From Nymphaea colorata (Eukaryota; Streptophyta; Magnoliopsida; Nymphaeales; Nymphaeaceae), in contig NC_045141.1 in assembly GCF_008831285.2 (NCBI RefSeq), positions 22,166,742 to 22,230,741 of the forward strand: 64,000 bases of DNA, in the 5' to 3' direction. The notes under the pieces were generated by a model. The model had not been told where the DNA came from, searched no databases, and worked only from the letters and a program-made list of their open reading frames with translations. The translations under genes were made by a program, and so were the position numbers. The number at the start of each line of letters is the position of its first letter. The stretch's first letter is position 1. Shown here one piece after another: positions 1 through 64,000 of the stretch.

Positions 1-660
1 CAACAAACCAATTGCCAAGAAACATTAGGAAGCATGAACTCATAAAACCCTAGAATTACAAGAGAAAATGGTACCGCGTCCTCACTGACCATGAGAATCG
101 GCTACTGCATCCTCTAAACTTGCCGCTTCCATCCCGATCCCACAAAGACTAGTCCTCTGCCGAATCGAGATTCGGCCACTCTCCGGATTTGAGGAGGTCG
201 GATCGTAGATCCCCTGCAGGAGCGTAAGAAGAGGAAGTCGTTTTGGAAGGTTATGTCATTGGGGAGGGAATAGGTGGAGGCCGTGATCAAGGTCGACTAG
301 CCCCTTTGCAATGGATCTACCACCAGTTGCAGCCCAGCGGGAGCTCATCGCTGCCCGCTGCGCATGGCACTTGGAATGCTGTTGAACACGGGGAGCGGCG
401 ACCAGATTCCACCGTTCTCTGACCGGAGATCAACGGAACTTTCAGGAAACCCTAATTTCCCGGGCCTTTTTCTTCCATCTTCTCCGCGCTTCAGTTCGAA
501 CCTCAGTTCCCGCGCTTCGATCTTATAGAGGCCGAGGTATGTCGGTTTTAGAGATCCAAATGCGCGGCGGATCCGAACTCAAGAAACACAGGGTCCATGG
601 AGATGGAGATGGAGTTGGACTTGGAGGGGGGAAATTGGGGTATAAATAACACTGGAACCG
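1..660 (-). other. Possible 5' region of a gene running off the left edge
   Basis: This stretch is clearly richer in G+C than the AT-rich DNA after about position 660. Read on the minus strand it has a look common at plant gene starts, including a TTAGGGTTTCC-type motif near 445-460 and a CT-rich block near 605-650. I see no long reading frame in it, so it could be an untranslated first exon plus promoter of a gene lying to the left. A GC-rich repeat fragment is an equal alternative. The call rests on composition only. Confidence 0.2.
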
Positions 661-1007
661 ATCTAGAGCAACGCAACTCATGAATTTTTGTAATTATATT
701 ATAAAAATAATTTTTTGTTCTTGAAAAATTTTAACATTATCAATTAGATTAGAAGATTAACCTGAATTTTTTTGGGAATTCTGGATTCGAATAGGACACT
801 ACAAAATTCGATTTTCTTACATTTACAAGTCATAAAATCTTACGAAAACAATTTAAAATAAGTTGTAAGGATTTATGGCAGTTCACAAATGGGCAGTTGT
901 AAAAATGCCAAAGTTAGGTCATATAAAATAAACGTGTATTTTGATGTGAATCTCATTTGAGAAGGGTTTAAGTTCGTATTAATATTTGTTCATTTCTTTG
1001 AATTAAA

Positions 1008-1190
1008 GGGGCTGTTTGGATGACACCGAAAACAAGATTTTGGAAGCAGAACTTGGTTTTACCTCCATATCTAAGTTTTCTGGAGTGTTTGGATTCCATT
1101 CTAATAAGCTTTTGAAAAGCCTAGCTTTGCAAAATGGTCGAGTTATTCACAAATGTTAACATTTGGTTGTATCATCCAAACAAACATACA
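1008..1190. mobile_element. MITE-like element with short inverted termini
   Basis: The left end CTGTTTGGATGACAC (1012-1026) is matched in inverse orientation by GTATCATCCAAACAAA (1169-1184). The GGGGCTGTTTGGATGA type of end is frequent in small non-autonomous DNA transposons of plants. A related end, inverted, occurs near 20935-20952. The interior is AT-rich and non-coding. The exact ends and the target-site duplication are not clear. Confidence 0.4.
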
Positions 1191-3011
1191 ATTAAACCAA
1201 ATAAGTTTTCGAAACTCATTAAAAACTTTTGCTTTCATAAAAACATTTCATATTGGATTTTTCTCACTTTGAACACGATACCATAGCTAGTCAAATTATT
1301 AATTATAATCCAAATGGACCCCCCAAAACTACTGAGTTTGATTGGTACAAGATTAAATCCATTCTTTTTTTTTTTTTTGGGATAGTGGGAGGAAATCTTA
1401 CTGCCTGAGTGAGGGACCGAAGCTCCTTCTCCCACCCTCAAGGCCTAGAATTGAAGCATGACTGGGTGAACTTACAATTACTCTCTTCAACTCAATAGTA
1501 GCACCTGCCACCTTTTGTAGTTTATAAGAATAACACCCACGAAAATCAAACTAACAATCAGGCTCTTACAACCTACCAATCCAACCAAATATGCTATGCG
1601 TCTTGATACAATTAAATCCATTGTAACTCCACCCTCTTTCCTGTTTGAATACCTTTAACTAAATACCCCGGGATCAAAGTGTTGGGCATCCCTTGGCTAC
1701 TAAAAATAATTCATCCAAGCAAAAAACCAATATATATAATAAAAATATGTGGAATCTTACAACCATAAACCCGCATCTTATATAAATGAACATGAAAAAG
1801 TATCAATAAAATTACAAACGTGATGTAAATGAACATATTCCATAGTGTGGACAATATGATAAATTATATAGCAAAGTTTGTCATATAATTTATACACAAC
1901 AATTCCATATAATAAAATATTTCATGTACCAACACCTAAGCAAACCATAGTTCTTCACCTATGTCCTCAAAATACATACAAAATTTTCAGACTAACCATA
2001 ATAAAAGTATGGTAATACATCCATCGTAAAGCTAAAAGTAATAATCTACATTTATTCAAGCAAATAACTATCATACATATACAACAACTATGATGAAGAT
2101 TGACACAGGTAGACACCATATCAATCCATACAATTTTTGTTTAGTTTTTATGAGTACAACTAATCTTCATCTCCTGCTTACTTGTCAAGAGTAATTGCGT
2201 AGATGCAATTCTGCTGCTTTTAAGTTGGTAAGAAAGACTGCACCCTTATATCGATAGACAAGCGGTTGACAACAGTCCTCTACCTTCAAATACAAGCTAG
2301 TACTTGCAAACCTTTATTTTCGGTTCCCTGAAGTTGAAAAAAAAAATGTCACTAGCATGCCAATATAAGACAATAGTAAACCAAATAATGTAAAATAGAC
2401 TCAATATGAGGTAAATAGTATATATGGATGCATATATCAGATGCTAACTTACTATTTTGAAAGTCTATTAAACATTTATGCAGTTGTAGCTGAACTCTAT
2501 GAATTGTTACTTTCATGTTGAAAAATTTGCATTGTAATTTCAAATTCATCTGTAAATGATGCATTATTACTTGTCTCATATGAAGCAGCATCATGGAGTT
2601 AAAAAGGGCTAATATGTTACTGTTCAATGTATTTTGCCCAAAGCAAAAACTTGAAGCAGATACATAAAATAATACAAGTATTTGGCATGATTTATGGGAA
2701 GATAATTTCACAAACCCGCTGCATGAACCAGCAAAGCGGAGGGTAATAAGAAATTTTCTCGCCTATATATTCAGGAGAACAACGACAGTGAGACTCGTTC
2801 GTGCCTCCCGGCAATATTACGCTGCCGCGAATGATCTCCTCCCTCCTCCTCTGATGACACCACCATCGTGTTCGTGTTACCGCTGCCTCCAATCGTGAAC
2901 CAGAAGTAGTCTCAGCTGTCTTTGTTCCGGTGCACGAGATCCCCTTTTCCGACAAAGAATTCGGCCGAGCGAAGACCACGGACAAGCAAGAGAGAGAGGG
3001 AGAGAGAGAGA
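1191..3011. other. Intergenic DNA left of VMA12
   Basis: AT-rich sequence without a supportable gene. Around 1525-1600 there is a degraded tRNA-like motif on the minus strand (GTTTGATT box-B-like sequence), similar to the clearer SINE-like copy near 47.6 kb. Short open frames at 2352-2711 have no recognisable content. The last 150 bases before 3012 include a GA-rich leader (2990-3010), typical of a plant 5' untranslated region. Confidence 0.4.
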
Positions 3012-6000
3012 ATGGAGGCGCGGCTGCACCCGGACGGCCTGATGGTGGGAAGCAGCGACGGCCTCCGCGACTTCCTCCTATCGGCATCTGAGGATATTGA
3101 TTCCATCCCTGACGAGCGCCTGCGCGACAAAGCTAGGGCCCTCTCGGCTCGGGACTCCGTCCCTTACAGGTCCCTCCGAGAAGTCTATCTTGCCATGCCG
3201 GCATCCTCCAGGCCGGCGCTCCTCCCGCTTCTCGCGGGCTCCGACCTCCTCTTTGCGAGCCCTAAACCTAGGGAGAAGGTAAACCCCGCTCCGAATGGGC
3301 ACCAATTTCATCAGTTTCTTTCATTTTGGGGAATTCGCTCGTTACTGACTCGTTTTGGGTGGTGTTTTAACTTGAGATGCGTTACGTTGATTTGTTGTTA
3401 GTCCCAACCAAAAGGAGTAAGCGTTAAGGATGGAGCTTAGGTTGTGGTGCCCGAATCTGTTGATCTTATAAAATGATCCTTAATCATAGTTTACTGTGCC
3501 ATTACTGAATCGAAGATGAAACTGAACATCAGTTGTCCTGTTGACAACTCGTCCTACGTTTTCTATTCATATGCAAGAGGACTATGATCTGACGGGCAGC
3601 CATGATAGACCGTAAACACACGGAGATGTATATACTTCGTTAACAGAAACTGCTAATGCTGCTAATTGATCAGTCATGAGCCAACTTTCACAAGCTCTTC
3701 AGTCTTATGCACAGGCTGCAGTCTTTGTCGACATCACTAGCATTGCTTCATATTTTTGATATAGTATAGGGATCAACTCCCGTGTCTGGTTATTCCATGA
3801 GTTCGAGGTGATGGCACTAATGTAAAGAACTGATTGTATTTCCAATTTAAAACAATAGTACAATCAAACTGCATGACTCATACTTTCCCATAGATCATGC
3901 ATACCATCATGGCTTTCTGCTTCATTTTTTGACCCTGAGGTTGCAAGAACAAATTTTCTTGCTTTCTGTCAAACGGTGCAGCCAAACTTCCTTCTTACCA
4001 CGTACAAGGTTTCTTCCCATAAAGTTCTGTTGAATGTTGCGAAATGCTTGTCGGTCAGTTTGTATGTTTTATTAGTTGTTGCTATTATTTATTAGATGGG
4101 CGTATATTTTTATATATTTCAGGAGACGGAAAATTAAATTGCAGCTTTTATACATTGTGTAATTGTGGTTTTGTGATTTTTTTTTTAAATAATTTTCATG
4201 TTGCTATTTAATTTACCTCGACATCCTAAAATGCGAAGGTTTCACATGGGAATCTTATTTTTATTGCTTGCTATCAGTGTGATGAGTTGAAAGAAAGACT
4301 AATGAAGCTCGCTGAATTGGAGGAGAGGAAAGCATATGATGCACTTATTGAGGACATTGCACCAAAGAAAGACACTGAGGAGCCATTTTCTTCATACAAG
4401 GATCAACTAGGATTTGGTAAATATGTGTACATTAATAGGTTTTTTTTGGTTCTCGCTGAAATCTTTATGCTTCAGATGTGTGTGCTAAGCTGGCATTACT
4501 TGTTCTCTACCTGTTGATTTTATTTCTTCAACTGGATATACCTTGTTGGTTCCTGGTTCCTTGTTAGAAATTTCAATGCTTCAAATCGTTGTCCTGAGCT
4601 ACAAGAAGTAGTTTCTATGTTCAAAACGAGCAAAACCTGGGACATTTGGTTCTCGTTTTTCAGATGCATCAATTTGTGGAACTTATCCACGTAGCATATC
4701 TTCAGCATGGACAGTCCCTAATTATTTAGTGTTAGATCTTTTTCCAGTTTGGTTACGGTGGCTCTGGGACTCAATCTGTTGGAAAAGGTTAGGCCTGCTT
4801 ACTGTTGGAAAGTTGATAACAGTGGGAAAGGAGATGCCCTTTATAGATGTATTATTCCTCCGTAAAGGTGGTCCAAAAACGGTTGGAATTAACTTGAATT
4901 TTGCATCCTCATTTGACAGCACTGATTTTATAATGCTTTTTCTGTTTCTGTGTTTGAATGTGAATTCCAGCAACTTCAGATTAAGATATGTTTAAGAATC
5001 ACTGTGTGTAGTCCATCCTCTTGGCCAGAAGTTTCATGATGATGTGAGCCCATGAGCAGATAAAAGACAAACCAAGTATGGTGACTGGTGAGACATTGAG
5101 TTAGGGTTGCTGATTGCCTTTAGAAGGACTGAAAGGGCCAGCTTTATGGTGCGAAGTTTACTGGCGATTTTGAATTGGTAAGAGATGAATTGTCTAACTA
5201 ATGGGAAAAAATAAAGCTACTTCACGTTTACAAGGACTTGTTTGGACATTATGGGTTCACGAAGTGTTGAAGTACCTTATATTTGAATTATGAGTTGTAA
5301 AACTAAGTTTTAGTTTTGCTTCAGGCCTTCTAAGTTGAAAAACATGGTTTCCCACTCTGGCATGCATTAAAGAGACTTTAACCTTAGCAATAATTGAATT
5401 CTTGGAGAATAATATCCAATATGTAGCATTGTGAAAGAAAAGGTGTATGTTAACACAAATAGCAATATCTATTGTTTGGCTTGTAGAAGCAAAAAATCAA
5501 GCATCGTGCAAGAAGGGGCGTATGTTAACACAAATAGCAATATCTATTGTACGGCTTGTAGAAGCAAAAAATCATGGGGGACTCACTTCACCTTCCCAAA
5601 GGTAATAAAAAATGAAACACAAGTACCACACATATTTGAGCATTAAGTGTTTTTTGTTTTTGACTTGCAGGAAAAGTTTAAAATGGAAAAAAGGGAGTAC
5701 CTTTCTTCTTTTCTTGATGACTTAAAAACTGAAGAAGCCTGTGAATATCATGTTAGAAGAATAGTGATCTCCAATTTACTTGGGCAGCAAGTTTCTTTTT
5801 AAAGAGGATGATGTTTCTTCATATTAGAAATAAGGTCATGTAGCTTGTACACAGTTCATGATGTATATTGCCTGGAATATGGTCATGATCTTTGGTGGTT
5901 GGGAATGCTAGTTTCTGAATGAGTTTAATTATGTACATTATTTGTGTGTCTGTGTGTCTTATTTATTAGTCAGTGGCATTGTGCTGCATGGTGGTCTATC

Positions 6001-6916
6001 ATCAAAGTGAATTCAAAGCTATTTATGTACTCATTCCAGTCTTTTAAAGATTAGTTATTTCTTATATTAGCATGAAACTACATTTCATAAAGGGAAGAGG
6101 CAAATGATGTCCATTGACGTGAGGCAGGCCTTCACAGATTCTCTTTGTAGTTTATTGGAGCTAATGGTCTACAGGTGGTCCCTCTGCAACCATGGGTTTG
6201 ACGATGCAAGGGATGTTGGGGCCCATTTGCTAATTGACATTTTTCAAGTAATGGTTAGAAGAAAGCTTTCAAATAGTTACAAACCAAACCTTTCGAGGCT
6301 ATTGCAAAATTGAGATTGGTGCAAGACACTCGAGGGGTGAGAGGATGAACATCCAGCATGTAGTCTGGCGGTTCAACTAGTTGTCATTTATGGACGTTTG
6401 GAGATTTTTAAAGATAATCTATTAAATCTGCATTTAATTTTAAGCTTCTAAGACGTTTTCATCAATCACATTTTTCAGCTTTTTCATGTCTTTATGGGTC
6501 TCTTATTTTGTTTCTGGCTTGTTCACGTCCTATGCTATTTCTTGTTATTGGTTTTTGAAGTTTAAAGTCCACTTCTGCCCTTTGCAGGCCTTCATGTTGT
6601 GGTGACGATGTTCACTGGTTACTTGGTTGGTTACGCAGCATTTAGAGCTCTTTTTGCACGGAATCAATTTATGGTATGATCTGTGTCTGAGTTTTAACTT
6701 CCTCGTGCCTATCCGAGCCTTTAGCATCTGTTACAACCAAGCAGTTTCATAATTTGTTGCAACTGAGATCTTTTGAATTTGGCGCAGAGTGCTGCAGGGG
6801 GAATCTGTGGGTTGGTCTTTGCCATGCTTCTTGAGACAGTTCTCTTCATCATTAGAACATCTGGTCCCACTAAAATATCCTCGCCTTCTACTTCAAAGGT
6901 CAAGAAAAACCTCTAG
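3012..6916 (+). CDS. VMA12: V-ATPase assembly factor, Vma12/TMEM199 type (ER membrane)
   Basis: Four exons give 206 aa: 3012-3278, 4278-4416, 6588-6673 and 6788-6916. All introns are GT-AG and phases agree (0, 1, 0). The product begins MEARLHPDGL. A start at 2922 is open in frame but reads through the GA-rich leader, so 3012 is preferred. The soluble N-terminal part (about 1-136) carries the charged helix after CDELKERLMKL. Two membrane helices follow, at about 137-158 (LHVVVTMFTGYLVGY) and 169-188 (GICGLVFAMLLETV). Vma12 family proteins reside in the ER and help build the membrane sector of the vacuolar proton pump. The C-terminus KKNL fits a KKXX dilysine ER-retrieval signal. Intron 2 is 2.2 kb and holds a 75-bp tandem repeat and an exon-like open stretch. 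Family assignment comes from the membrane hairpin sequence and overall size. Confidence 0.85.
5426..5575 (+). repeat. 75-bp tandem duplication inside VMA12 intron 2
   Basis: Two units, 5426-5500 and 5501-5575, share long identical blocks such as TATGTTAACACAAATAGCAA. The period is a multiple of three and both units are open in one frame. That frame reads a 25-residue repeat with YCLACRSKKS and YCTACRSKKS. This is probably chance plus recent duplication, since it does not splice in frame to VMA12. Confidence 0.7.
5671..5802 (+). other. Exon-like open stretch within VMA12 intron 2
   Basis: A good 3' splice site (TTTTTGACTTGCAG, ending at 5670) is followed by 44 codons to a TAA stop. The peptide starts EKFKMEKREYLSSFLDDL and ends LLGQQVSF. 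Joined to VMA12 exon 2 it would be out of frame and stop after two codons, so it is not a normal VMA12 exon. It could be a poison exon, a relic of another gene, or chance. The family is not recognised. Confidence 0.25.
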
Positions 6917-7500
6917 TGGCTTGTCCGCCAGGTTAGCTGTCCATCCTAATCTGTGTTTACTCTGTATATGTTATCAAGGCAACTGAAGTATCTTCGGTTG
7001 TTCTGTTAATGTGAAGTACACGTTTTAGTCTTGCAAATTACTACAAAATTCCGCTTGTACAACAGATAGATCTTCCAAATATGGAACACGTTTTATTTGC
7101 AGACAGATCCATTGCTCCAGGAAATTGAAAAATAATCTCGTCTGCAAGGCACGTTGTGTTAGTTACATGGTTCTTACTAACTCTAAGATAGTTCTTCTTA
7201 AGATAACATTGTTTCATGGTTTAGAATGGGCATGATTATTATCTTTATTCTGAGAAGAGCATCCACTCCTAAATTGGCTGAGTCAAAATTAATGGGGCAA
7301 TCCATGACTCTGTCCTAGCATCGGCACGTCAAGTTGAGCATGTATGAGCAGTAATTTTTGGTCGCTACATTATGAACTGAGGAAATATTTCGACCTTGAA
7401 TCCTGGGTAACTTGTGAAGTCATGGAGGTAAGAACAGGGCTTCGCCTCCTTCCAGGAAAAGGAGCTTTCAATGAGGTTGGACTTACACACACACACACAC

Positions 7501-7536
<36 letters not shown>

Positions 7537-8846
7537 TGGCCTAACAAAAAAAGATCAAAATTTCAATGAACAATTTGCATCCTTGGTCGTTCGACAGGAT
7601 GGGATTTGCGCAACTAAAAAGAACAAAGTGTCAATTAACCATTTGTATCCTCGGTTGTTCAACAGGCTTCAATTTTTAAGGAACCGGAATGTGATTGCAT
7701 GTGAAAAATTTTAATTATAGTTTTGTGTGACTTCTACTTGAAATGAAATCTGATCCAGGATCAAGCAATATCTGGATAGTTGGATATAGTAATAGCTAGG
7801 TTCACTTTGAGTCAAGATTAACTGGGCAATCCAGGGCACCCTCCACAAACTGGTTGCGTAAACTTAAATTTGGTGGTCACCTCTATGGACTGTTCTCCCC
7901 CGGAGCCCACATAGTTTGGTTGGTTCTGGAGGCCAGTGTCTCCCAACTCAAAATCGTAGGGAGTGGTTTCACATCTTGGTGAATAGAGCTTAGCGAGCTT
8001 GCCTCCTAAGTGGTTGGCGGTCTGGTTCTTGGTCGTACTAAAAGAAATTGAAAATGATTCAACCTTAGCTCATTGAAGTTATATGAGTAGAAGCGCAAAT
8101 GGCCTTGAAATCGATAGTAAGTCGATTCGATTCATTGGCCAATACATGGTCTCACGTTTAGCACAATGTTCACGTACTAAGTATGTTTTATGGATCAAAG
8201 CAGCTCTTTTTAGTTGCATCCAGGCTCTGAACTGAAGCAAGTTAAAACTTTGGACATACAAGGGTATGGTATGACTTTGGAGGTTTTATTCTTAGGCGGT
8301 TTCCTTTAGTTAGCTTTAAAATAAAAAAGCAGCTTCAGTTTGAATCGGCTTGAATCAAGTTGGTCTCGCATGGCCGATTCCGTTCAACTTCCCATTTGCA
8401 TTACTAAATCAGAAACCAAGCCTCTGGTTTCCCAAGTACAAGCACTTTTCTCGGTTGAAAGTTGAAACTCGAAATATCCAGAAAACAGAATCTGTATCGG
8501 GCAAGTTTTCGGGTCCACAACGTAAGAAAATAGATCTGGACGCATTCACTTCATACCCGACCGCTCGAAACATCGTTCAAATTTTACCGCCCAAATTCCT
8601 CTCAAGTTCAGGACCCTCTCTCTCGATTTCCTTGTGCTCAATCCTGTTCCCGGACCGAGAGGGGCAGAGAAATTTTAGGCGTCCGACGTTTGGTCGCTCA
8701 CATCAAGGTAGTCTTTTCTTTTTCCCTTTTCTTCATCCTTTCATTTCGTTTCCTGCAAAAATTTCTGTTGCATCTTCTGTTTCTCTGAATAGTTGGGCCT
8801 CTCCTATATCCGGCGAAGAGTCGAGAAATTGCAGAAGTGGAAGAAG
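6917..8846. other. Spacer between VMA12 and the FHA gene
   Basis: Holds the VMA12 3' flank, a compound microsatellite (7484-7534) and non-coding AT-rich DNA. About 7880-8030 has a tRNA-like look on the minus strand and may be an old SINE. The last 250 bases before 8847 are CT-rich and probably the FHA gene promoter and leader. An open frame at 8350-8871 overlaps the FHA start in another frame and is not considered real. Confidence 0.4.
7484..7534. repeat. Compound microsatellite (AC)n(AG)n
   Basis: About nine AC units (7484-7502) directly followed by about fifteen AG units (7504-7534). The tract lies between genes. Confidence 0.95.
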
Positions 8847-9707
8847 ATGGGGACAAAAAGAAGCTTGTTGAAGCTCATTGTGGAGAAGGGGCGTCGGAAG
8901 GGGGAAATCATAGAGTGCGCGCAGTCATCGGACATCAGGATAGGAAGGGTCATAAAGGGGAACAATTTCACGATCAAGGATCCGGCTATCTCTCAGCAAC
9001 ATTTGGTCGTAGAATTCAGGGATGGAAGATGGGTGGTCTTGGATTTGGACACCTCAAACGGGACGATGCTGAACGACAAGCTGATTCCTCCACAGGCGGC
9101 TTGTGCTGTCAGGGACGGTGATGTGATCAAGGTCGGAGAGAAATCAGCACTGTTTGTTCGTATATCGGAGGAAGAGGGGGATGCCGGAGTTGCGGCAGAT
9201 CCTTCCAATATAGTTGAGGAGAAACCCTCCCCTGAAGTTGTGGTCAGGAGGAATCCCAGCCGTAGAGCCGCCGCTGCATTGACTAGGAGCACACGGGGTC
9301 TGGAGAGTATTTCCGTGGATGTCGGCAAGAGGAGAGCTAAGGTTCCAAAAAATAAGTTGGTTTCTGCGACTGTGGGTAAGAAGCAGGTCTCAATAGCTCA
9401 GAATGTGGAGGCTGCTGAGGAGTGCAGTAAAGAAATGGAGAAGAATGAGATTGTCAATGACCGGGGTATGCAGCAATCCAGAAATGGGGAGAAGGACGAG
9501 AAGGAGCTCGGCGGAGAGCAGCCTGGATCGAGCAAGAAGAATATGGAGAATATAACGCTGGGGCAGTGGTTAGACAGAATGGAGGTATGGTTACCAAAAC
9601 AGATTCGGGATGTATCTGAAGATTTGATTGAGTTGATGAGAGAAAGGGCGAAGCAGGTTGAAGAGTTTGTATCCCACCAAGAAGCTGGAAATAAGACAGC
9701 AGCCTAG
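8847..9707 (+). CDS. FHA-domain protein, single exon, 286 aa
   Basis: An intronless gene starting MGTKRSLLKL. An upstream in-frame ATG at 8793 would add 18 residues, but the FHA fold begins right after 8847, so the shorter start is preferred. The forkhead-associated domain spans about residues 7-106 and has all hallmarks: GR at 33-34, SQQH at 49-52, and NG at 71-72 in DTSNGTMLND. FHA domains bind phosphothreonine peptides, usually in nuclear signalling or chromosome functions. After a basic, low-complexity middle, the last 45 residues (TLGQWLDRMEVWLPKQI, then RERAKQVEEF) form a likely helical tail. Similar tails occur in small plant FHA proteins such as the Arabidopsis At4g14490 group. Partner and target are unknown. 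The gene is G-rich compared with its flanks. Confidence 0.85.
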   Translation: MGTKRSLLKLIVEKGRRKGEIIECAQSSDIRIGRVIKGNNFTIKDPAISQQHLVVEFRDGRWVVLDLDTSNGTMLNDKLIPPQAACAVRDGDVIKVGEKSALFVRISEEEGDAGVAADPSNIVEEKPSPEVVVRRNPSRRAAAALTRSTRGLESISVDVGKRRAKVPKNKLVSATVGKKQVSIAQNVEAAEECSKEMEKNEIVNDRGMQQSRNGEKDEKELGGEQPGSSKKNMENITLGQWLDRMEVWLPKQIRDVSEDLIELMRERAKQVEEFVSHQEAGNKTAA

Positions 9708-11263
9708 GTTTGTGGAATTCCGGCAGTTGAATTAGTGCAACTTAGGTTTGCTGGTTTCCGCCAGTTGAAAAAGAGCCACGAATCTTCTTCCACACTGCCG
9801 TCGGAGACGTAAGTTGTATCTCTCTCTTGCTCATCATAGGGTATATATGTATTTTGATCTGGTTGCGAGAACTAATAATACAATATGGCATTATCATGTT
9901 ATTGTTTAAATTTGTTTTTTGTCCATGACCACAAATATATCCTTCATTTTCGTGTGTTTTCTTCAAGAATGAACGTATCAAAAGATTTCAGAAAAACTGT
10001 TCCCAAGATAGACAAAATACGTAGAAGTATTTAGCACCATAGAAAAAATGAAAACAAAGCAAAGTTCAGGATAAGATCGTTCATGTAAGTCCTCTTTGTA
10101 TCTATTATGCACGTAAAATGTTCAATTCATTCGTTCAGAAACGTTTTTTGTTCTGGTTTTCTTGCTAAACTAAGAGGGCGTAGCTTGCTCTTGAACACTT
10201 GAAACTCTTTCCTTCCCCAAAGGCGTTTTTTGTTGTTTCCACTTCATCCTCTTTTACATCAGCCAGATGACTGCAAGCAGAGCAGTAGTAACCTAGCAAA
10301 GCATTGTATGATTTGGATATGCAATCGTTTTTCTCCTTTCTTCAACAATTACACAACGAAAGGATGCTAGGAATTTAATCAGTTCATTCTTTTTGAGATA
10401 CAGAAGTTAAATCAGTTTTTAGGACCCACTGTGTGCAGGGAACATGCAATATGACCTTTCTTACATGATGTAAAATAAGGAGAGATTTTCCCTTTGTTCC
10501 CACATCTTGCAAGTCTTTATTTCATTTTTCATTTGTGGAATAATCAGGGCTGGCTGCTTCAGTATTGGACTTTGTTGCAGCACTAGCCTGCTACTGGTGA
10601 TATCATCCATATGTACTTGTTTATATAGCAACTCATTTCCTCTCAGACCTTACCTATTCAAACATTGAATTTATTTTTCTATTATGCACATTCCTATCTA
10701 GATGTGAATCAGGAGCTTTTAACTTTTAAGTATGTAAAATGGTTCACATACTGTGTTCCTTCTCCTAAAAGTTTAGGTTTTCTCCGGAATTGAGCATTTG
10801 CAGCTTAGGAGTTCAATGCTGATCCATGAAAACGTACTTTGAGCTTCATTTATATTTGTGTTGCGTGGTCTGCTATTGAGAGAGAAAAAAACAATTGAAT
10901 ATATTTGACTTAGATTTAGCTTGAAGGTAAGATGATTATGATCTTGGGCATCTACACGAGCAGCACACTGTAGGAGTTGCAGAAAATTTGAACTTATTGC
11001 ATGCGCTTTGGCAATTAGCAGTATATTAGAAGATTATCTCCATTCTTTTGAAGAATCTGGAGCGGTTACTTAGCTATTTTGAGGATAGAATGTACAACAA
11101 ACTTATTCTGCAGTTTTCTGATTGATATCATGATCAAGAGTACGTATAGCACACACACAAAAATAAGTTATGAAGTACAAGAGCACATTAGGCAAGAATA
11201 GAACTAAATAAACGTAACACGAAAATGGTAATAACTAATAACAATATATTGCACAAATGGCTC
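9708..11263. other. Convergent spacer between the FHA gene and 4CL
   Basis: Both flanking genes end into this 1.6-kb AT-rich spacer. It presumably holds their 3' untranslated regions; AATAATACAATATG near 9870 is a possible poly(A) region for the FHA gene. I see no further gene or repeat. Confidence 0.5.
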
Positions 11264-16533
<5,270 letters not shown>

Positions 16534-16715
16534 GGCTGTTGGTTGCAGAATTCAGGGAGGGGCGGAGGGAGGGGAAGTGTGGAGAAGAGAGTTGGGAGGT
16601 GCAAAAAGCGTGCACACGGCGGAGGAGGAGGTGGGAAAGCAGGTGAAGATTTAAGAAGAGACGGGTTGAGGTTGTGTTAGAAACGAACAATGAGGGTGAC
16701 AGGTGAGGAGGTGCG

Positions 16716-16722
16716 GGTAGGT
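16716..16722 (-). promoter_or_regulatory. AC element (ACCTACC) upstream of 4CL
   Basis: The minus strand reads CCACCTACCCGC here, 183 bases before the 4CL start codon. ACCTACC is the AC-I element bound by R2R3-MYB regulators of phenylpropanoid genes. A seven-base match can be chance, but position and gene fit the known use of this element. Confidence 0.45.
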
Positions 16723-17048
16723 GGAGCGAGCGATGGTAGATTGATTGGTAGTCCTGAGGTGGATGGAGAAGCACGCGCTCTTCTCTACCTTCCCCTCCCT
16801 TACAAGAAATAACGACCCATAATGTGCACACGAGACAATTTTTCACGGTTTACCAATTTTAGTACGACCTTACAAAAAAAAAAAATATTATTTTAAAATT
16901 GCCCAAGTTTAATCTTACGTCCTTTTATCAAGGGCTTTCGAAAGTTTAGGTCACTATCAACTAAAAATTTGTTAAACATACGTTTCGTGTTTTATGAATA
17001 AAATTTTTTAACTTCACCTTTGTCACACCCTTCTCTTGGTGGACTTTA

Positions 17049-17079
<31 letters not shown>

Positions 17080-17758
17080 AATTAAATTATGAAAAAATAG
17101 CATTGGATTTGGATTTGAAGTTAGTTTTAAATAAATGTCAGATTGGACTCAAATTCAAAGTCATATTCAATTTCAAATAATTATTTTATCAGATATACGT
17201 ACATTTTTAATTACGTTGATTCTTAACATAGGTTCCTTTGGATTGTATATCTAAAAAGTTTAAAAGTTGGAATCTGATTATAAGTTTAAACATCAAATTT
17301 GTATATAGGTTAGATTTTTTTTTCATTTATATATTCAAAATAGAATATGTGAACATCCAATACATTAGATATGGTGAAAAGTAAGTGAGAATTAAATGCT
17401 ATCTATTAACATCAACATCATAGAGGTAGAATAAAATATTATGAACGCAAGAGACAAAAGAGTTTTGTGCATGTGCATGCATGTGAGAAAGACGCACCCG
17501 TTTTCTTGGGAAATTTGTGAGGTAAATTTTCCTTTTAGATAATAAAATAATTTGAATTGACAGACCTGGTACCTGATGGGTAGTCAGGTACCCAACCAAC
17601 AATGGGCCGAACTTAAGCTAGCTATTTGACATTCGGAATGACCTGATAAAAAACAACTTGCCGGCCTGGATTGGCCCGAGCTGGGTATTGGGGAGCTCGA
17701 CTCAAACCAATATATGTATTTAAAAATCATTTTTCTATATTAGCTTATTTTGTTTAGT

Positions 17759-17876
<118 letters not shown>

Positions 17877-18590
17877 CATGATGCTGACATATAAACTTTT
17901 GGTGCATCTTCGATGGCTTGCTACTTATAGCTCTCTTAGAAACAATTGATTCATGGATATGTGTTTTTGAGATACTAAAAAATCAAATGTTAAAAAGTTT
18001 CAAATAAGGGGAAACATTGCACAGGGTACACAATGGGTATGAAGTTGATAGTGGGGCCAGACTCAATAATTAAGCGGGTCAGGCTTGTGCTGCCGCCAAA
18101 GGATTTGGGCCAGCTAGGCCTGGCTCGATGCCATGCCTTAATTGCGACTTAATAAATATTTTCAATCTAGTTAATGTGAATAAGTTCTTCCAAGACTCAA
18201 AGGTCCATGTAATAGATGAAAGTGAAGGCTGGTAGGTCAACTCTTGCTCACACATAAATAAGTTTTTTGCAAGGACATTAGTTTTCAAAAGTTGAATGGT
18301 GAATTTTTATTTTGCCCAGATTTTAGGATTTTGTAATGTCTTCTTTTTTTTTGAAACTTGTTTCTTTTCATGAATTTCGCTTAATCTAGAGCCGGCCAAG
18401 ATCTTAAAATACTGTGAACCGAAGCAACTTATCTATTTTTGGGCCAACAAGGTTTTTCGTTACCCAAAAGAATACTAAGCTTCCACCCAACCCTTGACTC
18501 ATCGTTTGATGCACGATGTCACGAGAATTCAAAATGAGAACAGACCGTGTACCGGCTCCCACCCCGGCCGTTGGGCTAACCCCTTGATTA

Positions 18591-18700
18591 ATGCAACTTA
18601 TCTAGCTAAACACGTCCACGGAATCATATTAAGATCTTTAAATTGCTTTGAGCCAATGCAACTTATCTAACTGAACACATCCATGGCATCATATTGATGA
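18591..18700. repeat. Imperfect tandem duplication, period 65
   Basis: ATGCAACTTATCT at 18591 recurs at 18656, followed in both units by related sequence (AACAC, TCCA, GG..ATCATATT). About 40 bases of each unit are alike. Confidence 0.6.
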
Positions 18701-19884
18701 TGTATTTTGCTATTTGACTTTTTGATTAGGTTTCGCATTTACTGCTCCAATTATTGGAGCATTACCTGGTAATATAGTTATATTACACAGCTGACGTAAG
18801 TATTTAAATAGAGGTTTGTAAAAAAAATAATTCAACGTTTGATGTATTTATAAATAACTACTTGATATTGGAAAAATTAACAAGCAACCACTTCAGTTTA
18901 TACAAAATAATTCACAAATATACGGTTCATAAATGAAAAGAATTAAAGCACATTCTATAAAACTATTTCACCGCAATTAGAAACACTTCCACGACTCCCT
19001 CCTCTGATTTTCCATGTTATGTCATGGACATGGGAAGATACGTTCCCAAGTTTTGTTAGAGGGAAATTTGAGAAATTTTATAAGGAAGTTGGACTCTTTC
19101 CCTTAGATTGAGTGACTCTCAGATTCACAGTGATCATGCATTTAAAGTCGCCCCTCATTTTGACCTCAATTCTGTTGTAGTTTTGAACATGTAATACATC
19201 CATATTATTGAGTTTGAGGATGTCCTGAAACACACCATTTTATACAATATTGAATATATCAAACACAAGCTTGGTTATATACTCTCAATGTCAAACTCTA
19301 TACCTCTTTCAACTTCAAACACAAGGCCTCACTTTAAAAAAAATTACATGTAAATTTTATAAAATTTCACTTGTTTTATATAAAATTTTTAGAAAATGAT
19401 ATTTGAGTTCCAATCAAAATTTAGAAACTTTAATTCGGCTTTCCTCATAAAAAATTTATGAGTCCACCCTTGGCATCAACACTATATATATAGATATTTT
19501 GTTTTGGGAATTAGACATGCCTGTTCCCATTACAAAGTGCTTATAATGGCCTTTGACAATTTTATGCAGTAATCAAACCGAAACCCGAATAATCTATCTT
19601 TAAGTTAAAGAAACTCAATAAAATTGTTGGAATACTTAAAACTATTACAATGCTTTTAAACGAAGGAGAAAAATGAAGGTTTGGGACAAGGTAGAGATTG
19701 GTAGGCTGTCAGTATCCATTTCATATTTATAAAACGTTAACGTTAAAAAGCACTGAAAAAGTTGAAGCATAATTGTTATGTCATTTTAAGATGCTAAAAA
19801 CAGAATAATATGACAGTCCTTTCGAAAGATCCACGTTATTAGCTGAAAATGTTATAATTTTGATGAGGACTCTAATGTTCCACC

Positions 19885-20444
19885 CTATGTCACCTGAATG
19901 CGGGGTGCAGGTGCCGGTGCCGGTGCCGGTGCGGCACATCTCAAAAAAATTAGGTGCGGCGGTACGGTGAAGATATTTTATTAATATTAATATTATTATT
20001 ATTATTATTATTAATTTTTCGTAAAAATTAAATAACACAATTAAAATTATACATTTTTATGATAGTGGGAAAAAATCAAAAAAGAAATATTTGAAAAAAA
20101 GGCAAACAGATCGTTTTATCAAAGCCACCATTCTTTAGTCCTGTATCGTTTTTTTTGAAAGAGAAAAGAGAACATATAATATATCTATAGATGTATTAAA
20201 TTAGATGCAACGGCCGATGGAGATTTGATTTTGTGGATTTTTAATCTGGTTTCATCCCGAAATCATATTCAGATCCAAACCATACACGAACTTGATCCAA
20301 CTCTTCTGGGTGCGGTTTGGGTGCGCCTCATCATCGGGGTGCGGTTTGGGTGCGGTTTGGGTGCGCACCTGGAGCGCACCCGAACCCGCACCCGCAACGC
20401 ACCCGCGGGTGCGAGCTCCTGAGAAATGCACCCAGGTGACATTG
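19885..20444. mobile_element. hAT-like MITE, 560 bp, with 8-bp target duplication
   Basis: The 8-mer GTTCCACC occurs immediately outside both ends (19877-19884 and 20445-20452). Inside it the left end reads CTATGTCACCTGAATGC and the right end, inverted, CAATGTCACCTGGGTGC: 14 of 17 match. An 8-bp duplication with short inverted termini is the hAT signature. Subterminal regions are GC-rich arrays of GGTGCGG/GGTGCCGG motifs on both sides (about 19900-19965 and 20310-20420), while the middle is AT-rich and has no transposase. Non-autonomous. Confidence 0.7.
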
Positions 20445-23046
20445 GTTCCACCGGTTGCCGGAGACGACGAGCGTCGTTGTCAGCCGTTAATCAAGCATTT
20501 GGACGGCCGGATTAGGTTCCGTGGAGCGCACAGCTGGTCCACTAGATTCAACTACCCGTTCGGCTTCTTTCCCCATTTAATGGATCTTTGTGCTCCATCC
20601 ATCGGCCGGGATAAATATTTCGCGACCGGAAAAGGGCAAAAAAAAAAAGCAACTCGTCGGAAAATTAACTTTCTATCTTGTGAATTTCACGTTAAAAATG
20701 GACCTACTTTTTCAACCGTTATAAATATACCCGTAGCTTTCGTCCGGGCTTGACCCACACGTAATTATCAGTCGACGAGGTTCAACGGGGTTTGAACTTT
20801 GATGACTTGACGGGTTTAGAAAACCAGTTTTGTAAAATTGGCATAGCGGAAGGCAGATTTTTCAAGAAACTCAAAAACCGAAATCCTATTTGAGGGCGAA
20901 ACCAGGTTTTATCTCCCAAAGCCTAGTTTCAGCACGTCATCCAAACACCCCCACATATGACACATAATTTGTTTTTCTCCTGTGTTTGACAGTGAGATAT
21001 TTTGTCAGTGTCACATGAATTTATTTATTCTAAAGATTAAACATGTCAATAAGATAATAATTTAAGTGTTTCTTAAACCTCATACGAAAAAGTAAATTTA
21101 TTACCCACTGTCTGAATTGGCTGCAATTGGTTCATTTTGATCAGGGGTGAAATTAGATTTTTTTTTCAAAATTTTTATATAAGACAAGTAAAATTTTCTA
21201 AAATTTAAACTTAATTTTTTTTAAAAAAACCGCCACTAGTTCTGATCAAAACCATAGCATACTAGCTTGATTCATGTGCACATATCAGAGTGCGACACAT
21301 TATTCGTTATTAAATTTTTTAGTATTTCAAATGTTCTCTATTTTAATTGATTATATGCTATTTATTTATTTATTTATTTGAAAATAGAAACAATAATAGA
21401 TTTTACCCGAACTTGATATTAAATAAGTTCTGGGATTTGGTACGAGTGCTTTGGCCTTTTCATTTGTGCTGGACATAAAAATAATAATAACAATAATAAT
21501 AATGTGGGTCCGTGCGGACAGTTGCCCACATAGGCCGGTGGAAGAGGAAGGTTTAGGGGGTCGCTACTTCTTCCAACTAAAAGTCCAAAGTCCAACCCCT
21601 AGTCTTTAATTTGCAAACACATTCCTAACTTATTTCTGCTTCATGAGAAAATCCCATGTGGCTTCTTGCCTTTCCTTTATATTTATTTTATTTTATTTTA
21701 TTTATTTATTAATTTTTAACTCGGAGGAACCCACTCTGGATCGAGTGACTTGTTTGAAACAGTGAGTTGGTAAGACGTGAGGTTTGAGGCCATGTATTTT
21801 TTGCCACCGCGTTTGTTTGAAGTGGACACACTGTCTCGAACATTATGCTGGTGTTTATTTGTAAGTAATGAAAAGGAAAAAAAATTGGAAATTAGGGCAT
21901 GAATTATTAACATAATGACCAAAGTGCCGCGATGAAAACTGTGTTACTGATATATTCATAAAAAAATTATTTATTTAAATAATTTATTTTTTCAATGTCT
22001 GAAGGCTAAATACCCTTATGCTTCTAAGGTTCCGACTTCCTTTAAGGGCTTGATATACCTAAAATCCATTTTTCAACTTGAATATTATGCTTACAACCGT
22101 TTGCAATCCAAAAAAGTGACACAACGCGGCAATGAAATTCGAACCTTGGATACATTAAATGCAAGCCACCTTGCTGCCCAGTTACACCATGCTTCTGCTT
22201 ATTTAGAACAAGCTTTTTATGTTCTTCCAACTTGATAATATCTTTTATTAGGTCAAGTATTTTGTAGACACAGCAGCCAATGAGACCCTTTTTTCTCAGG
22301 CTTGAATCAAGTGAACACATTTTTTTGAAACTGTTCATTATCTCTCAAACAATGGAGATCTCAAAAAATCATTAAGGCAAATTTTCGTGGCCCCTGCGTT
22401 CAGACTCTTATAAATGTTTGGTCCAATATATTCGGTCATCAAGCCTTGGGCCACATTGAAATATGCAGATCATAAATATGTTCCTTGGCTACATTAATGG
22501 ATACGCCATATTTACTACAAACTAAAATGAAACAATAATCTAAGAGTGTCAACTAACCACCACCCATATGCTTTCGTTCATCCATGGTTCCCACCTGCTT
22601 TCATATAACTCTGTAGAAGCATTTGATGAAGCAGTAGGCCTTAACTCAAAGGTCATCTATGGCCGTATTGACTTAAATACAACAAAAGTTGCAGTGACTA
22701 TTTGACGAAGAAGAAGAGTTAAGGTACCATAACAGGATGGAGCCCATCGATGGTTTATGACTTGTTGAAAAAACCCGACATTATTTGTGCTTATAGGAGA
22801 AGAAGAGGTAAAAGCAAAAATTTATTTGTAAGAATCCCTGTTGGCCGCGATGAAGCAGAAGGGAAAACCGAGAAGGAAGAAGAAGAAAAAGAAGAAAGTG
22901 TCTCGCCAAGAAAGGCGAACAGAGGAGCCTAGGACAAAAAGGGAAGCTATTTTCTAAAACAAACGCTTTAGCTGGACGGTGAAGGATTAAGCAGAGACCT
23001 GGGATAAGTGTATGCAAACTGTGTTTGATTCTGTTTTCTGAAAATG
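20445..23046. other. Intergenic DNA, MITE and SINE fragments
   Basis: No gene is supportable. Near 20935-20952 is an inverted copy of the GTTTGGATGA-type MITE end seen at 1.0 kb. 21145-21245 is a decayed dispersed repeat. 22100-22200 is SINE-like. A 60-codon open frame at 22750 is a low-complexity Glu/Lys run and is not accepted. Confidence 0.4.
22100..22200 (-). mobile_element. tRNA-derived SINE head
   Basis: The minus strand has an A-box-like TGGTGTAACTGGGCAGC and, about 40 bases on, a B-box GGTTCGAATTTCA. Order, spacing and sequence match a tRNA-type RNA polymerase III promoter. I could not fold a clean cloverleaf, so a SINE head is more likely than a tRNA gene. Confidence 0.45.
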
Positions 23047-24568
23047 AGACAAGCTGGCTTAATTTTATTGTCTAAGACAGGTTCTCACCAGTAAACAAAC
23101 GCGTCCTATGACATGAGTACATAATGGTCAAATGAGATGGACGGACTGGTTTGCAAAATTTCATAAACTGAAAGTAGTTCTAAATAACTTCCATGCAGGC
23201 AGAGATCATGTTTCAAAAAAATAACCCCTCCTCTTTTTCTTTAACTTGAAAATGAAGAAGCCATTCCCCCTTGCCATGTAATGTTGGTTTAGCCTGCCAT
23301 AATCACAGTTACCTCCTTAGTAGCATAAAGTTTAATGAAAGCCTCATGAAGTTCAAAAACTTACTAAAACAAGAGCTTCGATCCAGCAAAGGGCCAAAAT
23401 GGGGTAAAAACTCATGACCAGTTGTCTACTCGTCGGGTGCCCCCAAATTGTACTAGTTTCTTGGGTTCCCTTGCATGTTTCTATTAGATGCACAGTCCAA
23501 TGATGTTATCTAGAACACAGCCAAGAGAAGATACCGATACTTCAATCAATCCGCACAATTAGGTTGACAGATTTTCCAAGTCTATATGTGATTCATCATT
23601 AAGGACACTGTAACCATCATAAGAAAACAGTATCCACTCTTGGAGCTTGGAAGGGAATAAGTGTACAAAGAAATCAAAACATATCCAGAAAAAAAATAAT
23701 GTGTCATCTCTTGTCTTGAGAAGAAGATTAAAGTTCTGGCTTGGTGGGAACCCCAAAAGGGGAAAAGGAAAGGAAAAATATTGCAGCGTGAGGTTTAAGT
23801 CCCAGAGGTATGGTTCTCCTTTCGATTTTCATAAGCATCTCCCTTCTGTGGACTCAGACAAGACCCATAAACAGAGTAAGACCATGATTGCCAAATATCA
23901 GCAGTTAGTTTGTCCATAGGGGTACCAAGCACAATGTCATTGAATCATTGTATACGGACAAACAAAACCTGGATCAGATGCTGCCAGTTAGTTAAGTCAA
24001 CTATGGGAACTATGCAAGTATTGGAACTATTCCAATGTACATGCCTACCAAACAAAGCTGCTGAATATGCATACGTGATAGAGGAAGGTAGTACATTAAG
24101 ACACCTATGGTTTCAAGTGTCATCTCTGAGAAGAAAAAACAGATGGATCGGGGAAACAAAATGTGGAAGTCTTTATGGGCATCCCATGCATCAAAATAAT
24201 TTTAGATACAACAGTCCGGTGCCACTGATAGCTGGGGAAAGGTGGAGTTTGCATCCTTAAATGGACTGGGAAATATACATAGAGCTGCAAAGTGTCCAAA
24301 GGACCTGATTACCAAGATAAACTGTGAATCCTTCTCCACAAATGACAAACAGAAAACACCACAGTCAAAGTGGTTAAATAAAAAATGCACTGCACCAGTA
24401 TAAAGGTCACATGGATGCAGTTGACAGGCTAATTGATGGCGACAAATGCAAATAGACCTAAGACAAGTTTACAAAGGAATACAAGTACACAGAAAAGAAG
24501 CATTATAACAAGAAATAGATAAAGCTAGCAAAATAATATGCCTGGCATACCAGACCGGTTCAATTGTC
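23047..24568. repeat. Segmental duplication, copy A
   Basis: This 1.5-kb block recurs in direct orientation at 59341-60815 (copy B). Identity is high throughout, with a roughly 50-bp insertion in A near 23120-23180. The homology continues past 24568 to about 24889, but that part is shared with the inverted copy C (62172-62808). A 116-codon open frame (23910-24260) survives in B with four amino-acid changes and no sign of a known family. Most likely this is 3'-flanking sequence of a gene fragment (see 24729-24833). Confidence 0.9.
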
Positions 24569-24728
24569 TATCAAGTATTGGTGTTCAACCATGATCTCAA
24601 TATTGGACGCACAAGAAGAACAAATACACATTACAAGGAAATGTCAGTTTGACACTTCCAGGGGCCCAAGGCCTCAGCGTCTCCCACTTCTGGAACCAAC
24701 AATAGCACTTCTTGTCATCTTCATTTTT

Positions 24729-24833
24729 CTAACATCGAGGAGTCATGTCCACCAACTCACTTTTCCCTAAGTGGCTCAATGCAATGGGCCACATCAGAAG
24801 TTCATGATCAAAAAGTGTTTGAGGAGCCTCAAT
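24729..24833 (-). pseudogene. Isolated terminal exon of an unrecognised gene
   Basis: On the minus strand the 3' splice site CTTTGATTTGCAG is followed by 34 codons and TAG. The peptide begins IEAPQTLFDHELLMWPI and ends ELVDMTPRC. The same exon, splice site and stop occur in copy C (62229-62333) with four amino-acid changes and no frame loss. It looks like the last coding exon of a real gene, with a 3' untranslated region running into copy A. No upstream exon is visible in the 1.2 kb before the J-protein gene, so here it is probably a stranded fragment. The family is not identified. Confidence 0.45.
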
Positions 24834-24889
24834 CTGCAAATCAAAGGAGGTAGCTTAAACAAAATCTGGGGAAATTATCATTTTTCAGT

Positions 24890-26098
24890 ACTCTGAATCC
24901 ACTCATATTGGTATTAGCGTCCACTCCCCAATCTCTTCCAATCATTTTACAGTTCCTAGCCAGTGCAATATCCCTTCCCATGCTGTTGATCATTCACCAT
25001 TCTCTGACCATACGAGAATATGATTATTTTCACGCAGCTCCCTCTGCATGTCCATGTCAGCTTCCAGAAAATTTCAATGCTTGTACTTCACACATTGCTT
25101 CAGGTAACTATTTAATTTAAAAAGGAAGTTCCTTGACGAAACACCCCAATCTGATTGAAGGATTTTTCTGATTAGAAAAGAAACCACAAACAAGAAAGTG
25201 TCCCTACCCATGGGCCTCACGATTCATGAGAAAATCTTAGCGGCCACATTAATCAAAAGAGTTACAAACGCAGATGAGGTGGGAGATCATCAAGAATCAC
25301 AGGTAACTCCTGAGCAGATAAATAGAGAATAGAAAACCTTTTTGCTTCCAGAATATCAAGAACCAGTGGAAACCCTTTCAGAACAGAGAAAGAATCTTTA
25401 GTGCTTATAATAGCATAAATTTGAACTACGTTAACACCTCTGGAAAGGCTACAAAATGATGCACAAATTCATCAATATGGTACAACTAGTAAATAAAGGT
25501 CGATAATTAACATAAAACAAGAACCTATAGCAAAACGTGAGTAAACGCCATTCAATAATTATATGATAATAAACTACATGCATTTATAAGGAACGTGCAC
25601 ATGATGCGTCAAAATTTAGATTGATGGATCATTAATTGGTTGGAACAGATAGATTCTCTCAGGAGACAAAAGTGAACTAACATCCATTACTATACCCTGA
25701 TGCCTGCTTAGCAGCGGAGACCGAGATGATACAGAGTTATCAAGTGATTACTTTAAAAAGCACCAAGGTACCAGCTATCTCATATCCTGTATAAGCTGTC
25801 ACCACTGAACCCAAAAGCCAAGGTTCGTCGAAATGCACCTCTTGACATGATTAGGCCTCCAAAAGATGAGATAATGTACTCTGTTCCTATACTTGAGCAT
25901 TCCAAAAGATTATAATCAGGATTTCTGCGGACCAGGTCTAAGTAGCCCTAAACATTGTACAACGGGATCCACTGTTAACTAAAAATCCCAGCATTTAAGT
26001 CAGTCCACTAAGTTCGCCTTTGAGGTTCACAATCAGCAAACGCAAAATCCTGTGTCTTAGCAACTTGCCATCTTCAACAGAAATTCAAGCAAAGAAAG
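24890..26098. other. 3' flank of the J-domain gene
   Basis: AT-rich sequence with no long frame. The right part presumably holds the 3' untranslated region of the minus-strand J-protein gene. Confidence 0.4.
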
Positions 26099-27730
26099 CT
26101 AAACAACTGAAACTGAAGCTGGATCAAGCTCCCAACAGCTTTCCTTTGGCAAAGCTGAGTGCTCGGTGCCTGAAAGCTTCCTAGCAGGAATTTGATGAGA
26201 TATTCTCTGAATTTCATCTTTACCAAGAAACTGAATTGCATGAGGACCAATTTCTCTTCTCTTGAACACAGTTTTGAACCCTTCAGCTCTCTCCAAGTAC
26301 GCCATGCTTAATCCGTGAACCTCCGTAAAGTTCGTCAGGAACACAACAATGTCATAACCCCTTCTATCTTCCGGCGAGGAATTCTCATCTCTATCCAATG
26401 TCGCATCACTGTAAAGTGCCCACACCGAGCCTTTAACCGGATAGACGAGGTAAATCTCCTTTGCAATCCTTTCACAATCCACGACATGCGAGAAGATATT
26501 CACAGATTCGACATCCGTCTTCTTTGCAACCTTGAAGTGCCCGCAGGTGACGTGAAACCCGTAGCTTTCCCAACAAACGAGAGTCTTGTCCCCATTGTTC
26601 TGCAAGTCCAACCAACTCATCTGCAACCTGAATGGATCCAGTGAAACAACTTCATCAATCAGTCCGTAGTGCCGGGGCATTCCATCGTCATCGTCATATA
26701 CTGCCCACACCTGACCCTTCTTAAAGCTCCGTTCTGTCCTATCCTGATCGAAATCATAGAAATCTGAATCCTCCACTCGCATTGCCACCAACTTCGAATC
26801 AGGCTTGCCACCATCATCACAGCCATGACGGCCCATCTTCGGCCTAGTGCCATTGCCTCCTGCAAATTGACCCTCATCTAGTCCCCTCTTTCTTTTACGC
26901 TTTGCGCGAACTGAACGCCTAATGTTGCTCCAATCAAATTTGACACCCAAATCATGTTTATCACTCCCTAAGCTACTCTTCGCTGATTGGCGGTGCGTCA
27001 AAGAATCCAAATTCGAAGACGACGTGTTTTTCCCTCCAAGCCCATCTCCCTCCTTGGGCTTCTTCCTTCCTTGGGACCCAGCATTCTCTTCCCTAGACTG
27101 GAATTCTTCGGCCGTGAAGTCCTTCTTGCAATTTGGGCAGACTAGTTTCCGGCCGATATATTTCCGCTCGAACTCGTGGAGCAGCCTGCAGGTGGTGCAG
27201 GCCGTCCAGAAGGTGTCCACCGGCTGGGAGAGATCATGGGTGGTCTGGAACTCGAGCTCGATTCGACGTTTGAGGTCGTAAATCCGCCTCCGGTTACGAT
27301 CGGAGAGGACGGACCACGCCTGGCCCACCAATTTGAAGGCCTCCTCAGAGCCCAAGCATTTGTTCTTATCCGGATGGAGGATGAAGGCGAGCTTTCGGTA
27401 CTGTGACTTGATGGCGTCGAGGGGGGAGAAGGGGGTCACCTGGAGTATGGCGTACCAGTCTGGATCGCCGGCGATGGTGGCAGAGGCGGCAAGGTGGACC
27501 CTGAAGGAGGTCACGAGTTGAGCGATGCCGGGAAGTTGGGGGCAGAGCTTCTCCGCCCTCCTGGCGTGCCTCAGCGCCGATTTGAGGGAACATCCGTTAA
27601 ATTTGCGCTCTGCAATTGACCTGGCCTTCTCTGCGTGTGCTTTTGATTCGCCCTCATCTTCTTCCGTCGTTCTTTCCTCTGCGTCTGTGTTAAGAGTAGG
27701 AGGGAAACCCATTTCCGCAGCGACCGACAT
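26099..27730 (-). CDS. J-domain protein with DUF3444, 543 aa, intronless
   Basis: Starts MSVAAEMGFP; a second ATG is six codons on. A J-domain lies at about 89-155 (DPDWYAILQV to RRRIYDLKRR), with the Hsp70-activating HPD at about 119-121 in ILHPDKNK. A four-cysteine motif follows (CTTC at about 178-181 and CPNC at about 198-201). A basic nuclear-localisation-like cluster, RAKRKRKRG, is at about 277-285. The DUF3444 domain runs from about 336 (KKGQVWAVYDDDDGMPRHYG) to about 515. This architecture is a plant-specific family of Hsp70 co-chaperones, often predicted to be nuclear. The N-terminal helical part (KARSIAERKFNGCSLKSA) is also typical of the family. Many members are intronless, as here. 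Client proteins are unknown. The start near 27730 is supported by a stop shortly upstream in the leader. Confidence 0.9.
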   Translation of the reverse strand: MSVAAEMGFPPTLNTDAEERTTEEDEGESKAHAEKARSIAERKFNGCSLKSALRHARRAEKLCPQLPGIAQLVTSFRVHLAASATIAGDPDWYAILQVTPFSPLDAIKSQYRKLAFILHPDKNKCLGSEEAFKLVGQAWSVLSDRNRRRIYDLKRRIELEFQTTHDLSQPVDTFWTACTTCRLLHEFERKYIGRKLVCPNCKKDFTAEEFQSREENAGSQGRKKPKEGDGLGGKNTSSSNLDSLTHRQSAKSSLGSDKHDLGVKFDWSNIRRSVRAKRKRKRGLDEGQFAGGNGTRPKMGRHGCDDGGKPDSKLVAMRVEDSDFYDFDQDRTERSFKKGQVWAVYDDDDGMPRHYGLIDEVVSLDPFRLQMSWLDLQNNGDKTLVCWESYGFHVTCGHFKVAKKTDVESVNIFSHVVDCERIAKEIYLVYPVKGSVWALYSDATLDRDENSSPEDRRGYDIVVFLTNFTEVHGLSMAYLERAEGFKTVFKRREIGPHAIQFLGKDEIQRISHQIPARKLSGTEHSALPKESCWELDPASVSVV

Positions 27731-27884
27731 ATAGAAAAGAGGGCGGGAGGGTTTTCATTGCAAATCTATAAAAACTGTAAGGATCCCCGCAGAGGGAGAC
27801 AGAGGTGATGAACGGGGAGCTTTTTGGATGATCTCGACCGTAAATCTTGAAAAATCTATGGATGTGGTTTATATAATAAGATCT

Positions 27885-28095
27885 GGATACCGGATCTTAT
27901 GATTTCATTTTTGGATATGAGACCATGGTTGTTCACTTATCATTATTTGGTGTATTTGAATATATGTGTGTGTGAGGGAGAAAATATATATGTCTTTTTC
28001 AATTATCGCCTTTGTTATCTGAATACCGGATCTCATGATTTTTTTTTGGATATGAGACCATGGTTCTTCACTTATAGTCATTGGTGTATTTTGAA
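27885..28095. repeat. Two-copy direct repeat, period about 135
   Basis: GGATATGAGACCATGGTT and about 70 surrounding bases occur at 27885-27963 and again at 28020-28095. The repeat lies just upstream of the J-protein gene, possibly in its promoter. Confidence 0.8.
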
Positions 28096-28284
28096 TATGA
28101 GAAATAACCGATAAAATAGAAATATATAACAAAATTTGGAGACAAAATGTTTCTTATGTAAAAAAAAAAATCTGCAAAAAAAAAACAAACCGCAAAAACA
28201 GAAGCAGGAAGAAGAAATATACAATACAATGCACAGAAAAATAAGAGAGTCGGGGTGAGAGAAGAAAAACGGAGCGGCACAATC

Positions 28285-30070
28285 ACCCTGCCGCAAACGG
28301 GCAGCGACGCTTCAATCGAATGACAAACTGGACATCCCCTTGCACAATACGAGCCACAGAATCTGGCAAAGAGAAGGTGCCCCTGAAGACCCTATTGTTG
28401 CGCTCATCCCAAATGCGCCACCAAACTGAAATAAGCCACGACCTTGAGACATGACCACAAAAAGCAGATAGGTGGGGGGAAGGACAAAAGAGGGAAAGAA
28501 TACAAATGGATGGTGGATTTAAAAGACTAATAATAAGGAAATGCCAGATAGAAGCAAAGACACTAGAAAAAAAATGGCAAGAAGTAAAAATGTGGACCGA
28601 GACTCAGTCGCGACAAGACATAAGTGACACTGGTTAACCAAACTGATGTCAAGGCATTGTAGGTAGTCAAAAGTGTTGATATGAGCAGAAAGGAGAAGCC
28701 AGTCAAAAACAATGGCACGAGGAGATGGGCCAGGAGACCAAAGGGAACAGGGTGGGAGCGACGCGACAGAAGGACCAAAGGAGACCAGGTAGCAAGAAGA
28801 AAAAATGAACTCACAGGTAGGCGAAAGAGGTCAGGATGAGGACGCGGACGATGAGAGGTTAGCAAGACGGAAGAAAAGAGGAAAGACAAAAAGCATGTCG
28901 CACCAAAAGTGAGAGGGGGAGGTGTGAGAGATAGAATTATTCCAGACGCTAGGGGAAGGCAAGTCAAATTTGGAACTAATGAATTGAGTGCTGGGAGAAT
29001 GCTCAGTTGCTAACTGTCACCACCAAGAACACAGAGAATACTCGCAAGCCCAACTAAGATTGGTAACCCCAGCACTCCCAAGAAGACGCGGAAAGGCAAC
29101 CACATGTCAATGTGCTAGGCGATCCGAAGGTCTATCACCATTAAAATAAACTTATGAATGAACTTATTAAACCTACTCAAAACAGCCACAGGAGGCCAAA
29201 AGATAGCCAGAGCATGGAGGGACAAAGGCGCAAGACAATGCTTAGCTAGAGTAATACGGCCTAAAGAGAAAGTAGCTTTCCCTGCCAACACTGAAGGCGA
29301 TCATTAAGCTTCTACTCCATTCCATTCCAAAAGGAGGGTGCAGGAGGCGACAACGTAATCTGAAGGCCCAAATATTCCATGGAAAGACTAGTAGCCTTAC
29401 ACCCAAAGCAAGCTTCCACGAGAAGTACCGTGGTCGAATCCGCATGAATGAGGGAAAGATGACATTTGGCGAAATTGATAGAAAGACCCGAGATGAGCTT
29501 GAAAACCCGAAGGATGAGCCACGTTCTCACAATTTGTTGGCGGGAAGCATTGCTGAACAAGAGAAAGTCGTCAGCATACTGAAGGGTGGAAAATGTTTGT
29601 AAGTGGGAGAGCGAATGAAGTGTGAGGAAGCCAACGACCGTTGCATGATGAAAAAGCGCAGAAAAGCTCTCAGCAATCAAGTTGAAAAGCAAGGACGATA
29701 ACGGGCAACTTTGACGGAAGCCACGCCCGAGACAGAAGAAATCGCCACACTTTCCATTAAAGGAAACTGCAAGCTGGGCCCCAATGACAAGCGACATGAT
29801 CCACTGTCTAAACGATGGACCAAAAGCAAGACAGGTGAGGAGGTCAGAAAGAAACTCCCAACTAACCGAGTCAAAGACTTTAAAGATGTCCAACTTAAGG
29901 ATGAATGAAGGAAGCCGTAGACAGTAAAGAAAGTGAACAACCTCATTGGCCAGGACAACCGTGTCTTGCAGACGCCGACCCTTGACGAAAGCAACTTGAA
30001 AGAGGTTAATGATAGAAGGCATAACAGGCGTAAGCCGCTAACCATTCAAGCGAACACAAAGATAATTCAA
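28285..30070 (-). pseudogene. LINE retrotransposon fragment with reverse transcriptase
   Basis: A minus-strand frame at 29312-30022 reads reverse transcriptase motifs in order: QVAFVKGRRLQD, LKLDIFKVFDSVSW (first Asp of the active site), GFRQSCPLSSLLFNL, and LQYADDFLLFS (YADD). Further along, in other frames, is the typical LINE C-terminal end VWWRIWDERNNRVFRG, finishing at a stop near 28285. The element lacks its 5' half (endonuclease) and has frameshifts between the motifs, so it is dead. The 5' junction at about 30070 lies inside a tandem duplication (30040-30231). Confidence 0.85.
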
Positions 30071-30231
30071 CACCTAGATTATCATGCAAGTGAATCCTGG
30101 CAACTCATTGTTGAACAACTCAAACAACAGTTGAACCATTCAAGCGAACACAAAGATAAATCAACACCATGCTTGATTATCATGCAAGTGAATCCTGGCA
30201 ACTCATTGTTGAACAAATCAAACAACAGTTT
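30040..30231. repeat. 94-bp tandem duplication at the LINE 5' junction
   Basis: AACCATTCAAGCGAACACAA starts units at 30040 and 30134. The shared part ends AACAACAGTT. The first 30 bases of unit 1 belong to the LINE; in unit 2 the same LINE bases recur, so the duplication is younger than the insertion. Confidence 0.85.
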
Positions 30232-32484
30232 TTCACGCTTTTGGTTAAGCAACTCCATTATTCAATGAGTCAAATGGACACCTTTTATCTACCCGGTTGT
30301 CAAATTATCCTGGTAAATTTGTAATAGATTTAAAAATTCATCTTTCTCTTGATTTAACCACAGATAAGTCCGATATGTCGTTGGAAACATGCACACAGAC
30401 TGGCTAATATCATTTTATTTAGAGCATTACTCTCACTTTTAATAACTTCATTATTTTACTGAAGGAACCAGTTTTTAGAGATAATGTAATCCGGTGGACT
30501 GATTTAGAACGCCCGAGTAAAAAGATGAAAATGAATGTGCAGGCAGCCATAAGATAGAGATGTCATGTCAATGATCTCGTAAGAAGGGGTAAATCATTTG
30601 TATTAATCCAACTATCTTTAAAATCATTTGAGTACCCATTTGTTCGTTTCAAGTATTAATGATCAAACAATACATCTCAAGGAATAAAAATATTTACATC
30701 ACATCCATGTGGTCAAATCCCCAGAAGGAATGTAAAAAGATAAAAATTTTACGTAGAATAGAATGGCCAACTTGTGTCCACTTATGGAATCAATAACATT
30801 CACAGCTTTTAGGTAAGTAAGAGATTTAAAATCCACTACTCAAAAAAGAGTATGAACTCAATATCTCTTCAGGCTTATGAGTCGTGCGTTGGCATAAAAA
30901 ATGACAACAGTACACTTTGAGCTCAAGTATTACATATCACTTACGGAATCGAGCATGAGATTTGCTTCATTATGCACTTCTACTCCTAGCCCGATCAACC
31001 ACGACATGTCCACTGAGACTCAATAACATTCATAGATTGCAAGTTATCCTACCAAACAAGAAGGTAACCCTTCATCTGGGCCTCCTAAACCATCTTACGA
31101 CCTCATTGTTCATCACATCTATATGGGCTTATGCAGGTGGGAGGATCTCGCATTTTGTTATGCATTCTCATTTTATCGGCTCTCTCTATAATGTGCTTTT
31201 ATTTTCCTATTCGTTGGCAGTGTGCAGTTCCCATAATAAGAACCATACATATGCTTTCATTGCATGCATTAAGGACTATGAAGCCATGAATATTGAAAAT
31301 AAACTGAAGTACGAGCAAGATTTGAGCAAATTAGTCCCACTCCCATGAAGATCCAACTTCTTCCAGAGCCTGATTTCAGGACGGTCGCATCATGGTTTCG
31401 ATATCAACAGGAAGAATTCAAATAGGGAGTCTGGAGTGATCAAATTAAGTCGTGTCTGCTGTCTTATCGATACTTCTCTTGGCATCTTAAGCCAAGTCCA
31501 GCTTTAAGGAAACAAGGTCTGATTCATGATAACTATTGGTCACACGCGTGTACATATTTGCACACCTATATACATATAGAACCACAAAAATATATATGCG
31601 CAGCACGTGCACATGCACACACATAGACAATCACACACAAACTGACTGTACATAACACCATCAATACATGACACACTGGTGCATTAAGATAAAAAATTTA
31701 ATTTCATAATTGTTTTATAGTTTTTAATATGTTTTTATACACAAAAGTACGTCAGTAGGAGGACACCTCCTTATACCTTTCTGATCACATCTTGAGGACG
31801 AACAAAACATAAATTTAAGCCCGATTTTATATATATATATATATATATAAATACAGATTTTATGAGAGCCAGAATGATTTCCAAACATTAAATGATGAAA
31901 TGTTCTAATATTGTTGCATACACCGATAAAAATGAATGTGTATGTCCAGTCTTGCATTGAACTTTCTGAGCCCTAAAGGTAGTAAACAACAACCTATGGA
32001 AGTCTTTTTCAGTTCGCGATTAAAGGTATACGCAGTAAGCAGTGGCAGAGGAATCATGAATGGACAATTTTGACGCGTAGCTGGCGATCCACGAAGAAGT
32101 CATAACTGCACACGGCGAGTTCGTCGACGAGGCCGCTGCAAGTCTCCTTCTCCATGCAAGAAAATTCCATACAACACAATCACGTGGTCGATCTACAAAA
32201 GTCGAACGTCTTTTTCCCTTTTCTTCATCTTTTTTCATGTTTCAGTGCTGCACACGCGGTCCCTCAATTGGGCTATCAGTTTGCTAAAGTTGCAGTCGGT
32301 CAATTCTCACCAGTCTCTCTCTCTCTCTCTCTCTACCAGTCTCTCCCTCTCTCTCTCTCTCTGTCTCTCTCTCTCTCACTTTCCGCATATCTATATATCA
32401 TTACTGACAACCTAAATAACTTAATCTCTGTCCAAATTGCAACTGGGTATCCAATGAGGAAAGAGGAATGCCCAATCATATGGA

Positions 32485-32530
<46 letters not shown>

Positions 32531-33132
32531 GGCACACACACGAGTTGCAGTCTAAATGTTGAATGATTGACCATTGAAGGTGATCATTAATGCAACCAAC
32601 ATTGTAGCTGCAAGATGATAGAACTTTATTGGGTAATACTTCCAGAATTTGACGGGAGGAAGGCTCTTGAAGTTCAAAAGTTAAATTTTACAGTGTTGGC
32701 TAGAGGTGAGTGCAAGTCAGTAATTATAGATCTCAAGTGTTTTGATTGAAGTCATATAACATCTGGAATGTCAATGCAGCATGATGTCGTAGGAACTATA
32801 ATGAATTAATATGGTGAAAACATGGACACCAGCAAGCGAAATGAATAACGAAAATGCATGGAATGTGACGCTGAAGCAAAGGTATAAATGTCTGCGAAAT
32901 GTGGCATTTTCAAGAAGGTGTAAAAAAAAAAGACAATAATTAAAAACAGAGAAAAAGAAGCAATAAATGCTTTAAAAATGAAACAATATTCTTAGTAGGT
33001 GGCAGAACACCCTCCCTATCTTCTCATTTTCCGTGGAGACGGAGAAAACTGTTCCCCAGAAATGAAAATACCATGACCATGGTGACGCAGAAGATGCTCA
33101 CAATTTTGAGAATCATTTTTCTTATATCAAAG

Positions 33133-33216
<84 letters not shown>

Positions 33217-34298
33217 AAATGGGCTCAAGGCTTTTTCAATCGATAACCAAAACAGAACAGATTAACTTAATATTCGCATGTCAAAAAAAATAATTATAAT
33301 GATTAAAAAAAGTAAGGAAAGTCTAAAATAATGAAATCACTAAATCCATAGAGAGGTGTAGATCACCTGTATCTCTCCAATGACAGCCAAAAAGCAAACA
33401 CCTATAAGGACGACATACGGCAAATGCTTTCAATGCATGACTTCTTCTTTCATAGCAGTGGTGCTCGTAAAGTCCTTGCAGCGCGGTCATGCCCTGGTAC
33501 GGTCGAAGCTTCTGCTCCGATGGATAAGAAGAAAGATGTAGGACGCATGAACGCCTTCTGAAACGATGAATGAGGAACGAAAAGAGGCGATAAGCATAAA
33601 CTTGAGAGTGATTAGTGCTGAACAACAGAGACCATGAATCAGCAAGGCATTTCCCCAGCTTTTTCTCTTTCTTTACGGGAGAAAAAACACACACAAATCA
33701 ATCAGCTCGTTCATCAGTCAGGCACCGTTCTTTTTCGTGCAAATTCTTTTCTTCTTTTCCACACACACACACACTCTCTCTCTCTCTCTCTCTCTACAGA
33801 TAGATATGTATATAAAGATGGGAACATGACTAGCAAGGGAGTTAAAATGAAGATACCCGATAATTATTTATCAATGGTAAAGCTGCTGCAGCTGTCTGAA
33901 AAGATTACAATTACCAAGAGAAAAGAAGGAACTTGCTTTGAGGCGCTTTATCATGAAGGGACGGTTTGATCTGATCTTCCCTTTGTCTTTCTTCCTTTTC
34001 TTTATATCTCATGCACGTTCCATTCGATGCTTGCATGGAAAGGAACACTAAATTCTCACAAAATCAAAGCACAAATCTTTTTTTTTTGTTTCTTGTTTTT
34101 AGGGCCATTAAGTTTCAAATGGGCATGCACATACACAAGCCTCAACCCATCATTAGCATTAGCAAACCATCTCTCTTTCTCTTTCTCCCCTCTTCATGAC
34201 GTTTCTTCTTCTTTTCTCTGTTGTGCTGGACCTTGCTTCTCTCCCTTTCATTTCCTTATAGAGAAACCATAGAAATTAATGAAATTTTTCCAAACGAA
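30232..34298. other. Intergenic DNA 3' of KANADI, rich in simple repeats
   Basis: No gene is supportable. It contains TA at 31831-31849, an imperfect CT tract at 32315-32384, TC then TA at 32484-32531, TA of about 77 bp at 33137-33213, and CA then CT at 33761-33796. The last 300 bases likely hold the KANADI 3' untranslated region. Confidence 0.5.
33137..33213. repeat. (TA)n microsatellite
   Basis: About 38 uninterrupted TA units between genes. Confidence 0.95.
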
Positions 34299-36224
34299 TC
34301 AGTCAGGTCTTCCCAAAGTAAACTCTAGATTGGGGCTTTTGTTGTTTGCTCCAGAGATAGTGGTAGAGCTCTCCGGGCTGCTGCTTTTTTCCTGTGAAGA
34401 TGCATATTAATTTCAGTAAAAAAGTTACTGCTCCATATTCAAAGTTGGACCTATATGAAGAATATTAAACGTACAGCTCCGGCATCTAAATAAGAAAAGT
34501 ACTTCGCCATTTTCATTTTTTCTGCGTGTTGGTCTCTAGACTCATGCTTTCCCTCGAATAACTTGGTTGGGAGAAATCTTGTACCTTTAAAGGAGGCATG
34601 CTAGACTGAGAATCCACTGAACCTGCACCGTGCACCCAAGCTCCCCTACTGCAAACAAGCATTCAAGAGAGGGAAAGAATGATGCCATCAGTCAAAGCAA
34701 AAGGGATGCTGCAAAAGAGAAATTAAAGCAATCGCTTTTACTGTTAAACTGATTTGAGCTTTGATCATGCACCGAGTGAAATTAACAAAAAAGGCCCCAT
34801 GTGATGGTCTCCGTAGTCTCATATCAGTTCATTACAGGAAATTGCATGGAAGCTGTATGAAGCTCTTGCTCTTTAGCTTCCCCAGTCTGAGCTTTCGTGG
34901 CTCTATTGGATGCTGCGTCCTCCCTTTTTATCATCTCCTTGAAAGCAATTCTTTATAAACAGAAATTTTCCCATTCTGGGATAGATCTCACCTTGTTGAT
35001 CTTGAATCCAAAAATGACTGATTTGTCCCCTCCTTTACTTATTTGAGTGCTGCCATGATCTAGGACACAAAGAACCAAAGCTTGATAAGACAAGACTCTT
35101 TGATTCTTGCTTTTTTGGTCATCGTCACTGCCTGTGCTCCCCATACGAGCATTGGCTTAATAAACAAAAACTTTTGTCGATTCGGGTCTTTCTTTTGCCT
35201 ATTTTAGCGCCACCATGCAGTCCTATTTATTCTACAGTCATGCTACGGAAAGAAACTAGGCCACAATACGAGAGGAGGTCAGGATAAGGCACATCTCTTG
35301 AATGGCCTAAGCTAGAAAAATAATAAATTCTTGATGAGAACTTTATTCATTTGTTTATATCGAAAAAATATGAGCCTGTCATCATCTGCACTCATGAAGA
35401 CAACAGAAGCTCTTACGCACTCTCCCGAAGTGATTAAATCACTTTGCAGGCCTTTCTAGTGTGCTTCATTACGTTTTTTTTGCTTGTGTAAGTTGTTATT
35501 TTTCATAAGAGAAAAGGAAAAGGCAGCCGTGAACTCAACCGAAACTTTTCTGCGATGAATGCTAGAAAAAAAAAGAAAAGCGCTCTAGATAAACCAATAT
35601 GCAGAATACACCAACGTCATAGATCCCAACCAAGAAGCAATGAAACGAATCAGTCGGTTGGAAATTTTAAACGTTCTATTTTGCACTAATTTCTTCTATC
35701 TCTTTAAGAACCTTTGTGCAACAAGAGGATGGTCGTCTTCCTTTCTCTCGTCTTCTGCAGGATGGCTTGTTCTGTCTGGTTTGCAAGTACTAAAAGATCA
35801 GAAAAAGGAAATGCGGCAAGGAGTGAAGGAGTTTCACCTAGAAGAGTTGCTCCATAAACTTTGATGCAGAAAATGGGGATCCTGTGCTGTGCTAGAACTC
35901 ATGTAATCTGCCGTTGACGCCGCGTTTCCTGGTGGAAGCTCATCACAGATCTCACCACCATGGCCTGTTTCAAATCCTTCCTGTTGTCCTGAACCAAGAA
36001 TAAAAAAATGACTACCATCGATCCTTTCTCATGCACATTTACCACAATGTACACTACGGAGAACACCCCAAAAGATGACAAAAATAAAAAGAAGAAACTA
36101 AAGGAAGAATTCGATATGTGAGAATGCAGAAAGTCTTGCCTGACGATACAGCAGGCTTGTCAGTAGTCTTGACTGTTCTATACATCTGCAGGAAAAGAAC
36201 CCCAATTCCGATAATATTAGTTTA

Positions 36225-36265
<41 letters not shown>

Positions 36266-37854
36266 ATTTATCAGATCCACAAGAGCTGCAAATCAAATAT
36301 TTATTGAGAAACATTTCGAAGAACAAGAAAGAGAAAAGGAAAACAGAAATTGCTCGCGAGCGATCGGTGTGGTTCGCTTTCAGTTAACCATGGGTTTATA
36401 TCTGGTCAGCATATGAAGGAATATATCATTGTGCAATGATGGCCAACTTTTTCTCTTCCCAAAAGCAAACAAGAAAATTTCTTTTCCTTTTTAATCATGT
36501 CTTCATTATATTTTTATGATTGAAACTGTTACACTCCTAGAAAACCGTTCACATTTTGGACCTTTCACTTCTCAGACTCAGACTGCTCAGTTTTTTTTGG
36601 ATCAGAGCCATCTCACTATCTGTTCTCTTGCCATCCTTCTCCTGGGGCTTCTTTCTCGTTTCCCTAAATCTGAAGCCCAGTGAGAAGACAAAACATCCCC
36701 GTGCTTCTAGGTGGTTTTGAGATGCAGAAACAAATAATGCTGAAATCTTCATGTTCGTAGCTTTAGAATCTCTACTTTGTTTTATGGGAAGCAGACAACT
36801 CTTTTAACAGTCCACCGTTTGATGTTTTTCAGCTCAAACCTGAGTAACCATGAGGTTTTTTTTTTTTTTTTTGGCGGTGCAGCTAGAACCGTACCAGTAG
36901 CCACAGGAAAGCTCAACCAGAAGCTCAAGCAAGAGTGAGATACCTGCAAATGGCTTTTCACATGTGCTAGAGTGAGATCTTTCACATCCATGAGCTCGAG
37001 AACAGATTTTGGTGTTGCTCCTTTCGAAACAAAGAAAGTAAATTATTTTAGAAGAAGAAAACTAATAACTTTGATCGTCAGCTCAGATATAATGAAGAAA
37101 AAAAGCTGATCAGACACCAACAGATAAAAACAAGGGTTCTCGATCACAATAAGGTCTCTATGTATCATCTGTACAGAAAAATAAACCGTTGGACACCAAC
37201 TGCGTCTACGGCTGTTGCTGCTCGCCAAGAGACGGGAGTCCACCCAAGCTGCAGATAACTATCAATATAATAGCCGCAGAACGAGAGGTCGGTGGCTGGC
37301 TTACTCTCATGGCCTCCTAGGAGCTCCACAGCGTGGACGAAACGGGCGTGGAGCGAGCTCGTCCACCGCATCCGCGGCGCTCGCAGGCTGCGCTTCACCG
37401 GGAACCTCGCCGCGATCCTCGATCTGAACGTCCCAACGGCCGGACATGGATACGGAGGAGTGGAGGAATCCGACAGGATGGTCGGATTGAAGCTCTCGGA
37501 GGGAAGGAAGGGAAAGGAGGGCGGATTGTAGATGGGGACACCTCTTATAGGCCTGAACCCATAGTCGTGAACGTAGTGATGGCCGGCGTAGTGATGATAA
37601 GCCCTGGGCTCCATGGAATCATGGAAAACTCTAGCCGGGATGGCGCCGGATTCCGGGAGCGTGGGGCAGGCGAGGGAGAGGTCGAAGAAGGCTTCTGGTT
37701 TGATGGGGTTAAGCCGATTGGGGTCTAGTGACTGGCACCAGAAGCCCACCTGAGCATCTGGGTTTGAGCCATTCCTCCATGTGGAGGCGGTTTTGGGTTC
37801 AGGAGGGCTAATCTGGAGGGACAAATCAGGTGGTGGTGGGTGGGAGAGCTCCAT
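34299..37854 (-). CDS. KAN: KANADI GARP transcription factor, 325 aa
   Basis: Six exons, in transcript order: 37305-37854, 36944-37020, 36140-36185, 35838-35988, 34585-34645 and 34299-34391. The total is 978 bases and all phases close. The start at 37854 gives MELSHPPPPDLSLQISPP, the usual KANADI beginning; an ATG four codons upstream is less likely. The GARP DNA-binding domain spans about 154-224 (KRSLRAPRMRWTSSLHARF, ELLGGHE, then LELMDVKDLTLAHVKSHLQ and MYRTVKTTD). The middle keeps the family signature SLWSNSSRGAW, and the protein ends NLEFTLGRPD. KANADI proteins are nuclear repressors that specify abaxial identity of leaves and floral organs and oppose HD-ZIP III genes. DLSLQI near the N-terminus resembles an EAR-type repression motif. 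Intron 3 (35989-36139) has a GC donor (CAG then GCAAG). The leader carries GA and G tracts. Confidence 0.95.
36228..36264. repeat. (AG)n microsatellite in KANADI intron 2
   Basis: About 18 AG units, close to the 3' end of intron 2 and about 40 bases from exon 3. On the transcribed strand it is a CT tract and could extend the polypyrimidine region. Confidence 0.9.
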
Positions 37855-37997
37855 TGATGAGAGCAAAGGGAGATAGAACCAGCAGGTGCTGGTTGCTCTG
37901 CCTGTGGACGGTAGGCTTTCCGGTGACGGACTGATGGTTGAAGTGGTTTCCAGGAAATTTTTTTTCTCGCTTTACATACAGAGATCAGAGAGAGAAG

Positions 37998-38019
37998 GGG
38001 GGGGGGGGGTGGGGGTGGA

Positions 38020-38057
<38 letters not shown>
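37998..38057. repeat. G tract plus (GA)n in the KANADI 5' leader or promoter
   Basis: A run of 13 G near 37998-38010, then GGTGGGGGTGG and about 16 GA units (38025-38057). It lies 145-200 bases upstream of the start codon. CT-rich leaders are common in plant genes; the G runs could form a quadruplex. Confidence 0.85.
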
Positions 38058-38060
<3 letters not shown>

Positions 38061-38342
38061 TTTTGAATTCCTTGAGCACCTTAGTTGGTGTAAGAGTATA
38101 TAGAAGAAAATGACACTTACGGCGGCTACAGCGGAGAGATGTAGAAAGGATCTCTCTGTAAGGCACAGGGAAAGTGAAAAAAGAAAAAGGTTATCAACCA
38201 GAACATGAATTATTCATGTTGATGGGAAAATGTGGCATCCCATAGGAGTACGTGTGGCTGTAGACGGAAAATAAAAGGAAGAAAAAAGTATAAAGAAATG
38301 GAGAAATATCCCTCTCTTCTTTGTATTTCAGACAAGAGGAAA

Positions 38343-38374
<32 letters not shown>

Positions 38375-41300
38375 GCTGAATGGAAAGCTGTATTGCCTTT
38401 TTAACTTTGTGGGTTTGACTCAACCAGTGAACAGCAACCAACCGCAAGCTATTGTTCTTCCCAGGAAAAAGATTATCAAAATAACCTCTTCTCTTCTTAG
38501 ACAGAATTTTTTATGTCCCTTTGTTCTTTTATGGTTAAAATGACAGGAAATCTTCAGTTCTTCATTTCATCAATGATTTTTCATGTTTGGTTTTCTGCCA
38601 AACCCTAAGATGTAGAAATAATATCCTGACTAACATTCTAGACGCACAAATGTGTGAAGAATTTTATTTCAGGTGGTGGGACACATTTCTCTGTCTATTT
38701 CCTTCTCTGCAGCATTACTGTGAGATCTGGGAAATGATCATCTGCCAATCAGATAGCACCGAATGCCAAAGATATTTTCCATCTGAAAACTGTCAAAGGA
38801 AAAAAAAAAAAAAGAACAAAAACATATTTCCATTGGCGACAAATTTTACCAAACTCCAGAGTCCAACATCGGAAACAAAGGACACTTACAAAGTATGGGG
38901 AAATTTGTAGTGGCCATAATCATTGTTTCGGTTGGAAAAAAAAACTCCTGTTCACAATAGCATCTAGAGAGATGGAGGTCAAAGGACACATTTGTCATTC
39001 TCTCTCAACATTGCCAGTGTTGCCTAGAAACATGTGGGGGTGCCTAGAGGGAAGGATCTTGCTAGTCTTTCTTAAAAGAGATATCCAAACGTCTGTATTT
39101 TAATAGAAAAATCTTTTGCTTTTAATGCCTTCACTACCATTGTGCATTGGTAAAGGGATTCTTTTGGGTTTTGGGTGCATCTAGGAACCGACAGTCAGAA
39201 TTGCCTTCCCCTACCACAGGCCAATAAAGTATGCCATCCCATCCTCCCTCATCAAGGGGGTGTTAGGCTAAATATTACTAAATTCTACATGTAGCCCTCT
39301 GTCAAAAGCCATGGAACTCTCTCCAGTGTCAGGACAGGACTCCCCCTTGGATCGCCCTCTTCTTTCCCGCTTCTTAATTACTAGCTATAACACTGATCAC
39401 TTTTTATAACCTTTCCATTTATTGTGAAATTAATGTGAAGGAAAAGCCAAGATCCTGACCTTAAGTTATTAATCTTCAAATGTAAGTGATATTCAACACC
39501 GGGTTCATCTTTATAAATTGATCATAATCATTACAACTTCTAGTTAGAAAGGTGAAAATAATTAATGGCGTTCACGATTTTACTGTAGAATGTTGGCGCA
39601 ATATGCTGCTTTCCAGTGTTGCAGTAAAAGGCCCGAGGCATGAGACGTGACGCTTATCTTCTTGGACATGCAAATAAATAGCAGGTCACATCATGTAGGA
39701 ACGTGTGTTCCTCTTGGTTTTACATGAAACGTTGCGTTGTTCCTGATTGGCAAATGCAGTAAGATCTAATTTGAGATATGCCCAAGAGAAGCAGGTGAAA
39801 GCTGAAGCAGTAAATCTACTCCCATATGCTCATCCTCCTGCTTTGCAAGACCAAGATGGTGAATTCAAGCTGAAGTTTTGGGAGCCTGATTTCTCGTGTA
39901 AAAAAAAAGCCTGTTTCTGTTCGAGGAATCTTGCCACTGAAAACCAAAGGAATAGAGTTACTGCAAGCAGCTGTGGGTAGCAGATGGCCTGGTTATGCTT
40001 ATACGTTTTCCAACTTTTCTATACTTCATTTGCAGGCTTCTCCAAACTCACCCAGGTAAATTTTTCTGAGATTTAAGCTTTAAAAGGTTTTGTGTCAGAG
40101 CTTTTTACATTGCTCGAACTGTGATGGCAAGAGGGACAGGTTAAACTAGCTCCCTCACTTCTTAAGTAATTTAGTTTATGCAAAAGGTTAGTGCGACAGG
40201 TAAAAGATAGACAAGCCATTTCAAACTATCCAAAGAGCCGAGAGAAAGATGGAGAGACAGAGAGAGAGGGGGACATTTTTGTCCTTTGAACATCTCAAAA
40301 CCCTAGACTAGTCAATCTCATGAAGTGATAAAACTTGGGAGGAAGGACAGAGCACATATTTTCCAGACACCACAAAAGAAAAAGAATGGGAAACGAATGA
40401 ATGGCATCTAAAAAACAAATTATCTACACGACGCATTCTGACAGCATGTGAAGATGTGCCCTCGTTGAAAGCAAAACAAGCATACAGAGAAGCGTGTTAT
40501 GAAGGTCTGGAAGAGTCCTTTGCTTCTTCTTACCTTAGATTTAGCTCTTGTTTAATGCACATTTACTCCTTTTTCCAAGAAATTCCTTTTGACTTCCTTG
40601 AATCATATATTAATAATTTCCCTAGAAGTCTGTGGTGGTTTAAAGAATGCCTCTAGTTGACGACAAAGTGCAGGAGGGAGGACAGAAGCCAGGATATACT
40701 GGTCTGTAAACTCTGATAGTCCTAACTGCACTGGATGACCCACCCGCCTCACCTTCTGTTCGATCGAGTTTGAAAGGAAAACCCTGACCTTCTTCTACCA
40801 CTTGTGATCAGATGGAAAGTGAAAGCCTTAAAAAAAATGATTCACAGAGAGTGGTGCTCTCGTAGAACAAATTAGACCACAGTGAGATTAGTGAGCCACT
40901 GTATGCGTAGGGAATGGAGCTCCTCTTTATGGTACACCAGTGGTTAATGAACCAAAAGAAGGTTAGGTTGTTATATTTGAATTTCAAGCTGACATGTTAC
41001 CTCTTTCGGTACATGTGTCTCTCACTTCACTGTTGCTTCTCAGAAGTTCCTGCAAACATCTGAAAAACAGATACTGACTCGAAGTCCATGTTAGATAAGT
41101 CATTTTCTGGTAATAATGAAGATGCTTCGGGAATCACGTTAATGAATTTTCCTTCGCATTGGGGATCGGGAATGAGAGTTTTCTTACAAGATCCTGTACG
41201 GCTGCAAAGAGTTTGGTGTCACATATGTGGAACTGAGAGCACAGCTTCCACTTCAGTTTCCTGCTCACATTTTCCGAGTTTCTTAAACAATGGGGCTGTT

Positions 41301-42097
41301 TAAACTCTTTGTTCCTGTTATTTGTTTTTTCTACCATTGTGATGCTCTCCGATTATTAGGTTGACGATGGTCCAATGATTCATCTTTGAAATAAAGTTCT
41401 GGTGCACAAGCTATTAATTTCTGGAAGCTTAAAAAGTTCTCTGTGTTCCTTACTGTTCTTCCTTTTCTTCTTTTTCCTTTAAGATGTCAGAACCTTCCTT
41501 TCGAAGGCAGCAACTTGGAGCATGCTGGTTTTAGACTTAGGGATCTGAGGGAATGCCTTGTGTTTGAATCGGATGAGCTCAAAAGTTTCATGTCATAAAT
41601 TAACAAAAGCATTTACTTAATTTGCGCCGAAGGTTTTGTTTATGGATTAAGATCATCGGTGAACGTGATAGAAGGCATTTGCATATTCTGTGCAACGTAA
41701 TATCTTAATCGGTTAAAGCTTTTACAATAATTCAGCAGTGGCTTTTTCATGATGCACTTATTCTAGAAGCTTATGTAACTGTCAATAAGCAGTACGCTTC
41801 TTGTGAAGCCCAAAACGCCAAGCTCTCCTTCGTGTATTGTACAGTTTTCTTGGCTTTCGTTCGATTGCCGATCACTCCTGTCTTGATTTAGCTTTCATCT
41901 TCTATTTCAATATATTGTGTGATCTATTTTATCCATTTGCATCTCAATATAGTTTGCTTTTTTTTTTTATTGCTTCATCTTCAATTTTAATGTTGTTCTT
42001 TGTTTCGTTTTATTTTTCCTTCCTATATTTTCTCCAGCGCCAGTCACGTGCTCCCAAAAATGCCCTCTTGTTATATATATATATATATATATATATA
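38058..42097. other. KANADI promoter and intergenic DNA
   Basis: About 38058-39000 is probable promoter and includes a CT microsatellite at 38345-38372. From 39000 to 42070 I see no supportable gene; the short frames at 39747, 40456 and 41088 have no recognisable domains. A TA tract (42073-42098) abuts the MITE that follows. Confidence 0.4.
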
Positions 42098-42275
42098 TCA
42101 GCCGGCTAATTCTACGGTCAGGTAGCTTTTTTTTTTATTTTGTGTCAGTAAGCATTTTGTTACTAAAAGCCGAAACCAAGTAACTGGTAATCATAAATAC
42201 ATTTTTATAATGGTTTTTAGCAATACAAGATAAAAAACTAACCATATGGCCGTAAAAGTAGCCGGCTGATTTTAA
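42098..42275. mobile_element. MITE inserted in a TA microsatellite, about 178 bp
   Basis: The left end TCAGCCGGCTAATTCTACGG and the inverted right end TCAGCCGGCTACTTTTACGG differ at three positions. Both ends are flanked by TA runs (42073-42098 and about 42276-42294), as expected for an element that targets TA. The interior has no coding capacity. Confidence 0.65.
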
Positions 42276-45144
42276 TATATATATATATATATATCCTCAT
42301 TTTTTAAATATTTTTCATAAATCCAACTATTTGGACGAATATATAAAAAGTCAACAAATATAATTTGAAAATGAACCATGAAAATCCAATGTTAAGATTA
42401 TGTAGAAATGAGAATTTCAAGGTTAATGGTCATAGCTTTCTCTAGTTATAACATCCAATTTGGACATCAGATAATCGTCAATTTCTTTACTTCTACTTTT
42501 ACCCAAATATTGCATCCATGTATAATGTTAGGGCCATTGAACATTAATTACTAGCATAAAAGTTCACTAGACAAGCTGCTTCCTAGACAAGCCATTTGGG
42601 TATAGCCGTTGCTTTTCAGGCATAGAAGCCTGTTTTTCCAAGAACAGTGAAAATCCGGTGCATTGTAGACCGTTGATTTCCTGGACAGCGAGATAAAATC
42701 AGCATTAAGTGAATAAATTCCAGGACTTAATTCCTGCCCATTTTAACTTTTAGATCGGGAAAAAGAGAGTCATCCTTCTGATGCTAATATTTATTCCCAT
42801 GTCACTTTCATCCACGGGGATTGTGTATCACCAGAACCGTGTTTGTGGCTGTCTTGAAGCAAACAGGTGACAATGTAGAATCAACGCGACACTTGATCGT
42901 AGAATAAAAAGTTTTACCGTGACATAGCATCGGGCCTAAGAATAAATTTCTGACATCTAACTGTTCTTGTTTTGTCGCCCAAAGTTTCGAAACATGATGT
43001 GCATTGGACTGACTCCTGGATGTATCCAAATCTGGCCTTTTTTAGCTACAACGTGTACTGTTATGCCGTCTGCATTTATCTCACTTCAAATTGAAGGCTT
43101 TCCTTAAGTACGGATTCTCAAACATAACCAGAACTATGAGCAGATGAATCAACGCGGCTTAATTGGTTTATATGAAATTAATGAGACAGGAGCCTCATAA
43201 AGCCCGAGATTATTACAAATTTAGAGCTCTTTTTTTATGTTTTCTTTTTTCCGAAAACCACCCAATGCAGAGAGACTTTGTCGCTTGCCGGATGCAAAAC
43301 CTTGTTAGTTTAGTAAATTGATTATGTGGGGCGGAGTTTGCAGATATTGTTTAAGTTAGAAGACAGAAAGGGAAATGCTTGAAATGAGAGCAACTTAAGT
43401 CTGCTGGTCTTTGTAAAGTCCAATCATCCGGTGATCATTTAAACATGCAAAAGTTTCCAACATGAAGATGTTTAATGAGCCCATAAAGTAACTTATCTCT
43501 CACTCTAATCAATTGAGCCCGGGTTAATCTTGGTCTTCTGGCTAAAGGGCAGTCGTTATGAAATTTTAAATTTCTAAGGAGCACCAATACGTAAATGAGA
43601 AAAGTTACCTTGAAGTATCCATATAAAAGTAAGCATTTTCTGTGTAGGCAATTACCCACACAATGGCCACACCTGTACAGTTGCGAAACCATAAATTTTT
43701 GGCTAAGGAGCATAGTTGTAGAAATTTTATGGGGCACAACAGATATAAATAAGTAAATGATTGTAAGACGTCCACATACAAATAAAATAAAATAAAATAA
43801 TTGTTACTGGTGTGGGCAACTGCCCACGGCAGCCTACATAGCTCCGCTACTGCACCTGCCTCTGCCCCTAGTAGCTTGGGCTGAATTTGACCAAAGTGAC
43901 ACAGACAGAATAGCTTTCGACTTTTACCAGTTTGTGCTCGATTGGAGGGTATTATGGTCATTTTGACCATCGGGCCGGAAAAAAAAAGACCTGCTTGAGG
44001 TGGTTGGTTGGGCAATCTACTGGTCGTATATAGGGAAAAAAGCAGATGTGATGGATCAGGAGGATGCAGCGAACCAGTGCGAACAAGAATCTGGAGGATA
44101 AGAAGGAAGAGATGATCTGAAACACCAACTATTCTGGTTGTGAATATATCAATCAATTGGGTGGAAGAAAGAAAGAGTCTCAAAAATTCACCAACACTAA
44201 AGGTGGCATGGCATCTCTCTTTAAAAGATGCAAGGACCATGTCTTTATGATCAGTAAAAACACTAAAAAATGAGCTTTACTTGGTACAATACAATCCCAC
44301 TTTGATGATAAAGTCTCGCGCTGCCAACTAAGGCAGACTGAGCCACAAAAAATCAAGCACACAAGATTGGTGGGGGTCCAAAATCATGTGGACTCCAAAA
44401 AGCGAGTTCCATTTCATTAGAAAGTGAGTTTCATTAGATCACGAAACGGGATTTGTAGTCCCACAGAACTTGTTAGAGAGCGTCTGGACGTATGCATGGG
44501 GCGGGCCCCTGCTGTTCCTACGCCCCGAAGATGGCTGCTACAATAGCTGCAATCGATTCATTACATGTCAGGTTTTGAATTTCTTTACCATCATCAGCAG
44601 ATCTGAATCTGATTACTGTTCAGATCTCATGTCGCAGTTTCATATGAGTATCAGATGATCTTAATTCTTATGCTAGTTGGATTCGATTTTGGTTTTAGAA
44701 AACAGGGTATGAAGCCGAATTTAGATTAGCTATATTCAGCAAACAGGACTGTTTTCATCTTTAAGATTAGGGATGCCAATGGATCGTATTCAAATTCGAT
44801 GTACTTGTAACATATCCAGGATTTTTTGGTTATTCCTATATTCGGATTTTTTGGTTATTCCTATATTCGGATTCAAATACGAATCCAATTTTTATTCATA
44901 TCTGAATCCAAATATGAATTTTGAACCGAGTTCGACTCGTTTTCAGAATGTAAGAGCATTGGATTTAGGATTTTTATTTAAAACTAAATATGATCGGATA
45001 TTTTTGTAAGTCCAAATCTAAATCTGATTAGATGTCATTTCTTAAATCTATCTGATCCGATGATTTCTTAGTCAGATATTAAACCTTTTTACATTTGATA
45101 TTTTAGATTTGATCAGATATCTGATTCAAATTAGATACATTGCT
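42276..45144. other. Intergenic DNA with decayed repeats
   Basis: No gene is supportable. 43790-43870 (GTGTGGGCAACTGCCCAC and flanks) looks like the end of a dispersed element. From 44768 a block starts TAGGGATGCCAATGGATCG and is full of ATTCGGATTCAAAT-type motifs. It resembles 60949-61300 and is probably an old non-autonomous transposon, into which the hAT-like element at 45145 inserted. Confidence 0.4.
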
Positions 45145-46133
45145 TAGGCCTAGGCGTTGGGCCGGGCCAGGTTCGGGTACAGCCCGGGTTCGGGTCAAAT
45201 ATTTTCTTTATCGTGCTCAACTTCAACTTGAGTGAGCCCGGCCCGGCCCGGCCCGAGATCTTAACGGGTCGGGCCCGGTTATCATTCTCTAGGCCCAGCC
45301 TGGCCCGACGGCCCGTTAGGTCTTCCTTCCTCCGCCGCGCCCTGCCGCCCTCCCTCCCCTTTTGCATTTTCCCGTTCGTCGTCGTCGAACTACGCTGGTC
45401 TCTTTCATGGTTGCCATCAACGGCGTCGTCGGCGACAAACCCGCTGGAGAACAAGCCCACCGAAGAGTACCGAGCTTCTCATCTGAAAGCTACCCTTCCA
45501 GTGTCTCGTCCGTGTGATCGCTCAGGATTTCAAGACCGATCTGAGGTTTCAGACCAGCGCCATTGTAGCACTTCAGGACACCAATCTGTGCACCATCCAC
45601 ACCAAGAGGGTGACGATCATGCCGAAGGATATCCAATTGGCAAGGCGCATCAGGGGCAAGCGCGCTTGATCGCGTACATTGGAAGCATGTTGGTGCCTGG
45701 CGAAGATTAGTTTTGCTAGGGTTTCCCGTCCTTTCTTTCTGTTTGCGTTTTGGGGTTGGAAATGGTGAAGATCGCCTACATCACACTTTGTTGCTGCACG
45801 GGAGAGCGACACAGAAAATCTCCGATGGAAGGAAGAGGTCGGGGAAGGAAGGGAGCGGACGGCTGCCTTGGTCGCCGTCTGGGAACGGAGGGAAGCCGAT
45901 GGGGTCGTTGGCAGGGCGGAGAGCCGACGGGGAGGAGGCGAAGACGGTCGTGTGGGCATCAGGCTGACCCGACAAGACCCGGCCCGGCCCGGTCCGCCAG
46001 TTAACAAAAACAGGCCGCGCTGGGCCTCGGGCATGGTCGAGTCCAGGCCCGGTACCCAGCCTGGTATGTCAAATAATCGGGCCAGGTCTTGGGCCTGACG
46101 GGCCGGCCCGGCCCGGCCCGATACCCAGGCCTA
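45145..46133. mobile_element. hAT-like non-autonomous element carrying a histone H3 fragment
   Basis: 989 bp. The left end reads TAGGCCTAGGCGTTGGGCC and the inverted right end TAGGCCTGGGTATCGGGCC, followed on both sides by GGGCC-rich subterminal sequence. The TAGGCCTGGG type of end is common in plant hAT families. The 8-mer before the left end is ACATTGCT; right after the right end is ATATAATA, and a near match ACATCGCT lies 14 bases further on, so the duplication is unclear. There is no transposase. The interior is much richer in G+C than the flanks and contains a spliced, deleted copy of a histone H3 gene (45463-45669). Confidence 0.75.
45463..45669 (+). pseudogene. Captured histone H3 fragment
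   Basis: Starting at AAG AGT ACC GAG, the frame reads KSTELLI, a stop (TGA at 45484-45486 where H3 has Arg), then [50 protein letters not shown] and [10 protein letters not shown], with TGA at 45667-45669. This is the C-terminal half of histone H3. Twelve residues between ALQ and DTNLC, normally the EAAEAYLVGLFE region, are missing by a clean in-frame deletion. Upstream, about ten bases around 45453-45463 (AAGCCCACCG) look like the KKPHR codons, joined after a second deletion. With the internal stop and lost histone-fold residues it cannot make H3. No intron is present in the retained part. Confidence 0.85.
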
Positions 46134-46862
46134 ATATAATAATATTGACATCGCTATATAAAATCTGAAATTCAAATCACCAAGAGGTGATTTGAAACTG
46201 CAAGTTCCGGTACTGGCAAAAAGTGGTTGCTTTTCTCTCACTCTCTCTTGTGTAAAGAATATGATCCAAACCTTGTTTCCTGTGAAATCAACGACCATGT
46301 ATCCATCCATATGGAGTTTGATTTCAGTGATGAGGATGAGCGATAAGATTTTGGTGAGAGTTCCGATCTGGTCCAAGTTGGATCCACTCGTAATGGTTTT
46401 GAGACAGATCCATTGTCTATGACAACTGATTTAATGACTTATATTCTTACTTGAAATTTTGAAACCGAATCCACATTCAATTACAAAGGTAAGATATGGC
46501 TTTCCATGTATAGTCAGGTCAGTCAGATCCTTATCAAATTAAGGACTCAAACTCAAATTCATATACCCGACCCATATACTGAATTCAAGTTGGACTATAA
46601 CTAGGATCCGTTTTGCCTTGTCAAATCCAAAACCATGCACGCCTGATCCAGGATCCATTTAGAAATCCAAGTTGGACATGGCTGTAAAACCAGACCCGTA
46701 ATGCGCTTCATTAATTGTTCAATTAAACTGTAAAAGTGCAGATGCCATAACTGGGGAACAATGGTGTTACATATCACATGCGGTGCTTTAAAAGTGAGAT
46801 CGGTTAACAGAAGAGCAAAATTAACGTCATCCCATCAACATGTGACTTAGATATCAACACCA

Positions 46863-47002
46863 CAATCAAATGTATTTAGTACCCACCAAAAACTTTATCT
46901 TACCAAATTACTGAGGGTAAAGTGAAAGTGAGCAATCAAATGTATTTAGTACCCACCAAAAACTTTATCTTACCAAATTACTGAGGGTAAAGTGAAAGTG
47001 AG
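46863..47002. repeat. Perfect 70-bp tandem duplication
   Basis: Units 46863-46932 and 46933-47002 are identical, beginning CAATCAAATGTATTTAGTAC and ending GTGAAAGTGAG. Identity at every position implies a recent event. Confidence 0.95.
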
Positions 47003-47599
47003 GTGGTAAAAGAAGAGTCCTACGCATCCTAAGCTAGCTTTCACATGGTTTTGACGTAGTGCTGTCACTATTAGCTCCAGTGTCGTACCGGTTCGATTCA
47101 ACGCCCATAATTGCCGACACGTCTTTATTTTTTCTTTTTTTTTTAAAAAAAAAATGTTTTCAAGCAGGGCGTGCTCGATCTGACGACGCCCTGATATGAC
47201 TGTTACTGCATATTTGATTCCATTTATAAATCCATTTTCTTTTCTATGAGTTTCAGTATCTATAAAAATTAGAATTTTTACTGTTTCTATGGTTTCTATC
47301 TTATTGTTATAATATGAATATGCCAATTAGTTATCTATGACGTAGGGAATGATGGAAGCACCGAGTCCTTGAACTTGGGCAGAGATCAGGTAAGAATTTT
47401 TTTTTAACTTACATGTAAAATTTAAAAAAAAAAAATCATTTATCCTATATAAATATTTTGAAAAATTATATTTCAACCCTTGTTAAAATTTTAAAACTAT
47501 AATTCATTCCTCATGAAAAATTCTTACCTTCACCCTCGATGCCAGCTATATTTGTAACTAATTGGAGTGCAACATATATGTCGTTTGCATTTGCATTCT

Positions 47600-47730
47600 A
47601 GAGAAATAGCTCCATGGGAATCAAACTAACAACTGGGCTTTCTCTAGCCCACCAGTTCGACTAGCCCTCCATAACAACTCGGCTTTCACTAGCCCACCAG
47701 TTCGACCAGCCCTCCATAAAAGATTTATAC
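47600..47730 (-). mobile_element. SINE-like copy with internal 45-bp duplication
   Basis: The minus strand reads TAGTCGAACTGGTGGGC (A-box-like) and GTTTGATTCCCATGG (B-box). The A-box half is present twice because of a 45-bp tandem duplication (units from 47627 and 47672). A weaker relative lies near 1525-1600. Confidence 0.45.
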
Positions 47731-48699
47731 CAAGATAAATTGCTAGGTTAAGGAGCTACATATTGGACTAGAATAGAAGCAAAGGTTTGAGTCCAATAAT
47801 ATTTAGGGAGTCCATCTTTCATCGCAAAGCCAAACACAGGGGAAAATAGCTTTGAGGAGTTTTATACTACATGTTACCAAAACAACGGTTCCTGCATGAC
47901 ATGTCTTAGTATATAATCAAGATTGTAATTAAGGAATCGATAACAATTTTAGGTCAATGTTTTGTTACTAAAGCAACTGTTTTAAGTAGTTGATTTCCTT
48001 ATACATATGCACCAAACATAGTCTAGTCTAGTCACAGTTAACGTACAAATAACTCGCTTTTAAAAAGACTCCTTGAACAAGATGTTGGTTTTTAACCAAT
48101 CTTTAAGAAGTTAAAAAAATTTAAAAATTTGGTCGCACTCTTTGTGAAATTAAAACCTACATCTACCACCCAATTACCCATCAAGCGAAGCCGGTCATGT
48201 ATATCTTATTATGCATGAAAATTTCGTACACCAGTATGGTTAATGACAAAAATACAATACACCAGTATGGTTAATGACAAAAATACCCTTGAAAGCAAAC
48301 CTTTTTCTTGAAAAAAGTAAAAAAAACTAAAAAAGCCATTCCCTTTTAAATAATTTCTAAAATATCTCAACTCCTTATCCTTTCCCCGCCCTCTGGTCTC
48401 TCTCGCCTTCACTCGCTTTCTCACCCTTTATATCTTCGTAGATTTTCCATTGCCATTGTTTATGAAAACTTTTTCGAGCAAGCCATTGGTGGGATGATAA
48501 TTGGGGCGGATTGGGGCGGATTAGGTTCAACCATCCCTCCTTTCCTAGATCCACATTTGAATTAAACCTCATTTAATGTAGTTGTTAATTATGTCAATTT
48601 TCTCTTCAATGTCAAAGCTTGGCTTCATATAATTCCAAACTACATATCCTTATTTGAATAACAGTCCCAAAAAACTATGGATAATGTACTTATTCGGTA

Positions 48700-49870
48700 C
48701 TAAATTAGTATATGGAAATAATGATCCGGATTCACATGAATATGCAGGGTTTGAAGCTATATTGGAATATATTGGCTACATGCCCATTTGACTCCTCAGC
48801 AACAGTACAAATAGAATATAGATTTGCTAGGGAAAGTTCCCTCTTCTTTTGTCTGTCTTGAGTAGAAAGACGACCATTTAAAGCAATGTAAGTGAACCAA
48901 CAGCCACAATGACGAACATCTTTGTTCCAAATAAATTCACTCCAAGTTTCCTTAGGCTACTTCTCTCTAGTATCCTCCCAAGTATCTCTCACCTTAGCTT
49001 CAAGGGCAGACCTCCCTGAAGAATATCCATACCACTTCCCAATTGAGGTTTGGGCATGCAAAGCCTACGAAGAATTGTGCCAAATTCAAGAACAAAGAAG
49101 AAATCAGATTCTAAAATTTGCTGGATGGTCATTGTTCTAGATTCTTGGAGAAATAAAAGTTCTTCTTCTAGGAGGGCATCAACTAGAACATGACATTCTC
49201 ATTTACCATACCAATAGCTTATCTCACCTCTGTTGATCTGCCACACAGCATTTTCCTTAATAGGATATCAGGACATAATGCAGTTCTTGATTGTTTCGCT
49301 TTGGACTTAATAACCTATAAACTCTTTGGAGTAACATATTTTTTGTGGCAAAATGTAGCCCAATTTACTTCATGAGCACAGATGGAATGGACCATTTTAC
49401 CTGACACGCCTTAGACCATTCTTCGAGACGTGGTAATCCCACGCCTCCCTCCGAGTAAGGTTTGCAAATTTGGTCCCAAGCAATAAGGTGCCTTGATCTA
49501 GGGTTATCATTTCATCCCCATAAAAAATTGGCCATAGATGCAGCAGCCCAAGCACCTTCTTAGGAAGAGGAAAGACCGACGTCCAGAAGCCAATAACGCT
49601 GCTAAGGACGTGGTTGAGGAGGCATAGTCGACCATCATAGGAGAGGGTAGCTGACTTCCACAAAGAAAACCTTTTTTTGACCTTGTGGATGAGGGGTTGG
49701 CACCAGTCATATTTAAGTTTACCAGCAAACAAAGGCAGCAAAAGGTAGAACGCAAGAAAGATAACATGATGGGCGTTGGTGACGGCAGCACAATGCACAA
49801 AAAGATCACCCCATTCATCACCAGAAGTTCAATGACTGCCGAAACATTCAAATAGTGCCATTGCAATCAA
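48700..49870 (-). pseudogene. Second LINE fragment (3' part)
   Basis: The minus-strand frame at 49397-49798 reads the region after the reverse transcriptase core of plant LINEs: KVKKRFSLWKSATLSYDGRL, CLLNHVLSSVIGFWTSVF and LPKKVLG. Continuing leftward in shifting frames are WATFCHKKYVTPKSL, then WYGKWECHVL, and a zinc-binding RVT-end-like segment LNGRLSTQDR. Several stops and frameshifts show it is dead. It lacks the catalytic YADD part and differs from the LINE at 28-30 kb. Confidence 0.7.
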
Positions 49871-50689
49871 CATTTACTCATCTTGTTTGCATTGCTATGT
49901 GCATGCATTTGTGCACACGCATGTGGGTACGATTGAGTAGTTATTTCCAAAGGATTATTTTAAGCTTTTTTTTCCTGAAAATTCTAATCATATCCATGCA
50001 TTGATCTCCCCTTTTTCAAAAGTCACGCATCCACTCTTGCATCAGTTTAGTCGAGACAATATAAGATTGAGGTCATATGCTTGTACTTTTTTACTTTTTA
50101 CCTTGGACATGGGATCAGAGGTTAATCCCGGTTAATTGGGATTACGGGGATTTGATTACTTCATATTTGAAATCCATAGATCTAATATGGATCTATGTTT
50201 TTTCAAACCTGGCAAAACGTCCAAAGTAAAATCCATGATTCAGGATCTTAAGTTTGACTTGAAATCCTTATTTTGCATTGAAAAAAGGTGGGATTGGGAG
50301 AGAGCCTAATCTTTTAAGTCCCCATTCTCAAATCTAGAGGATGTTAGCTCGGACGCAAATCATGCCCCTAATAAAAGATCCTTTTTTTTTTCGATGAATC
50401 AAACGCTTTCCATTAAGAGGAATTGAAAAACACAAAGAATATTGAAAAAAGAAATGAAAAGAATTACAAAAAAACTCTAAGCATGAGGTTTTTCTCAGAT
50501 ATAATACGGTAAGCTTGGAAAAAATGAGAAAAGTACGTAAATTTTTAAAAAATTAAAAAAAAAATAAAAATGAGAGAAAAATAAAATAAATAAGAAACTA
50601 ATAGCACAAACATTAAAAGATAAATACATTTGCAACAAATAAAAACTATAAAAAGAGAAAAAAACTGTTAGACATTAAAAAATAAAAAA

Positions 50690-50925
50690 ATGTGAAAAAA
50701 AGAGAAAAAAACATGAAAAAAAACGTGTTAAAAACGCTTTTTTCATTTTTTTCAAAAAACACATTTTTTAAAGTTTAAAGCAGCCAGTTAATTTATCACG
50801 TTTTTTTGGTTTTTTTTTTCAAGAAAACACATTTTTTATGACTATGACTATGATATATATATATATGTGTGGGGTTCTGGAAACTTGTATAGTTCATACT
50901 TCATACTCGTCTCCTCACTAAGACA
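50690..50925 (-). repeat. Dispersed repeat, inverted relative of 56428-56700
   Basis: Reverse-complemented, this block shares GACGAGTATGAAGTATGAAC, a short TA run, and AACGTGATAAATTAACTGGC with 56428-56700, in the same order. Here the TA run is only about 13 bp against 80 bp in the other copy. It is probably a non-autonomous element with an internal TA microsatellite. Confidence 0.65.
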
Positions 50926-53073
50926 ATGTTTAATAGTTTCTTTCATAGTTCCTACATAATATCTCATAAAATCCTTGTTACAATGTCAGACAACAGCCCT
51001 GGCATGTACCCAAATAACGCTCAATAGAGAATACCGCGCTTGCTTTGGGCACCACCCCTGGCACAGCAGAATGCATTATATATATAAGGAGAGGGTCTGA
51101 TGGGTGGTTCAGTTGACTGTTAACTAACTGTTGGTTCCTCCAAACAGATTGTTTTACAGACCCAAAAAAAAAAAAAAAAACAGAATCAGAAGAAAGGTAC
51201 AAAAAACGAAAAACAAAAAAGACAGTGAAGCAAGAGCTCAAATTAACATGCTCAAGCAATCCAGAAAAATTATTCTACAAAAAGAAAAACCTCATGAACA
51301 AGTGCTTGTACATCAAGTAAGAAAAACTAATTTGAGTGCACAACACATAAAAATAGAAAAAAAATATATTTTTATATAAGATACACAAGAAAATGTATAA
51401 AGTGGGTTCATGAACTTTTATGTGCACCGAATGACAGACAAAATATAGCCATTAGGCAATTCAAGAGCCATAAACTAACGTTTGGCAAATGCAACAACTA
51501 GTTGGTCATACAAATGGAAAAAAAACCTTATAATTGAAAAAATAAAAGTACACAAGAAAATAAATTACAGGATAAAACATATATATTTATGTATGTTCGT
51601 CTATACTATGTATAAAGCACCTACCACACATAATACATGTGCATTACTTTCTCATTGTTGACATTGGTCAATGATATGTCATAGCAACAAATAAGAAAGC
51701 CTGAAACTAAAGCTGAAGGAATGATTGAATAGAAGCTACAATTGTTAATGATTGGTTTTTGTGTTGCCTTGCTGGATGGTGAAGGATTTTCTTTTCATTG
51801 AACTTCAGTAACCATTCTAAGGAAACAATGTTGTTATTTTTTCCAAATGAATGCGGTATGCACATCTGAGAAAATTTTGAACCCATTACTCAAATTACAA
51901 GGACATCTTATTCTTGCTACTTATTATAGTTTGTACTCTCTTAGGGAATATTTATGACAAAGTAACTTTATCTGACATGTTATTTATGGTTCAAATTCTA
52001 TCCTTTTTCTATTTTGTTTCTTGTCTACAAGTTAGCAACAACTTATGCTTTCCTTTTTTAATCTCTAGGTGCAAAGGTTATATTTTGGGACCTCAAGGAG
52101 CCATTCCTTGTGTATGTAGACAATGCTCGTATGGAAACAGCTTTGGAGCGACTTGATACTGTATGAGCATATTTTTCATATCCATTGTGTATGTACATGT
52201 TTGTATGTGTATGTAAATGTGCATTCATTGTGCATGAAGACCAAAAATCTCTCATTAGTTCAATCTATCCAAGAACATTTTACCATATGATTGTTTGCTA
52301 TAAAATATACTCCATATTGTGCTTTGTAAAAATGATGATTTTTGAAAGTCAACGAATTTTGTGTCATTGTTTTTTCTTACTCCAAATCCTATTTGCACAT
52401 TGCAGTCACATGAAAAAGGTGTATTCTTTGTTGAACTTAGGAAACCATGAAACTAGAGATAGATAATAACAAAGGTTCTAACTTATAATATTCACTATTT
52501 GTGCATGATGCCTGTCTATCTGCCTACCATGTAGTGTTGTGTATACACAAGCATACTGCATATGCATAGTTATGTCATATGTTTAATATACAGTGCATAC
52601 GAGCATGTATTTGCATGAATGAGGATGAAAGTTAACCAGGTTTTTAGTAATTTATCATCTAGTGGAAAGTTGTTCGTTAGTTGATTGATCAACCTAACCT
52701 CACATATCCATTTAGCATAGCATTCTTACAAGGAGGCCACTATGAAGTGTGCTATCTTAACATCTTGATTTTTTTTTAAATTCAGTGCAATGTGGCCCTT
52801 GATTTTGAAATTCTCACAAACCATCTATTCACTCCAAGACAATCCAGGACAAGTTGCTCGATAAACAATTGTAGAGATCATAATCTATAGGATTTTAGTC
52901 CATATAAAAGGTGAAGAAAGAATAGCATCAAGGAAGCAAATAGGGTTTGTTAAGTAGCACTTGCTTGAACTGTTGTGTAGAGAGCAGCTCCCTAGTCAGC
53001 CTCCTCCATGCATACCATAGCAATTCCCTTATGTGTTGCCGTGCTTGCTCCTCTGCTACCCTTGTCTCATTCT
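50926..53073. other. Intergenic DNA
   Basis: AT-rich with an A17 run near 51163-51180. Apart from one exon-like stretch (52069-52160) I see no coding signal. Confidence 0.4.
52069..52160 (+). other. Isolated exon-like stretch
   Basis: A pyrimidine-rich 3' splice site (TTTTTTAATCTCTAG) is followed by 92 bases that stay open in one frame and end at a GTATGAG donor. The peptide reads AKVIFWDLKEPFLVYVDNAR then METALERLDT. It has the composition of a real protein, but I do not recognise the family and see no partner exons nearby. It may be a stranded fragment. Confidence 0.3.
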
Positions 53074-53390
53074 GTTAACGATAAGGTTGAAAGACAACTG
53101 TTTTAGAGAGATTTATGGAAAGAATCCCCGCAAGATCAATTAAAATTAATGATAAAGGAAAAAGAAAATCTTTTCACAAAAATTAGATTTAGTTTCCGAT
53201 TTAGTTTCTCATGTTTATGGCCACCAAAATTATAGTGTTAATGATAATATTGAAAGACAACCGTTCTAGAGAAATTCAAAGAAAAAATCTGAGTAAGATC
53301 AATCAAAATTAATGATAAAGGGAAAAAAATCTTTCAGATTTAGTTTCCCATGTTTATCGTTGCCAACATTATAGGAACTTCAATTATTTA
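53074..53390. repeat. Diverged tandem duplication, period about 163
   Basis: GTTAACGATAAGGTTGAAAG (53074) and GTTAATGATAATATTGAAAG (53237) start two units that share ordered blocks to TTTAGTTTC..CATGTTTAT. The divergence shows that it is old. It may lie within an LTR (see 53521). Confidence 0.6.
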
Positions 53391-53520
53391 TCCTCGTTCT
53401 ATGCATTGTGTAACCAAGGCTCATGGTGGCCTTCCATGGTGAAAAACCATGCACGTTTAATGAAAAAAAAAACTTTTCATTGCTGTTTTTTATTTGTTTC
53501 GTTTCTTCTTTATTTTTTAA

Positions 53521-53533
53521 CTTGGTATCAGAG
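53521..53533 (+). other. Possible LTR-retrotransposon primer-binding site
   Basis: TTGGTATCAGAGT matches the initiator-methionine tRNA primer site of plant copia elements. A pyrimidine-rich stretch ending TTTTTTAAC precedes it, as at the end of an LTR. It points in the + direction, opposite to the copia remnant that starts 340 bases to the right, so it would be a second element. Confidence 0.4.
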
Positions 53534-53871
53534 TGTGATGCTTGATGAAGAAGAATGAAACCCATAAGTGGTCTACAGACGACCAAATATATCGCTGCCT
53601 TCTTCACCAAAGCGAAGACTCGATCCTGTGAAGGAAAACTTGAGAAATCAAACTTGAGCTTTCTGAATAGCTATCAAAGCACGATCTACCTTCACAAAAA
53701 ACTTCATGAGGCAAATATGGTCATTTAAATTCAAACCATTCTGCATTATAACTTATAATTGGAGGTTGGCAATCAAATAAATAAATACGACCACTGTAGT
53801 TGCTATTCACTTTTCTGCTAAATTAGAATCTAGAGTTTGTTCAAATGAAGACGTGTTTGATCCTTCATCTT

Positions 53872-55260
53872 TCATGCTGGACAAATTACCTTATAAAAGT
53901 CATCAATAAATGATAAATAATATTTAAAACCATTATAAGATGTTACTGGGGTAGGACCCCAAACATCACCATGCACCAATTTAAACGGTTTACTAGCAAC
54001 AGTTTCAGATAAACCAAAAGGAGGAAGAGTCATTTTAGCATATTGACAAATTTCACACACATGTAAATCAAAAGTTTTATGGGAAAAAATTAACGACAAA
54101 ATTCTACTGGGCGTCAATGCCACAAATAAGAGTCCTTAATTCTTTTTCAAAAAAACTTACCTTTCCAACTCCAACAACTTTAATGGAGGTGCGATCAGCT
54201 ATAGTCACAGTTCTATTTTCATTTTTATTTTCTATATCTTTCAAATTATTGTGAAAACATGACATATGTTCAGATGCACTTGAATGCACGATCCAATAGT
54301 AATTTCTAGTAAGAGGGGTTTAAGTTCATACCTGGCTGATTTTTAGGTGAAGTGAACGCTGATGCACCAGTTACCGTGTTGGTGTGGTTCTGGCCATTCA
54401 AAATTTTAATAATCTTTACAATAGTTGCAAGAGTAACCTCACCTTCGTCGGATTGAACCAACTGTGTCTACGGTTTATACTGCTATTTTAAAGAATCTCC
54501 CTTGTTGGTAGGTCCACCATGTAAATTCTAGCATTTTTCTCGAACATGCCCTTCTTTTTTATAGTATGTGCACTGGTTGTTTGCCTCTAATTCTGAACAA
54601 TGGTTGAACCTCTATTTTTTCGTGTTTTTTGTTAATCGAGGCATTAAACACAACTTTTTCAATGTTTTCACTACTAGTTTTAGTATTAATAGTGTCACCG
54701 GTCTTCATAATCTTCCTCCGTTTTTCTTCTCATAAGAAGGTATTACACACCATATCCAAAGGCGACATACAAGATGTCATTGATATTTGGCTTCTTGCTT
54801 GTTTGTAATCTTCACCTAAACCAGCCAATAGTTTGAAGGTTCTTTCTTGATCTCGCTGCCTCTTAATACGAGCATGGTTGGTTGAAAATGGACAATGAAA
54901 GTCCATCTCATTACGCTCCCCTCTAAGCATAGCAATGTGGTCCCTCAAGGTCATATGACCTTTCTTCAACTCATAAATTTCATGGGTGAGTTGATACATG
55001 TGTGCTGTACTATATTTTTCACTATATAACTCTTTGGCAGCATTCCATATTTCCTCGACAGTTTCAAATAATAAAAACTCTCAGCGATTTCAGCATCCAT
55101 AGAATTCAGTAACCAAGACATGACCATATGATTACTGGACTACCACTCATCATAATTAGGGTCTTCATTGGCTGGTTTAGATTTTTTTCCATTAACAAAC
55201 CTAAGTTTACATTTCCCACTTAAGAACAGAGCGGCAGCTTTGGAGCTCTTTGGACCATGA
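53872..55260 (-). pseudogene. Copia retrotransposon remnant: gag, protease, start of integrase
   Basis: Read leftward on the minus strand. Gag sequence is at 54730-54999 (MYQLTHEIYELKKGHMTLRD, FKLLAGLGEDYKQARSQI). The zinc knuckle is CTYYKKEGHVREKC, in which the second Cys is Tyr. The protease region reads WIVHSSASEHM where active elements have D-S-G, so the catalytic Asp is lost. Then come the pre-integrase CEICQYAK and the integrase start FKLVHGDVWGPTP with YYLSFIDDFYK. The sequence stops abruptly at about 53872; the rest of pol and the 3' LTR are missing. Confidence 0.8.
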
Positions 55261-55663
55261 CATATAATTTAAGACATTCAATGGAACATTTTTAATTTTG
55301 AAAATGGTGGTACCTGTCTCCATGACAATATGTTGTTGTGTTGATGATCCACTAGTTCCTTCGTTGGCATCCGTTGAACTTCAGAAACTTGTGGCACTTG
55401 TAAATTCTGTATCTTTTCGCAGGATTGTCCAAAAAATCTAAAAATTGGACTAAAAATACTAGACACTTGCTCGAATTCAACGCCACCTTGCTCGATCTTT
55501 GAATCTCCTCTAGTAAAAAACGCGGCCCAGAGAAAGTCACGCCTAGAATGCCCTATCTGGCGAGTCTTGTGCAGGGTTACCTCCTGCGACAGTAGTTGCG
55601 ACACTTGCAAAATGTTGGCTTGCCCCTCAGCTCCTTATCATCACAGGGTCTCTCGAGATCATC

Positions 55664-55675
55664 GCTCTGATACCA
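55664..55675 (-). other. Primer-binding site of the copia remnant
   Basis: The minus strand reads TGGTATCAGAGC, complementary to the 3' end of initiator tRNA-Met, directly after the LTR end ..GTTATCA. Confidence 0.85.
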
Positions 55676-55927
55676 TGATAACTTTTGAGAGGGAGATGAA
55701 AAAGAAGACAATGCACACATATTTACGTGGTTCGGATTTGTCAATCCAACATCCACGGTAAGAGCATCACGCAGCCTTGCTCTATTTTCTCATTATACTT
55801 CTTTATAGATTACAATGAGTATATATAGTGCTAACACTTGTCACTATCACTCATTAGGGGTGGTTATACTGCTATGAAGGGCGTTAAAATGCCCATTCTG
55901 TTTATTAACCTCGTAGGATGTGTTGCA
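55676..55927 (-). mobile_element. 5' LTR of the copia remnant
   Basis: On the minus strand it begins TGCAACACATCC and ends GTTATCA, giving the usual TG..CA ends. It contains a TATA-like ACTATATATACTC and the conserved plant copia LTR motif around CGAACCACGTAAATA. Only this LTR is present. The 5' boundary is a best guess. Confidence 0.65.
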
Positions 55928-56427
55928 GAATATATATACATATTTATCTTCTTCTGCTTCGCAGACAAGAAGGCCAGAGTATGATCTCTCCCTCTATGCA
56001 CTTCAAAATTGATTCACAAGTGATCACCATATTCGTCACCATTATATAGCATGCACATAACAAGGTTCGGAGACTTGATCCAAAGTCTGTTGCTTCATAC
56101 TCTTCAAATTAATTTTTCTTTTCTTTGTTAACGGCATGAAAAATATACAATTATATTTCATAGGGGAAGGTAAAATATAACCGTACATTTTTCTTGTAGC
56201 TGAATATTTTATAGATTAAATATATATTAAACGATAAATTTTTTAGCAGTTCAAAATTATTGTTTGAGGTTTGGGGTTGGGAAGCTGTGGACCAGCAGAT
56301 ACGGTTGTTTTGTAGCAATTACAAGTCAAGAAGGCTATTTTCTTACTGTGTGGAGGCCTATTGGCACTATGTGTGAGTCGATTGTTTTTTGTAATTCTTT
56401 TCATTTCTTTTCTAAATATTCTTTGTG

Positions 56428-56477
56428 TCTCTTAGTGAAGAGACGAGTATGAAGTATGAACTGTACAAGCTTCCAAC

Positions 56478-56565
<88 letters not shown>

Positions 56566-56700
56566 TAGCCGTAGAAACTGTGTTTTTTTTTCAAAAGAAA
56601 CACGAAAAAACGTGATAAATTAACTGGCTGTTTTAAACTTAAAAAAAAATGTATTTTTAGAAAAAAACGTTTGAAATGAAAAAAAGGCGTTTTTATTTTT
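56428..56700 (+). repeat. Dispersed repeat with internal (TA)n, copy 2
   Basis: Same order of blocks as the inverted copy at 50690-50925, with an expanded TA tract at 56484-56563 (about 40 units). It ends about 60 bases from the MYB stop codon, and another TA tract (56723-56745) directly follows the MYB 3' end. Confidence 0.65.
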
Positions 56701-56756
56701 AATTCTCTACCTTTCATATGAATATATATATATATATATATATATAAGTCTTGCAC

Positions 56757-57857
56757 TTACTTGAAGAGCTCTGTCCAGCAGTCACCGGATTGAACATCGA
56801 AATTGAGTTCTCCCCAGGAGTCGAAATTTGTCATCGTTGTCCCCATCGTTGTCGTTATTGCCGTTGAGGAATTGGTGGACATTTCAGATGGGTTCAACTG
56901 GTCTTTGGTTTGGTTGTGATTAGCAAAAGTAGGTGGGGATGAAGCCAGAGTGTCTAGCGAAGGAATATATCCGTTCCCATTGTCAATATACACATGATTC
57001 TGCTGGTAGGCACAAGGAATTTCTGCGTTTTTCAGATTACAGAAACTTGGGTTCACTTGGATCTGCTCCATGGGGAGATCGGCATAGGACTGGAGGTTTT
57101 CGAGTTGGTAGTTCTTTAGAATTGGTGGCTGCTCATTGAATCCAAGGGGCAGGGAACAGGATTTGGCATTGATCACGTCCTGAAGGAGGTTTTGCAGGTA
57201 GTAAATTCCGGCGAGTTGCACCGCGTTTGTCTGTAATCTGAGACTCTGTTCAAGTGAAGGCAAACTTGTTAGCATGCTTAGGTCTAGTCTTGGCTTGTGG
57301 GTAACTGGGTCGATCCCCATCTGGATGAGTTTCTTCTTCACGTGGGTGTTCCTGTGATTCTTGATTTCATTGTCTGTCCGCCCTGGTAAGTGCGTCGCAA
57401 TTGTAGACCACCTAGAGAACACATAGGAAATAAGTTTTTTCCGGCGATCACAAAGTGAAACTGAATTATTTCTCGTAACATAGATACTGTTTTCACAAGC
57501 AGGTAAAAATTAAGATTAAAACTTGCTCACAAGCTATTGGCATGCAACTTTTCTTTGGACAATGTGAAATCTCATTTACTGAGGAGAGGTAGAAGTAATT
57601 ACTTGTTCCCCTGAACAGAGTGAAGATGCAAAATGGTCTGCTCCTCATCAAAGGTAAAATTTCCCCTCTTGATGTCCGGCCTCAAGTAGTTGCTCCATCT
57701 CAGCCTGCAACTCTCGGTTGAGCCCGGCAAGCTTCGGGAGAGCCCTCCAACTTCCATGGCCGTGCTTCTGGATGTACTCCACAAGCTTCTGGTCTTTCTC
57801 AGGGGTCCATGGTCCTTTCTTGAGTCCATTTTCATCACAGCATGGAGATCTCCCCAT
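56757..57857 (-). pseudogene. R2R3-MYB gene with broken DNA-binding domain
   Basis: Exons 57603-57857 and 56757-57411 are joined by a GT-AG intron in the R3 position usual for plant MYBs. It begins [20 protein letters not shown], close to the MYB53/92/93 or MYB9/107 suberin-type regulators. R2 is normal through [14 protein letters not shown]. Then 8 bases are missing where the family has the CGKSC codons, shifting the frame; after it [18 protein letters not shown] reads in another frame. In R3 the last conserved tryptophan is changed: [15 protein letters not shown] instead of KNYWNTH. The usual first MYB intron is absent. The C-terminal 217 codons are fully open to TAA and end [19 protein letters not shown]. 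Without the correct frame only a truncated product could be made, so a recent pseudogene is most likely; a sequencing error could explain the deletion but not the lost tryptophan. Confidence 0.85.
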
Positions 57858-58256
57858 GTTAACTGCAAACAGAAAGGCCAAGAAAAGAAAACCAAAGTAT
57901 GATCTCCCTTAACTTTCAATGGAAGAAGATGGTGGTGATGAAGAACCTTACCTAGTAGCCAAGATAGACTGAGATGAAGCTCTGCTTCAGAACACGAAAA
58001 ACAAGTTGTGCTCTTGCATTAGATGAAGATATATATATATACACACAGAGACTTCCAAGTTATGGAAGAAGTTGACGTGCACTGTAAGGCTTTTGTCTTT
58101 GTTTTTGTTTTTTGTCAGAGTGAATAAGTCTCTTAATTGGGGTGGTGTTTTGCCCCAAGTAATATCCAAAAGAAAAAGTCACTATTGGTTTTCCAATAAA
58201 CTTTATGGCAATTAGGCAAGTTAAAACGGAAACTGCTAAGTGATGGATTAGGACCC

Positions 58257-58666
58257 GTCGAACAAAAGGTCCTAAGCAAGTGGGTGAGTTGGTTGGATCA
58301 TTTCACCTAGGACATTAATGAGGACTTTCTAAAATGTTTCCCATCTGTTTCCAAGATGAGCATCGTTTTTTCTGTTTCGATTGGTAGGTGGTTGTTTTTC
58401 TTGTTCAAGTGGGAATTAGGTGACAGAGTATTAAAACTAGTGGTATCCAGATCTCTGCTTTGGAATGATCAGCTCGTATTAGGAGGAAATTGAATGATGA
58501 GCTTGTACTAGGCAAAAGAATGTTTGTTTGTCTTTATGTTTTTTCAAATGAGGCCAGTTGAGTATATAGTTTTAGTAAATAGATAAGAAAAAAATGTATA
58601 TATATGAAACGGATGGGAAACTTCAACCTACTCACGCACGCACTTGCTTAGGACCTTTTGTTCGAC
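58257..58666. mobile_element. 410-bp element with perfect 26-bp inverted termini
   Basis: 58257-58282 (starting GTCGAACAAAAGGTCC) is exactly matched by the reverse complement of 58641-58666. Further in, GTTTCCCATCTGTTTC (58336-58351) pairs with GAAACGGATGGGAAAC (58606-58621) at 15 of 16. There is no coding capacity. It lies between the MYB gene and the inverted MYB fragment, whose homology begins ten bases after the right terminus. Part of the interior (58502-58605) recurs inverted at the right window edge. Confidence 0.75.
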
Positions 58667-58675
58667 CGATCCCAA

Positions 58676-59012
58676 GATCTCCCCATGGAGCAGATCCAAG
58701 TGAACCCAAGTTTCCTTAATCTGAAAAACGCAGAAATTCCTTGTGCCTACCAGCAGAATCATGTGTATATTGACAATGGGAACGGATATATTCCTTCGCT
58801 AGACACTCTGGCTTCATCCCCACCTGCTTATGCCAATCCCAACCAAACCAAAGACCAGTTGAACCCATCTGAAATGTCCACCAATTCCTCAACTGCAATT
58901 ACGACAACGATGGGGACAACGATGACAAATTTCGACTCCTGGGGAGAACTCAATTTCGATGTTCAATCTAGTGACTGCTGGACAGAGCTCTTCAAGTAAG
59001 TGCAACACTTGG
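58676..59012 (+). pseudogene. Inverted duplicate of the MYB 3' end
   Basis: From GATCTCCCCATGGAGCAG to shortly after the stop codon (58997-58999) this matches the last third of the minus-strand MYB gene, in opposite orientation. The frame stays open to the same end ([19 protein letters not shown]), with a few changes such as SFLNL for SFCNL and PPAYANPNQ for PPTFANHNQ. There is no DNA-binding domain, so it is a fragment. Homology ends at AGTGCAA.ACT; the TA tract found there in the source copy is absent. Confidence 0.9.
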
Positions 59013-59340
59013 CGATAAGTCAACTTATTTTCTCTTTATTGTCACAGCCAACCTGCTACATTCTCGTGGATGGAAGCATCTAACTAGCAAGGAGGAGCAT
59101 CGTAACTAGAGGGCGTGACGAACTGATGAGCAGAAGGATCAGCCCGCAACTTTCTACATGGAAAAAAGGAGTTCTGATTCGTGATATAGTTCTTTTTTTA
59201 TTTACACAAACAGATTTGTGTTCAGTGGTGTGCAGGACACATGTTGTCAAGTCCACTGTAAAATATTGGCCTCATGATTTGAGATGATCTCAAAAGAAAC
59301 TAATGGAAACACATTATACTTCTACAGTTTTTATTGTCTA

Positions 59341-60815
59341 AGACAAGCTGGCTTAATTTTACTGTCTAAGACAGGTTCTCCACCAGTAAGCAAACGCGTC
59401 CTATGACATGACTACATAACTGCAAGTAGTTCTAAATAACTTCCATGCATGCAGAGATCATGTTTCAAAAAAATAACCCCTCCTCTTTTTCTTTTCCTTG
59501 AAAATGAAGAAGCCATTCCCCCTTGCCATGTTGGTTTAGCCTGCCATAATCAGAGTTACCTCCTTAGTAGCATAAAGTTTAATGAAAGCCTCATGAAGTT
59601 CAAAAACTTACTAAAACAAGAGCTTCGATCCAGCAAAGGGCCAAAATGGGGTAAAAACTCATGACCAGTTGTCTACTCGTCGGGTGCCCCCAAATTGTAC
59701 TAGTTTCTTGGGTTCCCTTGCATGTTTCTATTAGATGCACAGTCCAATGATGTTATCTAGAACACAGCCAAGAGAAGATACCGATACTTCAATCAATCCG
59801 CACAATTAGGTTGACAGATTTTCCAAGTCTATATGTGATTCATCATTAAGGACACTGTAACCATCATAAGAAAACAGTATCCACTCTTGGAGCTTGGAAG
59901 GGTATAAGTGTTCAAAGAAATCAAAACACATCAAGAAAAAAAAAAAAAAGTGTCATCTCTTGCCTTGACAGGAAGTTTAAAGTTCTGGCTTGGTGGGAAC
60001 CCCAAAAGGGGAAAAGGAAAGGAAAAATATTGCAGCGTGAGGTTTAAGTCCCAGAGGTATGCTTCTCCTTTAGATTGCCATAAGCATCTCCCTTCTGTGG
60101 ACTCAGACAAGACCCATAAACAGAGTAAGACCATGATTGCCAAATATCAGCAGTTAGTTTGTCCATAGGGGTACCAAGCACAATGTCATTGAATCATTGT
60201 ATACGGACAAACAAAACCTGGATCAGATGCTGCCAGTTAGTTAAGTCAACTATGGGAACTATGCAAGTATTGGAACTATTCCAATGTACATGCCTACCAA
60301 ACAGAGCTGCTGAATATGCATACGTGATAGAAGAAGGTAGTACATTAAGACACCTATGGTTTCAAGTGTCACCTCTGAGAAGAAAAAACAGATGGATCGG
60401 GGAAACAAAATGTGGAAGTCTTTATGGGCATCCCATGCATCAAAATAATTTCAGATACAACAATTCGGTGCCACTGATAGCTGGGGAAAGGTGGAGTTTG
60501 CATCCTTAACTGAACTGAGAAATTTACATGGAGCTGCAAAGTGCACAGAGGACCTGATTACTAAGATAAACTGTGAATCTTTCTCCACAAATGAAAACGG
60601 AAAACACCACAGTCAAAGTGGTTAAATAAAAAATGTATTGAACCAGTATATAGGTCACATGGAAGCAGTTGACAGGCTAATTGATGGCGACAAATGTGAA
60701 TAGACCTGTGACAAGTTTACAAAGGAATACAAGTACACAGAAAATAAGCATCATAACAAGAAATAGATAAAGCTAAAAAATAATATGCCTGGCATACCAG
60801 ACCGGTTCAATTGTC
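59341..60815. repeat. Segmental duplication, copy B
   Basis: Direct copy of 23047-24568, broken off at CAATTGTC (60815), where unrelated sequence begins. Its last 310 bases (60505-60815) also pair, inverted, with 62490-62808. In shared positions B is closer to C than to A (for example GTGCACAGAGGACC in B and C against GTGTCCAAAGGACC in A). Confidence 0.9.
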
Positions 60816-60948
60816 AGCTCGACGAGTTTGCTAACAAGTTCTTTTATTGTTTTTCCTACGACGAAGTCACATCATGGAATGCGAGTCCTACTCCGTGGCT
60901 GTGCAAACTTTCGTTGCTTAGCTTATACATGCCATTTGACTATTTGAG

Positions 60949-61302
60949 TGTAGGGATGTCAACGGATCGGATACATCTTTAATCATATCCGTTTTTTCGG
61001 ATATTCATATATTCGGATTCAAATTCATATCCGAATCCGATCCAAATCCGATTTTTATATTTATATCTGAATCCGAATCCGAATTTTGAATCGGATTTTG
61101 CCATTTTCCAAGTATTAGATAGAGGATATTTGTCTAAAAATGAATCTGATCCGAATCCGATCCGATCCGATATTCATGTATATCCGAACCCGAATCCGAT
61201 CGGATGTCATTTATTAAATCCGAATCCGATCCGATTTCTGAATCGGATATTAAATTTTTATCCATATCCGATTTTTTCAGATATAAATTTAAATCCTTTC
61301 TG
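60949..61302. mobile_element. Decayed element rich in ATCCGAATCC motifs
   Basis: Begins TAGGGATGTCAACGGATCGG and is filled with ATCCGAATCCGATCCGAT-like repeats in both orientations. A relative starts at 44768 (TAGGGATGCCAATGGATCG). This kind of end and subterminal repeat is typical of non-autonomous plant DNA transposons. The right boundary is not clear; the 124-bp inverted arm begins at 61303. Confidence 0.45.
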
Positions 61303-61803
61303 TACTTCGGTGATGGTTTTATATGGACAAAACTAGCGACTTGTGCTTCTGAATTTGCAAATTTCAGCTTCTCAGTCAATATCTTAACCTATCCACCAAA
61401 AGCGATGGAATATCGAGTTCTAAACTAATTCCCCCATCTAATTAAGCATTGATCAAATAAGAAAGTGGTTCCTAGGTTTGAACTTTGAACAGGGCTGCGT
61501 GCAAAAATAGCATGGTAGGAAAATTTTCATCAAGGTGCGAAGCTTCTCTAACCGTCACCGACGCTGAGGGAAATTCATTTGTGGTGCTTTCTTGGTTCCG
61601 ACAATCTAGTTTCCAGCACTTAAGCTGTTCGTTTAATGCGGGTTCAGATCAAGCAAAAAAGAGAAGGAAAAAAAAAAGTAGTTTAGAACTCGATATTCCA
61701 TCGCTTTTGGTGGATAGGTTAAGATATTGACTGAGAAGCTGAAATTTGCAAATGCAGAAGCACAAGTCGCTAGTTTTGTCCATATAAAACGATCACCGAA
61801 GTA
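61303..61803. repeat. 124-bp inverted repeat, 122/124 identical
   Basis: The left arm 61303-61426 begins TACTTCGGTGATGG; the right arm 61680-61803 is its reverse complement with two mismatches. A 253-bp spacer separates them. The arms are not related to known elements that I recognise and lie inside the larger B/C palindrome. Confidence 0.95.
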
Positions 61804-62171
61804 GTGAAAGGCAAGAGTTGCGTGGCAAATGGCAAGTTGAATTTGCAACGAGGCATGTTTCACTAATAAAAGGAAAACCAGCAATGGGTGGAAAGGTATG
61901 CAGCAAGCTTGAGGGCTGCGTTTGAAGAGCATGGGAAAATTTTTCCTAGGAAACTGATTCCCGTTCCCCCACTCAGAGAAGAAATTTACATGAGGAATTA
62001 TCAGACATGTTGAAAAAGAGAATCTAGCTACCACATTATTTCGCCATGCATGCCAAGTGTAGAAATTCTTTTCATGTTTAATGGTGGGAAAATCAGGAAC
62101 AATCTTCTTTAGTACAAAATAACTTGTGAAGATTCTCCTGGAAACATGATCACTGTAACCTGTGACAACTT

Positions 62172-62808
62172 TACTGAAAAATGATAATTTCCCCAGATTT
62201 TGTTTAAGCTACCTCCTTTGATTTGCAGATTGAGGCTCCTCAAACACTTGTTGATCATGAACTTCTGATGTGGCCCATTGCATTGAGCCAATTAGGGAAA
62301 ACTGAGTTGGTGGATGTGACTCCTCGATGTTAGAAAAATGAAGATGATGAATGCTATTGTTGGTTCCAGAAGTGTGAGACGCTGAGGCCTTGGGCCCCTG
62401 GAAGTGTCAAACTGACATTTCCTTGTAATGTGTATTTGTTCTTCTTGTGCGTCCAATATTGAGATCATGGTTGAACACCAATACTTGATAGACAATTGAA
62501 CCGGTCTGGTATGCCAGGCATATTATTTTTTAGCTTTATCTATTTCTTGTTATGATGCTTATTCTCTGTGTACTTGTATTCCATTGTAAACTTGTCACAG
62601 GTCTATTCACATTTGTCGCCATCAAATTAGCCTGTCAACTGCTTCCATGTGACCTATATACTGGTTCAGTACATTTTTTATTTAACCACTTTGACTGTGG
62701 TGTTTTCCGTTTTTCATTTGTGGAGAAAGATTCACAGCTTTTCTTGGTAATCAGGTCCTCTGTGCACTTTGCAGCTCCATGTAAAAAGAAATTTATTTCT
62801 CAGTTTAA
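62172..62808. repeat. Segmental duplication, inverted copy C
   Basis: Reverse-complement match to about 24240-24889 of copy A's extension. It includes the terminal exon and the 3'-untranslated-like part, with an added stretch of about 12 bases near 62781-62792. Its right half also pairs with the end of copy B. Confidence 0.9.
62229..62333 (+). pseudogene. Terminal exon copy in C, frame intact
   Basis: Same 3' splice site (CTTTGATTTGCAG), 34 codons and TAG as at 24729-24833. The peptide begins IEAPQTLVDHELLMWPI and ends ELVDVTPRC. No upstream exons are recognised between 60.8 and 62.2 kb, where unrelated inverted repeats lie. The family is unknown. Confidence 0.4.
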
Positions 62809-62867
62809 TTAAAAAGAAATATGTTTCTGGTTAAGACGAACAAAGAAGGAAGAAGGGTGATCATCTT

Positions 62868-63070
62868 CCCCTCTTCTCGGTGCCCTCCTCCCCTTCTTCC
62901 CCTCTTCTCCTTCCCTCCTCCTCTTCTTCCCCTCTTCCCCTCTTCTTTTCCCTCCTTCCCTTCTTCCTCCTCCCTTCTTCTCCTTCCCTTCTTCTTCCTT
63001 CCCTTCCCTTCCTCCTCCCTTTCTCTTCCTTCCCTTCCTTCCTTCCGTTCCTTCCCTTCCTTCCTTCCTC
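62868..63070. repeat. 200-bp polypyrimidine tract
   Basis: Almost pure C/T on the + strand, made of CTTCC, CTCCTT and CCTTCCTT motifs. It creates long low-complexity open frames on both strands that are not genes. Confidence 0.95.
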
Positions 63071-63895
63071 CAACGGTAGAAAAAGAAATTTTTTTTCACC
63101 CCTCTTGGCTAGAAAAAAATTTCCAACGGTAAAAAAAATAACTCCCTGTTTGATGAAATCAGATATTTGAAATTTTTCTCCTCTGCTACAGGTCCTGATT
63201 TCGGCGTATCAAACGCCCAAGGAAAAAATGAACATGTGACCGAATATGGCCGTTTCCCACCTCTTCCCACTTTTGGAATCGTGATCCAAAAAGGCTGATC
63301 ATGGTCAAAATGATAATGAATCGCTTCCCCATACTGCCCTCTTGCACAAACGCAGAATGTCTTGAGGGATGAAAAGGCTGCCACCTTGTAGCATCAAAGC
63401 TGCACAAAAGTAAGCCAATATTACTTTGACACTCATATACATTTTGAAAAGCTAAAAATAAGAAAGTAATTAAATAAGGAATGCGTTGTTTTACTGCGTC
63501 TTTGAATTTAGCTCAATCGGTTGTCATTCAATAAAAAAATATTAAAAATTTATTTCCGAAAAATGAAAAAAATATATAAATAATTTAAAAATCCTTAAAT
63601 TATGTTTAGGAACTGTCGAAAGCTGGCACATAGCACTCTTGAATCGCCACAAATTTGAATCAGTTTGCCATTGATTAAATTCTAATCAACCAAGTTTCGT
63701 GATTCTGCTGGCTCCCAGCTAAGCGACCTAAATTGTGACATACTTTTTACATAATACTTTCGCATATAAACATAATTTTTTTCTTTATTCAATTTCTGTT
63801 TGCTAAAAGGAACATAAGGTTCCACGGGACCTAATTTTCTTAGCCTTTGAGAAAGCATATACTGTTGGAGGTACTTCTACATGATCTGAATCGTT
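63071..63895. other. AT-rich flank near the right edge
   Basis: No gene is supportable. CCAACGGTA(G)AAAAA occurs twice (63070 and 63123). At 63144-63210, CTGTTTGATGAAATCAG and GATTTCGGCGTATCAAACGC look like imperfect inverted ends of a very short MITE. Confidence 0.35.
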
Positions 63896-64000
63896 ATATA
63901 TATATATACATTTTTTTCTTATCTATTTACTAAACTATATACTCAACTGCCCGCATTTGGAAAAACATAAAGACAAACAAACATTCTTTTGCCTACTACA
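63896..64000 (-). repeat. Inverted copy of the 410-bp element interior, cut by the window edge
   Basis: The reverse complement of 63896-64000 matches 58502-58605 over its whole length with few differences, including GGCAAAAGAATGTTTGTTTG and AGTAAATAGATAAGAAAAAA. The match is still running at position 64000. Confidence 0.85.

Follow-up and report, generated by a model that had tools for sequence, protein, structure and literature searches.

The DNA considered here is a 64-kb stretch, hereafter 'the window', which resembles plant nuclear DNA, i.e., its open reading frames match AMP-binding, DnaJ/DUF3444, FHA, Myb, and reverse transcriptase families. The AMP-binding reading frame presumably is 4CL-like. 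Scans of the whole window against Rfam (gathering threshold) and for tRNAs returned nothing. The locus of interest is a GC-rich block with inverted TAGGCCT ends, described here as the 'inner element', which carries a piece of histone H3 and which appears to lie between the ends of a longer, Ac-like 'outer element' (Table 1).

Table 1. Features of the H3-bearing locus, in window coordinates.
Feature	Position	Strand	Basis or remark
Imperfect 8-bp duplication flanking the outer element, left copy (TTTAAGAT)	44760..44767		flank comparison
Ac-like outer element (TAGGGATGCCAA ... TTGACATCGCTA), with the inner element as interruption	44768..46156		paired ends and shuffles
Inner element with TAGGCCT ends, carrying the H3 piece	45145..46133		989 bp, 60% GC
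Left terminal inverted repeat, TAGGCCTAGGCGTTGGGCCGGGCC...	45145..45171	+	repeat finding and end comparison
Left arm, with GGGCC/GGCCCG motifs	45145..45320		62.5% GC
Histone H3 K56-Q93, a stop replacing R63 (45484-45486)	45463..45576	+	reading frame and tblastn
Histone H3 D106-A135, fused straight to Q93, without E94-E105	45577..45666	+	reading frame, Pfam, tblastn
H3 stop codon TGA	45667..45669	+	reading frame and tblastn
AT-richer stretch past the H3 stop, 47% GC	45670..45745	+	composition
Right arm, with GGGCC/GGCCCG motifs	45961..46133		68.8% GC
Right terminal inverted repeat, TAGGCCTGGGTATCGGGCCGGGCC... (outside in)	46107..46133	-	repeat finding and end comparison
ACATCGCT, a 7/8 match to ACATTGCT at 45137-45144	46148..46155		14 nt beyond the right inner end
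Imperfect 8-bp duplication flanking the outer element, right copy (TATAAAAT), 6/8	46157..46164		flank comparison

Inverted TAGGCCT ends 989 bp apart were reported in the initial annotation, and a repeat search agrees, with inverted arms of 28 nt (45144-45171 and 46107-46134) that are 82% complementary; the end coordinates, 45145 and 46133, are right. Counting from those two positions, the ends agree at 9 of their first 12 bases and at 22 of their first 28. Short terminal inverted repeats, as in the hAT superfamily, that is, are present on the inner element. The tip sequence taken by itself is no rarity. Allowing at most one mismatch, TAGGCCTRGGC is found three times in the 64-kb window, a count that 9 of 100 shuffles reach. 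Also rightly described from the start was GGGCC-rich subterminal DNA, particularly as seen with the word GGCCCG, for which 12 of the 14 plus-strand sites in the window lie inside of the inner element and about 170 nt or less from its ends. Related plus-strand words show less of such clustering (CGGGCC, 4 of 8 window sites; GGCCC, 13 of 32; GGGCC itself, 7 of 35). The inner element as a whole stands out from its surroundings in terms of GC content, i.e., 60% vs. 36.5% and 37.7% for the 2-kb stretches 42001-44000 and 46001-48000, respectively.

The outer arms of the inner element, taken as 186 and 188 nt, were compared with each other, the null being obtained by shuffling the right arm 1000 times with dinucleotides preserved. 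For the inverted orientation, the local score is 31.5 (shuffle maximum 26.5, with 0 of 1000 as high), and the same-orientation local score, at 36.5, is above it. Global scores are instead 22.5 inverted vs. 13.5 in the same orientation, with at least 22.5 reached by 0 of 1000 shuffles. Because local and global scores split in this manner by orientation, the arms are described here as motif-rich in both directions, without a long clean inverted repeat. There are no further copies of the inner element in the 64-kb window (best E 0.18), comparison of its ends with viral contigs gave 0 matches, and its two open reading frames of at least 150 amino acids match no Pfam family at E 0.1. No transposase is recognisable within it.

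Between these arms is found the C-terminal half of histone H3, with one stop and a 12-residue deletion, just as originally reported. Thus, whole-window tblastn with a plant H3.1 protein (a hand-typed reference) gives an in-frame match to K56-A135 at 45463-45666, E 2e-30, with the stop at R63 and with E94-E105 missing; the second and last match for H3 across the window is of E 2.6, at 11329. The Pfam family Histone matches the portion past the internal stop at 9.5e-17, and PDB H3 chains match at 3.6e-30. Differences from plant H3.1 involve 9 of 68 residues with the stop counted, i.e., eight amino-acid changes plus that stop. All nine are possible by one base change each, and seven of the nine are possible as C>T or G>A, a pattern as in decaying methylated DNA. 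The H3 piece is decayed rather than a working histone.

For H3 residues 1-57, frameshift-tolerant codon alignment to the DNA beside the H3 piece is no better than to shuffles, with 113 of 150 shuffles scoring at or above the actual upstream sequence on the plus strand and 98 on the minus strand, and with 100 and 104, respectively, doing so downstream. Sensitive tblastn of the 2.5 kb from 44500 to 47000 yields two weak minus-strand matches in the inner element (E 0.020 and 0.036), with that at 45920-45843 equalled in 4 of 500 shuffles and that at 45397-45248 in 21 of 500. These are not claimed as matches to the H3 amino tail, a tail which is low in sequence variety and for which several looks were taken. 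The minus-strand reading frame at 45843-45920, faintly like that tail (ATKAA..S), probably is so by chance. As for H3 running past the terminal repeats, a possibility that the initial annotation proposed checking, the flanks of this copy contain no credible H3, with nothing better than E 5 among the matches listed for tblastn of 44500-47000. What is seen, as is characteristic of Pack-TYPE elements, is a cellular gene fragment bounded by terminal repeats and without credible H3 continuation into the flanks.

Past the H3 stop, the AT-richer stretch at 45670-45745 possibly is captured H3 3′ untranslated sequence, as its composition suggests. Found over the longer 45670-45960 are GCTAGGGTTTC and then an ATG at 45762, and this sequence could be H3 3′ sequence or instead a second captured 5′ gene end.

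The H3 block seems to be surrounded by an outer, hAT-type element, which the initial annotation missed. Ac-type hAT miniature elements have TAGGGATG ends, and with the left flank from 44768, TAGGGATGCCAATGGATCG, an Ac-like miniature element begins. This outer left end has a single inverted partner within 4 kb at 9/12 or better, i.e., at 46145-46156, agreeing at 10 of 12 positions, and the outer element in this manner has inverted ends of TAGGGATG type. A partner of this quality is found alone in 13.5% of 5000 shuffles and, along with a 6/8 duplication, in 4 of 5000 (0.08%; 1 of 300 in a smaller run), these being nulls which preserve base composition only and for a pair tested after having been noticed. 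A diverged relative is present at 60951-61282, 66% identical and with a clear left end, though with no recognisable right end. An empty site in that relative is not shown, as the blastn alignment falls short of the insertion point by 36 nt; when the flanks are joined and aligned more loosely, the alignment does cross the join, at low identity. The H3-bearing block seems to sit inside of this older element, 23 nt from its right end.

Directly at the inner ends an 8-bp duplication is absent, with ACATTGCT (45137-45144) and ATATAATA alike at 3 of 8 positions. Since the stated ends lack that duplication, the inner block is classed not as a proven hAT element but instead as an inverted-repeat element which resembles hAT elements and which carries a gene fragment. 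That is, of the original hAT-like designation, what stands is the end sequence and the motif-rich arms, to which the label now owes everything, and what does not stand is an 8-bp duplication at those ends. The associated interpretation, that the element captured an H3 segment, is supported in part. A gene fragment truly is present between ends which are inverted and rich in motifs.

Taken together, the locus probably consists of a Pack-type element, non-autonomous and now decayed, whose ends are hAT-like, which captured an H3.1 3′ fragment, and which is nested in an older hAT-type element. In favor are the ends, the motif-rich arms, H3 being bounded inside of those ends, the predominance of possible C>T or G>A changes, S87 (below), the lack of Pfam matches for the two longer reading frames, the outer ends along with their duplication, and the published Pack-hAT elements. 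Against are the 3/8 agreement at the inner ends, the single copy in the window, the higher same-orientation local score, the commonness of the tip, the hand-typed H3.1 reference, and, for the outer pair, its testing after having been noticed, the 13.5% of shuffles matching its ends alone, and the relative without a recognisable right end. A 3′ fragment of an H3.1-type gene, from codon 56 to the stop and perhaps including some 3′ untranslated DNA, would have landed between terminal repeats, with capture probably via gap-filling repair of element DNA using the gene as template. Gap-filling is a model discussed for animal Pack-TIRs (PMC8277862). The element, as its nested ends suggest, would then have inserted near the right end of the older Ac-like hAT-type element. 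The H3 piece presumably decayed without selection, acquiring the stop along with eight amino-acid changes and losing 36 nt, a deletion best explained as short-repeat mediated. Movement would occur only given transposase from an autonomous relative. We infer the mobility of the inner element, its capture route, and its nesting order, and most likely the H3-bearing element is without function.

From a different perspective, the TAGGCCT segment would not be a mobile element at all, with the outer Ac-like element at 44768-46156 instead the real transposon and the GC-rich H3 block captured filler. This we consider unlikely. In its favor, it is the outer ends which come with an imperfect 6/8 duplication and the inner ends which come with none. 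The GC-rich block nonetheless possesses its own matching ends as well as motif-rich arms on both sides, which are not expected of random filler. In addition, the outer right end rests on one copy, as the relative at 60951 is without a clear right end.

Which class of histone gene served as donor bears on a second alternative. Plant H3.1 genes are intronless and encode A31, F41, S87, and A90; plant H3.3 genes are intron-containing and encode T31, Y41, H87, and L90 (PMC4357034). The H3 piece possesses S87 and V90. As S87 is a direct fit to H3.1 and is two base changes from H87, an H3.1-like donor is favored, i.e., what would appear by sequence to have been an H3.1-type histone gene; V90 could arise from A or from L, in both cases by a single change. 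The initial annotation viewed the piece as 'processed-looking', which is a description that is not supported, since the donor resembles intronless H3.1, and which does not point to an RNA origin. That is, with an intronless donor class, a lack of introns is uninformative as to an RNA intermediate.

One could suppose instead that a spliced H3 transcript (retrocopy) was captured, with 12 residues lost because a transcript of H3.3 type, containing introns, was spliced at a cryptic site at Q93/D106. Indeed, the gap begins right after ALQ, which is where animal H3.3 genes have an intron. The hAT-borne H3 of Pseudocercospora fijiensis, too, is without introns and was read as transcript or retrocopy (PMC6710886). 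We nevertheless judge this supposition to be very improbable, as S87 could derive from H87, the residue of H3.3, only via two base changes, as absence of introns is of no help given intronless plant H3.1 genes, and as no poly(A) tract is visible past the H3 stop. The gap, furthermore, is accounted for by microhomology, with the 36-nt loss sitting at 2-4 nt of possible microhomology, depending on which codons were lost.

Near the right inner end, the ACATCGCT of Table 1 either belongs to the inner element, as a duplication that is displaced, or is part of the outer right end. When 20000 flanks were shuffled, 1.05% gave a match of 7/8 or better at 20 nt or less away, and such a match is likewise seen at 1.4% of 62800 positions in the window. 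A hAT insertion whose duplication is ACATTGCT/ACATCGCT, adjoining the left end but separated from the right end by 14 nt (ATATAATAATATTG) of filler, and with the outer-right-end match a coincidence, is highly improbable, as the outer right end explains the same bases and as filler exactly between end and duplication is unusual.

Gene capture was initially held to be less documented for hAT elements, which is an assessment that needs correcting in light of the literature. Maize and rice have Pack-hAT elements (PMC8903248), hAT elements make up 208 of 370 Pack-TIRs in animals (PMC8277862), and an H3-like gene is found in a hAT element of Pyrenophora tritici-repentis (PMC3538342). In P. fijiensis, an H3-carrying hAT is present in hundreds of inactivated copies, and five related genomes show evidence of something similar having occurred (PMC6710886); the Pyrenophora case was judged by the authors of that study to be independent. 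As Pack-hAT and fungal hAT-H3 cases thus are published, neither hAT gene capture nor H3 as cargo is new.

The Pack-hAT elements of maize and rice are likewise without transposase, with gene fragments likewise enclosed by inverted ends. Every hAT element of that study possesses an 8-nt duplication, upon which its method relies, and these elements are found in clusters, duplication and clustering both being partly required by the method (PMC8903248); for the inner element no duplication was found. The fungal hAT-H3 elements also possess H3 between inverted hAT ends, decayed in Pseudocercospora (PMC3538342, PMC6710886). These, however, are 2.3 to 9.9 kb in length and number tens to hundreds of copies, many or all of which contain hAT domains. 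In P. fijiensis they display 8-bp duplications, and in P. tritici-repentis their H3-like genes are full-length. The inner element, by contrast, is a 1-kb plant segment with the 3′ part only of H3 and for which no duplication was found.

The outer element, in starting with TAGGGATGCCAATGG and having a relative at 60951, is like Ac-type hAT miniatures, but unlike them is interrupted by an H3-bearing block. Rice Dart/nDart1 elements have GC-rich, motif-bearing arms. That hAT family likewise includes non-autonomous members, and the 19-bp Dart end is TAGAGGTGGCCAAATGGGC on the element strand, so also starts with TAG (PMC2956540, PMC4585910). The inner end, TAGGCCTAGGCGTTGGGCC, nonetheless differs from the Dart end, and Dart has an 8-bp duplication (same sources), with none found for the inner element.

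No plant hAT-H3 case is evident among the listed titles and openings of abstracts from the open-licence PMC literature, and the word 'histone' has 0 occurrences in the main text of PMC8903248. The H3-bearing element alone is one decayed fragment without sign of function. Should further copies confirm its ends, then it would represent a plant case of histone H3 in a hAT-type element, following two independent fungal cases, and would raise the question of whether histone genes are captured above expectation. A broader conjecture, and quite an unlikely one, is that hAT-type elements captured H3 independently in plants and twice in fungi, with this recurrence reflecting H3 genes being favored repair templates, i.e., as short, intronless units which are of many copies and active in S phase.

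Elsewhere in the window, a perfect tandem duplication of 70 bp, in two copies, is found at 46863-47002. A minus-strand reading frame at 29312-30022, which matches the reverse transcriptase family RVT_1 and which presumably is LINE-like, is located in a strongly AT-skewed stretch (28001-30000).
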